Below are positions 1-64,000 of a stretch of 64,000 nucleotides of DNA, piece after piece. The DNA lies in the NCBI RefSeq assembly GCF_015500055.1, contig NZ_CP045492.1:3296501-3360500 (forward strand), in the 5' to 3' direction. The stretch is from Mesorhizobium sp. NBSH29 (GTDB taxonomy: Bacteria > Pseudomonadota > Alphaproteobacteria > Rhizobiales > Rhizobiaceae). A program made the translations under genes and the position numbers. Under the pieces are notes generated by a model that saw only the letters and a program-made list of their open reading frames with translations, was not told the origin of the DNA and ran no database searches. Within the stretch, counting starts at the first letter, position 1, and every line of letters starts with the position of its first letter.

Positions 1-2
1 TC

Positions 3-101
3 CGCTGGTGTCAGAGCCGCTACCGCACCTATCGCGCTTGGGACAACACCTATAAGCCAACGCAACACACCCGTCGCCAGTGCTGGTCTCCCTATAGCTG
101 A
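3..101 (+). CDS. BA14K-like protein, C-terminal fragment
   Basis: Only the last 32 codons lie in the window; the frame is open from the left edge to a TGA at 99-101. The visible peptide begins [17 protein letters not shown] and ends CWSPYS. A Cys near a run of Arg/Tyr, then an Asn-Thr-Tyr turn and a second Cys, resembles the C-terminal repeat of BA14K-like proteins (small secreted lectin-like proteins of Rhizobiales). The N-terminus and any signal peptide are outside the window, so the family call rests on this tail alone. A hairpin terminator follows directly, which supports this being a real gene end. Confidence 0.5.
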
Positions 102-128
102 TTGCGCACAGCCCATACTCTGATGGAA

Positions 129-155
129 AAGAGGCGCCCGTTCCGGACGCCTCTT
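129..155. terminator. Convergent bidirectional terminator hairpin
   Basis: Arms AAGAGGCG (129-136) and CGCCTCTT (148-155) are perfectly complementary around an 11-base loop. The hairpin lies between the stop of the BA14K-like gene and the stop of the GFA-family gene on the other strand, so it could end both transcripts. A-rich flank on the left gives a short U run for the minus-strand transcript. Confidence 0.7.
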
Positions 156-168
156 CTTACTGTGAAGT

Positions 169-585
169 TCATTCCTGCGGCATGCGTTGAAAATGCGTGA
201 GCTGGGGGTTTTGTTTGTCCCAGTCGAGCGCCAGAGCGGCGTAGGTTACGGCATGAGGTTCGAACTGGCCGGAATTGTCCAGACTTCCTGCGTGTATCGC
301 GATCAGCTCCGGCATAGCCACAAAGTTCAGGTAAACTGGCGCCCCACAGGTCGGGCAAAACGCATGTAGCTTGTCGTTGCCACTGTCGCCAGTCACGCTC
401 CATATCTTGGCTTTACCGGCAACTGTCACCCCGTCGCGTTTTGCGAACGTCAAATAGGATCCATGCCCCGTACCGCTGCGCTTGCGACAGTCGCCGCAAT
501 GGCAGTGATTTTGAAAAATGGGGGCGCTGTCGGTCTTATAACGGATAGCTCCACAAGCGCACCCGCCACGGTAGGTTTTTGACAT
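169..585 (-). CDS. GFA (glutathione-dependent formaldehyde-activating)/CENP-V family protein
   Basis: 138 residues, one GFA/CENP-V domain. The zinc ligands of the family are visible: C9 and C11 (GGCACGAIRY), C28/C30/C33 (CHCGDCRKRSG) and C77/C80 (FCPTCGAPVY). Family members bind zinc and some have been linked to S-hydroxymethylglutathione formation, but most small GFA proteins have no tested substrate, so no reaction is assigned. It is followed on the same strand by nothing else, and the SRPBCC and ArsR genes lie upstream with a 24-bp gap, so it may be the last gene of that small operon. Confidence 0.85.
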   Translation of the reverse strand: MSKTYRGGCACGAIRYKTDSAPIFQNHCHCGDCRKRSGTGHGSYLTFAKRDGVTVAGKAKIWSVTGDSGNDKLHAFCPTCGAPVYLNFVAMPELIAIHAGSLDNSGQFEPHAVTYAALALDWDKQNPQLTHFQRMPQE

Positions 586-609
586 AACACTGCTCCTTAT
601 GTGGCCTGC

Positions 610-1074
610 TCACGCAGCTTTCGGCTTCGCGAAGACATCAACTCCCTGCCCTGTCTCAAGCAGCGACTTGAGACTTGAAAGCACGATCGGCCAGCCCTCC
701 TGGATGCCGCTCGTCATAGCGCCGCCGGCTTCCAGCTCATCATGCGTCACGGTCAACTTCACCATCTCGTCATATTCTTCGATACTGAAGGTCACCCGGC
801 TATATGCGTCCGGTTCGTCCTTGCGCGAAGCAGATGCCCAACTCATAACAAGTCGCAAGGGTGGTGCGAATTCAATGACCTTGCCCGTCAGTTCGACCGT
901 CCGATCTTCATTGGTTCTCACATGTTCCCAAGTCGATCCAGGACGCCAATCGGATACATTTTCATGACCCCAATACCGTCGCGCGACATCCGGGCGGGTA
1001 ATCGCCTCAAACACTTTTTCAGGGGTAGAAACAATATAGGTAACGTAGACAAAACTGGTCTTCTCAGCGGTCAT
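610..1074 (-). CDS. SRPBCC (AHSA1-like) domain protein
   Basis: 154 residues forming a single START/Bet v1-like helix-grip fold of the AHSA1 type. Recognisable pieces are the N-terminal strand ending in STPEKVFEAIT, the RRYWGHENVSDWRPGS segment and the C-terminal helix starting at EGWPIVLSSLKSLLETG. Such proteins bind hydrophobic ligands in a cavity; the ligand is unknown. The gene overlaps the ArsR gene by 11 bp (1064-1074), so translation is probably coupled. ArsR-SRPBCC pairs are widespread, and the ArsR member presumably controls the pair. Confidence 0.85.
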   Translation of the reverse strand: MTAEKTSFVYVTYIVSTPEKVFEAITRPDVARRYWGHENVSDWRPGSTWEHVRTNEDRTVELTGKVIEFAPPLRLVMSWASASRKDEPDAYSRVTFSIEEYDEMVKLTVTHDELEAGGAMTSGIQEGWPIVLSSLKSLLETGQGVDVFAKPKAA

Positions 1075-1408
1075 TATGCCCTCCTTCGAGCTCGGTTTTC
1101 AGGTCGTGCAGCAGGGTCAGCCGTTGGTGCTCGAATTTTCGGATCCACCGTTCATAGACTTCGTAGAGCGGTACCGGATTGATAAAGTGCAGCTTTTCGC
1201 GGCCCTTTTTAATCGTGCTCAAAAGGTTGGCGTCTTCGAGAATGCCAAGGTGCTGGGTTGCGGATTGTCGGGCCATACTAAGATGCTCGCAAAGCTCTCC
1301 CAGCGTCTGCCCGTTACGCTCGCTCAAACGGTCGAGCAGATTCCTTCGGGTCGGATCGCCGAGCGCCTTGAACACCCTGTCTGTCTGTTCCGATTCCGTC
1401 ATTTTCAT
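1064..1408 (-). CDS. ArsR-family winged-helix transcriptional regulator
   Basis: 114 residues with a winged helix-turn-helix: FKALGDPTRRNLLDRL (helix 1-2), LGELCEHLSMARQSATQHLG (helix-turn-helix) and a wing near KKGREKLHFINP. A single Cys in LGELCEHL is not the full CxC metal motif of ArsR/SmtB, so metal sensing is not implied. It is first in an operon with the overlapping SRPBCC gene. A 20-bp palindrome sits exactly between a consensus -35 and the -10 directly upstream, which suggests autorepression. The -10 is 6 bases from this ATG, so the mRNA is probably leaderless. Confidence 0.9.
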   Translation of the reverse strand: MKMTESEQTDRVFKALGDPTRRNLLDRLSERNGQTLGELCEHLSMARQSATQHLGILEDANLLSTIKKGREKLHFINPVPLYEVYERWIRKFEHQRLTLLHDLKTELEGGHNDR

Positions 1409-1414
1409 AATTTC

Positions 1415-1442
1415 ATTATGCAGGTAGATACCTGCATGTCAA
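1415..1442 (-). promoter_or_regulatory. Promoter with palindromic ArsR operator in the spacer
   Basis: Read on the minus strand: TTGACA (1442-1437), a 16-base spacer, then CATAAT (1420-1415). The perfect palindrome ATGCAGGTAGATACCTGCAT (1418-1437, 9-bp arms, 2-base centre) fills the spacer and touches both hexamers. The ArsR start codon is at 1408, where transcription would be expected to begin. Binding here would occlude RNA polymerase. The assignment to this ArsR protein is inferred from position. Confidence 0.75.
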
Positions 1443-1538
1443 GCTCTACGTATCACGAAAGCCTCGTGCCGTAGTTTACCCGCTATCGCGAAACAGCTAG
1501 AGGTAGATCGGTCAGAAAAGGCGTTGGGCAAATTAGGC

Positions 1539-1832
1539 ATGACTGATCTCTCAAAACCGAGGGCAACACGCGAACGCAGGAAACGCGTACTGAAGGGCGC
1601 CACCATCTTGACAGGCATCAACAATTCAGAAGTGAACTGCACCATACGCAACATGCATGCTGAAGGCGCAGAACTGACCGTTGCACCGGAAAGTCCGGTG
1701 CCGCAGCAATTTCTGCTCTATGTTCCGATTGACGGCATCGCCTACCGCGCTTCGGTGCGCTGGCGCAAAGGTAATTTGGTCGGCGTCGCATTCGACGGCA
1801 CCGAGCCGAAACCTGCATGGCACTACGGCTGA
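1539..1832 (+). CDS. PilZ-domain protein
   Basis: 97 residues from the ATG at 1539 (an in-frame TTG at 1524 is less likely). It has an Arg-rich N-terminus (RERRKRV), matching the RxxxR part of the PilZ c-di-GMP motif, and IRNMHAEGAEL where the family has (D/N)xSxxG. The usual Ser is His here, so c-di-GMP binding is uncertain. The rest (LYVPIDGIAYRASVRWRKG, VGVAF) fits the PilZ beta-barrel. It stands alone between the divergent ArsR operon and the convergent aminotransferase. A diguanylate cyclase occurs elsewhere in the window (20245-21036). Confidence 0.75.
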   Translation: MTDLSKPRATRERRKRVLKGATILTGINNSEVNCTIRNMHAEGAELTVAPESPVPQQFLLYVPIDGIAYRASVRWRKGNLVGVAFDGTEPKPAWHYG

Positions 1833-1842
1833 AGACCCTGGG

Positions 1843-3078
1843 TCAGCCGGCGGTCTGATTGCCTGTCCGGGACAGTTGCTTCGCGACTAAACGCCCGAGC
1901 CGCGCGATCCCATCCCCGATCATCTCTTCAGTGGCGCAGGAATAGCTGAGCCTCAATGTATTGGAACCCGAACCATCGGCAAAGAAGGCGCGGCCAGGCA
2001 CGAAGGCCACCTTCTCGCTGGCAACGGAACTCGTCAGCAGCTCCGCGCAGTCAATTCCCTCAGGCAGCGTCACGAAAATGAACATGCCACCTTCCGGCCT
2101 TGTCCACTGCGTGCCTTCCGGCATGGAACGCTCTAGCGCCGCCAGCATGGCGTCGCGGCGCTTTGCATAGGCGGCACGGACCTTGGCCACCTGAGCGTCA
2201 AAGCCGCCGCGTGCAACGAGATTGACCGCCATCTGGTTGATCGTTGGCGAGTGTAGGTCGGCCGCCTGCTTCATCAACACCAGTTTATGGATTACCGGCT
2301 TTGCCGCACACACAAAGCCGACGCGCAGTCCGGGTGCCAGTGTTTTGGAAAAGCTGCCACAATAGATGGTTCGCGTGTTCTCAATCCCGCCCTTGCGCGC
2401 GCAATCCAGCGCTAGCATCGGCGCAATGGCTTCACCATCATAGCGCAGCGATTGGTATGCGGCATCTTCCAAAACAGCAATGTCCAGTTCATCGGCAAGG
2501 CCGAGCACGTTCTCACGATCAAGAAGCGAAAGGGTATTGCCGGTTGGATTGGCAAAATCAGCAGAGGTGTAGGCAAATTTTACCCGACTGCCGGCCTTCC
2601 CTGCCGCCTCCAGATAGGATTTAGGGGTTCGGTTTCCACCCAGCCTGTCATAGACAGGCTCATAGGCGTTAAAGGCCTGAAGTGCGCCAAGATAGGTCGG
2701 CCAGGACACCAGCGCGGTATCGCCGGGGGACAGAAACAGCTTGCCCAGATAATCCAGCGCCTGCTGGGAGCCGGACGTGATGAAGATGTTGTCTACATCA
2801 CAAACGACGCCAATCTTCACCATTTCCCCAACCAGCCACTCGCGCAGCGGCTTGTATCCTTCGCTGACCGAATATTGCAGCGCAGCGCCCGTTTCCGGCC
2901 CACTGAGTATGGTTTGGTAGGCCTCGCGGAAAGCCGCATCAGGAAACAGCGTCGGATCAGGAATGCCGCCGGCGAAGGAAATAATGTCGGGCTGGTCAAG
3001 CAGCTTCAGAAGCTCGCGTATCTCCGAAGCGCGCATCCGTGTCGAGCGGTCGGCGAAAATCTTTTCCCAGGCAAGCAT
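1843..3078 (-). CDS. PLP-dependent aminotransferase (class I/II, 2-aminoadipate transaminase type)
   Basis: 411 residues, fold-type I aminotransferase. SFAGGIPDPTLFP near the N-terminus is typical of the MocR/2-aminoadipate aminotransferase group. Visible active-site pieces are SWPTYLGA, the NPTG at 177-180, ED at 204-205 and the PLP lysine K245 in GSFSKTLAPGLRVGF. The protein has no GntR DNA-binding domain, so it is an enzyme and not a MocR regulator. Substrate cannot be read from sequence; aromatic, branched-chain or 2-aminoadipate are possible. AGGA lies 8 bases before the ATG. It is a single gene, stop facing the PilZ gene. Confidence 0.88.
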   Translation of the reverse strand: MLAWEKIFADRSTRMRASEIRELLKLLDQPDIISFAGGIPDPTLFPDAAFREAYQTILSGPETGAALQYSVSEGYKPLREWLVGEMVKIGVVCDVDNIFITSGSQQALDYLGKLFLSPGDTALVSWPTYLGALQAFNAYEPVYDRLGGNRTPKSYLEAAGKAGSRVKFAYTSADFANPTGNTLSLLDRENVLGLADELDIAVLEDAAYQSLRYDGEAIAPMLALDCARKGGIENTRTIYCGSFSKTLAPGLRVGFVCAAKPVIHKLVLMKQAADLHSPTINQMAVNLVARGGFDAQVAKVRAAYAKRRDAMLAALERSMPEGTQWTRPEGGMFIFVTLPEGIDCAELLTSSVASEKVAFVPGRAFFADGSGSNTLRLSYSCATEEMIGDGIARLGRLVAKQLSRTGNQTAG

Positions 3079-3138
3079 AAAGGCAAATCCTGAATGGTTA
3101 GGTCAGGACTACTGACCTAGTTAAATGGAGCGAAAAAA

Positions 3139-3158
3139 GCCGGAGCGTTTGCTCCGGC
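3139..3158 (-). terminator. Rho-independent terminator of ilvC
   Basis: GCCGGAGC (3139-3146), loop GTTT, GCTCCGGC (3151-3158): a perfect 8-bp stem. The plus-strand A6 at 3133-3138 becomes a U run after the stem for minus-strand transcripts, so it ends the tetR-ilvC transcript, about 20 bp after the ilvC stop. Confidence 0.92.
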
Positions 3159-3178
3159 CTTTCCGAATAGAGAAAGAA

Positions 3179-4868
<1,690 letters not shown>

Positions 4869-4875
4869 CAACAGA

Positions 4876-4904
4876 AAACCGTACCGTACGTTACGGTTCG
4901 GTTT
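4876..4904. promoter_or_regulatory. TetR operator upstream of tetR-ilvC
   Basis: Left arm AAACCGTACCGTA (4876-4888), centre CGT, right arm TACGGTTCGGTTT (4892-4904); 12 of 13 arm positions pair. On the minus strand a possible promoter TTGCAT (4930-4925), 17-base spacer, CATAAA (4907-4902) overlaps the palindrome at the -10, so bound repressor would block initiation. Size and symmetry fit a TetR operator. Confidence 0.75.
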
Positions 4905-4990
4905 ATGCCGCAGCTTTGTCGTCGATGCAAGCAGCGAGCATCAAATTTTTCTGATCCTGCGGCTTTTAGGGGCTGACCAAGCGGAACCTG

Positions 4991-6913
4991 CTACACGGTC
5001 ACCTGAGTACCGACCTCGATGACGCGACCGGTCGGGATCTGGAAATATTCAGTCGCGTCGGCGGCGGTGCGCGCAAGCCCGATGAACATTCGGTCCTGCC
5101 ACAACGGCATGCCGGAATTTGGCGACGCCTTCAACGAGCGCCGCGACAGGAAGAACGATGTCGTCATGATATCAAATTTCCAGCCCTGCTTGCGGCAGAT
5201 GGCCATCGCCTTCGGAATATTCGGCTGTTCCATGTAGCCGAAATTCATCGTCACCCGCATGAACAGGTCGTTTATCGGGTCCATCTTCACCCGTTCTGAT
5301 TCAGGCACTGTGGGCTCCTGTGCCGTCACCACTGACAGAATGACATTGTGCTCGTGCAGCACTTTGTAGTGCTTGAGACTGTGCATCAGAGCGGTCGGCG
5401 CGCTGTTGGGATCACTGGTCAGAAAAACGGCCGTACCCGGCACCAGCTGCGGAGGCTTCTTCTGCAATTGCTCGGTCAGAAAATCGAGCGGGATCTCGTT
5501 CTTGCGGGTCTTTTCAAACAACATCCTGCTGCCGCGCACCCAGGTCGCCATGATCAGCGCCATGATTGCCGCAACGCCGATTGACACCCAGCCCCCGTCG
5601 GCGATCTTGACCGCATTAGCGAGGAAGAAGCCGGTGTCGATGATGCCGAACAGAATAGCCAGCGCCAACGCAGCAGCAAGCGTCCACTTCCAGCGCCAGC
5701 GCATGACCACAAACAACAAGATAGTTGTCACCAGCATCTCACCTGTCACCGAAATGCCGTAAGCTGACGCAAGCGCCGAGGATTCTCCAAAACTGATAAC
5801 CAGCACCATCACACCAATGGCAAGAAGCATGTTCACGCGCGGCATGTAGATCTGACCTGACTGCATTTCCGACGTGTGCTGGATCTCGAAGCGCGGCAAG
5901 ATCGAAAGCTGTACCGCCTGCCGCGTCAGCGAATATGCACCCGAGATCACCGCTTGGCTGGCAATCACGGTTGCGGCAGTTGCCAGAATGACCATCGGCA
6001 AAAGCGACCATTCAGGCAGCATTTCAAAGAACGGGTTGCGAGGCGTGCCGCCCCGCGCCATGACGAAGGCCCCTTGGCCAAAATAGTTGAGCAAAAGGCT
6101 TGGAAATACGATCGCCAGCCATGCCGCCACGATCGGGCGACGGCCAAAGTGTCCGAGATCGACATAAAGCGCCTCTGCACCCGTCACCGCCAGAAATACC
6201 GCGCCGACCGTGATGAAAGCTACCTCATGCTGCGTGGTGAGATAAGCCACCGCGTAGTAGGGATTGACTGCCAGCAGCACACTCGGGTCATCGGAGATGT
6301 GGTACAGCCCGGCTCCACCGATCGCCAGAAACCATACCGCGGTGATCGGGCCGAAGACATTGGCGACCCGTCCGGTGCCAAACCGCTGCACCGAAAAGAG
6401 CACGGCCAGGATCACCAGCGTAATCGGCACGACATAAGGCGCAAACGCCGGCGTAACGACATTGAGTCCCTCCACTGCCGAAAGCACCGAGATGGCGGGC
6501 GTGATGATGGCGTCACCGAAAAACAGCGCCGCGCCGCAAATTCCAATGGCCAGGATGGCACCGGAGGCGCGCGGATAGGCGCTCCTTGCGAGCGCCATGA
6601 GGGACAGCGTGCCGCCCTCACCCCGATTGTCGGCGCGCAGAACGAAGATCACATATTTAACCGTGACGATGACCGTCAGCGCCCAGACTATCAGCGACAA
6701 CACGCCGAGCACGTCCTCGCGCGTTGCAAGCCCTGCGCCCGATGAGGCGTGGAGTGCCTCGCGAAATGCGTAGATGGGACTGGTGCCGATATCGCCAAAC
6801 ACCACGCCCAGCGCACCGAGCATGAGTATGGGCATCTTCTGGCGGCGTGGCGCATCATGGTCGACCGGTTGCGCGCCTGGTTCGGCGCGCCCGCCCGCTT
6901 TGGCATATGCCAT
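4991..6913 (-). CDS. kup: Potassium uptake protein Kup
   Basis: 640 residues, usual Kup/HAK/KUP length. After a short hydrophilic N-terminus it starts the conserved [20 protein letters not shown], then about 12 membrane helices, with other family blocks such as [29 protein letters not shown] and [18 protein letters not shown]. The last roughly 130 residues form the cytosolic C-terminal domain. Kup proteins import K+ with protons. Start ATG 6913 has GGAG upstream. pdxJ lies 91 bp upstream on the same strand; no functional link is obvious. Confidence 0.96.
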
Positions 6914-7004
6914 TGATAGCTACTCCATCCGGAACTGGCGGGCTGCGATAGTCCTGTTGCAGTGCAAAAGCAATGGTGTTGTTACTTAGGGGACCCGGAG
7001 CGGA

Positions 7005-7745
7005 TCACCACCCGCTTGCTTTCAAAAATCTTCCGACGGCGCCCGCCATCCCATATTCCAGCGCGTCCGCTGTCAACCCGTGGCCGATCGAGACCTCGGC
7101 AAGTCGTGGCAGACGTCGCATGAGCGCCGGCAGGTTAGCAACAGTCAGATCATGGCCTGCGTTGACCTCGAGCCCGGCAGAAAATGCAGCCTCGGCGGTT
7201 TTCCCTAACCTTTCCAATTCGTTGGAACCGCTAGCTGAATCATCGTGACAGGAGCCGTAAGGTCCCGTGTACAGTTCGATCCGGTCAGCACCCGTCGCCG
7301 CCGCAGCTGCGACGCCAGCGGGATCAGCATCTGCAAATAGCGAAACGCGAAAGCCGTTTTTCTTCAAACGCTGCACGGTTCGCGCCAGAAAGTCGCGATG
7401 TGCGACAAAATCCCAGCCATGGTCTGAAGTTGCCTGCGATGGGTCATCAGGCACTAGCGTAACCTGTTCTGGCTCGATCTTTTCCACAAGTTCCAGAAAT
7501 TCGGCGGTCGGATAGCCCTCGATGTTAAACTCCGCACCAGGAAACTCATCGTCGATCAGTGCACGCAACACCGGCAGGTCGCTCATCCGCGTATGGCGCT
7601 CATCAGGACGCGGATGGACAGTCAGCCCGTGCGCACCCGCGGTAAGCGCCACCCGCCCCAACCCCTCAACGCTTGGCCAAGGCAGGTCGCGCCGATTGCG
7701 GAGCATGGCGACTGCGTTGAGATTGACCGACAATCTTGCGGGCAT
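7005..7745 (-). CDS. pdxJ: Pyridoxine 5'-phosphate synthase
   Basis: 246 residues, full-length PdxJ TIM barrel. It joins 1-deoxyxylulose 5-phosphate and 3-amino-2-oxopropyl phosphate to give pyridoxine 5'-phosphate in the DXP-dependent vitamin B6 pathway. Family signatures include [14 protein letters not shown] at the N-terminus, [30 protein letters not shown] and [16 protein letters not shown], with [13 protein letters not shown] near the end. Single gene or first of a two-gene unit with kup. The 229-bp region upstream is divergent to the PP2C gene and shows no clear element. Confidence 0.96.
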
Positions 7746-7974
7746 GAAATGGGTCCTGAGGAAAAACTTTTAGCTGAGGCAGGTATAGTCGATTTACCTG
7801 GAACGGCCAGCCTTGTTTGTTGTTCCAGCGCGCCGCTGCTGCTCTAGATAGAACGTATATTAGCGTTCACATCTTTGACAGAAGCCGCGAATCCTTCGCA
7901 TTGGGATAGGGCGCCGGTCACATGGCCGACACAGGAGGCATCCAAAAGGCCCTCATGAAGATTCGATTCCCCAA

Positions 7975-8856
7975 ATGAACGCCTCACCATTTCTGCGCAT
8001 TATCGATATGGTTTCGGAGGCCGGAGATCCGCAGCGCGTCAACGAAGACGCTGCAGGTGGCAACCGCTGCTCTGCCTTCGTCATCGATGGCGCGACCGGA
8101 CTCGGCACCAAGCCCATTGTCGGCCTTGAGGGTTCCGATGCGGCATGGCTGGCACGCCTGGCCAAAACCTTTTTCGAGCAGAAAATCACTCCAGCTCGCG
8201 CCATGGCCGATTTGGTGCGCACGTTGAACAAGCAGGCTGCGACCGTAATACACGAGACGGGAGGTGGCTTGCCCATTGCCGCCTGGAACCTGCCCGTCGC
8301 CAGTTTTCAGCTGGTGAGGGTGGAGAGCGGAGGGCTCGTAACCTATGGCCTTGGAGATTGCCGGCTGTTTCTTGCGGATGTGCAAGGTCGTATGATCGAG
8401 ACAACCGCGTTGAAGGGTAGCCAGGCCCGCGAAAGCGAGAATGCCCGCAAGGCAATCGCTCATGCAGGCGGGCTTGCCGCGATACAGTCGCTTGCCAACG
8501 ACCCCACCGTGCGCGACGAGCTGCGCCGCCACAGAGGCTGCTACAACAGCGAGGGCGGAAGCGTCTGGACCCTTGGCACGGAGCCTGCAGCAGCAAAACA
8601 TCTCGTCTGCGAACAACTGCCAGCAAAACTGCCTGCTATCGGATTGTTGTGCACCGACGGTTTTGCCGCGCTCTGCGACCTTTATAACCGATATGATCCC
8701 AAAGGACTGGTCGAAGCGGCCCATACATGCGGTCTGAAGGCGCTGATGGCGCAATTGCGCACGATTGAAAAGTCAGAAGACCCTGACGGCCAGCGCTATC
8801 CGCGTTTCAAGGTGTCGGACGACGCCACGGCGCTGTTGTTTGAGGTGATGCCGTGA
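7975..8856 (+). CDS. PP2C-like serine/threonine phosphatase
   Basis: 293 residues resembling the PPM/PP2C fold. Metal and phosphate motifs in order: QRVNEDA (motif 1), FVIDGATGLG (motif 2, the DG metal ligand), GLGDCRLFLAD, LLCTDGFAAL and SDDATALLFEV (last Asp ligand). All expected Asp residues are present, so it is probably active as an Mn2+/Mg2+-dependent phosphatase in the cytoplasm; the target is unknown. There are no membrane or sensor domains. It converges with the RecD-like helicase gene, with 12 bp between stops, so a functional link is not implied. Confidence 0.8.
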   Translation: MNASPFLRIIDMVSEAGDPQRVNEDAAGGNRCSAFVIDGATGLGTKPIVGLEGSDAAWLARLAKTFFEQKITPARAMADLVRTLNKQAATVIHETGGGLPIAAWNLPVASFQLVRVESGGLVTYGLGDCRLFLADVQGRMIETTALKGSQARESENARKAIAHAGGLAAIQSLANDPTVRDELRRHRGCYNSEGGSVWTLGTEPAAAKHLVCEQLPAKLPAIGLLCTDGFAALCDLYNRYDPKGLVEAAHTCGLKALMAQLRTIEKSEDPDGQRYPRFKVSDDATALLFEVMP

Positions 8857-8868
8857 TCGGCAATGAAG

Positions 8869-9996
8869 TCAGCGCACGATGGTCAGTCGCTCCGCAGCCC
8901 GGGTAATCGCCGTATAGAGCCAGCGCTGGCGCGTATCTTTGAACGCCCAGCTTTCGTCGAAAAGGACGATATCGTTCCACTGCGAGCCCTGTGCCTTGTG
9001 TACGGTCAGCGCATAGCCATAGTCGAAATCGTCAAAGCGCTTCTTCTGCTGCCAGGGAATATCAGCGTCGGGCGCCTCGAATGCCGCCTTCATCAGCTTG
9101 ATTTTTGCCACCCCGCGATCGGGATCGTCTTCTTCGGGCGAGACCAACAGGTTGATGCCAGGTTTGACCGTTTCGCGCGACGCTGTCATCACTTTCCACA
9201 GCGAGCCGTTGAGCAAGCCCTTGGAGGGATCATTGCGAAGGCACACGAGCTTGTCGCCGGCTTGTGGATAGTCCGCGGAAAACCCTTTCAGCTCCCGCAA
9301 CCGCATATTGTAGCGCCGCCGCGTCCGATTGGTGCCGACCAGAACCTGGTCTGCCTTGAGCACAAGCTCCTGCGTGACGTCCTCCTTGCCGATCACCTGC
9401 GCGGTGCCGAAATCGCCACGCATAAACTCGCGCCCCTCCCGCACATCGAGCGCCAGCCGCAGAATTGGATTGTCACGCGCCTGGCGATGAATTTCGGTCA
9501 GCAAAAAATCGGGCTCGTGTTCGGTAAAAAACCCACCGCCCGAAATCGGCGGCAGCTGCGCCGGATCGCCAAGCACGAGAATGGGCGTACCAAACGTCAA
9601 CAGGTCGCGGCCCAGTTGTTCGTCCACCATCGAGCATTCATCGATGATCACCAGTTTGGCGCGCGATATAGGGCTCTGCCGGTTGAGTGAGAATGTCGGC
9701 GACATCGATGTCTTACCGGTGATCTCGTCGGCGACACTTTCCTCGCCGCGCGGCCGGTAGATTAGCGAATGGATGGTACGCGCGTTGATAGCGCCTTTAG
9801 AGCGCAGAACCTGCGCAGCCTTGCCGGTGAAAGCGGCAAACTGGACCTGCCCGTCAACATGCTCGGCAAAATACTTGGCAAGCGTTGTCTTGCCGGTTCC
9901 CGCATAGCCGAACAGCCGAAAAACCTGCGGCGCGCCGGCCTTTAGCCAGCGGGCCACCGCCTGCAGCGCATTGTCCTGTTGTGGCGAAAGCTCCAT
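8869..9996 (-). CDS. RecD-like ATP-dependent DNA helicase (SF1)
   Basis: 375 residues, a short stand-alone SF1B helicase. Walker A GYAGTGKT at 30-37, FTGKAAQVLRSKG (motif Ia), VIIDECSMVD (Walker B), LGDPAQLPPI (motif III), and YGYALTVHKAQGSQW and YTAITRA (motifs V/VI, UvrD C-terminal 2 domain). It lacks the N-terminal extension of RecD2 and there is no recB/recC nearby. Proteins like this are common in Rhizobiales under the label AAA family ATPase; the precise repair role is not established. Small MFS gene lies upstream, 53 bp away, same strand. Confidence 0.9.
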   Translation of the reverse strand: MELSPQQDNALQAVARWLKAGAPQVFRLFGYAGTGKTTLAKYFAEHVDGQVQFAAFTGKAAQVLRSKGAINARTIHSLIYRPRGEESVADEITGKTSMSPTFSLNRQSPISRAKLVIIDECSMVDEQLGRDLLTFGTPILVLGDPAQLPPISGGGFFTEHEPDFLLTEIHRQARDNPILRLALDVREGREFMRGDFGTAQVIGKEDVTQELVLKADQVLVGTNRTRRRYNMRLRELKGFSADYPQAGDKLVCLRNDPSKGLLNGSLWKVMTASRETVKPGINLLVSPEEDDPDRGVAKIKLMKAAFEAPDADIPWQQKKRFDDFDYGYALTVHKAQGSQWNDIVLFDESWAFKDTRQRWLYTAITRAAERLTIVR

Positions 9997-10049
9997 TCCG
10001 AACCAGTGACAGGATTCGACGTGTCAGGGCAAGCTCGCATCAACCCAAC

Positions 10050-11336
10050 TCACGCAGGCTGTGCATCACGAAACAGCCGGTGTGGCGTGCTTGTCGGCCC
10101 AATCAGCATAGACAGCGCGCCGGCGGCAATTGCAGTCATCCCGGCGATCTGGAAGGCCAGTTCGTAATTTCCCTGCATCTCTCGCATGACGCCGCCAAAG
10201 AACGCCGCCATCGCCGCGCCCAATTGGTGACCGGCAACGATCCAGCCGAACACCAGCGGTCCGCTGCGGTCGCCGAACGCCTCGTTGGAAAGCCTGAGCG
10301 TTGGCGGGATAGTTGCCAGCCAGTCAAGGCCGTAGAGCACCGCAAACAGAGTCAGGCTAAGTGCCGAAAACCCCGAAAGCGGCAAATAGATGAGCGCAAC
10401 TCCGCGGATCGCGTAATAAACTCCCAACAGCTTGCGCGGATCGTAGCGGTCAGTCAGCCAGCCTGAAAGCGTCGTCCCGACGAGATCGAAAACACCCATC
10501 AAAGCCAAAAGTCCCGCCGCCTGAACTTCCGCTATGCCCATATCGCCGCAAAACGAAATCAGATGCGTTCCGACCAGCCCATTGGTTGTGAAGCCGCAGA
10601 TGAAAAACGTCGCAAAGAGATACCAGAACACACGTGTGCGGGCGGCAGTCGCGAGCGTCGTCAGCGTCACTGTCAGAAAGTTGCCGGGCACTGCAGACGC
10701 CTGGGGTTCCGGTCCATCAGCGCCATAGCGATAAAGGCCAACCGACGAAGGCCGCTCCGGCACCAGCAACCAGACAAGCGGAAATAGTGCAGCACAAGCG
10801 ATTGACACGGCAATGGCGACAGGCTTCCACCCGCCCTGCCCCGCCAGCCATGCAAGCAGCGGCAAAAACACCAGAAGACCCGTCGCGGCACTGGCCGAAA
10901 TCAGCCCCATCATCAGCCCGCGGTTGGTTTTGAACCAGCGGTTGACCACAGTCGCGCCGAGCACCGTGGCGACGGCCCCCGAGCCTATACCTGACAAGAC
11001 ACCCCACGTGGCGATCAAGTGCCACGGCTTTGTCATCAACAAGCTAAGCGCAGTGGATGCGGACATGATGACCAGTGCGGCAAGCAGGGTGCGCCGGAGC
11101 CCGATGCGCTCCATCAATGCGGCAGCAAACGGCCCGACCAGCCCGTAGATGAAAATGCCGATGGCTGCCGCAAGCGAAATGGTGTCGCGCCGCCAGCCAA
11201 AGGCATCTTCCAAAGGCTGCATCATCACCGCCATCGAGGATCGTAGCCCGGCTGCAATCAGCAAGCAGATGAATATGATGCCAACCACCACGAAAGCGTA
11301 GCGCTGGCCACGCGGGCGAACAATTGCACTTGTCAT
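10050..11336 (-). CDS. MFS transporter
   Basis: 428 residues with 12 predicted membrane helices. The first helix is VVVGIIFICLLIAAGLRSS and the A-like motif after helix 2 is MERIGLRRTLL. GWRRDTISLAAAIGIFIYGL resembles monocarboxylate/oxalate-formate-type MFS (MCT-like) proteins, where such an FGW(S/R)R segment is frequent. Substrate unknown. The TetR gene at 11473 is divergent and the shared intergenic region holds two copies of ACCGGTCNGTA, so expression is likely repressed by that TetR. Confidence 0.88.
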   Translation of the reverse strand: MTSAIVRPRGQRYAFVVVGIIFICLLIAAGLRSSMAVMMQPLEDAFGWRRDTISLAAAIGIFIYGLVGPFAAALMERIGLRRTLLAALVIMSASTALSLLMTKPWHLIATWGVLSGIGSGAVATVLGATVVNRWFKTNRGLMMGLISASAATGLLVFLPLLAWLAGQGGWKPVAIAVSIACAALFPLVWLLVPERPSSVGLYRYGADGPEPQASAVPGNFLTVTLTTLATAARTRVFWYLFATFFICGFTTNGLVGTHLISFCGDMGIAEVQAAGLLALMGVFDLVGTTLSGWLTDRYDPRKLLGVYYAIRGVALIYLPLSGFSALSLTLFAVLYGLDWLATIPPTLRLSNEAFGDRSGPLVFGWIVAGHQLGAAMAAFFGGVMREMQGNYELAFQIAGMTAIAAGALSMLIGPTSTPHRLFRDAQPA

Positions 11337-11343
11337 GTAACCG

Positions 11344-11354
11344 ACCGGTCCGTA
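11344..11354. promoter_or_regulatory. Candidate TetR operator copy 1 (MFS side)
   Basis: ACCGGTCCGTA lies 8 bp upstream of the MFS start and contains the palindrome GACCGGTC (11343-11350). The same 11-mer, with one base changed at the variable position, recurs at 11441-11451. Confidence 0.5.
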
Positions 11355-11440
11355 TCTTAATGAGATCGCGGCGAACCGGAATCCCGTTGAAAATCAGATC
11401 TGAATTTACGGCGATGCCGCAAGGTGCGATCTAGGTACGT

Positions 11441-11451
11441 ACCGGTCAGTA
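11441..11451. promoter_or_regulatory. Candidate TetR operator copy 2 (TetR side)
   Basis: ACCGGTCAGTA, matching the copy at 11344 at 10 of 11 positions, is preceded by GGTACGTACC so that the half-sites fit a consensus TACNNACCGGTCNGTA. It is 21 bp upstream of the TetR ATG. Two copies in a divergent promoter region are typical of TetR-controlled efflux pairs. Confidence 0.5.
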
Positions 11452-11472
11452 ACATTGTCAAGAGCCCCTGCC

Positions 11473-12081
11473 ATGACATCAGCGAAATCCACTGGTCCAG
11501 AACAGGCGATGAAAGCCTCTCCGCGCGCCGCAGATCGCATCTTGAAGGTGGCCCGCGACCTTTTTTACCGGAAGGGCATCCGCGCCATTGGTGTTGATGA
11601 AATTGTCCGGCGGGCCGGCGTCACAAAACCCAGCCTCTACCGCACCTTTCCCTCCAAGGACGAACTGGCAGCCTCGTATCTGCGACAATACGAGGAAGAG
11701 TTCTGGGCCAACTTCAATGCTGCGGTCGAGGCGCATCCAGGTCACCCTCGCCGTCAAATCGCGGCTTTCTTGACCCGCGTCGGCATCCGTGCAGTGGCTC
11801 CGGATTATCGCGGCTGCGGTATGACCAACGCTGCTGTCGAATATGTCGAGCCTGACAATCCGGCACGCCTCGTGTCTGAAAATAATAAGATTGAACTCCG
11901 CCGCCGCCTGCGCGCCATGGCATCAGCCATGGGCGCTGGGGATTCCGACACGCTGGGAGACGGGTTGTTGCTTCTGATCGAAGGCGCTTACATCAGCGGT
12001 CAGCTTTTTCGTGCTGGGGGACCAGCGGGGTCTGTTGCAAAAAATGCCGATAGACTGATCGCCGCCAGCCTGGCTGGTTAA
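11473..12081 (+). CDS. TetR/AcrR-family regulator, divergent from MFS transporter
   Basis: 202 residues from ATG 11473. The helix-turn-helix region is ILKVARDLFYRKGIRAIGVDEI, VRRAGVTKPSLYRTFPSKDELA. The C-terminal half is the variable ligand pocket; it includes GLLLLIEGAYISGQLFRAG, common in TetR regulators of solvent or drug efflux. A TTG at 11455 would add six residues. It presumably represses the divergent MFS gene through the repeated ACCGGTCNGTA sites. It ends 19 bp from the convergent nitrile hydratase accessory gene. Confidence 0.88.
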   Translation: MTSAKSTGPEQAMKASPRAADRILKVARDLFYRKGIRAIGVDEIVRRAGVTKPSLYRTFPSKDELAASYLRQYEEEFWANFNAAVEAHPGHPRRQIAAFLTRVGIRAVAPDYRGCGMTNAAVEYVEPDNPARLVSENNKIELRRRLRAMASAMGAGDSDTLGDGLLLLIEGAYISGQLFRAGGPAGSVAKNADRLIAASLAG

Positions 12082-12100
12082 TCACCCAAACCTGCCTGCA

Positions 12101-12457
12101 TCAAGAACCCGGATCGTTCTCGAGCAGAATAGGCTTGCCGTGCGGGGTCGCTTGCGCGGCACGCTGCCAGGCGGCGGCAAGCAGGTTAATTTCAGGCGGC
12201 TGCACCACCCCCTTTTGCACCAGCAACGCCTCCAGCGCTCCGAGCCAGTGCTGGTAATAGTCGCTGCCATCGTCAAGCACATCTTTGGCGTGCAGTTTCG
12301 CCGAAAGCGTCTCAGCCCATTCGCCCCATGAGAAAACGCCCCGTTCGTACAAGGCAATCACCAGCGCAAATGCCTCGGCCTGCCAAGGCTCTTCAAAAGC
12401 GCGCCCACCGGGCAAGAGCTCTTCAGGCGCGCTCAAGGTAGGTCTCCCATGCATCAA
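12101..12457 (-). CDS. Nitrile hydratase accessory protein (activator/metallochaperone type)
   Basis: 118 residues resembling the N-terminal half of the nitrile hydratase beta subunit, as in the nitrile hydratase accessory family. Shared pieces are FEEPWQAEAFALVIALYERG, FSWGEWAETLSAKL and DYYQHWLGALEALLVQKG. Accessory proteins of this type help insert cobalt into, or activate, the alpha subunit. It is the third gene of the operon and overlaps the beta gene by 35 bp in another frame, so translation is coupled. It is the last gene of the cluster; no amidase follows. Confidence 0.88.
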   Translation of the reverse strand: MMHGRPTLSAPEELLPGGRAFEEPWQAEAFALVIALYERGVFSWGEWAETLSAKLHAKDVLDDGSDYYQHWLGALEALLVQKGVVQPPEINLLAAAWQRAAQATPHGKPILLENDPGS

Positions 12458-13082
12458 TGGAAACGCTCAACATCGGATCGGCGCCTTCACCCCATATCGT
12501 TTCCGCGTCAAACACGACCGTATAGACGTGTTGCGGCATTTCTCCGCGGCCATGTGCGTTGGTATCAGGAAGTACAAAACTCTGGCGCACGGCGTCCACC
12601 TTGCCGATCTTGCCGCGCGCATAGCGCGGCAGCCTCGTGTGACCTTCCGGGTTGAAGTTGAGCGTCCGAACCATGTCACCTGCGCTAAATTTCGGCGACG
12701 CGTCGATCAGCCTGTCGCAAGGCGCGCCGCGCGCCAGCATGGCTGCGACATTGGCAGCTTCAAGCACACGTTTGGGCGTAGCCGCGGGCGTCATTGCAGC
12801 CCCGGCATCAAAGTCATCAGTAGACACAAATCCATGCCGCAGCAAAAGAGCTTCCAGCGCCTTGATCCAGATCTCGTAGTAGCTCGAGCTATAATAGTCA
12901 GCCGGATGCAGGCATTCGCGTGCGTGGCGGCTTTCATCAATCGTCCACGCCCCCATTGCACCGGCTGCGATGGTCACACCGAGTGCCCGTTTTTCCCAAT
13001 CGGCGTGAAAATAGGGCTCGTTGATTTCCGGAGCAACAGGTCCAAACCCCATCTGTCCACCAAGATCGTGCGGGCCGTTCAC
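12423..13082 (-). CDS. nthB: Nitrile hydratase subunit beta
   Basis: 219 residues, typical beta-subunit length. The start [16 protein letters not shown] is the family signature, followed by [13 protein letters not shown] and [15 protein letters not shown]. The C-terminal half is the SH3-like barrel ([31 protein letters not shown], here given in two parts: [12 protein letters not shown] and [14 protein letters not shown]). With the alpha subunit it forms the heterotetramer that hydrates nitriles to amides. The start overlaps the alpha stop by 4 bp (ATGA type). Confidence 0.95.
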
Positions 13083-13693
13083 GCCGCCTCCGGGGCCAGC
13101 GCAAGCCCCGTTCCGATCATCGCATCACGGGTAACGAGGTCGGCGAGCCGCTCCTCATTCCAGCCATCAGTGCCGGGAGGTCGCCGCGGCACGACGAGGT
13201 AGCGCAACTCAGCAGTAGAATCCCAAACGCGGATCGCCATTTTTTTCGGCAGTACAACGCCAAAGTCGCCAAGCACGCCGCGCGGATCGATCACCGCCTT
13301 GGCCCGGTAGGGTGGCGATTTATACCAGACCGGAGGCAGCCCAAGCACCGACCAAGGATAGCATGAGCAAAGGGTGCAAACGACGATATTGTGCGTGTCC
13401 TTCGTATTGAACACCGCTTGCATATGCTCGCCCTGCCGGCCGCTGTATCCCAACGCGGCGATGGCGGCCGTCGCGTCGTTGCTCAGCCAGTCGGCAAAAG
13501 TGCTGTCCACCCAACTCCTCGCAACCACGCGTGCACCATTGCGCGGGCCGACCTTGGTCTCATAGGTATCGACTATCGCATCAATAGCAGCAGAATTGAT
13601 CAGGCCTTTCTGGGTCAGTATCGTTTCCAGAGCCCTCACCCGTGCGGTCATCGGGTCGAGCTCGTTGTCGTGGTCGTGATGATCGTGCATCAT
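13079..13693 (-). CDS. nthA: Nitrile hydratase subunit alpha, cobalt type
   Basis: 204 residues carrying the metal site VCTLCSC: C106, C109, S110 and C111. Thr at 107 marks the cobalt-type enzyme; iron-type enzymes have Ser there. It is followed by [16 protein letters not shown], the substrate-channel region. The N-terminus [14 protein letters not shown] is unusually His/Asp rich and might bind metal, but this is inference. First gene of nthA-nthB-accessory. An AACCTG-CC-CAGGTT inverted repeat is 14 bp upstream. The LysE gene is upstream on the same strand, 56 bp away, so it may share the transcript. Confidence 0.96.
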
Positions 13694-13706
13694 AAGCGAA
13701 GATTAG

Positions 13707-13720
13707 AACCTGCCCAGGTT
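13707..13720. promoter_or_regulatory. Inverted repeat upstream of nthA
   Basis: AACCTG (13707-13712), CC, CAGGTT (13715-13720), 14 bp before the nthA start in the 56-bp gap after lysE. It may be an operator or part of a weak hairpin; there is no adjacent U run. No regulator is encoded next to the cluster. Confidence 0.35.
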
Positions 13721-13749
13721 AGCGGCAAGCCGCAGTCGCCCTCGCCAGC

Positions 13750-14346
13750 TTAGGCCAGCATCGGCCAAAGCGTGGCAGCCAACAGAATTCCCATGGCGAT
13801 GTTGAACCATTTCAGCCGCACAGGGTCGGCTAGGAAGCCGCGCAGCGCCATACCGAACCCGGCCCACACCGAGACGCTTGGGAAATTGACCAACGCAAAG
13901 GCGGATGAAATCAACATCACAGACAGGAAGGGCTGTTGAGCATTCGTGTAGATAGCTATCGCGCTGACAGCCATGACCCAGGCTTTCGGATTGATCCACT
14001 GAAAGGCCGCAGCCTGAACAAATGTCATAGGGTGCGCACCAACATCGCCCGCGCGCCCGAGCGTACGCGACGTGGCTATCTTCCAGGCCAGATAGAGAAG
14101 ATAAGCTCCTCCGCCAATTTTCAGGGCGAGATGCAACTGTGGGAAAGCCAGCAAGAGCGTGCCGAGCCCGAGGCCAACCCCCAGCAGGAGGCTGAAAAAA
14201 CCGCTGGCAATGCCCAGCATATGAGGAATGGTGCGCACAAACCCGAAGTTCACACCTGACGCGAGCAACATGAAATTGTTGGGCCCCGGCGTAATCGACG
14301 AAACGAACGCGTAAACTAGCAAAGCAAGGAACGTGTCAGCGCTCAT
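13750..14346 (-). CDS. LysE-family amino acid exporter
   Basis: 198 residues, about six membrane helices, LysE/RhtB family. The signature SSITPGPNNFMLLASGVNFG is near residues 16-35, with ASGFFSLLLGVGLGLGTLL (helix 2), GGAYLLYLAWKI and FVQAAAFQWINPKAWVM, both typical of RhtB-like exporters. Exports an amino acid or derivative; substrate not predictable. It lies between ilvH and nthA on the same strand. A palindrome (14401-14429) in the 135-bp upstream region may control it. Confidence 0.9.
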   Translation of the reverse strand: MSADTFLALLVYAFVSSITPGPNNFMLLASGVNFGFVRTIPHMLGIASGFFSLLLGVGLGLGTLLLAFPQLHLALKIGGGAYLLYLAWKIATSRTLGRAGDVGAHPMTFVQAAAFQWINPKAWVMAVSAIAIYTNAQQPFLSVMLISSAFALVNFPSVSVWAGFGMALRGFLADPVRLKWFNIAMGILLAATLWPMLA

Positions 14347-14400
14347 GGAGCCTCTCGTGCAAGCCGGTTTGAGACCACAAAAGGCAGATTAACGCGGCGC

Positions 14401-14429
14401 TCGATAGGTCAATAAACCTGCCCTATCGA
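14401..14429. promoter_or_regulatory. Inverted repeat between lysE and ilvH
   Basis: TCGATAGG (14401-14408) and CCTATCGA (14422-14429), perfect 8-bp arms around 13 bases, with an inner AGGT/ACCT pair. It sits 55 bp upstream of the lysE start. It could be an operator for lysE or a weak terminator after ilvH; a TTTTC on the left of the minus-strand reading makes a terminator for ilvH unlikely. Confidence 0.45.
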
Positions 14430-14481
14430 AAAGTCCTAACCGAACTTGTCGCGGTGACAAATCTGCCACCGCGAGCCGCCA

Positions 14482-15054
14482 TTACATCCCCTGCGGACCG
14501 CGGTTCAGTGCGGCCACCCCAGTGCGGCATACTTCCACAAGCCCCAGTGGCTTCATGATCGCGATGAACTGCTCGATCTTTGACACCTTGCCTGTAATTT
14601 CAAAGATGAAATGCTCGGTATTGGCGTCTATCACGCTCGCGCGGAACGCGTCTGCCAGCCGCAGCGCCTCGACGCGGGTCTCGCCGGTACCCGCTACCTT
14701 GACCAAAGCCAGCTCGCGCGCCAGCGGACGCTCCTGTCCGAGTTCGGCTGCCCGAACAGAGAGGTCGACCACACGGTGAACGGGCACGATGCGCTCCAGT
14801 TGATGCTTGATCTGCTCCAGCACATGCGGCGTGCCGCGCGTCACGATGGTGATGCGTGAGAGGTGTTTTTCGTGTTCGGTTTCCGAAACCGTGAGGCTCT
14901 CAATATTGTAGCCGCGTCCCGAAAACAGCCCGATCACCCGCGCCAGAACCCCCGGTTCGTTGTCGACCAGAACCGACAGGGTGTGATTTTCCGGCAGAGC
15001 CGTTTCCTTGGCGATGAAATATGCCGAACCGGTCGGCTGAAGATGTGCGCTCAT
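14482..15054 (-). CDS. ilvH: Acetolactate synthase small (regulatory) subunit
   Basis: 190 residues (E. coli IlvH is 163; alphaproteobacterial ones carry an N-terminal extension as here). An ACT domain runs from TLSVLVDNEPGVLARVIGLF at about 25-44, and a C-terminal ACT-like domain lies after ELALVKVAGTG. It binds valine and gives feedback control to the large subunit. It is 30 bp downstream of ilvI and co-transcribed with it, so it shares the upstream attenuator. Confidence 0.96.
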   Translation of the reverse strand: MSAHLQPTGSAYFIAKETALPENHTLSVLVDNEPGVLARVIGLFSGRGYNIESLTVSETEHEKHLSRITIVTRGTPHVLEQIKHQLERIVPVHRVVDLSVRAAELGQERPLARELALVKVAGTGETRVEALRLADAFRASVIDANTEHFIFEITGKVSKIEQFIAIMKPLGLVEVCRTGVAALNRGPQGM

Positions 15055-15084
15055 GTTGCTACCGATCTTTTGAGGTAATTGTTC

Positions 15085-16872
15085 CTAAACCAGTTCCCGG
15101 CCCTTGGCGTCGATGGCGTTGGCGACAGCTTCATCGGTGGCCTCATCCGGCAACAGCATCTCGTTATGCGCCTTGCCCGAAGGGATCATCGGGAAGCAAT
15201 TGGCAAGATTGGCGACGCGGCAATCGAAGAGCACCGGCTTCTTCACCGCGATCATTTCGGCGATTGCATCGTCAAGATCGCCGGGCTTCTCGCAGCGGAT
15301 GCCATGGCCGCCATAGGCCTCGGCCAGCTTGACGAAATCGGGCATCGCCTCGGTGTAGGAGTGCGACAGCCGGTTGCCATGCAGCAATTGCTGCCACTGG
15401 CGCACCATGCCCATATACTGGTTGTTGAGGATGAAAATCTTGATCGGCGCATTGTATTGCACCGCTGTCGACATCTCCTGCATGGTCATCTGCACGGACG
15501 CATCGCCGGCAATGTCGATTACTAGCGCGTTCGGATGCGCAATCTGCACTCCCAGAGCCGCAGGCAGACCATAGCCCATGGTGCCGAGCCCACCAGACGT
15601 CATCCAGCGGTTGGGTGCCTCAAAACCAAAGTGCTGGGCCGCCCACATCTGGTGCTGACCGACTTCGGTGGTGATATAGGTATCGTGAGCCTTAGACGCC
15701 TCATAGAGCCGCTGAATGGCAAATTGCGGCATGATGACATCGGCGTTGCTCTTGTAAGCAAGCGAATCCCGCGCGCGCCACTTTTCAATCTGCTCCCACC
15801 ATGGATGCAGCGCCTTCTTGTCGGTTTTGGCCGTCGCGCGCCATAACCTGACCATATCTTCCAGAACGCGCCCGCAATCACCGATGATTGGCACTTCGGT
15901 ATGAACATTCTTGTTGATCGAAGAGGCGTCGATATCGATATGGATCTTTTTAGAGTTCGGCGAGAATGCGTTAAGGCGGCCCGTGATGCGGTCGTCAAAG
16001 CGGGCACCGACGCACAGCATGACGTCGCAATCATGCATCGCCATATTGGCCTCATAGGTACCGTGCATGCCCAGCATCCCCATCCAGTTCTTTCCACTGG
16101 CGGGATAGGCCCCGAGTCCCATCAAAGTGGAGGTGATCGGAAAGCCGGTGAGTTCAACCAATTCGCGCAGCAAATGGCTGGCTTCCGGTCCCGCATTTAT
16201 GACGCCGCCGCCTGAATAAATAATCGGTTGCTTGGCACTCGCCATCAAAGAAACTGCTGCCTTGATCTTTTCCAGGTCGCCCTGAACTTTCGGCTGGTAG
16301 CTTGCGCGACCTTGAGATGGCGGCGGCGTGTAAATGCCCTTGGCAAACTGTACGTCTTTCGGAATGTCGACGACGACCGGCCCTGGTCTGCCGGTCGTGG
16401 CGACATGAAACGCCTCATGGATGATCGCCGCCAGTTCGTTGACATCCTTCACCAGCCAGTTGTGCTTGGTGCAGGGTCGCGTGATGCCAACCGTATCGCA
16501 TTCCTGAAAGGCATCGGAGCCGATCAGTGGCGTCGGCACCTGACCAGTGAGGCAGACCAGCGGAATCGAATCCATCAGGGCGTCCTGGAGTGGGGTCACG
16601 GCATTGGTGGCGCCGGGGCCGGATGTGACCAGCATAACGCCTGGCTTGCCGGTTGAACGCGCATAACCCTCTGCAGCGTGGCCGGCCCCCTGCTCGTGCC
16701 GCACCAGAATGTGTTGGACCGCGTCCTGCTGGAAAATCTCGTCATAGATCGGCAGCACCGCACCGCCAGGATAGCCGAAGAGGTGTAGTACACCATTGTC
16801 TTTAAGCGCCTGCACCACCATCTCCGCGCCGCTCATCTCGCGCGGCCCGGTATTATCCTGTCGGTTGCTCAT
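15085..16872 (-). CDS. ilvI: Acetolactate synthase large (catalytic) subunit
   Basis: 595 residues from ATG 16872 (MSNRQDNTGPREMSGAEMVV); an open frame reaches 17010 but runs back through the leader terminator. Thiamine-diphosphate enzyme: N-terminal domain with LFGYPGGAVLPIYDE and the catalytic Glu in RHEQGAGHAAEGYA, central FAD/nucleotide domain, and C-terminal TPP/Mg site IDIAGDASVQMTMQEM with NNQYMGMVRQWQQL. It makes 2-acetolactate or 2-aceto-2-hydroxybutyrate, the first step of branched-chain amino acid synthesis. The leader at 16935-17044 predicts control by charged tRNA for Leu, Ile and Val. Also called ilvB in rhizobia. Confidence 0.97.
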   Translation of the reverse strand: MSNRQDNTGPREMSGAEMVVQALKDNGVLHLFGYPGGAVLPIYDEIFQQDAVQHILVRHEQGAGHAAEGYARSTGKPGVMLVTSGPGATNAVTPLQDALMDSIPLVCLTGQVPTPLIGSDAFQECDTVGITRPCTKHNWLVKDVNELAAIIHEAFHVATTGRPGPVVVDIPKDVQFAKGIYTPPPSQGRASYQPKVQGDLEKIKAAVSLMASAKQPIIYSGGGVINAGPEASHLLRELVELTGFPITSTLMGLGAYPASGKNWMGMLGMHGTYEANMAMHDCDVMLCVGARFDDRITGRLNAFSPNSKKIHIDIDASSINKNVHTEVPIIGDCGRVLEDMVRLWRATAKTDKKALHPWWEQIEKWRARDSLAYKSNADVIMPQFAIQRLYEASKAHDTYITTEVGQHQMWAAQHFGFEAPNRWMTSGGLGTMGYGLPAALGVQIAHPNALVIDIAGDASVQMTMQEMSTAVQYNAPIKIFILNNQYMGMVRQWQQLLHGNRLSHSYTEAMPDFVKLAEAYGGHGIRCEKPGDLDDAIAEMIAVKKPVLFDCRVANLANCFPMIPSGKAHNEMLLPDEATDEAVANAIDAKGRELV

Positions 16873-16934
16873 CGGTCTGTTCCGTTGTTGTCGCCGTCCG
16901 GCGGTTCTTGTCGTCAAATTCGAGTTGCAGGCAA

Positions 16935-16958
16935 TAAAAAAGGCCCCCGAGGGAGCCT
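16935..16958 (-). terminator. ilvI: ilvIH attenuator terminator
   Basis: Read on the minus strand: AGGCTCC (16958-16952), loop CTCG, GGGGCCT (16947-16941), then TTTTT to about 16936. It stands 63 bases before the ilvI ATG and after the stop of the leader peptide, the normal place for an attenuator. A second hairpin, GGCGGT-GTA-ACCGCC on the minus strand (17000-16986), overlaps the leader stop codon. The competing antiterminator pairing could not be assigned by eye. Confidence 0.85.
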
Positions 16959-16990
16959 GTGTCTTGCGCATGGGAGCTTCCGCCCGGCGG

Positions 16991-17044
16991 TTACACCGCC
17001 TTGCCCACACGCCTTCCTACCACGAGAATGAGTTTTTGCGTCAT
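16991..17044 (-). CDS. ilvL: ilvIH leader peptide
   Basis: A 17-codon frame, MTQKLILVVGRRVGKAV, ending TAA at 16991-16993. Seven of 17 residues are Leu, Ile or Val, with LILVV in a row, the expected control codons for an operon that makes those amino acids. Ribosome stalling here when charged tRNAs are scarce should favour read-through of the terminator at 16935-16958. There is no ribosome binding site; instead a promoter -10 lies 7 bases before the ATG, so the peptide should be translated from a leaderless mRNA. The symbol is given by analogy. Confidence 0.85.
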   Translation of the reverse strand: MTQKLILVVGRRVGKAV

Positions 17045-17051
17045 GCCGGCG

Positions 17052-17080
17052 ACATTAGTGCGGACATTTCCGGTCGTCAA
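17052..17080 (-). promoter_or_regulatory. ilvIH promoter
   Basis: On the minus strand TTGACG (17080-17075), 17-base spacer, TAATGT (17057-17052), then 7 bases to the leader ATG at 17044. The expected start of transcription falls on or next to that A. It lies just after the stop of the upstream GNAT gene, so the ilv operon has its own promoter. Confidence 0.75.
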
Positions 17081-17099
17081 CTGGCTTTGGCGCACAAGT

Positions 17100-17624
17100 T
17101 TATATGCTTGTAAGGCGCTTCCAATAAATGAGCGTCCCGCTGAGCCCACCATGCGGTTTCAGGGCAAAATCAGGGATCTCTCCTGCAAGCGTGAAGCCTA
17201 GTTTTTCATACAGGCCGGCCGCCCCTTCATCCGCTGCAGTATCAAGCACCAGAAGCATTCGCGCCCGACCGCGCGCAATCCTTTCCGCTTCAACCATCAG
17301 GCGTTTGGCAATGCCCCTGCCCCGATATTCGGCAAGTGTCATCATCTTGGCAATCTCGGCCCGGTGCGGCTGGTTAGGTGCCATATCGAGCAGCAGCGTC
17401 ACGGTGGACACCAGCACCGGGCCGTCAAAGGCGCCGAGCACCACGCTCTCATCGCGTGCGGCAGCCTGCAGCCATTTTTCCCAGAATTCTGCCGCGTCTT
17501 TATTGGCTAACGGGTGCATGAAGCTAACCGAACCACCCAGCGCCACCACATCAACCAGCATGCGCGTCAGCATATCCAGATTTTCTGCCGAGATCTGAAC
17601 CGGCCTGATTTCAATAGTGCTCAT
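17100..17624 (-). CDS. GNAT-family N-acetyltransferase
   Basis: 174 residues, single GNAT fold. The acetyl-CoA binding region reads MMTLAEYRGRGIAKRLMVEAE (motif A, RGRGIA loop at about residues 107-112), and LGFTLAGEIPDFAL is the C-terminal motif B region. Acetyl acceptor unknown. It starts 4 bp inside the stop of the XRE-cupin gene (overlap 17621-17624), so the two form an operon; this regulator/acetyltransferase pair recurs in proteobacteria. The ilv leader promoter starts right after its stop codon. Confidence 0.9.
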   Translation of the reverse strand: MSTIEIRPVQISAENLDMLTRMLVDVVALGGSVSFMHPLANKDAAEFWEKWLQAAARDESVVLGAFDGPVLVSTVTLLLDMAPNQPHRAEIAKMMTLAEYRGRGIAKRLMVEAERIARGRARMLLVLDTAADEGAAGLYEKLGFTLAGEIPDFALKPHGGLSGTLIYWKRLTSI

Positions 17625-18190
17625 CGAAGACCCTTTACCAACGCCACAAGATAGACCGCGGGGTCCGGACCCGGCGCGTGAAACACAGTGTCGGATGGAG
17701 AACCAAGTGCCAGGCAGTCACCCTCATGCATGTGATGGACATTCGTGCCCTCAGTGAAGTCGAGTAATCCTGACATCAGCCATATTTGCTGGCGGATAAA
17801 GAGATAGGAGGAAGCTGGCAGGCTTACGGATTTGCCCGCCGGCAACTCCACCTGCACCAGTTCCAGCGGCATGTCGGTTGGCGGCGAGACATGTCGCCGG
17901 ATATAACCGGTTTTCGGATCGTACCAACGCGGCTGGGCGTCTGCGCCGACCAACTCCCCGCCGTTGCCTTCGGCCTGCGCAATCAGGGAGGACAGCGTCA
18001 TCTCGAAGGCAGTCGCGATCTTGACCAGAAGCACTGCCGTCGGGCTTGTCTCACCGCGCTCAATAGCGCTCAGCATGGCACGCGACACGCCGGATCGATC
18101 TGCCAGTTCCGCCAGAGCCCAACCACGCAGGCTCCGCAATTGCCGCACTCGTTCCGCGATTCCAGTGGCCACTTCTTCTATGTTGGACAT
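17621..18190 (-). CDS. XRE-family regulator with C-terminal cupin domain
   Basis: 189 residues. An N-terminal Cro/C1-type helix-turn-helix covers about 10-65 (VRQLRSLRGWALAELADRSG, VSRAMLSAIERGETSPT), then a cupin barrel from about 90 onward with GKSVSLPASSYLFIRQQIW and VHHMHEGDCLALGSPSDT. Such proteins sense small molecules through the cupin and control the adjacent gene, here the overlapping GNAT gene. An imperfect inverted repeat over its own promoter (18206-18228) suggests autoregulation. The predicted -10 is 6 bases before the ATG and no ribosome site is visible, so the message is probably leaderless. Confidence 0.9.
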   Translation of the reverse strand: MSNIEEVATGIAERVRQLRSLRGWALAELADRSGVSRAMLSAIERGETSPTAVLLVKIATAFEMTLSSLIAQAEGNGGELVGADAQPRWYDPKTGYIRRHVSPPTDMPLELVQVELPAGKSVSLPASSYLFIRQQIWLMSGLLDFTEGTNVHHMHEGDCLALGSPSDTVFHAPGPDPAVYLVALVKGLR

Positions 18191-18196
18191 TTCGCT

Positions 18197-18228
18197 AAAA
18201 TATCAGATCTTTGCGTTTTGCCAAGATC
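18197..18228 (-). promoter_or_regulatory. Promoter and inverted repeat of the XRE-cupin gene
   Basis: On the minus strand TTGGCA (18224-18219), 16-base spacer, TATTTT (18202-18197), then 6 bases to ATG at 18190. The inverted repeat GATCTTTGC (18206-18214) / GCCAAGATC (18220-18228), 8 of 9 positions paired, covers the -35 and spacer, a fitting place for a repressor. Confidence 0.55.
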
Positions 18229-18324
18229 AGATTGGCGAGCCGTTAACTTCCGCTCAACCATGCTGCAATACGCCGCCTTAATATGCGCCGCATAGGATCA
18301 CCTCGGGGAACTGGGGAAGTAAGA

Positions 18325-20106
18325 ATGTATGTCGAGCGTGAAGCCGGCCGCGGAGAAGAGACTTTGCAGGAGCGTCGCGATGCCGCGCAGAACGACAGCC
18401 GTATTCTCGGCCACGTGGTTCAATGCGACGGCGCGAGAGCCCGCATAGCTGCATTTGCCGACACCGCAGATGGGATCGTCACCGGCATGTGGACTGTCGG
18501 TAAGCTGGTTTCCATCAGCTTGCCGGAAGCCCGCACCGTCGGTCTGGTCTATGAAGTCAGTAAGCCCGACTCCATCTGGTGCGAAGATGGCCGAAACCCG
18601 ATTGAGGTGAGCGTCGAGCTGGTCGGCGAAGTACGCGATGACCGAATTACCGGCAAGCCCGTATTTGACCGAGGTATCACGACTTACCCCTACGTTGGCG
18701 CTGTTTCTCATCGCATTCGCTCCCGCGACCTTGCCGCCGTCTACGATCTGGCAGGCCGGCCCGCGGTTACCATCGGGCAGCTGTCGCAGGATGAAACTAT
18801 CCACGCGAATATCGCCATTGAAGACACTCTGACCCGCCATTTCGCTGTGGTCGGGACAACTGGCGTAGGCAAGTCGACCGCCGTCTCGCTGCTGCTGCGC
18901 AAGGCGATCGAATCGCAACCGGATCTGCGGGTACTGATACTTGACCCGCACAATGAGTTCTCCACCGCCTTTCCGGACCATTGTGTGCGAATCGACACAG
19001 CCTCGCTCGACCTTCCGTTCTGGATGTTCCGGCTGGAGGAATTTGCAGAAGTCCTGTTTCGGGGCCGTGAAACGGTGGCTGAGGAAGTCGACATGCTGCG
19101 CGACCTCATTCCGCTGGCCAAAAACCTTTACCGGAACCCGAACGCCAATCAGCAACTGCGTCGTGGTGGCGATTCCGTTACGGCAGACACGCCTGTCCCC
19201 TACCGGATGGCCGATCTTATCAAGCAGATCGACGAACGGATGGGCCTGCTTGACTCAAAGGGTGACCGCCCAACCTGCCGGTCACTCAAGACACGCCTCG
19301 AAGCCGTGCTTGCTGATCCTCGCTACCGCTTCATGTTCAACTCGCGGCTGATCGAGGACACCATCCACGAGACGGTTGGCAAAATTTTCCGTGTGCCACA
19401 TCATGGCCGCCCGATCACCTGTTTTGAAATGGCAGGGCTGCCATCCGAGGTGGTGAACGCGGTCTGCTCGGTTCTTGCGCGGCTGGCTTTCGATCTTGCA
19501 CTGTGGAGCAACGGCAAACTCAAGCTCCTCGTTCTTTGTGAGGAAGCCCATCGCTACATGCCCGCAGATTCGCGCCTTGGTTTTGCGCCAACGCGCCACG
19601 CGCTTTCGCGCATCGCCAAAGAAGGACGCAAATATGGCTGCTATCTTGGCGTTGTTACCCAGCGACCTGGCGAACTTGATCCGACAATCCTGTCGCAATG
19701 TTCGACTATCTTTTCCATGCGCCTGTCTAACCATCAGGACCAGGCGATCATTCGCTCGGCCATCGCCGATTCGTCGGCGTCTACGCTGTCGTTCCTGTCG
19801 TCTATGGGCCAACGCGAGGCAATCGCGTTTGGCGAAGGCGTTGCAACAACCATGCGGCTGAAATTCGAGAGGCTGCCGCAGTCACAAATTCCCGGTGTCC
19901 AGAAAGTCGACTCCGGTAGCAGTATCGGTGATGGCGACGACATTGATCTGGCGGGTATTGTCGAGCGGTTGCGCAACGTGCCCCGACCGCAACCGCAGAC
20001 GGTGGGCATCGGCGAATTGGTAAGCCCGGTCTCACAAGCTGGCGAGGCAACCTATCGCAAGCCGGGGTTTGGCGAAATGATGTCAGGGCGCCGCAACGAT
20101 CGATGA
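18325..20106 (+). CDS. herA: HerA-like ATPase (DUF87)
   Basis: 593 residues from ATG 18325, preceded by GGGGAAGT; an ATG at 18283 lacks a good ribosome site. An N-terminal HAS-barrel is followed by a FtsK/HerA motor: Walker A VVGTTGVGKSTAVSLLLR near 175-192, ILDPHNEF, Walker B KLLVLCEEAHRYMP, and the sensor-like QRPGELDPTILSQC and SMRLSNHQDQA. HerA proteins form hexameric rings that translocate DNA and usually pair with NurA nuclease in archaea; no nuclease or Sir2 gene is adjacent here. Bacterial chromosomal versions of this length are common and uncharacterised. Divergent from the XRE-cupin gene. Confidence 0.88.
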   Translation: MYVEREAGRGEETLQERRDAAQNDSRILGHVVQCDGARARIAAFADTADGIVTGMWTVGKLVSISLPEARTVGLVYEVSKPDSIWCEDGRNPIEVSVELVGEVRDDRITGKPVFDRGITTYPYVGAVSHRIRSRDLAAVYDLAGRPAVTIGQLSQDETIHANIAIEDTLTRHFAVVGTTGVGKSTAVSLLLRKAIESQPDLRVLILDPHNEFSTAFPDHCVRIDTASLDLPFWMFRLEEFAEVLFRGRETVAEEVDMLRDLIPLAKNLYRNPNANQQLRRGGDSVTADTPVPYRMADLIKQIDERMGLLDSKGDRPTCRSLKTRLEAVLADPRYRFMFNSRLIEDTIHETVGKIFRVPHHGRPITCFEMAGLPSEVVNAVCSVLARLAFDLALWSNGKLKLLVLCEEAHRYMPADSRLGFAPTRHALSRIAKEGRKYGCYLGVVTQRPGELDPTILSQCSTIFSMRLSNHQDQAIIRSAIADSSASTLSFLSSMGQREAIAFGEGVATTMRLKFERLPQSQIPGVQKVDSGSSIGDGDDIDLAGIVERLRNVPRPQPQTVGIGELVSPVSQAGEATYRKPGFGEMMSGRRNDR

Positions 20107-20244
20107 AATTCGATCCGTGATCTCGATTTCCACCCGGTGAACGCGCCCCAATGGTGCGCGTCATCGCCTTGGAGCAAGCGCAGCAATCAACACGCGTCGG
20201 CTTGGTTGATCAACTCGGATTAATGTTTTCTAAGTAATAAAAGG

Positions 20245-21036
20245 TCAGGCGCAGACGCGGTTACGACCGAGGCGTTTTGCCTGATACAGACGCCTGTCGG
20301 CACGCCGGTAAAATTCATCGGCATCCTCCCGCTGGTCCCATACGGCAAGACCAACGCTTGTGGTGATCTTCAAACGTACATTGCCCGTAAGAACGGCCAT
20401 GCTAGCAATCGCCTTGCGAATTCGCTCGGCAAGCTTCATCAACATGTCCTCGTCCATATTGGGCGCCACCACGGCGAATTCCTCGCCGCCAAGACGCGCT
20501 ACAACGTCATGATAGCGCGTCATGTCTCGTAGGCAGCTTGCCACGGCTCTCAGCACCTCATCACCGACATCATGTCCATGCGTATCGTTGACCTGCTTAA
20601 AGTGGTCGAGGTCGAGAATCATCAGGCCGATCGGCTTGTCGATGCGGCGAAACTCCTCGATGTATTCCCGCAATGCATCGTCGAAATACCGCCGGTTCTG
20701 CATGCCCGTCAGAGCGTCAGTCAGCGCGGCCTGCTCAAATGTCTCTGACCGGGCACTGAGCGATTCGGTCATTGCCCGCAGCTTGCCTTCTTCCTTCACC
20801 TGCGTCCTCAGCAGTGGATAGATGAAAAATACTCCGAAAAACAATGCGGTAGCAATCAGAACTCCACATGCAAATAGTAGCCGGGAAAGATAGGTCGCCT
20901 TTTCGATGACGTTGATTTGCGCAGCGAAGCTTCGCAATTCGTGCAGCACCCCATAGGAATGCATAATCAATGCCCCCGCCGCGAAAATCACGGAGATAAA
21001 CACGAAAAACGCTGATTCCGATTTATGGAAACGCAT
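20245..21036 (-). CDS. Membrane diguanylate cyclase (GGDEF)
   Basis: 263 residues. Two membrane helices (about 9-27 and 52-73) enclose a short periplasmic segment, followed by a linker helix and a GGDEF domain. The active site is GGEEF at 183-187 and the inhibitory I-site RYHD at 174-177 is exactly five residues before it, so both activity and product feedback are likely. DLDHFKQVNDTHGHDVGDE and TDALTGMQNRRYFD are the other family blocks. It makes c-di-GMP; the small periplasmic loop might sense a signal. Single gene, downstream of miaA on the same strand (104 bp gap). Confidence 0.94.
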   Translation of the reverse strand: MRFHKSESAFFVFISVIFAAGALIMHSYGVLHELRSFAAQINVIEKATYLSRLLFACGVLIATALFFGVFFIYPLLRTQVKEEGKLRAMTESLSARSETFEQAALTDALTGMQNRRYFDDALREYIEEFRRIDKPIGLMILDLDHFKQVNDTHGHDVGDEVLRAVASCLRDMTRYHDVVARLGGEEFAVVAPNMDEDMLMKLAERIRKAIASMAVLTGNVRLKITTSVGLAVWDQREDADEFYRRADRRLYQAKRLGRNRVCA

Positions 21037-21140
21037 AAGGACCCGCCGTACAATGTGACTTGTTTATGCCACGCTCACACCTTACGCGAAGTTAATTGCA
21101 GCAACCTGCGCACGAGCTTGGTGTCTAAAATCTTGCAATT

Positions 21141-22106
21141 TCAACTGAAAAAATTCGCTGCCAATTTTGGTGCGTTTATAGGCCCGTTTGACGCGATCCT
21201 AGTCCAATCCGGCCCCAATTGGTTCCGAAACCATGTCGACTGGCGCTTGGCATATTGTCTGGTCGAAATTTTCCCACGCTCGATTGCCTCATCGAAGGGC
21301 ATAGCCCCCGCAATTGCAGATTGCAGCTCACGCACACCAATAGCCTTCATCGCAGGCAATGCCGGATCAAGATTTAGTGCCGTCAGAGCTTCCACTTCCG
21401 CCAACCCGCCAGCATCCAGCATCCGATCAAAACGCGCGTTAATCCTCTCAGTCAACACCGCCCTATCCGGTTCAAGGACAAGACATCGAGCTGTTGTGTG
21501 ATCAACCAGAGGGAGCCCCTTTTCGGCCTGCCAGTCCAAGATGGAACGGCCTGAGGCCTGCAGCACTTCGAGCGCACGCAAAACGCGCTGGCTGTCACCC
21601 GCGCTCAGCGTCATCGCAGCCCTTGAGTCCTCGCTCATCAGAATCTGGTAGAGCTTTCCAGGCCCCTCTTCGGTCAGTCGGTAGCGCCATCGATCGCGGA
21701 TTGTATTAGGGATTTCGGGCATCTCCGAAAGGCCGCCTGCAAGCGCTCGGAAATAAAGCCCAGTGCCGCCCACGAAGATCGGGCGGTTCGCGTCAAAGAC
21801 GCCTTCGCCACGCAACCGCCTGACATCGGCTACCCAGCGTCCGGTGGAATAGAGTTCACCCGGATCAATATGACCATAAAGATGATGCGGCGCGGCCAGC
21901 AATTCAGCCGGCCCCGGCCTCGCCGACAATACATTGAGAATGCCGTAAACCTGCATAGAATCGGTGTTGATAATGGTACCGCCCGTCAACCGGGCGATAG
22001 CCAATGCCAGCGCTGACTTGCCGCTGGCAGTTGGTCCGGCTATCAGGATCGCGTCTTTCACCAGCCCTTCGGGCTCGCCTTCCGCGGATTTTGCCATGTC
22101 GCTCAT
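21141..22106 (-). CDS. miaA: tRNA dimethylallyltransferase
   Basis: 321 residues from ATG 22106 (ATG 22097 is equally usable). MiaA adds a dimethylallyl group to A37 of tRNAs that read UNN codons. The P-loop is ILIAGPTASGKSALALAIA near the N-terminus; INTDSMQVY and FVGGTGLYFRALAGGL are substrate-site blocks, and the end has RQYAKRQSTWFRNQL. The start overlaps the divergent serB start codon, so there is no separate intergenic promoter region. The frame stays open to 22178, but the extra residues are not family-like. Confidence 0.96.
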   Translation of the reverse strand: MSDMAKSAEGEPEGLVKDAILIAGPTASGKSALALAIARLTGGTIINTDSMQVYGILNVLSARPGPAELLAAPHHLYGHIDPGELYSTGRWVADVRRLRGEGVFDANRPIFVGGTGLYFRALAGGLSEMPEIPNTIRDRWRYRLTEEGPGKLYQILMSEDSRAAMTLSAGDSQRVLRALEVLQASGRSILDWQAEKGLPLVDHTTARCLVLEPDRAVLTERINARFDRMLDAGGLAEVEALTALNLDPALPAMKAIGVRELQSAIAGAMPFDEAIERGKISTRQYAKRQSTWFRNQLGPDWTRIASNGPINAPKLAANFFS

Positions 22107-22983
22107 CGCAACGCTTATATCCCATCCGGCTGACCGTATGGTCTTGCCTGACCTTGCGCATAAAGCGGCCATCGCCACAGGCGCAAGCGCAATCGACTGG
22201 CTGGCAGAAAATGTTGCGTGTGACCTTCAGCTTCCCGCCAATGCCGAACCACACGCGACCGAGACCGCTTTGCGGGCCGCAATCGGCGACCTGCCCGTCG
22301 ACATCGTGGTGCAGCAAGCAGCGACTCGTCGGAAAAAAATCCTCATCGCCGATATGGATTCCACCATGATCGAGCAGGAGTGTATCGACGAACTGGCCGA
22401 CGAGGTCGGCATCAAGGGTGAGGTCGCAGAAATCACCCGGCGGTCAATGAATGGTGAGATCGAATTCGAGCCGGCACTGCGGCAGCGCGTTGCGTTGCTC
22501 AAGGGGTTGGATGCGACGGTGGTGAGCCGCATCCTAGCCACCCGGATAAAGTTGCGCTCAGGTGGCCGCGAACTCGTCGGAACCATGCGCAAACATGGCG
22601 CATGGACAGCACTGGTTTCCGGTGGCTTCGATGTGTTCGCCGCACCGATTGCTGCAATGCTTGGGTTCGACGAGAACCGCGCCAATCATTTGGTGGAGGC
22701 CAACGGAAGGTTCGAGGGAAGCGTCACCGAACCGATCCTCGATCGCGTTGCAAAGGCCACTGCTCTTCATGCCATTGCCGCCGATCACGGATTAAACGTC
22801 GGTGACGCTATAGCCGTCGGTGACGGGGCTAATGATCTCGACATGATTCATTTGGCCGGGATGGGCGTGGCACTGCACGCCAAGCCTTTCGTCGCCTGTG
22901 AAGCAAGGGCACGCATTGATCACGGCGACCTGACAGCACTGCTCTATCTGCAGGGCTATCGCCACTCAGAGTTCATCGCCTAA
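22096..22983 (+). CDS. serB: Phosphoserine phosphatase
   Basis: 295 residues. HAD-family core: nucleophile motif ILIADMDSTMIEQECIDELA (D86-x-D88), VSGGFDVFAAPIAAMLG (motif II Ser/Gly), and IAVGDGANDLDMIHLAGMG (motif III/IV). It removes phosphate from L-phosphoserine, the last step of serine synthesis. The N-terminal 80 residues (ACT-like in some SerB proteins) are more divergent. ATG 22096 overlaps the miaA start on the other strand; an upstream-extended frame to 21964 runs through miaA and is unlikely. Confidence 0.95.
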   Translation: MSLIATLISHPADRMVLPDLAHKAAIATGASAIDWLAENVACDLQLPANAEPHATETALRAAIGDLPVDIVVQQAATRRKKILIADMDSTMIEQECIDELADEVGIKGEVAEITRRSMNGEIEFEPALRQRVALLKGLDATVVSRILATRIKLRSGGRELVGTMRKHGAWTALVSGGFDVFAAPIAAMLGFDENRANHLVEANGRFEGSVTEPILDRVAKATALHAIAADHGLNVGDAIAVGDGANDLDMIHLAGMGVALHAKPFVACEARARIDHGDLTALLYLQGYRHSEFIA

Positions 22984-23049
22984 CCAACCGGCGTCTTCGT
23001 ACCGAAAAAATTATCGTTGTAATCCAATAACCTGCATATCTTTGCGGAC

Positions 23050-24624
23050 TCAGTCCATGCGTAGCGTTAGAAATCGCAACTCACCTGTTTTCGACGCCAG
23101 CATCAACAGCGCATTCTTGCGCCCCTGCTCCTTTGCCTTGCCAATTTGGTCCATCACATCCTTCGGCGAGGCAACCGATTCTTGGGCAATTTCTGTAATG
23201 ACCTCACCGGCTTGAATGCCGCGCTCGGCGGCTGGCGAATCCTTGGCAACTTCCGTCACGACCACACCCGACACATCATCGGAGATGCCGAACTGCTTGC
23301 GTGCAGCATCATCAAGTTCGGCAATCGTCATGCCCAGCACGTTCGCTGTCGAAACTGCGCCCTGCTCATCCGGCGCTGTGCCGTCATCAAGCTTGGCGCC
23401 TTCGCTATCGGCCATCGTCTTTTCGCCGTCCTCGAGCCGGCCTAGTGTGACCTTGACCGTCTTTTCCTCGCCTTTGCGCACGATCATTACATCAACAGCC
23501 TTTCCGACCGGGCTCTCCGCAACAACGCGCGGTAAATCACGCACATCCTTTACATCTTTTCCATCGAATTTGATGATAACGTCGCCCGCCTGAACCGATC
23601 CGTTGTCAACCGGCCCGCCCTTGATGACGCCGGCCACCAGCGCACCTTTGGCGGTGGCCATGCCGAGGCTTTCGGCAATTTCATCTGTCACCGGCTGAAT
23701 GCGCACGCCCAGCCATCCCCGCCGCGTCTCGCCAAATTCGGAGAGTTGGTCGACCACGCCAGCCGCAAGTTGTGAGGGAATAGAGAAGCCTATTCCAATC
23801 GAGCCGCCGGATGGCGAGATAATCGCGGTGTTTATGCCGACGACCTCGCCATGCATGTTGAACAATGGTCCGCCGGAATTGCCACGGTTGATCGCTGCAT
23901 CAGTCTGAATGAAATCATCGTAAGGACCGGAATTGATGTCGCGGTTGCGGGCCGAAATGATACCAACGGTAACGGTGCCACCGAGCCCGAATGGGTTGCC
24001 GATTGCCATCACCCAATCGCCGATACGCATGGCATTGGAATCACCGAATTTCACCGCCTTGAGCTTGCGCTTCGTCGGATCGACTTTCAAAACGGCGATA
24101 TCAGTCTTTGTGTCCTTGCCGACGAGTTCGGCCTTCAGCTTGCCGCCATCGGCAAAATTAATTTCGATTTCGTCGGCATCGGCAATCACGTGATTGTTGG
24201 TGATCACGATGCCCTTTTCAGCGTCGACGACAAACCCCGATCCCAGCGACTGGACCTTTTGCGAACCGCCGTTACCCCCGCCTTCGCCTTGACCACCCTT
24301 GTCCTTGAAGAAATCATCAAAGAAGTCCTGGAACGGCGAGCCTTCAGGCAGTTGCGGCATCGGCACTGCGCCAGGCCCCTCGCCACCCTTTATGGTCTGC
24401 GACGTGGAAATGTTCACCACCGAATCCAGTAGGCCAGCTGCCAAATCGGCAACCGATGCAGGTCCCGCCGATGGCAGGGTGACAGCTGGAGGCTTTGCCG
24501 GCGCGGCGGTCTGCGCCAATGACGGCTGCGGTGACATGCTAACGGCAAGGCCTGCAAGCACAAGTGAGCAGGTCGTCGAGCGAAGCAGCTCGACCATGCC
24601 AGAACGGATAAAAAGCAGGTTCAT
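23050..24624 (-). CDS. degP: Do-family periplasmic serine protease/chaperone
   Basis: 524 residues from ATG 24624. An N-terminal signal peptide (hydrophobic core TCSLVLAGLAVSM, cleavage near SLAQ) leads to a trypsin-like domain with catalytic H145 (ITNNHVIA), D175 (DTKTDIAVLKVD) and S250 (INRGNSGGPLFN). Two PDZ domains follow (from about GWLGVRIQPV and about VLGMTIAELDD). A Gly-rich linker GQGEGGGNGG precedes the protease domain. It degrades or refolds misfolded periplasmic proteins. GGAGG lies 11 bases before the start. Downstream in the order hflK-hflC-DUF2065-degP, a common alphaproteobacterial protein-quality operon. Confidence 0.95.
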   Translation of the reverse strand: MNLLFIRSGMVELLRSTTCSLVLAGLAVSMSPQPSLAQTAAPAKPPAVTLPSAGPASVADLAAGLLDSVVNISTSQTIKGGEGPGAVPMPQLPEGSPFQDFFDDFFKDKGGQGEGGGNGGSQKVQSLGSGFVVDAEKGIVITNNHVIADADEIEINFADGGKLKAELVGKDTKTDIAVLKVDPTKRKLKAVKFGDSNAMRIGDWVMAIGNPFGLGGTVTVGIISARNRDINSGPYDDFIQTDAAINRGNSGGPLFNMHGEVVGINTAIISPSGGSIGIGFSIPSQLAAGVVDQLSEFGETRRGWLGVRIQPVTDEIAESLGMATAKGALVAGVIKGGPVDNGSVQAGDVIIKFDGKDVKDVRDLPRVVAESPVGKAVDVMIVRKGEEKTVKVTLGRLEDGEKTMADSEGAKLDDGTAPDEQGAVSTANVLGMTIAELDDAARKQFGISDDVSGVVVTEVAKDSPAAERGIQAGEVITEIAQESVASPKDVMDQIGKAKEQGRKNALLMLASKTGELRFLTLRMD

Positions 24625-24742
24625 GGGAAGAAGCCTCCGGCAATGGTCAGCGTTGCGCACGCGCCGCCTGAGCGACATGTGCCATGTTGGCAACAAATAG
24701 GGCCTGTTTGCGGCGCTGGCTATGCGCTGCAAACAAAAAACA

Positions 24743-24928
24743 CTATCTACGCACCAGCCACACCACGCCCACCCCAAGCACGATTGCAACCAGACCGCCA
24801 ACACGCAACGCCTGCTCGGGCGTTGTGGTCACGTCGGCGGCCAGGCGCTTGGCAACTCCGGGAAAGCCGCAATAGATCAGGCCCTCGAAAACGAGGACCA
24901 GACCTGCTGCAACCAGAAAGTCACTCAC
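24743..24928 (-). CDS. DUF2065 small membrane protein
   Basis: 61 residues with two membrane helices (FLVAAGLVLVFEGLIYCGFP and LRVGGLVAIVLGVGVVWLVRR, the latter one residue past 20, so read as two parts LRVGGLVAIVLG and VGVVWLVRR). It matches the YjeT-type DUF2065 family that lies next to hflC in many proteobacteria. Function unknown. It begins 6 bp after the hflC stop and precedes degP by 118 bp. Confidence 0.85.
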   Translation of the reverse strand: MSDFLVAAGLVLVFEGLIYCGFPGVAKRLAADVTTTPEQALRVGGLVAIVLGVGVVWLVRR

Positions 24929-24934
24929 CCGCGA

Positions 24935-25849
24935 CTATTGCGCGGTAGCCGGAGTTGGTGTCGGAGCAGCACCGCCTTTGGCGCTCCGGAAGAACCGGAA
25001 GAACTCCGAATCCGGCGACAGAACCATCGTCGTGCCCGTGTCCTGCAATGCCTCGGTATAGGCGTTCATCGAGCGATAGAACTCAAAGAATTCCGGGTCG
25101 CGCTGGAAAGCATTGGCGAACGCGGCGTTGCGCTCGGCTTCACCCTCACCGCGAAGGATTTCGGATTCCTTGCGTGCTTCGGCAACAGTTTCCACGACTT
25201 CGCGGTCAGCACGTGCCTGGATACGCTGTGCTGCTTCACGACCGCGGGCGCGTAGCCTCTCGGCCTCGGCAAGACGCTCCGCACTCATACGCTCGAACGT
25301 TTGCTGTGAAACATCCTGCGTCAGGTCGGTACGGCGAATACGCACATCCTCTATCTCGAGACCGAGCGAGGTTGCATCCGGGCGCAACTGGTCACGCACC
25401 TCGCGCATCATCGACGCACGCTCTTCTGACAGTGCCGATTCAAAACCACGCAGACCGTAGACACGGCGCAGCGCTGCATCAAAACGGGTACGGAGCCGCG
25501 CCTCGGCAAGGCTGATATCGCCCGAGACGGCCTGACGGAAACGGCGAGCATCGGAAATGCGGTACGCCATAAATGCATCCACATCATAGAACTTGCCGCC
25601 CGAGACCTGCACGCGGATATCGTCAAGGTCGAAACGCAGGACACGCTTGTCAATCATTTGCACATTGTCGGCATCCAGAAAGCCGAACGGTGCCTTGAAA
25701 TAGATGCCAGGCTCGGTCTTCACGTCGACGATCTCACCGAAGCGCAGGACAATGGCCTGCTGCTTCGCGTTGACCACAAAGATAGCCGAATAAAGCAGCA
25801 TCAGGATTACGGCCGCTATGACCGCGAAGATGGGAAGGCGGTTTGCCAT
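24935..25849 (-). CDS. hflC: HflC, FtsH protease modulator
   Basis: 304 residues: an N-terminal membrane helix (FAVIAAVILMLLYSAIFVV), then an SPFH/band 7 domain (QQAIVLRFGEIV, GIYFKAPF) and a long charged coiled coil in the second half (AERLAEAERLRARGREAAQR). With HflK it forms a large periplasmic-side cage around FtsH and limits its proteolysis. The start codon overlaps the hflK stop by one base. Pro/Ala-rich tail at the C-terminus. Confidence 0.96.
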   Translation of the reverse strand: MANRLPIFAVIAAVILMLLYSAIFVVNAKQQAIVLRFGEIVDVKTEPGIYFKAPFGFLDADNVQMIDKRVLRFDLDDIRVQVSGGKFYDVDAFMAYRISDARRFRQAVSGDISLAEARLRTRFDAALRRVYGLRGFESALSEERASMMREVRDQLRPDATSLGLEIEDVRIRRTDLTQDVSQQTFERMSAERLAEAERLRARGREAAQRIQARADREVVETVAEARKESEILRGEGEAERNAAFANAFQRDPEFFEFYRSMNAYTEALQDTGTTMVLSPDSEFFRFFRSAKGGAAPTPTPATAQ

Positions 25850-26976
25850 TAATTTGTTCCTCCGCTTGGGGCGGCGGCGGGCGCACGCTTCTGCAATTCA
25901 TTCAGCGGCAGGTATGGCACGACACCCTGGCCGCTGCCCTGCTCCATGATCACCTTGTTGGAACCCTTGAGCACCTTTTCCATCGTTTCGATGAAAAGTC
26001 GGTTCCGGGTCACATCCGGAGCCTTGGCGTATTCGTCATAGACCGAGATGAAACGCTGTGCCTCACCTTCTGCTTCCTGAACCACCCGGCTCTTGTAGGC
26101 AGCCGCTTCTTCGCGGATCTGCGCGGCGTTACCGCGCGCCTGGCCAAGCTGCTTGTTGGAATAGCGGTTGGCGTCCTCTACGAATTTGTCTTCGTCCTGC
26201 TCAGCGCGTTGCACTTCAGAAAACGCATCCGCCACTTCGCGCGGCGGCGAAGCATCCTCGATGGAAATCGCGTTCACCGAAAGGCCCGATCCATACTCAT
26301 CAAGCGAGTTCTGGATGATACCACGTACGGCGTCGGCAATGCCCTGACGGTCATCACGGAAAATATCCTGTGCCGGGCGTTTGCCGACAGCTTCACGCAT
26401 CGCGCTTTCGGCGACCTGCCGCAGCATGTCGTCGGCACCGGCAACGTTGAAGAGGTAAGCCTGCGGGTCGCTGACTTGGTAAGCCACCGAAAACTGCACG
26501 TTGACGATGTTCTGGTCACCCGAGAGCATCAGCCCGCTTGAATTGGCGTCGCGTGTGCCACCGCCGATATTGACCAGCTTTTCTGCGGTATTTGCCTTTT
26601 CGACAGTCTCGATCGGCCAGAAGTGGAAATGCAGCCCCGGCTGCGAAAGCTCTTCCTTCGGCTTACCGAAGCGCAACTCAACCGCAAGCTCATCTGGCTG
26701 AACCGTATAGACGGCCTGGAAAACCCAAAATACCGCAAGCACAACGCCGATAAGCGCCAGCATCGCCGGGTTGACCCCACCGCCCCCGCCACCGGGAAGC
26801 GCGCGCTTCAGCCGGTCCTGGCCGCGGCGGATGAGATCTTCAAGATCGGGCGGTGATCCTTGTGGACCTCCCGGACCCCGTGGCCCCTGCCCCCAGGGTC
26901 CGCCGCCATTGCCGCCGCCGCCGGCGCCCCATGGGCCACCACCGCCACCGCCACCGCTCTGATTATTCCAGGGCAT
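25849..26976 (-). CDS. hflK: HflK, FtsH protease modulator
   Basis: 375 residues. The cytoplasmic N-terminus (about residues 5-65) is a low-complexity Gly/Pro/Trp stretch (GGGGGGPWGAGGGGNGGGPW) typical of HflK; a membrane helix ALIGVVLAVFWVFQAVYTV follows near 75-93, then the SPFH domain (VQPDELAVELRFGKP) and coiled coil. First gene of the hflK-hflC-DUF2065-degP unit. The Gly tract is encoded by repeated CCG/GCC-rich codons and produces a long proline-rich frame on the other strand, which is not a gene. Confidence 0.96.
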   Translation of the reverse strand: MPWNNQSGGGGGGGPWGAGGGGNGGGPWGQGPRGPGGPQGSPPDLEDLIRRGQDRLKRALPGGGGGGVNPAMLALIGVVLAVFWVFQAVYTVQPDELAVELRFGKPKEELSQPGLHFHFWPIETVEKANTAEKLVNIGGGTRDANSSGLMLSGDQNIVNVQFSVAYQVSDPQAYLFNVAGADDMLRQVAESAMREAVGKRPAQDIFRDDRQGIADAVRGIIQNSLDEYGSGLSVNAISIEDASPPREVADAFSEVQRAEQDEDKFVEDANRYSNKQLGQARGNAAQIREEAAAYKSRVVQEAEGEAQRFISVYDEYAKAPDVTRNRLFIETMEKVLKGSNKVIMEQGSGQGVVPYLPLNELQKRAPAAAPSGGTN

Positions 26977-27126
26977 AAAATTCCTTTCGTCTCACGCACA
27001 CGCCGAGCATATGCCTCGACAAGCGCTTCTGATGCTACCTCTATAAGAGCGGCGCACACTGCTTTCAACGCATCGTAGGCAGATTTGACCGGTTTCCCTG
27101 CGGAACAGGCGACAATATGCCCAAGT

Positions 27127-27648
27127 TTAGTGCACGCAATCTTTACGCGCGTAGATTGTGTAATGCGTCTCATGCGTATCTTTTTCAGTAGCAGGATACG
27201 ACTGAGAGCTCACAACCGTCCAGATATCAGGGTCAATGGGTGGGAACCGCGTATCGCCGTCGACATCGGCTACAACGTGCGTGACATGAAGTACGTCTGC
27301 GAGCGGGAGTGCCTGCCGGTAGATCTCGCCCCCACCGATGATGCAGATTTCATCGGCGCTAGGCATACAGCGCCCGCGGGCTCGAGCCAGGGTGAGTGCA
27401 TCATCAAGGGAACCGACGATTTCCGCGCCATCTTCCGAGAAATCACGGTTGCGGGTGATGACAATGTTGGTGCGCCCAGGCAGCGGCCTTTTAGGGAAGC
27501 TTTCCCAGGTCTTGCGGCCCATGACAATCGACTTGCCCATCGTATCGGCCTTGAAGCGTTTGAGATCGCTAGACAGCCGCCAAGGCATCCCGCCATCCTT
27601 GCCGATCACGCCATCCTCGGCAATCGCCACATAGATCGCGATTTTCAT
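27127..27648 (-). CDS. folA: Dihydrofolate reductase
   Basis: 173 residues, standard DHFR. Conserved pieces: [21 protein letters not shown] (N-terminal strand and Trp; Met20 loop equivalent), [20 protein letters not shown] (NADPH site), [14 protein letters not shown] and [16 protein letters not shown]. It reduces dihydrofolate to tetrahydrofolate, restoring the cofactor consumed by the upstream thyA product. It overlaps thyA by 4 bp, forming the usual thyA-folA operon. Confidence 0.96.
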
Positions 27649-28439
27649 ACCGCGATCGGAGCCCGGATGGTCGCGTCGGCGACATAGTTCTCCATCCGGA
27701 AATCGTCGAACCTAAATGCAAACAGATCCTCGACATCCGGGTTGATCCAAAGCGTCGGGAGCGCCTTTGGCGTGCGCGACAGCTGTTCACGCGCCTGCTC
27801 GAAATGGTTTGAATAGAGATGCGCATCCCCCAGCGTATGCACGAAATCTCCTGGCTCTAGCCCTGTCACCTGCGCCACCATCATCGTCAGAAGCGCATAG
27901 GAGGCGATGTTGAACGGCACACCCAAGAAAATGTCAGCGGAGCGCTGATAGAGCTGGCACGAGAGGCGACCATCGGCGACGTAAAACTGGAACAGACAGT
28001 GACAGGGTGGCAGCGCCATGGCCTCCACCTCCGCCGGATTCCAGGCTGAAACGATCAATCGGCGAGAGAGAGGATTCTTGTGCAACTGATTCAAAAGATT
28101 GGAAATCTGGTCGATCTCGCCGCCATCACGCGACGGCCAAGAGCGCCACTGTTTGCCATAGACCGGACCAAGATCGCCGTTCTCGTCAGCCCATTCATCC
28201 CAGATCGAGACGCCATGGTCTTTCAAATACTTGATGTTTGTGTCGCCGGCCAGGAACCACAGCAATTCATGGACAATCGACTTCAGGTGCAGCTTCTTTG
28301 TGGTAGTGACGGGAAAACCGTCAGACAGGTTAAATCGCATTTGGTACCCGAAAACAGAACGCGTGCCGGTTCCGGTGCGGTCGCCCCGGTCGGTGCCGTA
28401 TTCGAGAACATGGGAAAGAAGATCAAGATACTGGCGCAT
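27645..28439 (-). CDS. thyA: Thymidylate synthase
   Basis: 264 residues, exactly the E. coli length. Catalytic C146 in [14 protein letters not shown]; the phosphate-binding Arg in [34 protein letters not shown] and [12 protein letters not shown] are the other hallmark blocks, and the C-terminus ends IRAPIAV. It makes dTMP from dUMP using methylene-tetrahydrofolate. A 51-bp stem-loop lies between it and the upstream DUF2853 gene. Confidence 0.97.
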
Positions 28440-28568
28440 GGGCTCCGGGCCGATTCGTTCAGCGCTGACCTTAGAAGAGTGCTTCCGGCAGAGCCAGAGA
28501 CGGCAACCACTCTTCCCAGCTTTTGGGAAAGTTCAAGGCGCCTGCAGTGCAACACGACTGCTAAATTC

Positions 28569-28619
28569 ATAACCGCCGTGCCAGCGGGCGTTCACTCAAA
28601 AACGCACCGCCGGGTTATG
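28569..28619 (-). other. Large stem-loop between DUF2853 gene and thyA
   Basis: Outer arms CATAACC (28569-28575) and GGTTATG (28613-28619) enclose an inner GCGTT/AACGC pair. No U run follows, so it may be a weak terminator of the DUF2853 transcript or an mRNA stability element. It begins 10 bp after the DUF2853 stop. Confidence 0.4.
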
Positions 28620-28628
28620 ACGAGCGGC

Positions 28629-28937
28629 TTAAAGCGAGCCGAGCAAGCCGAGATGTTTTGCCACAAGATAATAGAAAGTCACCCGGCTCTTGGTGTTGTC
28701 TCCCGACATTTCCTTGCAGACCCTTTCGATCACCGGATCGGCTTTGCCGGCATCTACTCCGAGCTTCTTGCCAGCCCAGCTATCGCGTACGCGCGCCAAT
28801 TCCTTAGGATCGCTGCACGACACCAGCGAAGAGTCGCGGTTTCGTAGCGCAATGCCAAGATGCTTGACGATTTTGGCGACCACATCGGCGTCGGCACCGG
28901 AATCGTATTTCTTCACGTCTGCAAAATAGTCGGCCAT
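28629..28937 (-). CDS. DUF2853 family protein
   Basis: 102 residues from ATG 28937 (MADYFADVKKYDSGADADVV). A small, soluble, mostly helical protein; the family is widespread in Alphaproteobacteria and has no assigned function. Visible conserved blocks are IVKHLGIALRNRDSSLVSC, the C-terminal SRVTFYYLVAKHLGLLGSL and ERVCKEMSGDNTKS. A longer frame up to 29036 is open but the added residues are not family-like. It stands alone between thyA and ssrA. Confidence 0.85.
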   Translation of the reverse strand: MADYFADVKKYDSGADADVVAKIVKHLGIALRNRDSSLVSCSDPKELARVRDSWAGKKLGVDAGKADPVIERVCKEMSGDNTKSRVTFYYLVAKHLGLLGSL

Positions 28938-29137
28938 GGTATTCCCCTCGAAAAATATATGTAAAAAGCGGTGACACCGCAGCGCCTTGAGAAGCCTCAA
29001 TGATTCTCCGGGGCTCCTCACCAGCGGGAACTTCAAGGCTGAGTGTCTCTAAGTCAAGCCCGGCTACAACCGCAGGCATCCTGCTCGGTTAACAATTCGC
29101 CCTTCCAATTTCCGCATTCCATCCCTATATTCGGTTC

Positions 29138-29452
29138 GTCAGCTTGCTGACTATGGCGATAAACTGCCGATGTAATAAGCTTTTCGGACCCGGGGGCGGT
29201 ACCCGGCGCCTCCACCAAGATCGGTCCTGACCGGACCGTTGTTGCTGGGGGCGAAATAGGATCGACGAGGGTGTAAAGATCGGACTTTTGCTCGGCATTG
29301 TACCACCGTTATCGGGCTAAACTTGTAGTTGCAAATGACAACTATGCGGAAGCACGTCTCGCCGCTTAATGCGGTGCGATAGCTTCAATTCAAGCCCTAG
29401 TGGTTCGCACTTCTAGGCGGGGTTCGGAGGCACCTGGCAACAGAAGCCTCCA
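29138..29452 (+). ncRNA. ssrA: tmRNA, circularly permuted two-piece form
   Basis: The acceptor piece comes first and ends GGCGCCTCCACCA, with CCA at 29215-29217. A short spacer follows, then the coding piece opens GGGGGCGAAATAGG at 29247. GGGGGCG (29247-29253) pairs with CGCCTCC (29207-29213 region) as the acceptor stem, one G-U pair included. The tag frame at 29331-29369 encodes ANDNYAEARLAA. This order (3' half before 5' half) is the alphaproteobacterial permutation, needing cleavage of the spacer. The 5' end is placed by a TATATT at 29126-29131; the 3' end by the GGAGGC/GCCTCC helix closing at 29451. Both ends are approximate. With SmpB it rescues stalled ribosomes. Confidence 0.93.
29331..29369 (+). 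other. ssrA: tmRNA proteolysis-tag reading frame
   Basis: GCA at 29331 begins the resume codon and the frame reads A-N-D-N-Y-A-E-A-R-L-A-A then TAA (29367-29369). The C-terminal L-A-A is the ClpX recognition end, and N-terminal A-N-D-N-Y fits SspB binding. The sspB gene is 2.2 kb to the right. Confidence 0.9.
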
Positions 29453-29481
29453 CTTCTCTTGTATCTCTCCGCACACAAAAA

Positions 29482-29511
29482 AAGGCCTCCCGCGTTTTCG
29501 CGAAAGGCCTT
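29482..29511. terminator. Bidirectional terminator between ssrA and MFS gene
   Basis: AAGGCCT (29482-29488) and AGGCCTT (29505-29511) with an inner CGCG-TTTT-CGCG. The A-run at 29477-29483 gives a strong U tract for minus-strand transcripts of the MFS gene; on the plus strand the U tract is short, so it ends ssrA less strongly. Confidence 0.85.
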
Positions 29512-29534
29512 CTCTGAAGACTTTGTGGAAAAAT

Positions 29535-30737
29535 CTACTCTGCAGCTTCGGCCACGTCCCGCGATCTCCCGAGCGTCAGTTGTGTCAAAGCGAATGCAAT
29601 GACTGCACATGTAGCGATTGCGATCACCATGGGCAGTGGCTTTCCCGTGAAAAAGAGGCCCGAAATGGTCATCGCGGCAATGCCGGCGGCAAAATGCAAC
29701 GTGCCCATCAAGGCAGATGCCGTGCCGGCGATTTCGCCGTGATCTTCCATCGCCAGAACGGACGTGGTGGGAATGACTAGGCCAAGAAAACCGTAGCCGA
29801 AGAAAAGCAGGACGGCCAGCACGGTCAGCGACTGGAACCCGGAGACCATGACTGCGAGAAGGATTATCATGATGGTCGCATAACCCGTCACCGCCGATCG
29901 CACCACGCGGCGCAGCCCGAAACGGTCAGCCAGCATCCCAGTCATCTGCGACATAGCGAAAAACGCCACCGCATTCACGGAGAAATACAGGCTGTAGACT
30001 GATGGCGTCACGCCATAATGGTCGATCAGGATGAAAGAGGAATTCGACAGATAGACGAAGAAGCTCGAAATACCGAACCCGCCAATCAGCACCAGCCCGA
30101 GAAAGTTCTTATCCTTCAACAAAAAGCGATAGCCGGCCATCGTCGCTCCAAGCGAACTGTTGACGCGCAGCGCTACAGGCCGGGTTTCCTTCAACGAAGT
30201 GGCCAGAAGCACAGCGGCAATCGCCGCTGCAATAGTTACCACCCAGAACACCGCGCGCCAGCCATAGGCGTCGATAATGACGCTCCCGGTAAGCGGCGCA
30301 AGGATCGGAGAGATCGAAAATACCAGCATCAACATCGACATCAACCGCGCAGCCTCATTACCAGTATGCAGATCGCGCACAATGGCTCGCGGCACCACCA
30401 TGCCCGGGCAGGCCCCTATGCCTTGGAGGAAGCGGAAAGCGATCAGCCACTCTACAGTGGGCGCAAGCGCTGCACCCACGCTGCCTACCGCGAACACGGC
30501 AAGGCCGAAATAAAGAGGCGGCTTGCGCCCGAACATATCGGAAAGCGGCCCGATGACGATCTGTCCAAGCCCCATAGATAGGAAAAACACCAACAGGCTC
30601 ATCTGCACCGGAAACTCCGCCGCATTGAGATCTGCACCAATCGTCGGCAGTGCAGGCAGGTACATATCGATGGCAAACGGGCCAATGGCCGACAACAGAC
30701 CGAGCACAAGGGCCAGGTGGAGGTAGCGGGATGTCAT
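29535..30737 (-). CDS. Bcr/CflA-family MFS drug exporter
   Basis: 400 residues from ATG 30737 (MTSRYLHLALVLGLLSAIGP). Twelve membrane helices; the DHA1 Bcr/CflA pattern is clear in FAIDMYLPALPTIGADL, IVIGPLSDMFGRKPPL (motif A) and FLQGIGACPGMVVPRAIVRD. Drug:H+ antiporters of this family export bicyclomycin, sulfathiazole, chloramphenicol and similar compounds; the actual substrate is unknown. It is divergent to a TetR gene whose upstream region has a perfect 20-bp palindrome, so it is probably induced by its substrate. Confidence 0.92.
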   Translation of the reverse strand: MTSRYLHLALVLGLLSAIGPFAIDMYLPALPTIGADLNAAEFPVQMSLLVFFLSMGLGQIVIGPLSDMFGRKPPLYFGLAVFAVGSVGAALAPTVEWLIAFRFLQGIGACPGMVVPRAIVRDLHTGNEAARLMSMLMLVFSISPILAPLTGSVIIDAYGWRAVFWVVTIAAAIAAVLLATSLKETRPVALRVNSSLGATMAGYRFLLKDKNFLGLVLIGGFGISSFFVYLSNSSFILIDHYGVTPSVYSLYFSVNAVAFFAMSQMTGMLADRFGLRRVVRSAVTGYATIMIILLAVMVSGFQSLTVLAVLLFFGYGFLGLVIPTTSVLAMEDHGEIAGTASALMGTLHFAAGIAAMTISGLFFTGKPLPMVIAIATCAVIAFALTQLTLGRSRDVAEAAE

Positions 30738-30840
30738 AATCTGATCTTTCGGATGGTGCGCCACGCCGGGCGCCTATCTGTGTACTACCGAGGCAAGCGC
30801 ACCTCCCAAAAAAGACTCGCCTTGGCATCTCATCCAAAAA

Positions 30841-30880
30841 ATTAGACAGACTTGTCTAATTCGTCAAGCGCCACTATCTT
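30841..30880 (+). promoter_or_regulatory. TetR operator and leaderless promoter of the TetR gene
   Basis: Perfect inverted repeat ATTAGACA-GACT-TGTCTAAT (30841-30860). The promoter TTGTCT (30852-30857), 17-base spacer, TATCTT (30875-30880) overlaps its right arm at the -35, and the ATG at 30890 follows 9 bases after the -10. Bound TetR would repress its own gene and, from the other side, the MFS gene. Confidence 0.8.
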
Positions 30881-30889
30881 CTTTTTTAT

Positions 30890-31576
30890 ATGAGAGAAAT
30901 TTCAAGACCTCGTTTTGACCAGACCCAGCGCACCCATTCAGGCAAGCGCGAAGGCATATTGGATGCTGCAGCCCATGTCTTTTGCATGGAAGGGTTTGCT
31001 GGCGCCAACATCGACCTGATAGCAGCCGAGGCGGGTGTTTCGCGCCAAACCGTATACAACCATCACGGCGACAAGGAAAACCTGCTCGCAGCGGTGGTAA
31101 ACGAGATCACATCACGCTGCAATGCCCGAACTTTTGCGGTCTTAGGCACATTCCCGGACCATCCGGTCGACCTACGTGCTGACCTGATTGCTTTTGCCAT
31201 GCGCCTGAACGAGAGCTGCCTATGTGACCGTGACGGGAAATTCCTGCGCCGACTGATCCAGACAGAGGGCGCACGCCATCCCCAGCTTTTCGAACACTGG
31301 AAGCAAGAGGGCCCCGCCAGGATCTGGTCAGCGCTCGCCGCTCGCTTTGCACGGCTGGCCTTTTCAGGCCATCTGGAAATAAGCGATCCGGATCGAGCTG
31401 CCCGGCAATTTCTCGCGCTTATCCATGCCGATCTGCAATTGCCGATGCTACTCGGAGAGCAACTCTCTCATGACCAGCTTAAAGACGCTGCCGAAGGCGC
31501 TGTCGTCATGTTTCTTCAGGCTTTCGGCAAACGCGAGGTAGTCGCCCTACCCGCGGCGACCCAGAACGCGGTTTGA
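30890..31576 (+). CDS. TetR/AcrR-family regulator of the MFS exporter
   Basis: 228 residues. N-terminal helix-turn-helix: EGILDAAAHVFCMEGFAGAN, IDLIAAEAGVSRQTVYNHHG and DKENLLAAVVNEI. The C-terminal domain is AcrR-like (FAMRLNESCLCDRDGKFLRRL region; several Cys). Divergent from the Bcr/CflA exporter, with a 152-bp shared region containing the palindrome at 30841-30860. No ribosome site is visible before ATG and the -10 is very close, so translation is likely leaderless. Confidence 0.9.
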   Translation: MREISRPRFDQTQRTHSGKREGILDAAAHVFCMEGFAGANIDLIAAEAGVSRQTVYNHHGDKENLLAAVVNEITSRCNARTFAVLGTFPDHPVDLRADLIAFAMRLNESCLCDRDGKFLRRLIQTEGARHPQLFEHWKQEGPARIWSALAARFARLAFSGHLEISDPDRAARQFLALIHADLQLPMLLGEQLSHDQLKDAAEGAVVMFLQAFGKREVVALPAATQNAV

Positions 31577-31673
31577 GACGACACGCCAGACCCGGAACAC
31601 GCTACTAGGCGGTTTACGCAGCCTGCAAGCTTGATTACACGTAAGGCTTCGATTCACGAGGCCGCCACCAGCC

Positions 31674-32222
31674 ATGGCTGAAGACCACATCCGTTACGAT
31701 ATCCTTGCCCAGGAAGCTTTGCGCGGCGTCATGCGCAAGGTGCTGGCGGAGGTCGCTCGCACTGGCCTACCTGGCAACCATCATTTCTTCATCACATTCA
31801 TGACCGGCGCACCGGGTGTGCGTGTGTCGAGCCGCCTGCGCGAGCGATATCCCGAGCAGATGACTATTGTCGTGCAATTCCAGTATTGGGACCTCAAGGT
31901 CACCGAAACAGGGTTCGAGATAGGCCTCTCATTTTCCGATGTGCCCGAGAAGCTGGAAATCCCCTTCTCGGCTGTCGTTGGCTTCTACGATCCGTCCGCC
32001 AATTTTGAGCTGGAATTCCAGGTCAGGCAGGAAGAAACCGCTGCAGTGGTGGATGAGAATACGCCGGCCAAGCCGGCAATCGTTTCAAAATCAGCTGCCG
32101 GCACCAAGCCGGAACGACGCAAATCCGACGCAAAAAAGGTCGCGCCCGAGCCCGAAGACGGCGATGAAGCGCCCGCCAAGGGTGCCGATGTGGTATCGCT
32201 CGACGCTTTCCGCAAGAAATAG
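31674..32222 (+). CDS. sspB: SspB-like ClpXP adaptor
   Basis: 182 residues, the alphaproteobacterial SspB form. The substrate-binding domain spans about 1-120 (IRYDILAQEALRGVMRKVLA, FFITFMTGAPGVRVSSRLRE, YPEQMTIVVQFQYWDLKV, FSAVVGFYDPSANFELEF). A flexible acidic/Lys tail ends in VVSLDAFRKK, the short ClpX-binding module (VVxLDxFRKK-like). It delivers ssrA-tagged proteins to ClpXP. It is the first of three genes (sspB, DUF4169, RHH) with gaps of 2 and -4 bp, so translation of the group is coupled. Confidence 0.93.
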   Translation: MAEDHIRYDILAQEALRGVMRKVLAEVARTGLPGNHHFFITFMTGAPGVRVSSRLRERYPEQMTIVVQFQYWDLKVTETGFEIGLSFSDVPEKLEIPFSAVVGFYDPSANFELEFQVRQEETAAVVDENTPAKPAIVSKSAAGTKPERRKSDAKKVAPEPEDGDEAPAKGADVVSLDAFRKK

Positions 32223-32224
32223 AA

Positions 32225-32431
32225 GTGGCTGAAATCGTCAACCTTCGTCAGTTGCGCAAACTAAAAGCGCGCGGCGCAAAGGATCAGGCGGCCGAACAAA
32301 ACCGCGCGCTGCATGGCCGCACCAAGGCAGAAAAACAACGCGATACCCAGACCGCTGACGCCGCGCGCACGCGTCTCGACTCCCATCGGATAGAGCGGAA
32401 CAAGGCCGATAGCGGGCGCGGCGGACGATGA
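32225..32431 (+). CDS. DUF4169 family protein
   Basis: 68 residues, initiated at GTG 32225, two bases after the sspB stop. It is strongly basic and Ala/Lys/Arg rich (LRQLRKLKARGAKDQAAEQN, SHRIERNKADSGRGGR) and looks helical. The family is restricted mainly to Alphaproteobacteria with no known function. Placement between sspB and an RHH gene, with coupled translation, suggests work alongside those products, but that is inference. Confidence 0.75.
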   Translation: MAEIVNLRQLRKLKARGAKDQAAEQNRALHGRTKAEKQRDTQTADAARTRLDSHRIERNKADSGRGGR

Positions 32432-32643
32432 GCCTGGTGCGCAAGCACTCAGTCTCGATCCGCGGCCATCGAACCTCTTTTTCGTTGGAAAAGCAGTTCC
32501 ACGATGATCTTGTCGTCATTGCCGATAAGCGCCACGTGACCCTTGCCGCACTCATCGCAGAAGTCGACGCGGCGCGCCCGCGCGAGGCTAACCTCTCGTC
32601 ATCGCTACGGCTTTTTGTTCTTGAGTGGGCAAAACAGCGCTGA
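32428..32643 (+). CDS. Ribbon-helix-helix domain protein
   Basis: 71 residues with a ribbon-helix-helix DNA-binding pattern: SIRGHRTSFSLEKQFHDDL (strand and helix 1) followed by VTLAALIAEVDAARP and SLRLFVLEWAKQR. It may bind DNA as a dimer; regulon unknown. It overlaps the DUF4169 gene by 4 bp and ends 9 bp before the convergent AsmA gene stop, so it is the last gene of the sspB operon. Confidence 0.8.
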   Translation: MSLVRKHSVSIRGHRTSFSLEKQFHDDLVVIADKRHVTLAALIAEVDAARPREANLSSSLRLFVLEWAKQR

Positions 32644-32652
32644 CGCGCGAAC

Positions 32653-35600
32653 TTATTTGGTCAGCGATCTTAGAATATTGTCTAACAGGAACGGAGTTGA
32701 TGGCTTGTCGGCGGCGCCATCAGTAGGCTTGGGAATGGCGCGTTCGGGTGCCGGCGTTGGAGCGACGCGCTCGGCCTCCCGCTGCGCCCGTTCGGCCTCA
32801 TCACGTTTAAATGCCTCTGCTGCCTTTTTAGCGGCGTCTGCTTCGCTGGCCTTCCTGGCGGCGGTTTCGGCATCTGCAGCCTTCTTTGCGGCCATTGCCG
32901 CATCGGCTGCCTTGCGCAGCGCCTCGGCTTCGGCAGCTTTTTTTGCTGCCTCCTCGGCTTTGAAGCGAGCCTCTTCATCTGCCTGGCGGCGAGCCTCTTC
33001 CTCTGCTTTGCGGTTGGCTTCAGCAATCGCACGCTCGCGTGCATCTTCCAGCGCAGCAAAATAGCGTACCTCGCGCCGCAGCCTCTGCTTTTCCAGGAGG
33101 ATGGCCTGCATCGCCTCAACGCGGGCCTGCTCTTTTTCAAGGGCACGTTGCGTTAAAAACTGTGCCAAAGGATCTGTTTTCAGCTGTTTTTCTAGTTCAG
33201 CGGTCGGCCCTTCGACAACAAACAGAACAACGGGATCGGAGCCAACAAGTTTCTCATCGCCCGGATCGTAGGCAATCGTCCCGTCCGCTGTGATCGCACC
33301 GAGATTAAAATCTGCGCGCAAATTTGCGTTTAGCGTTGCATCCCGGCTTCGCAGCACCAGCGGCGGCGCACGCAACACACCACCTGCAATGGTGAACGCC
33401 AGGTCTGCGCGACCTGTGTCAAACTCACCCGACAAAATGATCTCCGGCGCGAAATCTGCGGTTCGATCGGCATCGATCTCGCGACCTGCGGCATCGGCAG
33501 CGGCCAGAAGCGGGGTTATGGCATCGGGGTTCACCCTGGCAATCACTAGCCTTTCTGTCGATACCGTTCCTGAGCCCGAGAGAGCAGCGACCATGCCTTC
33601 CACTGATTTGCCACTTGCCGAAACTACAGACGTGATTGTGGCGCGAGCCGCGAGCCCTGTCTGCGGAAGCAATTGCCCGACGTCCACACCATCCAGCTTG
33701 AGCTGCGCCGAAAGCAGCCCGGTTCCATTCGTATTTTTCAACTCGCCGAATCCGCCGACCACGCCACCGGCAAATTCGGCGGACAGTTCGGACACTCGCA
33801 ACCCCTCAAGGTCGAGGCGCAACTTCCCATGCGCGTTTGCAGCATCGCCGAACGGCCCGGCCAGAACGCTTGCCGCTTCAAGATCCATTTCTGCGGTGAA
33901 AGGCAACGACGACCTTTGCTGGAATGGGGTTTTTGGCCACACGTCGCCACCTTCGAGCGATGCTGACCCAAGCACCATTGCCACCGGCGCACCGAAATCG
34001 AGTGCTCCAAGCTTGAGAGTTCCGGTAAGATGCGGCAGGTCGCGCTTGATCTCAGTTGTGATCGATCCGCTGGCCTCAATCCCGGCCACGGTTCCTGTCA
34101 GGTCTGAAAATACCAGGCTGCCACGCCCGAAATCCGCAGTCGCAGACAGCGCTACCGGCAGACCCATCCCCATTCCAGGCAGACCAACGCCAGCTGTCAT
34201 AAGCCACGGCTCGATGTCAGCCGCCTTGATGTTTACCGGACCCGTTGCTGTCACCGCCGTGTTGCTGGCCGTAACAGTGCCGGAGAAGTCAGCTTTCATA
34301 TCCGCGCCGTTCAGCGTTGCGGTAGTCTCCATTCCGCCGCGCGGCGTGCCCATCGCGGACACGGTCATTTCGCCACTGCCGATCATGCCCAGAGGCAGCG
34401 CCGGAATCCCGTAAAGCGCGAGCAAAGCCTCGGCATTGTTGTTGGTTGCCGAATAGGAAAGCGATACTTTGGCCTTTCCGGGCGCGCTTGGCAGTCCATT
34501 CCCGGACGCGGTCAAAGTCACCACGCTGCCCCCTGTGTTGCCACTGGCGCTGAGCGCCACTCCATGAGTGCCATCGCCGTTGGATGCGACACTGGCAACG
34601 ACTTTCAGCCGGGTATCTTCAAACAGCCCGGGATACATCGCCGCGCGCTGCGCCAGCGCGGGTGCAACGAAACTGTCGGGATAACGATCCGCAACCACGG
34701 CGAGGAGCGGTGCCAGATCGGCGGCCAAAACGGAAACGTCTGCGTTGCCTTCCGGATTTTGCGGAAAGCCTTTGACACTAGCCGTTACGTTTAGCGTTGC
34801 TCCTTCCAGCCCCCCAACCGATAACCGATCGATTTCAAGGGTCCCCTGCCGCATGCGCAATGCTGTGTCGATGCTCTCGGCTGTGAGCCCGAAGGCTGAA
34901 ATGGGGCCAGCCTTGAGATCAAGGTCAAAATCGCGCCCAGCAAGCCGGTTGGCCCCCTTTTCGCTGATGAAAAGCGCGGCCATCGCCGCCAATCCGTCAA
35001 CGTCAAGTGCTCCCCCTTCAAGACGGGCGCGCAGAAACGGTAGCGCGTCACGCGGCTGTTGACTGTCAATTTCACCCCGGAATTTGGCCTGCCCCAAAAC
35101 CAGCTCCAGATCGCTGAAGCGCTGCCGCTCCGGGGTCAGCGCTACCTGTGCACGAAATCCGGCCGCTGGCATCCGCCGAATGGCCTCGTCGACGTCAGGC
35201 GTGAGCCATGCCGCAAAGCCTGACGGTTGAGCCACAGCCAGAAGCAGCGAACCTGTGAAGCCGAATGCATCGCCTGTGGAAAGCAGCCCTTCGCCCTCCA
35301 GGCGTGTGCGCCCTGGCAGGGTGGCGGCAATAGAGGCGACCTTCCAACCCTGCGGCGTTGGCTCGGCAGAAAGGGTGATGTCGCGGATGGTCGTATCGCC
35401 CGCCACCAACGCTGGCAGGTTCACCGAAACGGTGCCCGGAATTGCCGGTCTCGGAACATTTGCCAAGAGAGCCTGGAGAGCGGCCATGCGAACCCCGAGC
35501 CGCAGCCCGTTGTTCTGGTCTTGCACATCAGCAAACCGCACCTGCGCCCCATTGGCCTCGATGGAAAAGCGCGGTTCGGCACCAATATCGATGAACGCCC

Positions 35601-36483
35601 TGCCCTCGGCGGTGTACGGATCGTCAAGCGGCCCTGTTTCGAAACGGAATTCTTCCACCGCCAGCCGAGTGTGGTCGATCGCGAATGTCCCGCTCATCCG
35701 GTTCGGGGCAACGTTGGTCCTGGTGCGACCATCTTCGGCAACGCGAAACGTTTCCCCGTCACTACTGCGCAAGCGCGTGTCACCATTGTCTCCAGCGGCA
35801 AGCCTGAACGTACCTCCATAGACCATCCCGCGGTTCTCATCGAGGCTCAGATCGCCGTCCGCCTCTATCGACACCGGCAGCGACAACGGATCGAGTTTGA
35901 GCTTGAGCCGCAATTTTCCGTCGTCTCCCGGCTTGCCGGTGGCGATGGAAACTGCTGTCCGGATGCCGTCGGCGTTGAGCGTTCCGTCTGCCCGCCATGG
36001 CCCGGCGAATGACCGCGCCGAGGCGACCGCATTGACATCGTTCAGCTCGAAAACCCGCTTGCTCGCACCGTCAGTCAGCACCACCGCGCCTTCGGTGATG
36101 GTGAGTTTTTCGAGCGAAATCTGGGAGGCGCTGAACGGTGAACTCGGCCGAGTCGTCCAATCCACCGTTCCATCTTCAGCAATGTTGACCACGACCCGCG
36201 GCCGCACCAGCCGCATATCAAAGATTAGTACCTCGCCGCGTAGAAAGGGTGCCAGTTCGGCATCCATGGAAAATGTTTCAGCTGTAACCGAGGGCTCGCT
36301 TTCGCTGGCGCCATCCACCACCACATCGGAAAAGGTCAGCGAGGGAAACGGCAGAAGCCGCGCCGTGACGCCGCCCTCGACCGTAACGCGCCGCCCCAGC
36401 AGCGCACTCGACTCACGCTCGAACTGAGCGCGATATGAGGTCCAGTCGACAAAATGCGGCCCAACCAGCGCTGCAGATAGCAC
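32653..36483 (-). CDS. AsmA-family (AsmA/TamB/Mdm10-type) outer-membrane biogenesis protein
   Basis: 1276 residues from the only usual start codon, GTG 36483. The N-terminus continues the signal anchor: in-frame codons upstream to 36558 encode ALARVFVIVGGLLVLVLSAA, so the true start is probably further upstream but no ATG/GTG/TTG lies there before an in-frame TAG at 36559-36561. The body has the AsmA pattern (FVDWTSYRAQFERESSALLG, LEKLTITEGAVVL, long beta-helical repeats). The last about 150 residues are an Ala/Glu/Lys/Arg coiled coil like TolA. AsmA-like proteins take part in phospholipid transport between membranes. The gene converges with the sspB operon. Confidence 0.85.
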   Translation of the reverse strand: MLSAALVGPHFVDWTSYRAQFERESSALLGRRVTVEGGVTARLLPFPSLTFSDVVVDGASESEPSVTAETFSMDAELAPFLRGEVLIFDMRLVRPRVVVNIAEDGTVDWTTRPSSPFSASQISLEKLTITEGAVVLTDGASKRVFELNDVNAVASARSFAGPWRADGTLNADGIRTAVSIATGKPGDDGKLRLKLKLDPLSLPVSIEADGDLSLDENRGMVYGGTFRLAAGDNGDTRLRSSDGETFRVAEDGRTRTNVAPNRMSGTFAIDHTRLAVEEFRFETGPLDDPYTAEGRAFIDIGAEPRFSIEANGAQVRFADVQDQNNGLRLGVRMAALQALLANVPRPAIPGTVSVNLPALVAGDTTIRDITLSAEPTPQGWKVASIAATLPGRTRLEGEGLLSTGDAFGFTGSLLLAVAQPSGFAAWLTPDVDEAIRRMPAAGFRAQVALTPERQRFSDLELVLGQAKFRGEIDSQQPRDALPFLRARLEGGALDVDGLAAMAALFISEKGANRLAGRDFDLDLKAGPISAFGLTAESIDTALRMRQGTLEIDRLSVGGLEGATLNVTASVKGFPQNPEGNADVSVLAADLAPLLAVVADRYPDSFVAPALAQRAAMYPGLFEDTRLKVVASVASNGDGTHGVALSASGNTGGSVVTLTASGNGLPSAPGKAKVSLSYSATNNNAEALLALYGIPALPLGMIGSGEMTVSAMGTPRGGMETTATLNGADMKADFSGTVTASNTAVTATGPVNIKAADIEPWLMTAGVGLPGMGMGLPVALSATADFGRGSLVFSDLTGTVAGIEASGSITTEIKRDLPHLTGTLKLGALDFGAPVAMVLGSASLEGGDVWPKTPFQQRSSLPFTAEMDLEAASVLAGPFGDAANAHGKLRLDLEGLRVSELSAEFAGGVVGGFGELKNTNGTGLLSAQLKLDGVDVGQLLPQTGLAARATITSVVSASGKSVEGMVAALSGSGTVSTERLVIARVNPDAITPLLAAADAAGREIDADRTADFAPEIILSGEFDTGRADLAFTIAGGVLRAPPLVLRSRDATLNANLRADFNLGAITADGTIAYDPGDEKLVGSDPVVLFVVEGPTAELEKQLKTDPLAQFLTQRALEKEQARVEAMQAILLEKQRLRREVRYFAALEDARERAIAEANRKAEEEARRQADEEARFKAEEAAKKAAEAEALRKAADAAMAAKKAADAETAARKASEADAAKKAAEAFKRDEAERAQREAERVAPTPAPERAIPKPTDGAADKPSTPFLLDNILRSLTK

Positions 36484-36597
36484 CAGAACAAGCAGTCCAC
36501 CGACAATGACGAAAACCCGCGCCAGCGCCTTCTCCAGTTCCCAACGGTCAAGGGATGACTAATGTAGTCTGATCAGCATGTCGAGAAAGTGGCACGT

Positions 36598-36987
36598 CTA
36601 GTCGGCGACCATCTCGATATTTGCATGATCGCCGATGATCTCCACAACAAAGTCAAAATAAATTGCGCCGGTTCCGGCTTCCAATGCCCTGAGATCGCCC
36701 TTGATCCGATCGGGATCGTAGCGTTCGGGTTGCTTCAGTTTTTCAATGTAGAAGCGCTGTGTGGCATCGTGCCCGAGATCGGCTCTGCTCTTCTCAAATT
36801 TGCTCCATACTAGCCTGATACGCTCCTTACTCGTGATCGCTCCATGCCCGCTATAAAGCAGATCATTCAGCGCATCGAGGCTTACACTGATCAACCAGTC
36901 TTCATTGGACATGAAAACGCGATTTACCTCATCGTAAAAAGAGGCAATATCGTTAAACTTATCACCATCGAGGAACAGCGTTTTCAC
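36598..36987 (-). CDS. Barstar-family ribonuclease inhibitor, no toxin nearby
   Basis: 129 residues with barstar-like features: LDGDKFNDIASFYDEVNRVF at the N-terminus, then SLDALNDLLYSGHGAI, where barstar has the Asn-Leu-Asp-Ala-Leu-x-Asp inhibitor helix, and LVWSKFEKSRADLG. The family blocks barnase-type secreted ribonucleases. No barnase (N1/T1-type) gene is adjacent; neighbours are an FAD oxidase upstream (22 bp) and AsmA downstream. It may be an orphan immunity protein or a diverged barstar-like regulator. Composition is less GC-rich than neighbours, which fits transfer. Confidence 0.7.
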   Translation of the reverse strand: MKTLFLDGDKFNDIASFYDEVNRVFMSNEDWLISVSLDALNDLLYSGHGAITSKERIRLVWSKFEKSRADLGHDATQRFYIEKLKQPERYDPDRIKGDLRALEAGTGAIYFDFVVEIIGDHANIEMVAD

Positions 36988-37009
36988 GAAAGCCGCACTT
37001 CTCTGCGCC

Positions 37010-38431
37010 TCACGACAGGGCTCTGCTCGGCAAAATTTTGCCCGGATTCAGAATATTGAGCGGGTCGAGCGCCTTCTTAATGGTGCGCATGAAGTCGACG
37101 CTGTCGCCGAGTTCGCTGTCAAGGAATGCAATCTTGCCCTGGCCGATACCGTGTTCACCGGTGCAGGTGCCATCCATGCCGATGGCCCGCAAATTAAGAC
37201 GCGCAACAAATTCTTCGGCGCGCGCAATCTCATCCTTGCTGTCGGTATCAATCAGCACCAGTGTATGGAAATTACCGTCGCCGACATGGCCAACAATCGG
37301 CGCAATCAGTCCCATGTCCGCAATATCCGCCTCGGTTTCGGCAATGCATTCGGCCAGCCGGGAAATCGGTACGCATACGTCCGTCGAAAGCCCCTTGGCG
37401 CCCGGCCGCAGGGTCAGCGACGCCCAATAGGCATCGTGGCGCGCCTTCCACAATTTCGTCCGCTCTTCGGCAACACTGGTCCACTGGAATGGTCCGCCCG
37501 CAAACTCCGCAGCGATCTCGCCAAAACTCTCGGCCTGTTCCCTCACGCCCGCTTCGGTGCCGTGGAACTCTACGAACAGGCAGGGCGTCTCGGGATAGTC
37601 GAGCTTCGAGTAATTTTTCATTGCGCGCATCTGCAAGGCATTGACCAATTCGATCCTGGCCACCGGAATGCCCATCTGGATGGTCGCGATTACAGCGTTG
37701 CAGGCAGCCTCGACACTGGGAAAAGGGCATACCCCACCCGAGATTGCCTGGGGTATGCCGTAAAGCTTGAGTGTAAGTCCGGTGATGATGCCAAGGGTCC
37801 CCTCGGAGCCGACTAGCAACCGGGTCAGGTCGTAGCCTGCCGAAGTTTTCTTGGCGCGCCGCGCCGTGCGGATAAGCCTTCCATCCGCCATCACGGCCGA
37901 AAGCGAGAGAACATTTTCGCGCATGGTGCCATAGCGCACCGCATTGGTGCCCGAAGCGCGCGTCGCCGCCATACCGCCGAGGCTCGCATTGGCTCCGGGG
38001 TCGATGGGAAAAAACAGGCCAGTATCACGCAGATGGGTATTCAGCGCTTCGCGCGTCACACCGGGCTCGATGGTGCAATCGAGGTCCTCCGGGTTGACGG
38101 CGAGAACCTTGTCCATGCCCATCATGTCGATGGAAATCCCACCAGCCGGCGCGTTGACATGCCCTTCGAGCGACGTTCCAGTTCCGAACGCCACTAACGG
38201 AACCTGATGTGCTGAGCAAGCGCGAACGACCTGCTGCACTTCCTCACTAGACTGCACAAAGGCGACACCATCCGGCGCCTGGGTGGGAATATAGGTTGTG
38301 GTATGGGCATGCTGGTCGCGGATTGCCCGACCTGTCTGGAACCGCTCGCCAAGCTGCTGCTTCAAAACTCCGAGCACTGTGGCAATACCGCTCTCGTTGC
38401 GCTCAACAGGTTTCAGGTCGCTCAGAGCCAT
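37010..38431 (-). CDS. FAD-linked 2-hydroxyacid dehydrogenase (GlcD/D-lactate dehydrogenase type)
   Basis: 473 residues, FAD_binding_4 plus GlcD-like C-terminal domain. The FAD loop is LVAFGTGTSLEGHVNAPAGG with FFPIDPGANASLGGMAAT, and RLLVGSEGTLGIITGLTLKL is the domain end. The C-terminal part has HVGDGNFHTLVLIDT and TCTGEHGIGQGK, the two His-containing motifs of D-lactate dehydrogenase (cytochrome) and glycolate oxidase. It oxidises a D-2-hydroxyacid; D-lactate or glycolate are the best guesses. No FeS glycolate oxidase subunits are adjacent, favouring the single-subunit D-lactate type. First gene on the strand after a divergent thioesterase. Confidence 0.88.
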   Translation of the reverse strand: MALSDLKPVERNESGIATVLGVLKQQLGERFQTGRAIRDQHAHTTTYIPTQAPDGVAFVQSSEEVQQVVRACSAHQVPLVAFGTGTSLEGHVNAPAGGISIDMMGMDKVLAVNPEDLDCTIEPGVTREALNTHLRDTGLFFPIDPGANASLGGMAATRASGTNAVRYGTMRENVLSLSAVMADGRLIRTARRAKKTSAGYDLTRLLVGSEGTLGIITGLTLKLYGIPQAISGGVCPFPSVEAACNAVIATIQMGIPVARIELVNALQMRAMKNYSKLDYPETPCLFVEFHGTEAGVREQAESFGEIAAEFAGGPFQWTSVAEERTKLWKARHDAYWASLTLRPGAKGLSTDVCVPISRLAECIAETEADIADMGLIAPIVGHVGDGNFHTLVLIDTDSKDEIARAEEFVARLNLRAIGMDGTCTGEHGIGQGKIAFLDSELGDSVDFMRTIKKALDPLNILNPGKILPSRALS

Positions 38432-38565
38432 ACTTTCCTCCGCCTATGGACCAGCCTTGCGGCGGCTTGTCACTTTATGCTTCGGTAATGTGCTTGATCC
38501 ATCCACATTGTCCAGTGTGGTGGCGCACAGGAATTCCGATCCAACCCAGCCGCCAAGGAACCCGC

Positions 38566-39054
38566 ATGATTTCGACCACGCCCTTCGTCTCCCGGCCGAT
38601 GGATATCCAAAAGGACTGGATCGACTATAACGGCCATCTCAACATGGCCTATTACAACGTGCTGTTCGACCGATGCTCCGACGAGGCGTTCGAACTGATG
38701 GGCATGGGCCCGGACTATGTAAAGTCCCGCAGGCTCACGGTCTACACCGCCGAGATCCACGTCTGCTACGTCCGCGAACTTCATCTGGGCCACACAGTGA
38801 CCGGGACGTTTCAGCTGCTAGACCACGACGAGAAGCGTTTGCATGCCTATCAGGAGATCCGCCACTCTGACGGCTGGCTCGCCGCAACATCTGAATCGCT
38901 AACGCTGCATATCGATATGGAAGGCCCAAAAGTAGCGCCCTTCCCGAACGACGTTGCCGAAAAAGTCGCGCAGATGGCGCAGACGCACGCAAACCTGCCA
39001 ACCCCTGAGCGGGCCGGACGTTCGATCGGCATAAAACGCAAGCCGTCCTCCTGA
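38566..39054 (+). CDS. 4-hydroxybenzoyl-CoA thioesterase-like (hotdog) protein
   Basis: 162 residues from ATG 38566 (AAGGAA upstream). Hotdog fold with the 4HBT active-site block WIDYNGHLNMAYYNVLFD at about 18-35 and the core strand ETYTAEIHVCYVRELHLGH (approximate). It likely hydrolyses an acyl-CoA; the closest family by memory is the carnitine 3-dehydrogenase-associated thioesterase group. Substrate unknown. Divergent from the FAD oxidase (134 bp between starts), so the two might be co-regulated. A longer frame from 38296 runs through that promoter region and is unlikely. Confidence 0.85.
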   Translation: MISTTPFVSRPMDIQKDWIDYNGHLNMAYYNVLFDRCSDEAFELMGMGPDYVKSRRLTVYTAEIHVCYVRELHLGHTVTGTFQLLDHDEKRLHAYQEIRHSDGWLAATSESLTLHIDMEGPKVAPFPNDVAEKVAQMAQTHANLPTPERAGRSIGIKRKPSS

Positions 39055-39190
39055 AGCCGGTTAACCCCCTGTTAACCTTAACAGCCCTTGGCCGTGCATG
39101 AGACACAAGGTGTCATTGATCACAACCAGGGCATCCTTAAAAGATGCCCGCATGGAGTGGGCCGAATCAACTAGCGACCGGACCAGAATA

Positions 39191-39415
39191 ATGAGACTAG
39201 ACATTCATCAAACGTCAGAAGAGCTGGCGTTCGACCAGACCATTACAGATTATGATTTCTGGAGAACTCTCAAGAACCTCAACAATGAGATTCTTGATGT
39301 TGCAAACAACAATGATCCAATCCCTTTTGATCTGATCCGCTGGCGAGCGGTGATCGGCAAGGCCTGGGCCAAACGAGAAGATCTCAACGCGAGAGGCGGC
39401 GCTCATCGTCAATGA
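39191..39415 (+). CDS. Hypothetical protein (short)
   Basis: 74 residues from ATG 39191, no family recognised. It is soluble and slightly acidic (LAFDQTITDYDFWRTLKNLN, ILDVANNNDPIPFDLIRWRA), with codon use close to its neighbours, and the frame is open further upstream to 39098. Its last 32 bp overlap the convergent RES toxin gene. A weak ribosome site is the main doubt. Confidence 0.45.
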   Translation: MRLDIHQTSEELAFDQTITDYDFWRTLKNLNNEILDVANNNDPIPFDLIRWRAVIGKAWAKREDLNARGGAHRQ

Positions 39416-39887
39416 CTGCGAGCCGGGCATCCGCCCGGCCCCACGTCCAGAGCACCATGTTGAGATCATCGGAGCCTGCTCCCACGGCAAAGCTTGGAAC
39501 CAGCATTGCCGTGTATCTCTCCGCAATCAGCCGGCGCGCAAACATTTGGGTGTCTGCCTCTCCGCGCGCTTGCATCTGGTCGCGCCAGTCTGCCCGGGAG
39601 AGCGCCATCATGTCCATCGCGCGTTCAGCCAACGCCTGCTGATCGCGGGCGTCGAAGACAGCATGGATGTCAGCATCATAGCTGACCAATGTCGTTGGCT
39701 GCAGACTTCCGACCTGATTGGCTTCCCGCAAAGCCGTCATCACCGACAAAGTACCATAAAGCGCTGGCATACCCTTTGGATTGAAGCGCCCGCCATACAG
39801 CGCCGCCCCTTTGCCCGATAATGGCTCAAACGCAAAAAGCGGATTGAGCGCGCGATATAAAAAACCCTTGTAGCGAATGCCTGCCAC
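39384..39887 (-). CDS. RES-domain toxin (NAD+ phosphorylase family)
   Basis: 167 residues, complete RES domain. R12 (LYRALNP), R34 (GGRFNPKG), E55 (TALREANQ) and S132 (VPSFAVG) match the Arg-Glu-Ser positions that give the family its name. RES toxins deplete NAD+ by phosphorolysis or hydrolysis and stop growth. It follows the Xre/MbcA/ParS antitoxin gene by 2 bp on the same strand, the usual antitoxin-toxin order. The active-site residues are intact, so it is likely functional. Confidence 0.9.
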   Translation of the reverse strand: MAGIRYKGFLYRALNPLFAFEPLSGKGAALYGGRFNPKGMPALYGTLSVMTALREANQVGSLQPTTLVSYDADIHAVFDARDQQALAERAMDMMALSRADWRDQMQARGEADTQMFARRLIAERYTAMLVPSFAVGAGSDDLNMVLWTWGRADARLAVIDDERRLSR

Positions 39888-39889
39888 GG

Positions 39890-40240
39890 TCAGCTGTGGA
39901 TACCCGCGTCCACCGCATCGATATAGTCGAGCACCTCGTCACCACGCCCACTACGCACCAGTTGCATTGCAGTCTGGCCGGAAAAACCGGCCAGCGGCTC
40001 AGACCGATACCACGCATAGGCCATCAGATTGGATCCAAAGCGCGGTTCGACCTTGTTGAGAACCTCGACCATTTCCCGCAGGCGTCGCTGTGTCTTGTCC
40101 GATTGTACCCGGTCCTTCCGCTGAACTGCGTCCTTGCCAAGTCCAACGGTGCGCGCCACCTCCTCGCTGGTGGTACGCAACATTTCGGCGATCTTTCGCG
40201 GAGCAAAAAACCCCTTGTCGGAATATTCAACGAGAGCCAT
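39890..40240 (-). CDS. Xre/MbcA/ParS-type antitoxin (DUF2384)
   Basis: 116 residues from ATG 40240, which has AGGAG 7 bases upstream; an ATG at 40261 lacks one. The first 60 residues are an Xre-like helix-turn-helix (FAPRKIAEMLRTTSEEVART), followed by the C-terminal MbcA/ParS toxin-binding region (PRFGSNLMAYAWYRSEPLAG, GDEVLDYIDAV). It neutralises the adjacent RES toxin and represses the operon. A TTTGAC/GTCAAA inverted repeat overlapping the promoter -10 is the probable operator. Confidence 0.9.
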   Translation of the reverse strand: MALVEYSDKGFFAPRKIAEMLRTTSEEVARTVGLGKDAVQRKDRVQSDKTQRRLREMVEVLNKVEPRFGSNLMAYAWYRSEPLAGFSGQTAMQLVRSGRGDEVLDYIDAVDAGIHS

Positions 40241-40263
40241 TGCATTCTCCTGAAGACGCATAG

Positions 40264-40300
40264 TTTGACAGAATATAGCGTCAAATCATACGTCATTCAA
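40264..40300 (-). promoter_or_regulatory. Promoter and operator of the RES-Xre operon
   Basis: On the minus strand TTGAAT (40300-40295), 17-base spacer, TATATT (40277-40272). The inverted repeat TTTGAC-10 bases-GTCAAA (40264-40285) spans the -10, so antitoxin binding would autorepress. The transcript start falls about 25 bases before the ATG at 40240. Confidence 0.65.
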
Positions 40301-40315
40301 GATTTATGTGCTCCG

Positions 40316-42634
40316 CTATTTGGGCAGAGTATAAGCCAGCACGTAGTCGCCAGGCTTAGTGCCAACCGACCCATGCCCCCCCGCGACCATCACCACGAAT
40401 TGCCGTCCATCTTCCACCGTGTAGGTCATTGGTGTCGACTGGCCGCCGGCAGGCAGCCGAGTTTGCCAGAGCTGCGTCCCGCTGGTTACATCATAGGCGC
40501 GTAGATAGTCATCAACCGTTGCCGCCAGGAAGGCGACCCCACCCGCGGTGATGATCGGCCCACCGATCCCCGGCACGCCGACCTTCAGCGGAAGGGGCAG
40601 CGGCGTCATGTCATAGATGGTGCCGTTACGATGTTTATAGGCGATCTTGCCAGTGCGCAGATCCGCACCCGCAACATACCCCCATGGAGGCTGCTGGCAG
40701 GGAACACCTAGCGGCGAAAGGAATGGCCCCATGAACACCGCGTAAGGCGAACCTTCATTTCGGTTGAGCCCTTGTTCGCTTGCTTTGGCGTCGTTTGGCG
40801 GCGGAACCTGATCACGGGGAACCAGTCGTGACGTAAACGCCAGATAGGTTGGCATGCCAAACATTACCTGCCGCACCGGATCAACGGCCACACTACCCCA
40901 GTTGAACACGCCAAAATTCCCGGGGTAGACCAGCGTTCCTTCCAACGACGGCGGGGTGTAGCGGCCCTCGTAGCGCAGTCTGTGAAACGCGATGCGGCAG
41001 GCAAGCTGATCAAACAGCGTGATGCCCCACATGTCCTTGCTCTTCAGCGGTGGTGGCGAGAATGTCAGGTCCGAGATCGGCTGGGTCGGAGCAGTAAAGT
41101 CCTCCGGAATTGCGCCGCCGGGCGCCGGCACTTCGCTGACTGGAATGATCGGCTCACCACTGCGCCGATCAAGCACATAGATGTCGCCCTGCTTGGTGGG
41201 TCCCACCAGCGCCGGAACCAGGCCATTAGCAGTTGTAATGTCGACGAGACTCGGCTGTGCCGGCACGTCCATATCCCAAAGATCATGGTGCACGGTCTGG
41301 CGCACCCAGCGCATTTGCCCGGTCCGAAGATCCAGAGCCGTAATGGAAGACGAAAAAATCTCCACGTTTTCGCTACGGTCGATGCCAAGCTGATCCGGCG
41401 TCTGGTTGCCGAGTGGAACGTAGAGCAGCCCAAGTTTTTCATCGGCACTTGGCGTGGACCACATATTGGGAGAGTTGGCCGAATAGGTTTCGTCTGGACC
41501 AAGCGGCGTTGTCCGCTCGGGATTGCCCGAATCCCAATTCCACACCAAAGCACCCGTCTCCGCATCGTAAGCGCGGATAACACCCGAGGGTGATTGGTTG
41601 GAAAAATTGTCGTTGACCGCACCGCCGACAATAATCAGTCCGCCCGCGATCAGCGGCGCTGAGGTGGAGTAATAGTAGCCTGCCGGCGTGTAGGGCATGT
41701 TGGCGTTGAGATCGACCGTTCCGGCCGTGCCAAAAGTAGGGCATTCCTTCCCGGTGTCCGCGTCTAGCCCGATCAGCCGTGCATCAGAGGTCGGCAGATA
41801 GACCCGCTTGGCGCAGGACAGGCCGGCAGCCGCGCTCTTGCTTTGATAGTAAGCGACGCCGCGACATGTCTGATGCTGGCGCTGTGTCTGAACCCCGACA
41901 TTCGGATCGAAACGCCAGCGCTCTTTGCCCGTCGTCGCATCGATCACAATGGCCAGATTGTGTGGCGTGCACAGATAAAGTGAATTGCCGATTTTCAGCG
42001 GCGTCACCTGATAGGTGGTCTCGGTCACATCGGTTGGCAGCTTCACATCGCCGGTCTGGTAAGTCCAGGCTAGTTCAAGCTTCGAAACATTCTCTGGTGT
42101 AATCTCATCCAGCGGTGAGTAACGCTGGCCATAGGGAGTGCGGCCATAAAAGTGCCATTCGCCGTCCGGCACTTCGCCGCCCAGATCGGCATTGGCGGCG
42201 ATTTTTTCGGTAGGCAGTCTGCCCGCAACATCGTAGGGGTCACCGGTCATCGAAATGCCGGCGACCACGATTGCTGCGATCACTCCAAGGGCCAGGCCAA
42301 GTCCGGCCATACCGCTAGCGTCATCAAGGCGCCGACGCACCCACGGGGTGAGCAGCCAAAGCCCTCCCAGCACGACAATCCCGCCACGCGCGCCGAGCGC
42401 CCACCAGTCCAGTCCGACTTCCGAAAGTGCCCATAACAGAGTTCCGACGAGAAGAGCGACATAGACCCACAACGCCAGGGATCGTCGCTGGAAAAGTAGA
42501 ATGGCGGTCAAAAGAAAAGCGAGCCCGGCAATCGCGTAGTACCAACTGCCGCCGAGCACGATGAGCCAAGCGCCGCCGCCGCCAAGCGCCAGACCGAAAA
42601 CGACAAATACCAACGCAGTGAGTGCGACTGCCAT
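40316..42634 (-). CDS. gcd: Membrane-bound PQQ-dependent dehydrogenase (glucose/quinate/shikimate type)
   Basis: 772 residues. About 130 N-terminal residues hold four to five membrane helices (VFVVFGLALGGGGAWLIVLG, WVYVALLVGTLLWALSEVG); the rest is an eight-bladed PQQ beta-propeller in the periplasm. ITPENVSKLELAWTYQTGDV is the family start signature and LGNQTPDQLGIDRSENVEIF, PLVPGNFGVFNWGSVAVD-like VYPGNFGVFNWGSVAVDPV and QLWQTRLPAGGQSTPMTY are further blocks. It oxidises an aldose (glucose) or quinate/shikimate to the lactone or ketone and reduces quinone. AAAGGAG gives a strong ribosome site. PQQ synthesis genes are not in the window. Confidence 0.94.
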   Translation of the reverse strand: MAVALTALVFVVFGLALGGGGAWLIVLGGSWYYAIAGLAFLLTAILLFQRRSLALWVYVALLVGTLLWALSEVGLDWWALGARGGIVVLGGLWLLTPWVRRRLDDASGMAGLGLALGVIAAIVVAGISMTGDPYDVAGRLPTEKIAANADLGGEVPDGEWHFYGRTPYGQRYSPLDEITPENVSKLELAWTYQTGDVKLPTDVTETTYQVTPLKIGNSLYLCTPHNLAIVIDATTGKERWRFDPNVGVQTQRQHQTCRGVAYYQSKSAAAGLSCAKRVYLPTSDARLIGLDADTGKECPTFGTAGTVDLNANMPYTPAGYYYSTSAPLIAGGLIIVGGAVNDNFSNQSPSGVIRAYDAETGALVWNWDSGNPERTTPLGPDETYSANSPNMWSTPSADEKLGLLYVPLGNQTPDQLGIDRSENVEIFSSSITALDLRTGQMRWVRQTVHHDLWDMDVPAQPSLVDITTANGLVPALVGPTKQGDIYVLDRRSGEPIIPVSEVPAPGGAIPEDFTAPTQPISDLTFSPPPLKSKDMWGITLFDQLACRIAFHRLRYEGRYTPPSLEGTLVYPGNFGVFNWGSVAVDPVRQVMFGMPTYLAFTSRLVPRDQVPPPNDAKASEQGLNRNEGSPYAVFMGPFLSPLGVPCQQPPWGYVAGADLRTGKIAYKHRNGTIYDMTPLPLPLKVGVPGIGGPIITAGGVAFLAATVDDYLRAYDVTSGTQLWQTRLPAGGQSTPMTYTVEDGRQFVVMVAGGHGSVGTKPGDYVLAYTLPK

Positions 42635-42916
42635 GATCCATCTCCTTTAGAGCTGCCCCACGCCCGTGGAGGCTGCCTTCAACGATTGAAAATCACCGCC
42701 CTTCAAAAAATCGGGCGAATCTCGCGGGTGGCAGCTTCGGACCACCAATCGAAGCTGTCAAACGTTGTCTTGATTGATTGATAAGCGATCACTTAGGGCC
42801 GCAACCGGCAAGGGCAACACAGTCTGTGCGCGAACATCGTAGTACATTGCAGCCGTTCGTGATTTACACACCGCTTTTTCTGGTCTTTCAGATGCGAATC
42901 ACTACATTCCCGTCTG

Positions 42917-45562
42917 ATGTCAGGCTTTCCCGACGACGATATGCCGTTTTTCGGCGAGACGGCTTCCACGCCGCGCCAATCCCCCGCCCCTGCCTCGTCC
43001 GGCGGCGGCATTGCTGCGCGTGCAATGGCCGCGCGCCAGGGTGGTCCGCCAGACTATCTCAAAGGGTTGAATCCCGAGCAGCGACTTGCCGTGGAAACCA
43101 CAGAGGGCCCGGTTCTGGTGCTGGCCGGCGCGGGCACCGGCAAGACGCGTGTGCTCACCACCCGCATCGCCCACATCCTAGCGACGGGCCGCGCCTATCC
43201 GAGTCAGATTTTGGCGGTCACATTTACCAACAAAGCTGCTCGAGAGATGAAGAGCCGCATCGGCGTACTGGTTGGTGAAGCGGTCGAGGGCATGCCCTGG
43301 CTCGGTACGTTCCACTCGATTGGCGTCAAACTTTTACGACGTCACGCCGAGCTTGCCGGCCTGAAGTCGAGCTTTACCATCCTCGACACAGACGATGTCA
43401 TCCGTCTTATCAAGCAACTGATCCAAGCCGAAGGCTTGGACGACAAGCGCTGGGCACCCCGCACCTTTGCCAACATGGTAGATGGCTGGAAGAACAAGGG
43501 GCTCGGCCCTGACGAAATCCCCGAAGGCGACGCGCGTGCTTTCGCCAACGGCAAAGGTCGCGAACTCTACCGCGCCTATCAGGACAGGCTCCTGACGCTG
43601 AACGCCTGCGACTTCGGCGATCTTCTATGCCACCCGATCCGTATCCTCCGTAAACACCACGACGTGCTGGCCGAATATCACCGCCGGTTCAAATACATCC
43701 TTGTCGACGAATATCAGGACACCAACACCGCCCAATATATGTGGCTGCGGCTTCTGTCGCAGCGACCCAAAGCCTCCGAAAGCAGCCGTGACGTTACGGC
43801 CGATGAACGCAAGCCTAACCGGACGTCGGCCGGCCAAGCCGCCCCCGCGGAGGGCCAGCCGCCGCAGGCGGCGGGACGGCCCGTGAGCCAACACCAAGTC
43901 AACATCTGTTGCGTCGGCGATGACGACCAGTCGATCTATGGCTGGCGCGGTGCGGAGGTGGACAATATTCTGCGCTTCGACAAGGATTTCCCTGGCGCCG
44001 CGATCATTCGCCTTGAGCGCAATTACCGGTCGACCGCACATATTCTGGGCGCTGCCTCACATCTGATCGCCCACAATGAGGGCCGGTTCGGCAAAACCCT
44101 GTTCACAGAACTTGCCGCTGACGATGACAACAAGGTGCATGTCCACGCAGCTTGGGATTCCGAGGAAGAAGCCCGCGCCGTCGGCGAGGAAATTGAGGCT
44201 GCCGAGCGCCGCGGCCACAAACTCAATGACATGGCAATTCTGGTGCGCGCGTCTTTCCAGATGCGCGAATTTGAAGATCGCTTTGTGACGCTTGGTCTGA
44301 ACTACCGCGTGATCGGTGGCCCGCGCTTTTACGAACGGTTGGAAATTCGCGATGCACTCGCCTTCTTCCGCGTCGTGGCGCAGAGTGCGGATGATCTTGC
44401 CTTCGAGCGCATCGTCAATGTGCCCAAGCGCGGGCTGGGCGAAGCCACGATTCGCCAGATCCACAACACCGCTCGCTCTATGCGCGTGCCGATGCTGGAA
44501 GCAGCTACCGCGCTTGCCGAAAGCGACGAGATGAAGCCAAAACCGCGCGCCGCACTGCGCCAGGTGGTTGCCAATTTCGAGCGGTGGCAAAAAGCACTTG
44601 AAACTACACCCCACACCGAGCTTGCCGAAACAATCCTGGAAGAAAGCGGCTACACCGATATGTGGAAGAACGACCGCTCGGCCGAAGCGCCAGGGCGGCT
44701 GGAGAACCTCAAAGAGCTCCTACGCTCGATGGAGGAATATGAGAGCCTGCGCTCCTTCCTCGAACATATCGCGTTGGTGATGGACGCCGAGCAGAACGCT
44801 GAGCTCGACGCCGTCAACATCATGACGCTGCACTCGGCAAAAGGACTCGAGTTCGAGACCGTATTCTTGCCGGGATGGGAGGAAGGCCTGTTTCCCCATC
44901 AGCGCGCGCTGGATGAAGGCGGTCGCTCGGGGCTCGAGGAAGAGCGCCGTCTCGCTTATGTCGGCCTGACCCGCGCCAAGAAAAATCTGCACCTCTGGTT
45001 CGTCTCGAACCGGCGTATCCATGGCCTTTGGCAATCGACGATACCGTCGCGTTTCCTCGATGAACTGCCCGAAGCGCATGTCGAGGTTTCTGAAAGCAAC
45101 AATTCCTACGGCGGATATGGCGGCTCATATTCTTCTGGCCGGGCGGGGCGTCAGAATCCTTACGGCGCATCACGCTTCGACAATGTCGGGGCCGACACCG
45201 ATAAGTCTTTTTCCAACACCTATTCCACGCCGGGCTGGCAGCGGGCCCAGCAAAATCGCACCGAAGCGACGGACCGCAACTGGGGCACGCGCTCCGGCCA
45301 CGCGGTCGAGCGAATCGGCTATGGCGAAGCCGATTCAGGCTATGGCGCCGGCCGCGGCTCGGTGAAAGGCCGCATGATCGATGGCGAACTCGTCGCCAAA
45401 TCCGTATCCGACAGCCCATCAGCCTTCACGGTTGGCGACCGCGTCTTTCACCAGAAATTCGGCAATGGAAATGTGTCGTCAGTCGAGGGAAACAAACTGA
45501 CAATCAATTTTGACAAGGCCGGCCAGAAGAAGGTGCTGGACGGATTTGTTATTCCTGCCTGA
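42917..45562 (+). CDS. uvrD: DNA helicase II (UvrD/PcrA)
   Basis: 881 residues, SF1A helicase. Walker A AGAGTGKT at 70-77, DEYQDTN at 264-270 (motif II), GDDDQSIYGWRGAEVDNILRFDK near 334 (motif III, shown in part: GDDDQSIYGWRGAE), IRLERNYRSTAHIL, and LHSAKGLEFETVFLPGWEEG and YVGLTRAKK (motifs V/VI). It acts in mismatch and nucleotide-excision repair. Two oddities: an insert of about 44 residues (roughly 283-326, from RPKASESS to AAGRPVSQ) between motifs II and III, and a Gly/Ser/Tyr-rich C-terminal region before the last domain. Divergent from gcd. Confidence 0.95.
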   Translation: MSGFPDDDMPFFGETASTPRQSPAPASSGGGIAARAMAARQGGPPDYLKGLNPEQRLAVETTEGPVLVLAGAGTGKTRVLTTRIAHILATGRAYPSQILAVTFTNKAAREMKSRIGVLVGEAVEGMPWLGTFHSIGVKLLRRHAELAGLKSSFTILDTDDVIRLIKQLIQAEGLDDKRWAPRTFANMVDGWKNKGLGPDEIPEGDARAFANGKGRELYRAYQDRLLTLNACDFGDLLCHPIRILRKHHDVLAEYHRRFKYILVDEYQDTNTAQYMWLRLLSQRPKASESSRDVTADERKPNRTSAGQAAPAEGQPPQAAGRPVSQHQVNICCVGDDDQSIYGWRGAEVDNILRFDKDFPGAAIIRLERNYRSTAHILGAASHLIAHNEGRFGKTLFTELAADDDNKVHVHAAWDSEEEARAVGEEIEAAERRGHKLNDMAILVRASFQMREFEDRFVTLGLNYRVIGGPRFYERLEIRDALAFFRVVAQSADDLAFERIVNVPKRGLGEATIRQIHNTARSMRVPMLEAATALAESDEMKPKPRAALRQVVANFERWQKALETTPHTELAETILEESGYTDMWKNDRSAEAPGRLENLKELLRSMEEYESLRSFLEHIALVMDAEQNAELDAVNIMTLHSAKGLEFETVFLPGWEEGLFPHQRALDEGGRSGLEEERRLAYVGLTRAKKNLHLWFVSNRRIHGLWQSTIPSRFLDELPEAHVEVSESNNSYGGYGGSYSSGRAGRQNPYGASRFDNVGADTDKSFSNTYSTPGWQRAQQNRTEATDRNWGTRSGHAVERIGYGEADSGYGAGRGSVKGRMIDGELVAKSVSDSPSAFTVGDRVFHQKFGNGNVSSVEGNKLTINFDKAGQKKVLDGFVIPA
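43763..43894 (+). repeat. In-frame palindrome-bearing insert in uvrD
   Basis: About 130 bp inside uvrD, coding for a low-complexity RPKASESSRDVTADERKP-type stretch that is absent from typical UvrD. It carries inverted repeats: GGCC at 43853-43856 with GGCC at 43878-43881 around CCGCC-GCA-GGCGG (43859-43871), and CCGGCCGG-like symmetry. In length and character it resembles mobile palindromic elements that insert in-frame into proteins. Other copies cannot be checked here. Confidence 0.4.
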
Positions 45563-45625
45563 AGGCGTTTTTCGCTTGATTAGCTAACTCATTTTCGCAC
45601 GCCAATTAGCGCAAAAGGACTTTTC

Positions 45626-45838
45626 ATGGACGTCAGAGATTCAAACGGAACCCTGCTCGCCGATGGGGACACTGTTCATATTATCAAGGACCTGAAACTA
45701 AGAGGCTCATCGACCGTGCTCAAGCGGGGAACGGTCATTCGCGGCATCCACCTGACCGGAAACGAGGGCCAGATCGAGGGCCGCACCGACAAGGTAAAGG
45801 GCCTTGTATTAAAAACCGAGTTCTTGAAAAAGGCGTGA
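45626..45838 (+). CDS. YjdM (PhnA) C-terminal domain protein
   Basis: 70 residues corresponding to the C-terminal domain of alkylphosphonate utilisation protein YjdM/PhnA, without its N-terminal zinc ribbon. VRDSNGTLLADGDTVHIIKD (residues 3-22) and LKLRGSSTVLKRGTVIRGIH align with that family; it ends TEFLKKA. In E. coli the YjdM function is unknown despite the name. AAGGA is 6 bases before the ATG. A terminator hairpin overlaps its stop codon. The stand-alone form is common in Alphaproteobacteria. Confidence 0.8.
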   Translation: MDVRDSNGTLLADGDTVHIIKDLKLRGSSTVLKRGTVIRGIHLTGNEGQIEGRTDKVKGLVLKTEFLKKA

Positions 45839-45862
45839 GCCGAACCTCCGCGCTCACGCCTT
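45830..45862. terminator. Bidirectional terminator overlapping two stop codons
   Basis: AAGGCGTGAGC (45830-45840) and GCTCACGCCTT (45852-45862), perfect 11-bp arms around 11 bases. The stem includes the last codons of the YjdM-like gene and the convergent iron-permease-family gene, ending both transcripts in one compact element. Confidence 0.85.
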
Positions 45863-46321
45863 TGCGGCTGTCTTTCGTTTGACCGCAGTTTTCCGTTTCG
45901 GGGCGATTTTTCGGCCATTCGCCTTTCCGGTCTTCGCTGTCTTGGCGCGACCTTCTTTTCGTGCGTCAGCGTCCTGAGCCGCAGTTTCGCATTTAGCCCG
46001 AAACGTCTCTACTTCGCTCTCGGTCAGATGCTCGATGCCAATAAACAGATTGTCTCCACGGCTAACCCGCAGCAATTCGTCGACCTTGGTCTGAATCGCG
46101 GCCCCGTCTCGATTCTGCGTGTTCTGAATCAGAAATACCATCAGGAAAGTTATGATGGTCGTGCCGGTGTTGATGATTAGCTGCCAGGTGTCCGAAAAGC
46201 CAAATACTGGGCCGCTGATAGCCCAAATCACGATGATCACCACGCAGACGATAAAGGCCATCGGCCGTCCCGTGGCGCGGGAAACCTTATTGGCAACCGA
46301 TGTGAAGAATTTTTCGAACAT
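45854..46321 (-). CDS. Low-affinity iron permease family membrane protein with basic tail
   Basis: 155 residues from ATG 46321 (MFEKFFTSVANKVSRATGRP). Two membrane helices (FIVCVVIIVIWAISGPVFGF and INTGTTIITFLMVFLIQNTQ) and the NRDGAAIQTKVDELLRVSRG block place it in the low-affinity iron permease family, whose role in bacteria is unproven. The last about 40 residues are Lys/Ala/Arg rich (AKTGKANGRKIAPKRKTAVK) like histone H1 tails. It converges with the YjdM-like gene and their stops share a terminator. Confidence 0.8.
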   Translation of the reverse strand: MFEKFFTSVANKVSRATGRPMAFIVCVVIIVIWAISGPVFGFSDTWQLIINTGTTIITFLMVFLIQNTQNRDGAAIQTKVDELLRVSRGDNLFIGIEHLTESEVETFRAKCETAAQDADARKEGRAKTAKTGKANGRKIAPKRKTAVKRKTAAKA

Positions 46322-46507
46322 GCGTGAAGTCCCGATACGACCGTTCACCCATAATCACCAAAGACGCTTTCGGTTCCGCAGGCCAGTTCAGCCCAGCGCA
46401 ACCAGCAATTGAAGTCGATCTTCGCGCATTGTTTCGACCTCTCGGATAATGTCCCTCTTGCCGGCAACCACCCCTTTCCGGCCCACAGCCCAAGCTGCGG
46501 TCCCAGG

Positions 46508-46541
46508 CCCTTCCGCCCGTGTCACCCCTCTGGCGGAAGGG
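46508..46541. repeat. Perfect inverted repeat over an acyltransferase stop codon
   Basis: CCCTTCCGCC (46508-46517) and GGCGGAAGGG (46532-46541), 10-bp arms, surrounding the TGA of the hexapeptide acyltransferase gene (46522-46524). It may act as a terminator without a clear U run for minus-strand transcripts. Confidence 0.55.
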
Positions 46542-47175
46542 TCTTCATTTTTCCTTCCCAACTGTCGAGAAAAACTTCAATCGGCAGCTTTTGCATGTCC
46601 GGAATAGCTTTAAACAGCATGTCGAGCGACCAATCCCACCATTGCAGCACTTGAAGGCGTGCAACAATCTCTGGCGCAAACCGCAAGCGCAGTTTCTTCG
46701 TCGGCACACCAGCAACAATCTCATAGGCACCCACATCGCGCGTTACCACCGAGTTGGCGCCGATTACCGCACCGTTGCCGATGCGAATTCCTGGCATCAC
46801 CACGGCGCCATGGCCAATCCAGACATCGTGTCCAATGCAAACCTGTTTGCCACGCCGACGCGCCCGAAACTCCTGATCAACACCGAGGTAGCGGAAATAT
46901 TCATTAGGACGATAGGTGAGCTTGTGCCCTGAAACGCGTTCAATTGGATGTTCCAGCGCATTGATCCGCGTATTGGACGCGATTGAACAAAACTTACCTA
47001 TTGTCGAGTAGATCGCCTCAGCATGGCGCTCGAAATAGGAAAAATCGCCAACAACCACCTCGCGCAGCACCACACGCTCGCCAATTGCCGTATAGCGCCC
47101 AAGCTGGCAGCCTTTCAGCTCCGCTGTCGGGTGGATGCGCGGCGCTGGCGCAGTGAAGCGAAGATTTTCATCCAT
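46522..47175 (-). CDS. Hexapeptide-repeat acyltransferase, phosphonate-associated (DapH/CatB-like)
   Basis: 217 residues, left-handed beta-helix acyltransferase. IHPTAELKGCQLGRYTAIGE starts the coil repeats, ATIGKFCSIA-like STIGKFCSIASNTRINALEH follows, and IGHDVWIGHGAVVMPGIRIG and GNGAVIGANSVVTRDVGAYE form the active-site loop region with the conserved His. The sequence matches from memory the family annotated as phosphonate metabolism transferase, which is usually encoded with phn genes. No phn C-P lyase genes are in the window apart from a YjdM-like domain 0.7 kb away. Substrate unknown. Confidence 0.85.
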   Translation of the reverse strand: MDENLRFTAPAPRIHPTAELKGCQLGRYTAIGERVVLREVVVGDFSYFERHAEAIYSTIGKFCSIASNTRINALEHPIERVSGHKLTYRPNEYFRYLGVDQEFRARRRGKQVCIGHDVWIGHGAVVMPGIRIGNGAVIGANSVVTRDVGAYEIVAGVPTKKLRLRFAPEIVARLQVLQWWDWSLDMLFKAIPDMQKLPIEVFLDSWEGKMKTLPPEG

Positions 47176-47230
47176 CGTCGCGCTTTACGCCGCAAGCACC
47201 AGCCGGGCAAGCGGCTGCAGGCGACACAAC

Positions 47231-47725
47231 CTATTCAGGTTTGCCACTTACCCATTCGACCTGCTGGCCGTAAAGCGGCACTGTGGAGATAGCCATCTTG
47301 GCCGAACCGTCCTGCACTTGGCGCGAGTGCGACAGGTAGACCAGCGTATTGTTGGCTTTGTCATAAATGCGGTTCACCACCTGCTTTTTCCAGAACAGGC
47401 TGATGCCCTGCTTAAAAACTTCCTCTCCGCCTTCCCCAAGATCGATTTCACCGATCTTGATAGGCCCAGTCTGCTGGCAGGAAATCGCGGTATTGGACGG
47501 ATCCTCGAACCAGTTACCCTTCTGCAAACGGTCGATCACTCCGCGCTCAAAATAGGAGAGATGGCAGGTCACGCCCTCCACCTCCGGGTCCTTAACAGCC
47601 TCAACGATGATGTCGTTGCCAAACCAGTCAACGCCGACTTCACCAACCCGTTCGGCAGCGGCGGGCACCACTATTGAGGCCGCTGCTAGAAGCGTACAGG
47701 TGGCGAATGCATAAAGTCGGAACAT
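47231..47725 (-). CDS. creA: CreA family periplasmic protein
   Basis: 164 residues from ATG 47725 (a longer frame starts at 47764). A signal peptide (CTLLAAASIVVPAAA, cleavage near AAA-ER) is followed by the CreA domain: VGVDWFGNDIIVEAVKDPEV, GVTCHLSYFERG and CQQTGPIKIGE, with the Cys pair. Role unknown; in E. coli CreA is encoded with the CreBC two-component system but that system is absent here. Likely periplasmic. Confidence 0.85.
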   Translation of the reverse strand: MFRLYAFATCTLLAAASIVVPAAAERVGEVGVDWFGNDIIVEAVKDPEVEGVTCHLSYFERGVIDRLQKGNWFEDPSNTAISCQQTGPIKIGEIDLGEGGEEVFKQGISLFWKKQVVNRIYDKANNTLVYLSHSRQVQDGSAKMAISTVPLYGQQVEWVSGKPE

Positions 47726-47868
47726 GGGAGGTCTCCTGGGCGAAAAGAATTCGTTCCGGCTCAAATGGGGCAGTGTGTTTGATATGCAAGCGCAGGCCTC
47801 GAATATGAACGAGGCGCGGCAACATCGCGTCTTCCCCAGCGCCGGCCAAACGCGCTATTGTGAGCAGA

Positions 47869-48027
47869 ATGAAAACGTCGCAACCCATTGGATCCCGCGC
47901 CGCCCTCCTTGCAGTAACCCTTCTAACGTTGGGCGCGGCAACCGGCGTCGTGTTCGCCGCTTGGATTGAAAACGGCGCAGCGATGTTTCTCAGCATGGCC
48001 GAGACTGGCCTGTCCTGGTGCTTTTAG
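47869..48027 (+). CDS. Small membrane protein upstream of SCO (52 residues)
   Basis: 52 codons, ATG 47869 to TAG 48025-48027. Hydrophobic helix LLAVTLLTLGAATGVVFAAW (residues 13-32), then IENGAAMFLSMAETGLSWCF with a Cys near the end. TGAGCAG lies before the ATG. It ends 41 bp before the SCO gene on the same strand, so it probably shares its transcript; I recall similar short frames in front of SCO in related rhizobia. Function unknown. Codon usage is similar to the neighbours. Confidence 0.55.
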   Translation: MKTSQPIGSRAALLAVTLLTLGAATGVVFAAWIENGAAMFLSMAETGLSWCF

Positions 48028-48067
48028 ACGAGCACTGCCCCTTTCCGTTTCAACACCGGATTTTCCC

Positions 48068-48649
48068 ATGATGCGCTCCATTCTTATCGGCATAATTGTT
48101 CTCATGGCGGCCGGCATCGGGTTTTTGACCTACCAGTGGTACAGCCAGACCCACGGCAAAGGGCAGCCTTACGGTGCGCCGTTTGAACTGGTGGACCAGA
48201 GCGGCGAAAAGATTACTGAAGCAGCGTTCCGCAGCCAGCCGACAGCGCTGTTTTTCGGCTTCACACATTGTCCCGAGATTTGTCCGACGACGCTTTTCGA
48301 ACTCGACGGTTGGCTCAAAACGCTGGGCAATGACGGCAAGAATATTCGCGCCTATTTTGTCACCGTCGACCCTGAGCGCGATACTGTAGACCTCATGAAA
48401 AACTACGTCTCCAACGTTTCCAACCGCATCACCGGCATTACCGGCGACCCTGAAAAAGTCGCAGCGATGGCTAAATCTTTTGGCATCTATTCCAAGAAGA
48501 TTCCGCTTGAGGGTGAGGATTACACAATGGATCACACCGCCTCAGTCCTATTGCTGGGCAACGGAGGTGATTTTGCCGGTACCATCGCCTATGGCGAAAA
48601 CCCCGACAACGCGATCGCCAAGCTGAAGCGGCTGAATACGAAAAACTGA
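48068..48649 (+). CDS. SCO1/SenC family copper chaperone
   Basis: 193 residues from ATG 48068. N-terminal membrane anchor ILIGIIVLMAAGIGFLTYQW, then a thioredoxin fold with the copper site: C68 and C72 in THCPEICPTTL and H156 in DHTASVLLL. It assists CuA assembly in cytochrome c oxidase, facing the periplasm. It follows a 52-residue membrane protein and precedes prmA by 13 bp. A frame open upstream to 47966 is not used. Confidence 0.92.
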   Translation: MMRSILIGIIVLMAAGIGFLTYQWYSQTHGKGQPYGAPFELVDQSGEKITEAAFRSQPTALFFGFTHCPEICPTTLFELDGWLKTLGNDGKNIRAYFVTVDPERDTVDLMKNYVSNVSNRITGITGDPEKVAAMAKSFGIYSKKIPLEGEDYTMDHTASVLLLGNGGDFAGTIAYGENPDNAIAKLKRLNTKN

Positions 48650-48662
48650 CGGGCGCATCGCA

Positions 48663-49544
48663 ATGACTGACACGACTCAGACCCGTTTCTACTGCCGCGC
48701 CTCACGCGCCGATGCGACGCGCCTCTTTGTCTTGTTGGAGACCGAATTTGAAGACGACGGTTTTCCGCTCGCTATCCGTGAGATCAACGAGGAAGCCGAT
48801 ATCGATGAGGTCGAGCTCTATGCTGATGGCAACCTTGATGTCGTTGAAGATCGTATCACCAGGATTTTGGGCGATACGATCCTGTCAGACCCGCTTACCC
48901 GCGAGAAATTGCCCGACACAGACTGGGTTGCAGCCTCACTGGAGGGGTTGAAACCAGTACGCGCCGGTCGCTTTTTCGTCCATGGCTCACATGACCGTGC
49001 CAAGCGGCGCATTGGTGACCTTCCCATCGAAATCGAAGCTGGGCTTGCCTTCGGTACCGGTCACCACGGCACCACGTCGGGCTGCCTCGACATGATCTGG
49101 CGCGTAGCGGGGCGCGAACGTCCCCGAAATGCGCTTGATCTGGGCACTGGCAGCGCCGTACTGGCTATCGGGTTGGCCAAGATGGCGCGCATCCCAGTGC
49201 TTGCCACCGACATCGACCCCGTGGCGACAAAAGTAGCGGTGGCCAACGTCCGGCTGAACCATGCGGGCGCTTTCGTAGAGACGAAAACCGCGACCGGCTT
49301 CCACCACCCGGTTTTTGCAAAATGGGCGCCATTTGACATGATCGTGGCAAACATCCTGGCCCGTCCGCTAATGCGGCTGGCCCCCGAGATGGCAACCTAT
49401 CTCACCCCAGGTGGATCACTGATCCTGTCGGGTATTCTTGAGCGACAGCGCAACGCTGTGCTGGCTGCCTACAACGGCCAGAAATTCAGGCATGTGGCCA
49501 CGCTTGCCCGCGAGGGCTGGGTGACGCTGCATCTGAAGCGCTGA
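48663..49544 (+). CDS. prmA: Ribosomal protein L11 methyltransferase
   Basis: 293 residues. C-terminal SAM-dependent methyltransferase domain with EAGLAFGTGHHGTTSGCLDM (motif with GTGHHxTT), DLGTGSAVLAIGLAKM (motif I) and DMIVANILARPLMRLAPEM (NILA motif IV). The N-terminal L11-binding domain starts ASRADATRLFVLLETEFEDD. It trimethylates ribosomal protein L11. Co-directional with SCO (13 bp gap), followed by a terminator. Length matches the family. Confidence 0.95.
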   Translation: MTDTTQTRFYCRASRADATRLFVLLETEFEDDGFPLAIREINEEADIDEVELYADGNLDVVEDRITRILGDTILSDPLTREKLPDTDWVAASLEGLKPVRAGRFFVHGSHDRAKRRIGDLPIEIEAGLAFGTGHHGTTSGCLDMIWRVAGRERPRNALDLGTGSAVLAIGLAKMARIPVLATDIDPVATKVAVANVRLNHAGAFVETKTATGFHHPVFAKWAPFDMIVANILARPLMRLAPEMATYLTPGGSLILSGILERQRNAVLAAYNGQKFRHVATLAREGWVTLHLKR

Positions 49545-49550
49545 AACAAA

Positions 49551-49576
49551 AAAGGCAGCCCACGAAGGCTGCCTTT
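49551..49576. terminator. Terminator after prmA
   Basis: AAAGGCAGCC (49551-49560), loop CACGAA, GGCTGCCTTT (49567-49576): perfect 10-bp arms with A-rich flank before and T's after. It serves prmA on the plus strand and probably the convergent DUF1127 gene. Confidence 0.9.
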
Positions 49577-49600
49577 CGACACGCTAAACTAACGCAAAAC

Positions 49601-49780
49601 TTAGATCAGATAGGCGTTGGGTCGTTTGCTGAGCTCCGAGCGGCTGTAGCCATTGGCCTTCAGCGTCTCATCGTCGAGCATCAGAAGAGCGCCGTTAACG
49701 TAACGCTGCGCCTGCTTTTCACGCGATGTGACGAACGCCTGAAAGGCGCCTGCGAAAAATCCACGAACTTTGGTAGCCAT
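49601..49780 (-). CDS. DUF1127-like small protein (59 residues)
   Basis: 59 residues, ATG 49780 with GGAGAG five bases upstream, stop at 49601-49603. Starts MATKVRGFFAGAFQAFVTSR; C-terminal half LMLDDETLKANGYSRSELSK matches the DUF1127 core (L-D-D-x-x-L-x-x-x-G-(Y/I)-x-R-x-E-(L/I)). Small DUF1127 proteins in Agrobacterium and Rhodobacter bind RNA or affect phosphate and stress responses. Function here unknown. Confidence 0.8.
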   Translation of the reverse strand: MATKVRGFFAGAFQAFVTSREKQAQRYVNGALLMLDDETLKANGYSRSELSKRPNAYLI

Positions 49781-50009
49781 TGCATCTCTCCGGTGGAAAT
49801 TGCGATGTCCTCCACAGCCATGAAGGTAAGGGGTGCTGACCTATTCAACCAGTCTCGATGTTGCATGGCACCCATCTCATTTTGCACTGCAGCATAAAAA
49901 TGGCGCATTGATTCAACTCATTCTGGCCCATAGAGCCCGTTTCGGTTTCCCGAACTATGCTGTACCGTCGCAGCGCTTGAGAATCGTCGCGCCATAAGGA
50001 AAAGCACTA

Positions 50010-51836
50010 ATGTTTCAGACCTTTGACGTGAAAAGCGATGCGGACGCCGGCCCACGCCGGGTGGCTGACTTGCGCGTTTGGCTGACCGAGAACGGCCTGG
50101 ATGGCTTCCTCGTGCCCCGCTCCGACGAGCATCAGGGTGAATACGTCGCCGCCCGATCAGAGCGGCTGCGTTGGCTCACCGGTTTCACCGGCTCTGCCGG
50201 GGCTGCCCTGATTATGCGCGAGCGCGCTCTCATTTTTGTCGATGGCCGCTACCAGTTGCAGGTGCGCAGCGAAGTGGACATGCGGCTGTTTTCCGTTGAA
50301 AGCCTGATCGACAATCCGCCAGCGGCCTGGATCAGCGAAAATCTTGGCAAGGGTGCTCGCATCGGTTTTGACCCATGGCTGCACACGGTCGGTGATGTGA
50401 AGGCGCTAAGAGAGGCCTGCGAGAAAGTCGGTGCGACGTTGGTTGCGCTGGAACGCAATCCGATCGACATTTTATGGACAAACCAGCCCAGCCCTCCGCT
50501 TGCTCCCGTGGCAATCCATCCCAACGCGCTGGCAGGCCAACTGGCCAAGGACAAGTTGGTACAGCTTGCCTCGTCCATCACCCTCGATGGCGCGACCCAT
50601 GCCGTTATCACTGACCCGTCATCCATCGCTTGGGCCTTCAACATTCGTGGTAACGACGTGCCGCACACGCCCCTGGCACTTGGCTTTGCTATCCTCGCCG
50701 CTGAAGGATTGCACCGCCTGTTTATGGACAAGCGCAAGCTTGGACGTGAGACCGAAGCCTATCTGACTCAATTGGCCGACCTCCACGCACCTTCGGAGCT
50801 CGACGACGCACTTGTGGCGATTGCGAAGGCGGGCGGGCGCGTGGCCCTAGACCCCGCACTTGCGGCCGAGCGCCTGCGCATGGTGGTAGAAGATAACGGG
50901 GGAACAGTTGTTTCCGCGACTGATCCAGCCCGCCTGCCCCGCGCCACCAAGAACAACGCCGAACTTGCCGGTGCCCGATCAGCCCACCGCCGCGACGCGG
51001 TGGCCGTGATCAAACTACTCGCCTGGTTGGACCAACAGCCTGCCGGCTCGCTTGACGAGATTTCGGTGGTAACCCGACTGGAGAAGAGCCGCGCCTCGGT
51101 TGGTGAAGAAGCGCAAATGCCGTTACGTGACGTCTCCTTCGACACCATCGCCGGCGCCGGACCAAACGGCGCGATCATGCATTATCGCGTTTCGCAACAA
51201 ACCAATCGGAAGATCGAGGATGGCACGCTGTTTCTGCTCGATTCTGGCGCGCAATATCAGGACGGAACCACCGATATCACCCGTACCATGGCAGTAGGCC
51301 GCCCCAGCGATGAGATGCGCCAACGTTTTACCATGGTGCTAAAGGGCCTGATCGCCATCTCGACCCTGCGCTTTCCTGCAGGCACCCGCGGCATGGATAT
51401 CGATGCCTTTGCCCGCGTCGCACATTGGAAATCAGGCTGCGATTTTGCCCATGGAACCGGCCATGGGGTGGGATCCTATCTATCAGTCCATGAGGGACCC
51501 CAGCGCATTGCAAAAACCGGAACCGAGAAGCTTCTCGAGGGCATGATCCTGTCCAACGAGCCCGGCTACTACAAAGAGGGTGAATACGGTATCCGCCTCG
51601 AAAACCTGATCGTTGTGACGCCGGCCGAGTTAATTGGGGGCGGCGACATCGCCATGCACCGGTTCGAGACGCTGACACTGGTGCCGATCGACAGACGGTT
51701 GATCGTGACCGTTCTTATCAACGAAGAGGAACGCGCCTGGTTGAACGATTATCATGCCCGCGTGGCCGATGAGATCACGCCGATGCTGGGCGGGGCGGAA
51801 CTGGCCTGGCTGGAAGCGGCGACAGCGCCGCTCTGA
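50010..51836 (+). CDS. Xaa-Pro aminopeptidase (aminopeptidase P, M24B)
   Basis: 608 residues: two creatinase-N-like domains (first with VPRSDEHQGEYVAARSERL) and the pita-bread catalytic domain. Metal ligands visible: Asp pair in LLDSGAQYQDGTTDITRT, His in FAHGTGHGVGSYLSVHEGP, and Glu in SNEPGYYKEGEYGIRLENL and the final loop. It removes N-terminal residues before proline. AAGGAAAAGCACTA precedes ATG 50010. It stands alone; AzlCD are convergent downstream. Confidence 0.94.
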   Translation: MFQTFDVKSDADAGPRRVADLRVWLTENGLDGFLVPRSDEHQGEYVAARSERLRWLTGFTGSAGAALIMRERALIFVDGRYQLQVRSEVDMRLFSVESLIDNPPAAWISENLGKGARIGFDPWLHTVGDVKALREACEKVGATLVALERNPIDILWTNQPSPPLAPVAIHPNALAGQLAKDKLVQLASSITLDGATHAVITDPSSIAWAFNIRGNDVPHTPLALGFAILAAEGLHRLFMDKRKLGRETEAYLTQLADLHAPSELDDALVAIAKAGGRVALDPALAAERLRMVVEDNGGTVVSATDPARLPRATKNNAELAGARSAHRRDAVAVIKLLAWLDQQPAGSLDEISVVTRLEKSRASVGEEAQMPLRDVSFDTIAGAGPNGAIMHYRVSQQTNRKIEDGTLFLLDSGAQYQDGTTDITRTMAVGRPSDEMRQRFTMVLKGLIAISTLRFPAGTRGMDIDAFARVAHWKSGCDFAHGTGHGVGSYLSVHEGPQRIAKTGTEKLLEGMILSNEPGYYKEGEYGIRLENLIVVTPAELIGGGDIAMHRFETLTLVPIDRRLIVTVLINEEERAWLNDYHARVADEITPMLGGAELAWLEAATAPL

Positions 51837-51839
51837 TCA

Positions 51840-52133
51840 TTAAAAAAGATATCGCCCGGCGATCAGAACGGCAACGCCGGCGAGAAACATCGTCATGAGA
51901 CCAAAGCGCAGCGCCACCAGTCCGGCGACAAGGAGCGCAGTCAATCCTACCGGGTTGCCCGACAGCACGGCCGGTGCCACCAAGGTCGTCAACACGGCAG
52001 CAGGCACCGCATCAAGGCCCGCCTCGACGCGCGGATGTATGCGCTCGAACCGCGAGAGCACCAGATGCCCGCCTATCCGCGCCAGATACGTAACGACCGC
52101 TCCTGCAATAGTGATCCATAGAACCGTGCTCAT
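51840..52133 (-). CDS. azlD: AzlD-family branched-chain amino acid transport protein
   Basis: 97 residues, about three to four membrane helices (MSTVLWITIAGAVVTYLARI, AVPAAVLTTLVAPAVLSGNP). It matches the AzlD small subunit, which with AzlC exports branched-chain amino acids or analogues such as 4-azaleucine. It overlaps the end of azlC by 4 bp (52130-52133). Gene symbol by analogy with B. subtilis. Confidence 0.88.
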   Translation of the reverse strand: MSTVLWITIAGAVVTYLARIGGHLVLSRFERIHPRVEAGLDAVPAAVLTTLVAPAVLSGNPVGLTALLVAGLVALRFGLMTMFLAGVAVLIAGRYLF

Positions 52134-52864
52134 AGCTGTGTTTCCCCCACAGACTTAACAGGCGCGGCGAACGCAGCCAAAAACACGCCAGCGGCTGCGC
52201 CGATCGACACATGCCAGGGAGAACCGACGAACTGGTACGCAAGGATCGATGCGACCGCGCTTGCGAGGACCACCGGCAGCCAGAATGGCCGCTTGCGAAA
52301 TCCCATTACCAGACCGAGGAAATAGATCGGCAGGAGGAAACCAAGTCCAAGCGAGTTGGGGTCAGGAACCAGCCGCGCGAAATGGGCGCCAATCCACGCT
52401 TCAGCAACCCATGCGAGCCATACAGGCAAGCCAAAGCCGAGATACCAGGCGAAGGTCAGTAGACCTAACTCGTCTCGACGCTCCGATTGTGCATATTGCG
52501 GGTCAGTTAGCAGAAAAAATGCCACCGCCTGCTGTGCTAGCGTCCAACTCTTGATTTTGCGCCCGAGCGCTGCCGAGTAAAGCACATGGCGGAAATTGAC
52601 GGCAAAAATGGAAAGCACCACCACCCACGGCGCGATCTTTTGGCCGAACAATTCAATCCCCACCATCTGGCTGGCGCCTCCATAGATGGCACCGCTCATC
52701 AAAGTTGCTTCGAAAACACTGAATCCATTGGCTACCGCCAACGCACCGAACAGAAAGCCGAAGGGAAGGACGGCGACGATCAGCGGCAAACATCCCCGCA
52801 TTCCTGATCGGAAGTCACTCAGCCAGATATTGCGCGTATCTTCAAACTCGGATTGGACAGACAT
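52130..52864 (-). CDS. azlC: AzlC-family branched-chain amino acid exporter
   Basis: 244 residues from ATG 52864 (MSVQSEFEDTRNIWLSDFRS; a TTG/ATG at 52882 is possible). Membrane protein of the AzlC family: GMRGCLPLIVAVLPFGFLFG, MSGAIYGGASQMVGIELFGQ, VNFRHVLYSAALGRKIKSW and LTDPQYAQSERR are typical. It pairs with AzlD for export. Together with ilvC and ilvIH in the same window it points to control of branched-chain amino acid levels. Confidence 0.9.
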   Translation of the reverse strand: MSVQSEFEDTRNIWLSDFRSGMRGCLPLIVAVLPFGFLFGALAVANGFSVFEATLMSGAIYGGASQMVGIELFGQKIAPWVVVLSIFAVNFRHVLYSAALGRKIKSWTLAQQAVAFFLLTDPQYAQSERRDELGLLTFAWYLGFGLPVWLAWVAEAWIGAHFARLVPDPNSLGLGFLLPIYFLGLVMGFRKRPFWLPVVLASAVASILAYQFVGSPWHVSIGAAAGVFLAAFAAPVKSVGETQL

Positions 52865-52965
52865 TCGATCTCCTTGAACCACTGGTTCTTAGAAAGTAGC
52901 GCTGATGCTGTCATGTGAATTGAATTGAGCGGTGCGTCAGCGGAAGTGATCGAAACGTTCAGCAC

Positions 52966-55155
<2,190 letters not shown>

Positions 55156-55181
55156 CTAGAATAAATCGGCTGCAAAGCACA

Positions 55182-56855
55182 TCACGACGCGTGCGCGTTT
55201 TCAGCCAGCAACCGCTCGGCTGCCGCGCGCGCTTCGTCTGTAATCGTAGCGCCAGCCAACATCCGTGCTATTTCCTCCTGACGGGCGCTGCGGTCCATCG
55301 CGGCAATGCCGGTCGAGACACTTTCAGCGCAACCCGTTTTGGAGATAAGGTAATGCGTATGCGCGCGGGCGGCCACCTGTGGCGCATGTGTTACTGATAG
55401 AACCTGAACGCCTTCCGACAGCCGAGCCAGCCGTTGCCCGATGGCATCCGCAACCGCACCACCAACACCGGTATCTATCTCGTCAAACACCAGCGTTGGC
55501 GCCGAGCCGCGATCAGCTAGCGCCACTTTGAGCGCGAGCAGAAAACGCGAAAGCTCACCGCCCGACGCGACCTTCATCATCGGACCCGCTCGCGTCCCGG
55601 GATTGGTACGAACCCAGTATTCGACTTCATCAATCCCGTGCTGCGTGCGGTTTTGCCATTCGCTGGTGAGCTCAACGATGAACTCGGCTCGCTCAAGTTT
55701 GAGCGCCGGCAATTCGGCCATCACCGCGCGCTGCAGGTGAAAAGACGCGGTCTTGCGTTCTTCCGAGAGGGCTGCGGCTGCTGCATCATAGGTCGCACGC
55801 GCCGCCACCGCTTGCTTTTCCAGTGCCAGGAGGCGTTCCTCCCCCGCATCGAGGTCGGCCAGATCCGCTGCCATCTTGTCACGCAGCTCAGCCAGATCAT
55901 CGACGCTTACCGAATGCTTGCGTCCAGCAGCGCGCAGCGCAAACAATCGCTCTTCCGAACTCTCCAGCTTCCGCGGATCGAATTCAGTCGCCCTCAGGGC
56001 CGCCTCGACACCCGATTGCGCGGCATCTAGCGACACAAGAGCATCGTCAAGCGACTTCACCACATCCTCAAGAAAGCCCGGCGCTTCGCTAGCCTTGCGT
56101 TGAAGGCGGCGCAAAAGGCTCGCCAATAGCGGCGACGGTGCATTGGGGCCGGAGAGGATATCTTGCGCGTCCTGAATATCGGCGGCGACTTTTTCCGCCC
56201 TCATCATAGTAGAGCGCTGCTCGGAAAGCTCGGTTTCCTCGCCTGGCTGCGGGTCAAGATGCGAAAGCTCGGCAACAGAAGCGCGCAAAAAATCTGCCTC
56301 TCGCGCGGCAGCCTCGACGCGGGCTTTGTGGCGCGCCAGTTCCTGATCCGCGCTTCGATAGATCTTCCATGCCTCAGCAGTAGCCCGCACGTCTCCGCCA
56401 TGGCCGCCGAAGGCGTCCAGAAGGTCGCGATGCGCGGCCGCGTCGACCAACGCGCGGTCATCATGCTGTCCATGGATTTCCACTAACGCGCGCCCGATCT
56501 CACGCATTAGTGCCACGCTGGTCGGCTGATCGTTGACGAAAACCCGGGTGCGTCCGTCAGTCGTCTGCACGCGCCTCAAAATGACATCGCCATCATCGTC
56601 GATCGCGTTGTCGCGCAAAATAACACGCACGGCGTGACTGCCAGGAACGTCGAACACCGCCGTCACCTGCCCTTGGCTGGCGCCATGGCGTACCAGCGAC
56701 GCGTCGCCGCGCGCGCCAAGCGCCAGCGACAGGGCATCCAGCAGGATCGATTTGCCGGCACCCGTTTCGCCGGTCAGCACCGAGAGCCCGGCGGAAAAAT
56801 TGATGTCCAGCCGTTCGATCAGTACAATATCGCGGATCGACAGTTGGGAAAGCAT
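55182..56855 (-). CDS. recN: DNA repair protein RecN
   Basis: 557 residues, SMC-like. Walker A GETGAGKSILLDAL near the N-terminus, a coiled coil in the middle with Glu/Arg/Ala-rich helices, and Walker B PTLVFDEIDTGVGG plus the signature SGGELSRFLLALKVAL before it. RecN helps join broken DNA ends. Directly downstream of bamD (11 bp), upstream of ligA, in the order seen in related alphaproteobacteria. Confidence 0.96.
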   Translation of the reverse strand: MLSQLSIRDIVLIERLDINFSAGLSVLTGETGAGKSILLDALSLALGARGDASLVRHGASQGQVTAVFDVPGSHAVRVILRDNAIDDDGDVILRRVQTTDGRTRVFVNDQPTSVALMREIGRALVEIHGQHDDRALVDAAAHRDLLDAFGGHGGDVRATAEAWKIYRSADQELARHKARVEAAAREADFLRASVAELSHLDPQPGEETELSEQRSTMMRAEKVAADIQDAQDILSGPNAPSPLLASLLRRLQRKASEAPGFLEDVVKSLDDALVSLDAAQSGVEAALRATEFDPRKLESSEERLFALRAAGRKHSVSVDDLAELRDKMAADLADLDAGEERLLALEKQAVAARATYDAAAAALSEERKTASFHLQRAVMAELPALKLERAEFIVELTSEWQNRTQHGIDEVEYWVRTNPGTRAGPMMKVASGGELSRFLLALKVALADRGSAPTLVFDEIDTGVGGAVADAIGQRLARLSEGVQVLSVTHAPQVAARAHTHYLISKTGCAESVSTGIAAMDRSARQEEIARMLAGATITDEARAAAERLLAENAHAS

Positions 56856-56866
56856 TGATGCCTACA

Positions 56867-57733
56867 TCAGGCGCCGGTGATCAGCTTCCCGGCCTTGGAA
56901 ATCCACGAGCCGGAGTTGTCGCGCGGCTCAAGCCCACCGGTCTGTAGGAGCTTGTAGGAATCCTTGTACCATTGGCTGTCTGGATAATTATGCCCAAGCA
57001 CTGCTGCTGCCGTCTGCGCTTCTGAGGTCAACCCCATCGCATAATAGGCTTCCGTCAGGCGCGAAAGCGCCTCCTCGACATGGCGTGTGTTGGAATAGTT
57101 CTCCACCACATAGCGGAACCGTTTCACCGAAGCGATATATTCGCGTCGTTCCAGATAGTAGCGGCCGATCTGCATCTCCTTGCCGGCCAACTGGTCGCGG
57201 GCAAACCTTATTTTGGCTTTGGCATCCTCGACATAGGAGGAATCGGGCCAGCGCTCGACCACTTCCTGCATTGCCTCAATGGCTCGGCGCGATTCTTTCT
57301 GATCCTGCGTCACATCGCGGATCTGCCGGAAATAGCTCAGCCCAACAATATACTGCGCATACGCAGCGTCAGAATCGGTCGGGTAAAGCTGGACGTAGCG
57401 CTTGCCGGCGTTGATGGCGTCGTCGTAATTGCCCTGCCTGTAATCGGCGAAGGCACCCATCACTAGCGCCTTGCGACCATATTCCGAATAGGGGTGCTGC
57501 CGGTCGATCGATTTAAACTTCTTGCTGGCCTCGCCAAGCCGCCCAGCGTTCATGTTTGCCAGGCCCTGATTGTAGAGCACGTCCGCAGGATCCGTCTGCT
57601 CAACATAGGTCGCGAGATCTACATCCTGATCCGATGCACATGCCGAAAGGAGTAGAGGCGCACCGATAACCGGAAGAAGTGCCAAGGCGATCCCGGACCG
57701 TCGCGCCGACTGCGCTGCTCGTACAAAAAACAT
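56867..57733 (-). CDS. bamD: Outer membrane assembly lipoprotein BamD
   Basis: 288 residues from ATG 57733; the frame stays open to 57793. Type II signal peptide with lipobox LSAC (C32), then five TPR-like repeats ([60 protein letters not shown]). BamD is the essential lipoprotein of the BAM complex that inserts beta-barrel proteins. It sits between lpxC and recN on the same strand, 205 bp from lpxC. Confidence 0.95.
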
Positions 57734-57938
57734 GATCAATGTTCGCCCTTCTGGCGTCGTAGAAAAGGAAGGCTTGGGCGAGCCATTAATCACAACTGCC
57801 CGTCATCGGCAACGCTATGCCGCCTCAATGGCGCATTTTTGTGGCGCAACGACACCGCCTTCACCTTTAACGGGTCCGATGGTCACATTCCCACGCTCTT
57901 CGCTCGAAGGAGGGACAACTACCTGAAAAGGCTTCGAA

Positions 57939-58889
57939 TCAGATCATCCAGGGCGCGTAGGTAGGCATACCTATAGCGGTCATCTCCGCAGCCCTGCCCC
58001 GCCTGCTCCGGGTCGTCTCAACAATCTCGAAGTTCGCGGTATCGCAAAGCACAGCTCGCAATGCCGAGGCATTCAACCGGTGGCCGCCTCGATACGACCG
58101 GAAGCATCCGATAAAGCGTGCCCCGGCAAGCGCCAGATCGCCCATGGCATCAAGCGTCTTGTGGCGCACGAATTCATCCGGGTAGCGCAGACCGTCCATA
58201 TTGATAATGCGGTGATCATCGCCGATGACCAGCGAATTCTCGAGCGAGGAACCAAGCGCATAACCTGCAGCCCACAGCCGTTCCACGTCTTTCATGAAGC
58301 CAAAGGTGCGCGCCCGGCAAATCTCATTGCGAAACAGATCGGCGCTCAGTTCGCCCGCAAATGACTGGCGCCCAATGGCCGGGCTCTCGAAATCGATTTC
58401 CACCTCGAAGCGCGTACCATCATAAGGCCGAAACTCAGCCCAGGATGCGCCATTCTCCACCCTGACTGGCTTTACGATCCGGATAAACCGGCGCTTCGAT
58501 GCCAAAACGTCAATGCCCGCCTGATCGAAAGCCGCTACGAACATCGCCGCGCTGCCGTCGAGGATGGGAACCTCCGATCCATCAATGTCAATTGCAACAT
58601 TGTCGATCCCAAGCGCAAACACCGTAGCCATGAGATGTTCCACGGTGGCGACATGGTGTTTGGAAGGATCGCCAAGAATAGTACTCAGATCGGTACCACC
58701 AACTTCGGAAACTAGCGCCGGAATTTCATTGTCCGGACCATCAACACTGAGGCAATGGAACACAATCCCCGTATCAGCATCCGCCGGATTAAAATGCACG
58801 CTCACGGGTTTACCACTGTGAACGCCAATGCCCGACAGGCTGAAACGCGATTTAATGGTCGTTTGGTAATCGTGCAAAATAATCCCCAT
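57939..58889 (-). CDS. lpxC: UDP-3-O-acyl-N-acetylglucosamine deacetylase
   Basis: 316 residues from ATG 58889 (MGIILHDYQTTIKSRFSLSG). LpxC performs the first committed step of lipid A synthesis. Zinc site: His in VEHLMATVFALGIDNV, and H/D in RHKTLDAMGDLALAGARFIG; the basic patch follows (SYRGGHRLNASALR). C-terminal end is short. A 257-bp region with a terminator hairpin separates it from ftsZ. Confidence 0.96.
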   Translation of the reverse strand: MGIILHDYQTTIKSRFSLSGIGVHSGKPVSVHFNPADADTGIVFHCLSVDGPDNEIPALVSEVGGTDLSTILGDPSKHHVATVEHLMATVFALGIDNVAIDIDGSEVPILDGSAAMFVAAFDQAGIDVLASKRRFIRIVKPVRVENGASWAEFRPYDGTRFEVEIDFESPAIGRQSFAGELSADLFRNEICRARTFGFMKDVERLWAAGYALGSSLENSLVIGDDHRIINMDGLRYPDEFVRHKTLDAMGDLALAGARFIGCFRSYRGGHRLNASALRAVLCDTANFEIVETTRSRRGRAAEMTAIGMPTYAPWMI

Positions 58890-59092
58890 ACGGCACCTTG
58901 AATGGCCGCTATGCTGCCTGCCCACAGTCGCGTTCTCGTCTCACGGAGAACCGCTCAGGACGAAATTAGCTGGCGCGAAGATAGGCGGGACCGGGCGAGT
59001 CTCCAAATCACGGTTTTTTAACCCGTGAAATCACCTGCGTTTGAACTATTCGCACGAACAAGCCTTTGAAACGACTGCATTTAAAGTGAAAG

Positions 59093-59118
59093 CAGGCGGG
59101 AGTTGGAACTCCCGCCTG
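59093..59118 (-). terminator. Terminator after ftsZ
   Basis: CAGGCGGGAGTT (59093-59104), GG, AACTCCCGCCTG (59107-59118), a perfect 12-bp stem 29 bp after the ftsZ stop. On the minus strand it is followed by CTTTCACTTT. It separates ftsZ from lpxC. Confidence 0.8.
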
Positions 59119-59146
59119 TTAAAGAATGTTACGAACCGTTAACGGA

Positions 59147-60808
59147 TCAGTTGGCCTGCCGGCGAAGGAATGCCGGAATCTCCAGCTGATCGTCCTCCTG
59201 CACCGCCCTGGGCTGCGGCGTGATCCGTCCCTGATCGTCGAGCTGGCCGCGACGCGGAGCATAGAGCTGCGGGTCCTGCGTGGCGACGCGGCGCGCTTCC
59301 GGTGCCGGCTGGCGCAGTTTTGGCTCACGCGGCTGTGCTGGCTGCAGACGTGCGGGTTCTTCTTCACGGCGCGAAGCCAGGCCATTGGTCAGGCGCTTGA
59401 GCAGACCCATCGGACCACGGTCCTCATGGTTCGTGACAGGGCGGTGAACTGCTTCCAGTTCAGCCTTGACGACCTGCTGAAACTCCTCGACGCGCGGCAT
59501 CCGTGCAACGGGAGCGAGCTGCGGTTCACGCATTTGCGGCGCTGGTTCCCGCATTTGCGGTACCTGCTGTACCGGTTCCGCACCGGGCACCGGCTGGAAC
59601 AGCTTGCTTTGTGGACGGAAGCCGTCGTCGACCGGCTGCGCTGCCGGACGCGCTTGTGCCAATTCGGCTGCGTTATGCTCTGCGGCGCGAATGGCATCGG
59701 CAACTGGATCGGCGGCGCGAATCGGACGGATAGGCTCTGGTGCCGAGCGTATCTCTACAGCTCGAGGCGCCGGTTGTGGCTGGGTCTGTGGCTGCTTTGC
59801 GGCGGGACGAATGGTCAGCGGCGAAGCAGACATTTCCAGCGCCGATTTGTCGATGCCGGTAGCAACAACCGACACGCGGATAACGCCTTCAAGATTTTCA
59901 TCGAAGGTGGCGCCCAGAATGATGTTGGCTTCCTGGTCGACTTCCTCGCGAATACGCGTTGCCGCTTCGTCAACTTCGAACAGTGTCAGGTCGCGACCGC
60001 CGGTGATAGAAATCAACAGGCCGCGCGCGCCCTTCATCGAAGTTTCGTCGAGCAGCGGATTGGCAATCGCAGCCTCGGCAGCGGCCATTGCACGACCCTC
60101 TCCGGACGCCTCGCCAGTCCCCATCATGGCTTTGCCCATCTCGCGCATCACCGAACGAACGTCGGCGAAGTCAAGATTGATCAGACCTTCCTTGACCATC
60201 AGGTCGGTGATGCAGGCAACGCCGGAATAGAGCACCTGGTCGGCCATCGCGAAGGCATCAGCAAAGGTGGTCTTGTCATTAGCAATGCGGAACAGATTCT
60301 GGTTCGGAATGACGATCAGCGTATCAACGTTCTTCTGCAGCTCCTCGATACCGAGGTCCGCCGTCTTCATCCGGCGCTGGCCTTCGAAGTGGAACGGCTT
60401 GGTCACAACACCAACCGTCAAAATGCCCTTTTCACGGGCCGCACGCGCAACCACCGGAGCCGCACCGGTGCCGGTGCCTCCGCCCATGCCCGCAGTTACG
60501 AAGCACATATGGGTGTTCGACAGGTGGTCGATGATTTCATCGATACATTCTTCAGCAGCTGCACGGCCGACTTCCGGCTGCGACCCGGCACCCAGGCCTT
60601 CTGTGACGTGCGCGCCAAGCTGTATGAGACGTTCAGCCTTCGAAATCGTTAGCGCCTGCGCGTCGGTATTGGCAACGACAAACTCGACACCACGCAAACC
60701 CGCCGTGATCATGTTGTTGACAGCGTTGCCGCCGCCGCCGCCGACACCAAATACGGTGATCCGCGGCTTGAGCTCGGTAATGTCCGGCTTTTGCAGATTG
60801 ATCGTCAT
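59147..60808 (-). CDS. ftsZ: Cell division GTPase FtsZ
   Basis: 553 residues. Tubulin-like GTPase: G-loop regions [13 protein letters not shown] at 21-33 and [12 protein letters not shown] at 107-118; T7 loop [12 protein letters not shown]. The GTPase core ends near 320. A long disordered linker (about 220 residues rich in Pro, Gln, Arg and Ala) precedes the conserved C-terminal peptide IPAFLRRQ (544-551) that binds FtsA and other partners. Long linkers are usual in Alphaproteobacteria. ftsA is upstream by 72 bp. Confidence 0.97.
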
Positions 60809-60880
60809 TGTCCTGGTCCTTTGCCTTTCCTGCCGCCTCGCCCCGCGGCGTATGTCTTGGGGGATTTCCCCGAACTGGTA

Positions 60881-62191
60881 CTAGAAACTGTCACGCAACC
60901 ACTGGCCCATCCGATGGAACGTGCCACCGGTACCAGTCATCTTCATGCGCATTCCGCCACGCGCCTGGATGTTCTCCAGCCCGGCAACCTGGGGGTAAAT
61001 CAATAGCCCGACCGACGTCGCAAACGCTGGCCCCTTGGCAGCTTCTGGCAAGCCGCCGACACCCAACGGGCGTCCAATGCGCACATTGCGCCCAAGAATA
61101 CGCCGCGCGGCTTCGGGTAGACCCGCCAACTGACTGGCACCACCTGTCAAAACGACCCGCTTGCCGACCGCATTGCCATAGCCAGACTGGTTCAGCCGGT
61201 CGCGCAGCAACTCCAGTGTTTCCTCGATACGGGCGCGGATAATGCGCGTCATCACCGAGCGCGGGATCTGCATCGCCACTTCGCCATCATCAGTGCCCAT
61301 CGGTTGGATCGAGACGACATCGCGGTCGTCAGCGCTACCGGGCAGCGCCGATCCATGCATAACTTTCAGGCGCTCGGCATCGTCCAGCCGCGTCGAGAGA
61401 CCCTTGGCCAGATCGAGCGTCACATGATTGCCGCCCACCGCAATGGCATCGGCATAAGCAAACTTGCCATCGGCAAAAACCGATATGGTGGTGGTACCGC
61501 CACCCATGTCGATGCAGGCTGCGCCCATCTCCAGTTCATCATCAACAAGAGCTGCAAGCCCGCTGGCATAAGGCGTCGCCACCATGCGCTCGACCGAAAG
61601 ATGCGAGCGGTTGATGCAAAGCTCGAGGTTACGCAGCGGTGCCGCATCACCAGTCAGCACATGCATGTCGACGCCAAGCATGTCGCCGACCATCCCGCGC
61701 GGATCACGCACGCCGCGCTCGGCATCAAGAGAGTAGCCGGTTGGAAGGGAGTGAACAACTTCGCGTTCAGCTTTCAGCGCTTGTTTAGCCCCGGCACCCA
61801 ACACGCGTCTGATATCTGCCTCGTCGGCTTCGTGCCCACCAAGATTGACGGTCGCACAAAAATTCTCGCTTTTCAGGCGCCCGGCACTGATGTTGACAAT
61901 CAGCGAGTCCACCGTCAGCCCGGCCATCCGTTCGGCCGCGTCGACCGCCAGCCTGATTGCCTGTTCGGCACGATCGAGATCTACGATCACACCGGATTTG
62001 ACTCCTTGGGATTTCTGGTGGCCAATACCGATTACCTGCGCCTTGTGGGTGCGTCCACGCAGCTGCTGGCTTGGCTCGGCAGGTTTCATGCGTGCCACGA
62101 TGCAGCACACCTTGCTCGACCCAACATCAAGCACGGTGACGATGCCGGAGCGCCGCGCGGCTGCATCGCCGCCAACCCCGAGCCAGCTCAT
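60881..62191 (-). CDS. ftsA: Cell division protein FtsA
   Basis: 436 residues, actin-like ATPase. Phosphate 1 TVLDVGSSKVCCIVARMKP, the 1C/SHS2 domain around 90-170, phosphate 2 AACIDMGGGTTTISVFADGK and adenosine VVLTGGASQLAGLPEAARRI. The amphipathic C-terminal membrane helix reads MGQWLRDSF. It tethers FtsZ filaments to the membrane. The start overlaps ftsQ by 4 bp. Confidence 0.97.
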   Translation of the reverse strand: MSWLGVGGDAAARRSGIVTVLDVGSSKVCCIVARMKPAEPSQQLRGRTHKAQVIGIGHQKSQGVKSGVIVDLDRAEQAIRLAVDAAERMAGLTVDSLIVNISAGRLKSENFCATVNLGGHEADEADIRRVLGAGAKQALKAEREVVHSLPTGYSLDAERGVRDPRGMVGDMLGVDMHVLTGDAAPLRNLELCINRSHLSVERMVATPYASGLAALVDDELEMGAACIDMGGGTTTISVFADGKFAYADAIAVGGNHVTLDLAKGLSTRLDDAERLKVMHGSALPGSADDRDVVSIQPMGTDDGEVAMQIPRSVMTRIIRARIEETLELLRDRLNQSGYGNAVGKRVVLTGGASQLAGLPEAARRILGRNVRIGRPLGVGGLPEAAKGPAFATSVGLLIYPQVAGLENIQARGGMRMKMTGTGGTFHRMGQWLRDSF

Positions 62192-63114
62192 ATGCGCCGC
62201 TCCGTCTTTTTGGGCTTGCCCTTGCTATCAAGCGACGCATTGCGACGCTCAAGGGCCTCTGGTGTCAGTTGAACAACGAGCCGGTCATCAAAGCGCATGT
62301 CGATTGCCACGATATCGCTCGACAAGACGGCGTCCTGCTCGTCCATGGCCAGTATCTGTTCGATAGCCTCGCGTTCGCCGCGCTCAGGCAGTTTGATTGT
62401 CACGCCGTTGTCAAGCCTGACGTCCCAGCGTCGCTCGCCAACGCGGATATACCCACGCGACCGGGACGCAAGCGCTGGATAGCCCTGCATCAGCTTGACA
62501 AATCCGGCGGCGTCTTCCGAAGCACCAAGGCCGATAACCAATGGCAATTCAGCATCGCGTGAAGAAGCAAAGGGTGCAATCACATTGCCATTCTCTTCGA
62601 TGACGACGAGTTCGCTGCCATGCTGCCAGACGGCGAACGGTCTGCGCTCGTCGATGCTGATTTCAATTTCGTCGGGATAAACTTTGCGGATCGCGGCCGT
62701 CTGCACCCAGGGCAAGGTTGCCACGCGCTGACGTGCGTGCTCGGCATCAAACCCGATTAGCGAGGTCCAACCATCCAGCCCCAGCTCCTGCAACACATCG
62801 ATTTCCGAAGTCTGGCGATGTCCAACGATCCGAACCTGGTCGACTGCAAACCCGGTGCGCGCGGCAACCGCCTGAATCACTTGCGGCATGTGTCCGCCGA
62901 GGAATGCGCCATAGATCGAAAACGCACCTATGCAGAGCGCCGATAATCCGGTCGCCGCAAACGGCGGCACGGCATAATCGCCCTCATAGGCACGCGACAG
63001 AGCACGGGCAGGCTTGCGCAACCAGCGCGGCAGCACAAATCCGTCCGACAGCCAGGCAGGAAGCTGCCTGGCGCCACTCTTTGTGCTGACCTGTCCAAAC
63101 CTCAACGCAAACAA
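62188..63114 (-). CDS. ftsQ: Cell division protein FtsQ
   Basis: 308 residues. One membrane helix near 57-77 ([19 protein letters not shown]), then a POTRA domain beginning [20 protein letters not shown] and the beta domain ending near [14 protein letters not shown]. It links periplasmic and cytoplasmic divisome parts. The gene overlaps ftsA by 4 bp and ddl by 13 bp (63102-63114), so ddl, ftsQ and ftsA are translationally coupled. Confidence 0.95.
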
Positions 63115-64000
63115 GAAGCGTCCTCCACCATCCAGCTCAACAGCGCACCAAACGAATGTCCCGCCGCCATCGCAATCTCAGGGACCAACGATGTCGGCGT
63201 CATGCCGGGCTGCGTATTGACTTCGAGCCAGATAATCTCGCCATTTTCAGAATGGCGGTCGTCGTAGCGGAAGTCAGATCGGGAGACCCCCCGACAGCCC
63301 ATAGCTTGGTGCGCCTTAAGTGCTAGTGTCTGTATTTTTTGGTAAATATTTGGTGAAATTTTTGCCGGGCATTCGTGTTTTGAGCCCCCCGCAACGTATT
63401 TTGAATCATAATCGTAGAATGCATGACCAACTGGGATGATCTCAGCGATGCCAAGAGCCACATCGCCCATCACTGCGCAGGTGAACTCACGGCCATAAAC
63501 ATAACGCTCGACCATCACGACATCTCCGTAGCGCCACGCATCAGAGCCTATGATTTGCGGCGGATGCGCCTGATCCTCCTTAACCATCACCACACCGAAG
63601 CTCGAACCTTCGGCAACAGGCTTGACCACATAAGGCGGCTTCAGGGGATGCTTGCTACCAATATCGAAGCGGCTCATCACTTTTGCTTCGGCAACAGGAA
63701 TACCAACCGATTTAGCGACTCTCTTGGCTTGCTGCTTGTTCATCGCAAGCGCTGAGGAAAGCACACCCGAATGTGTATATGGGAGACCAAGGTATTCTAG
63801 GATACCCTGCACCGTACCATCCTCGCCAAAGGGGCCGTGCAGCGCGTTAAAAACCACATCCGGCTTCAACTCGGCTAATACCTGGCCAATGTTGCGATCA
63901 ACATCGACCCGAGTAACCCGGTAGCCCTCCGCCTCCAAAGCATCTGCACAGGAATTTCCTGACGACAGCGAAACCGGCCGCTCTGACGAGAACCCGCCAA
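63102..64000 (-). CDS. ddl: D-alanine--D-alanine ligase, 5' end beyond the window
   Basis: 299 residues visible; the frame is open to the right edge and shows [14 protein letters not shown], so only about 8-12 N-terminal residues are missing. ATP-grasp ligase: [60 protein letters not shown] and [21 protein letters not shown]. It makes D-Ala-D-Ala for peptidoglycan. Its stop overlaps ftsQ by 13 bp. A local stretch near 63330-63420 is notably AT-richer but stays in frame. Confidence 0.95.

Follow-up and report, generated by a model that had tools for sequence, protein, structure and literature searches.

Results

The window, which is the whole 64,000-nt stretch of DNA that was analysed, carries on its minus strand ilvI, encoding the acetolactate synthase 3 large subunit (15085..16872; NF006581, 1206 bits), followed by ilvH, encoding the acetolactate synthase small subunit (14482..15054; NF008864, 224 bits). 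All the leader features described here lie upstream of ilvI on that same strand. Direct reading finds a -35 element, TTGACG (17075..17080), at the position where TTGAC stands family-wide, and after a 17-nt spacer a -10 element, TAATGT (17052..17057). Seven nucleotides (CGCCGGC) separate the -10 element from the ATG at 17044 of a short frame, ilvL (MTQKLILVVGRRVGKAV; 16991..17044, stop included), which has 17 codons, seven of them for Leu, Ile or Val, and a TAA ending at 16991. Transcription is predicted to start at 17044-17045. Within ilvL stand five tandem regulatory codons, CTC ATT CTC GTG GTA (Leu Ile Leu Val Val; 17018..17032), and then the 5' arm of a long helix that we call P1 (GCGTGTGGG; 17004..17012), whose 3' arm lies at 16966..16974 (CCCATGCGC). 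P1 encloses a 6-bp inner hairpin spanning the stop codon (GGCGGT-GTA-ACCGCC; 16986..17000). Between ilvL and ilvI follows a G+C-rich 7-bp hairpin, AGGCTCC-CTCG-GGGGCCT (16941..16958), which scored terminator-like in a terminator scan, with a U-tract of six T (16936..16941) and, immediately 3' of it, ATTGCC (16930..16935), an instance of a conserved RTTGCC element.

The initial annotation had described this string of promoter, 17-codon frame, stop hairpin, terminator and ilvI, and every letter of it is present on the minus strand. Taken alone, the window promoter fails a plain sigma-70 scan, and the folding energy of the leader is unremarkable against shuffles (z = -0.64). The upstream neighbour is a GNAT-like gene on the same strand with its stop at 17100, so that read-through from it is possible. 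Elsewhere in the window, at 29099-29454, lies an alphaproteobacterial two-piece tmRNA (RF01849, 306 bits).

The whole element (16926..17045) is a full-length match to the Rfam family RF02502 (model 1-122 of 122, 97.5 bits, E 5e-20; the curated gathering cut-off is 50 bits) and the only copy in its genome. Rfam lists RF02502 as Atu_C8, 'Rhizobiales sRNA', with the type 'Gene; sRNA', and this cataloguing suggests that a short RNA exists in Agrobacterium. Matches were found in 131 of 249 genomes of the order Rhizobiales and in 382 of 395 genomes of the organism's own family, most of the 13 exceptions being reduced genomes; outside the order, just two of the sampled genomes had one. Among 110 oriented loci across the order, 108 lie directly 5' of an ilvI homologue, in the same orientation and within about 190 nt, and RF02502 is also upstream of ilvI at named loci of Agrobacterium, Ensifer, Rhizobium, Brucella and Mesorhizobium. 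By this placement, and by its sequence, Atu_C8, listed as an 'sRNA', is the leader of ilvIH and contains a leader frame. Among the papers open to search, none linked Atu_C8 to ilvI. One genome carries a tandem pair of RF02502-led ilvI homologues within 3 kb (L072 and L073; G223 C2:20031 and 22699).

A run of at least three Leu, Ile or Val codons was present in 107 of 108 leaders, compared with 6.7% of shuffled frames. For these 108 leaders the frame was picked blind to composition, and the sole miss reflects a wrong choice of start codon; a further 76 named leaders had been picked by their Leu/Ile/Val run and are excluded from the count. The last regulatory codon, the ninth before the stop, encodes Val in all 87 leaders of the family (GTG in 49, GTA in 37 and GTC in one), and with few exceptions the three codons preceding it encode Leu, Ile or Val. 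Judged by this pattern, ilvL is a real coding sequence in which Leu, Ile and Val are conserved as amino acids under synonymous change. The proposal that an ilvIH attenuator contains a leader peptide rich in branched-chain codons is thus supported, as is the conservation of leader codons in relatives that had been suggested as a check on it.

The initial annotation had also proposed that ilvL is translated without a ribosome site, and the promoter geometry supports this. All 86 scored family leaders have TTGAC 36-38 nt upstream of the ATG and a gap of 7-8 nt between the -10 element and the ATG; no Shine-Dalgarno (SD)-like motif was found in the 87 family leaders. A leaderless ilvL with a predicted start at the AUG is therefore supported by geometry. 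The RF02502 model begins at 17045, one base before the window ATG, but in sequences of the Agrobacterium type its first base is the G of the start codon; were that the true 5' end, the ATG would be missing. Across the order, the gap between -10 element and ATG is sharply bimodal, with 20 leaders at 6-9 nt, 69 at 23-57 nt and none between, and many of the long-gap leaders have an SD-like GGAG or GAGG before the start codon. Mapped onto an IlvI tree, the start mode changes five times, and at least two of the changes are forced by well-supported branches, which indicates from the sequences compared that the start mode has switched at least twice across the order.

Covarying stems in related genomes were another suggested check, and both P1 and the terminator covary. 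When 51 leaders, drawn from 27 families, were aligned, 92% of the cells in the two helices were paired, compared with 37-62% when slid, and 80 cells were changed on both sides, compared with 27 in shuffles; in P1, six of the nine pairs are changed on both sides. The 5' arm of P1 overlaps the end of ilvL, as expected of an attenuator helix that a stalled ribosome would open. It sets in two codons downstream of the fifth and last tandem branched-chain codon; a ribosome stalled on that codon would thus open P1. By masked folding, a ribosome stalled three codons earlier would leave it closed.

Classical attenuators need an antiterminator that competes with the terminator. We looked for one by masked folding and by duplex scans, each with shuffles, an approach that leaves aside pseudoknots and kinetic effects; equilibrium folding was not diagnostic of a switch, as the terminator dominates all states, E. 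coli controls included. When region 1 was masked, mean sequestration of the terminator 5' arm before its 3' arm is made was about 0.51-0.52, compared with 0.14 on average when P1 was formed. This sequestration was not above shuffles (mean 0.51 observed and 0.57 shuffled; above in 10 of 27 families), whereas all seven E. coli attenuators used as controls exceeded theirs, although individually only some did so by far. In the duplex scans, complementarity between region 2 and the terminator arms was below shuffles. The leader was also compared with each terminator arm and with the spacer, and no more than a single marginal signal emerged, close to the stop hairpin. A classical 2:3 antiterminator thus went undetected across the family, in tests that were set beside the seven E. 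coli controls. The behaviour of a ribosome at the stop differs as well. In masked folding of RF02502 leaders, P1 is no less open with a ribosome resting there than with a stalled one, and sequestration is not abolished, whereas in most E. coli leaders a ribosome at the stop abolishes it. An attenuation model for RF02502 thus needs fast ribosome release. As worded, the earlier claim that stalling alone tunes ilvIH is not supported, since such tuning calls for an antiterminator and the searches turned up none whose complementarity exceeded chance. On this evidence we describe the RF02502 element, with good confidence, as attenuator-like.

The RTTGCC element after the U-tract is conserved across 27 families at 0.8-1.7 bits per base, with conservation at background level beyond it. 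A tail of this type occurs on one of 55 other terminators, which rules it out as a general terminator feature, and has two sites in the whole of the organism's own genome. Pairing of RTTGCC with the leader showed no consistent partner across families, with a weak signal near the last codons only. The element may represent the far end of a tuned U-tract together with downstream DNA.

Additional RF02502 copies lie before other genes. In eleven examined genomes, from several genera and a second family, the gene downstream of a second copy encodes a Bcr/CflA-type MFS transporter (L011, L033, L215-L217, L222-L224 and L226-L228; leader at about 1501-1620 and gene from about 1570-1700 of each locus). 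Five second copies precede a second, divergent ilvI for an acetolactate synthase large subunit (L032, L204, L207, L208 and L209), two of which look gapped against ilvI, and another copy (L225:1141-1260) is followed after about 50 nt by the gene of an ABC transporter that has membrane and ATPase domains. In a genome of another order (L263), the sole RF02502 match is a leader before a Bcr/CflA-type MFS gene, with leader and gene at about the same positions as in the eleven loci above, which suggests that a unit of leader and transporter has been transferred. All these copies retain a short distance between promoter and ATG, a frame rich in Val, P1 and the terminator. RTTGCC is also seen in several transporter-linked copies.

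Discussion

The element is genuine and ancient, but not new in kind. RF02502 was already catalogued, and for Sinorhizobium there was an earlier prediction of an ilvIH attenuator. Vitreschak et al. 2004 reportedly predicted that branched-chain-amino-acid attenuators control the alphaproteobacterial ilvIH operon. An 'ilvIH cis regulatory' element of S. meliloti is among those listed in PMC2573895, citing Vitreschak et al. 2004, and attenuation of the Caulobacter crescentus ilvBN/ilvIH operon is described in a statement of PMC4117421, citing Tarleton et al. 1994. The initial annotation had pointed to leader-peptide attenuation in gammaproteobacteria; that precedent stands but is incomplete, as these entries place predicted or reported ilv attenuation in alphaproteobacteria as well. 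As far as these citing sources describe them, the attenuators predicted by Vitreschak et al. share gene, proposed mechanism and order with the element described here, and the Caulobacter leader shares tandem Ile/Val codons and the ribosome-dependent attenuation that is predicted here, though RF02502 itself matched just two of the genomes sampled outside the order. Our description agrees with the RF02502 entry in its 5' and 3' limits and in its helices, but Rfam calls the RNA an sRNA where we see an ilvIH attenuator with a leader frame. The attenuator RNA of S. meliloti trpL, rnTrpL, has its leader AUG at the very 5' end and acts in trans (PMC7298713, PMC10117765); it has in common with RF02502 the AUG start predicted here, but has Trp codons and belongs to a different operon. 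As the initial annotation proposed, the terminated RF02502 RNA might act in trans too. With the E. coli ilvGMEDA, ilvBN, leu and trp attenuators, RF02502 has in common the regulatory codons, the protector helix and the terminator. The E. coli attenuators also have an SD sequence and antiterminator complementarity above shuffles, neither of which appears in the RF02502 leaders of the family. What we add, as testable points, are the switching of start mode, the transporter-linked copies and the lack of a detectable antiterminator.

We consider it probable, at roughly 0.75, that the element is a ribosome-sensing transcription attenuator of ilvIH with a leaderless leader peptide. The codons, P1, the terminator and the position before ilvI can be read in the sequence; the start site, the stalling and the direction of control are what we infer. 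Transcription would start no more than about 3 nt from the ATG, as the promoter geometry indicates, leading to leaderless translation of ilvL, and the ribosome would read Leu-Ile-Leu-Val-Val right before P1. When branched-chain tRNAs are charged, the ribosome would run on to the stop codon within the inner hairpin and come off, and P1 would re-form; the adjacent terminator could then fold freely, releasing an RNA of about 110 nt, the RF02502 'sRNA'. When these tRNAs are uncharged, a stall on the distal codons would keep P1 open and favour read-through into ilvIH. Ribosome release at the stop followed by re-formation of P1 is the simplest reading of this control.

A classical three-part switch, in which region 2 (GGAAGCU) would pair with the terminator 5' arm (GGCUCC) when region 1 is masked, is a serious contender at somewhat less than even odds. 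The nascent, late-stalled RNA of the window does fold a 6-bp GGAAGCU/GGCUCC helix, with a sequestration of 0.78, but 17% of shuffles reach at least this value, across families the signal falls below chance, and the E. coli controls exceed their own shuffles where RF02502 leaders do not. We think it unlikely that the RNA is a stand-alone regulatory sRNA that merely happens to lie before ilvI, with a frame that is incidental or, by analogy with rnTrpL, part of a dual function. The Rfam type, the copies before other genes and the precedent of rnTrpL, an attenuator RNA that is leaderless and works in trans (PMC7298713), would fit such a role. Against it, nearly all oriented loci precede ilvI (108/110) and the other copies checked also lie directly before genes, while the frame is under codon-level selection; trans action alone explains neither the frame nor the position.

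It is very improbable that ilvL has a conventional start, on a longer transcript that begins further upstream and brings its own ribosome site. The upstream gene ending at 17100 on the same strand could supply such a transcript, and a 23-57 nt gap with an SD-like GGAG or GAGG occurs in many of the order's other families; family leaders, however, show no such motif (0 of 87) and keep their -35 and -10 elements at a fixed distance from the ATG (86 of 86). The promoter scan and the folding energy, unremarkable by themselves, would also be compatible with a short frame that stands by chance next to a terminator unrelated to it. We regard this as negligible, because a full-length RF02502 match at E 5e-20 and Leu/Ile/Val runs in 107 of 108 leaders against 6.7% exclude it, and codons, helix and position are conserved across 27 families.

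Returning to the attenuator reading, a broader and more speculative extension, which we hold only tentatively and think doubtful as a whole, is that RF02502 might be a portable leaderless sensor of branched-chain amino acids. It would switch termination by a route other than a competing antiterminator, for example P1 opening plus the RTTGCC tail, and would have been copied or transferred before Bcr/CflA-type transporters and extra acetolactate synthases. Together, these findings tie RF02502, an 'sRNA' family listed with no function given, to a metabolic attenuator that is carried by hundreds of genomes of rhizobia, agrobacteria and the brucella group. The switching between leaderless and SD-led leaders offers a natural experiment on how start mode relates to attenuation, and the linked copies name transporter genes that probably respond to the supply of branched-chain amino acids.
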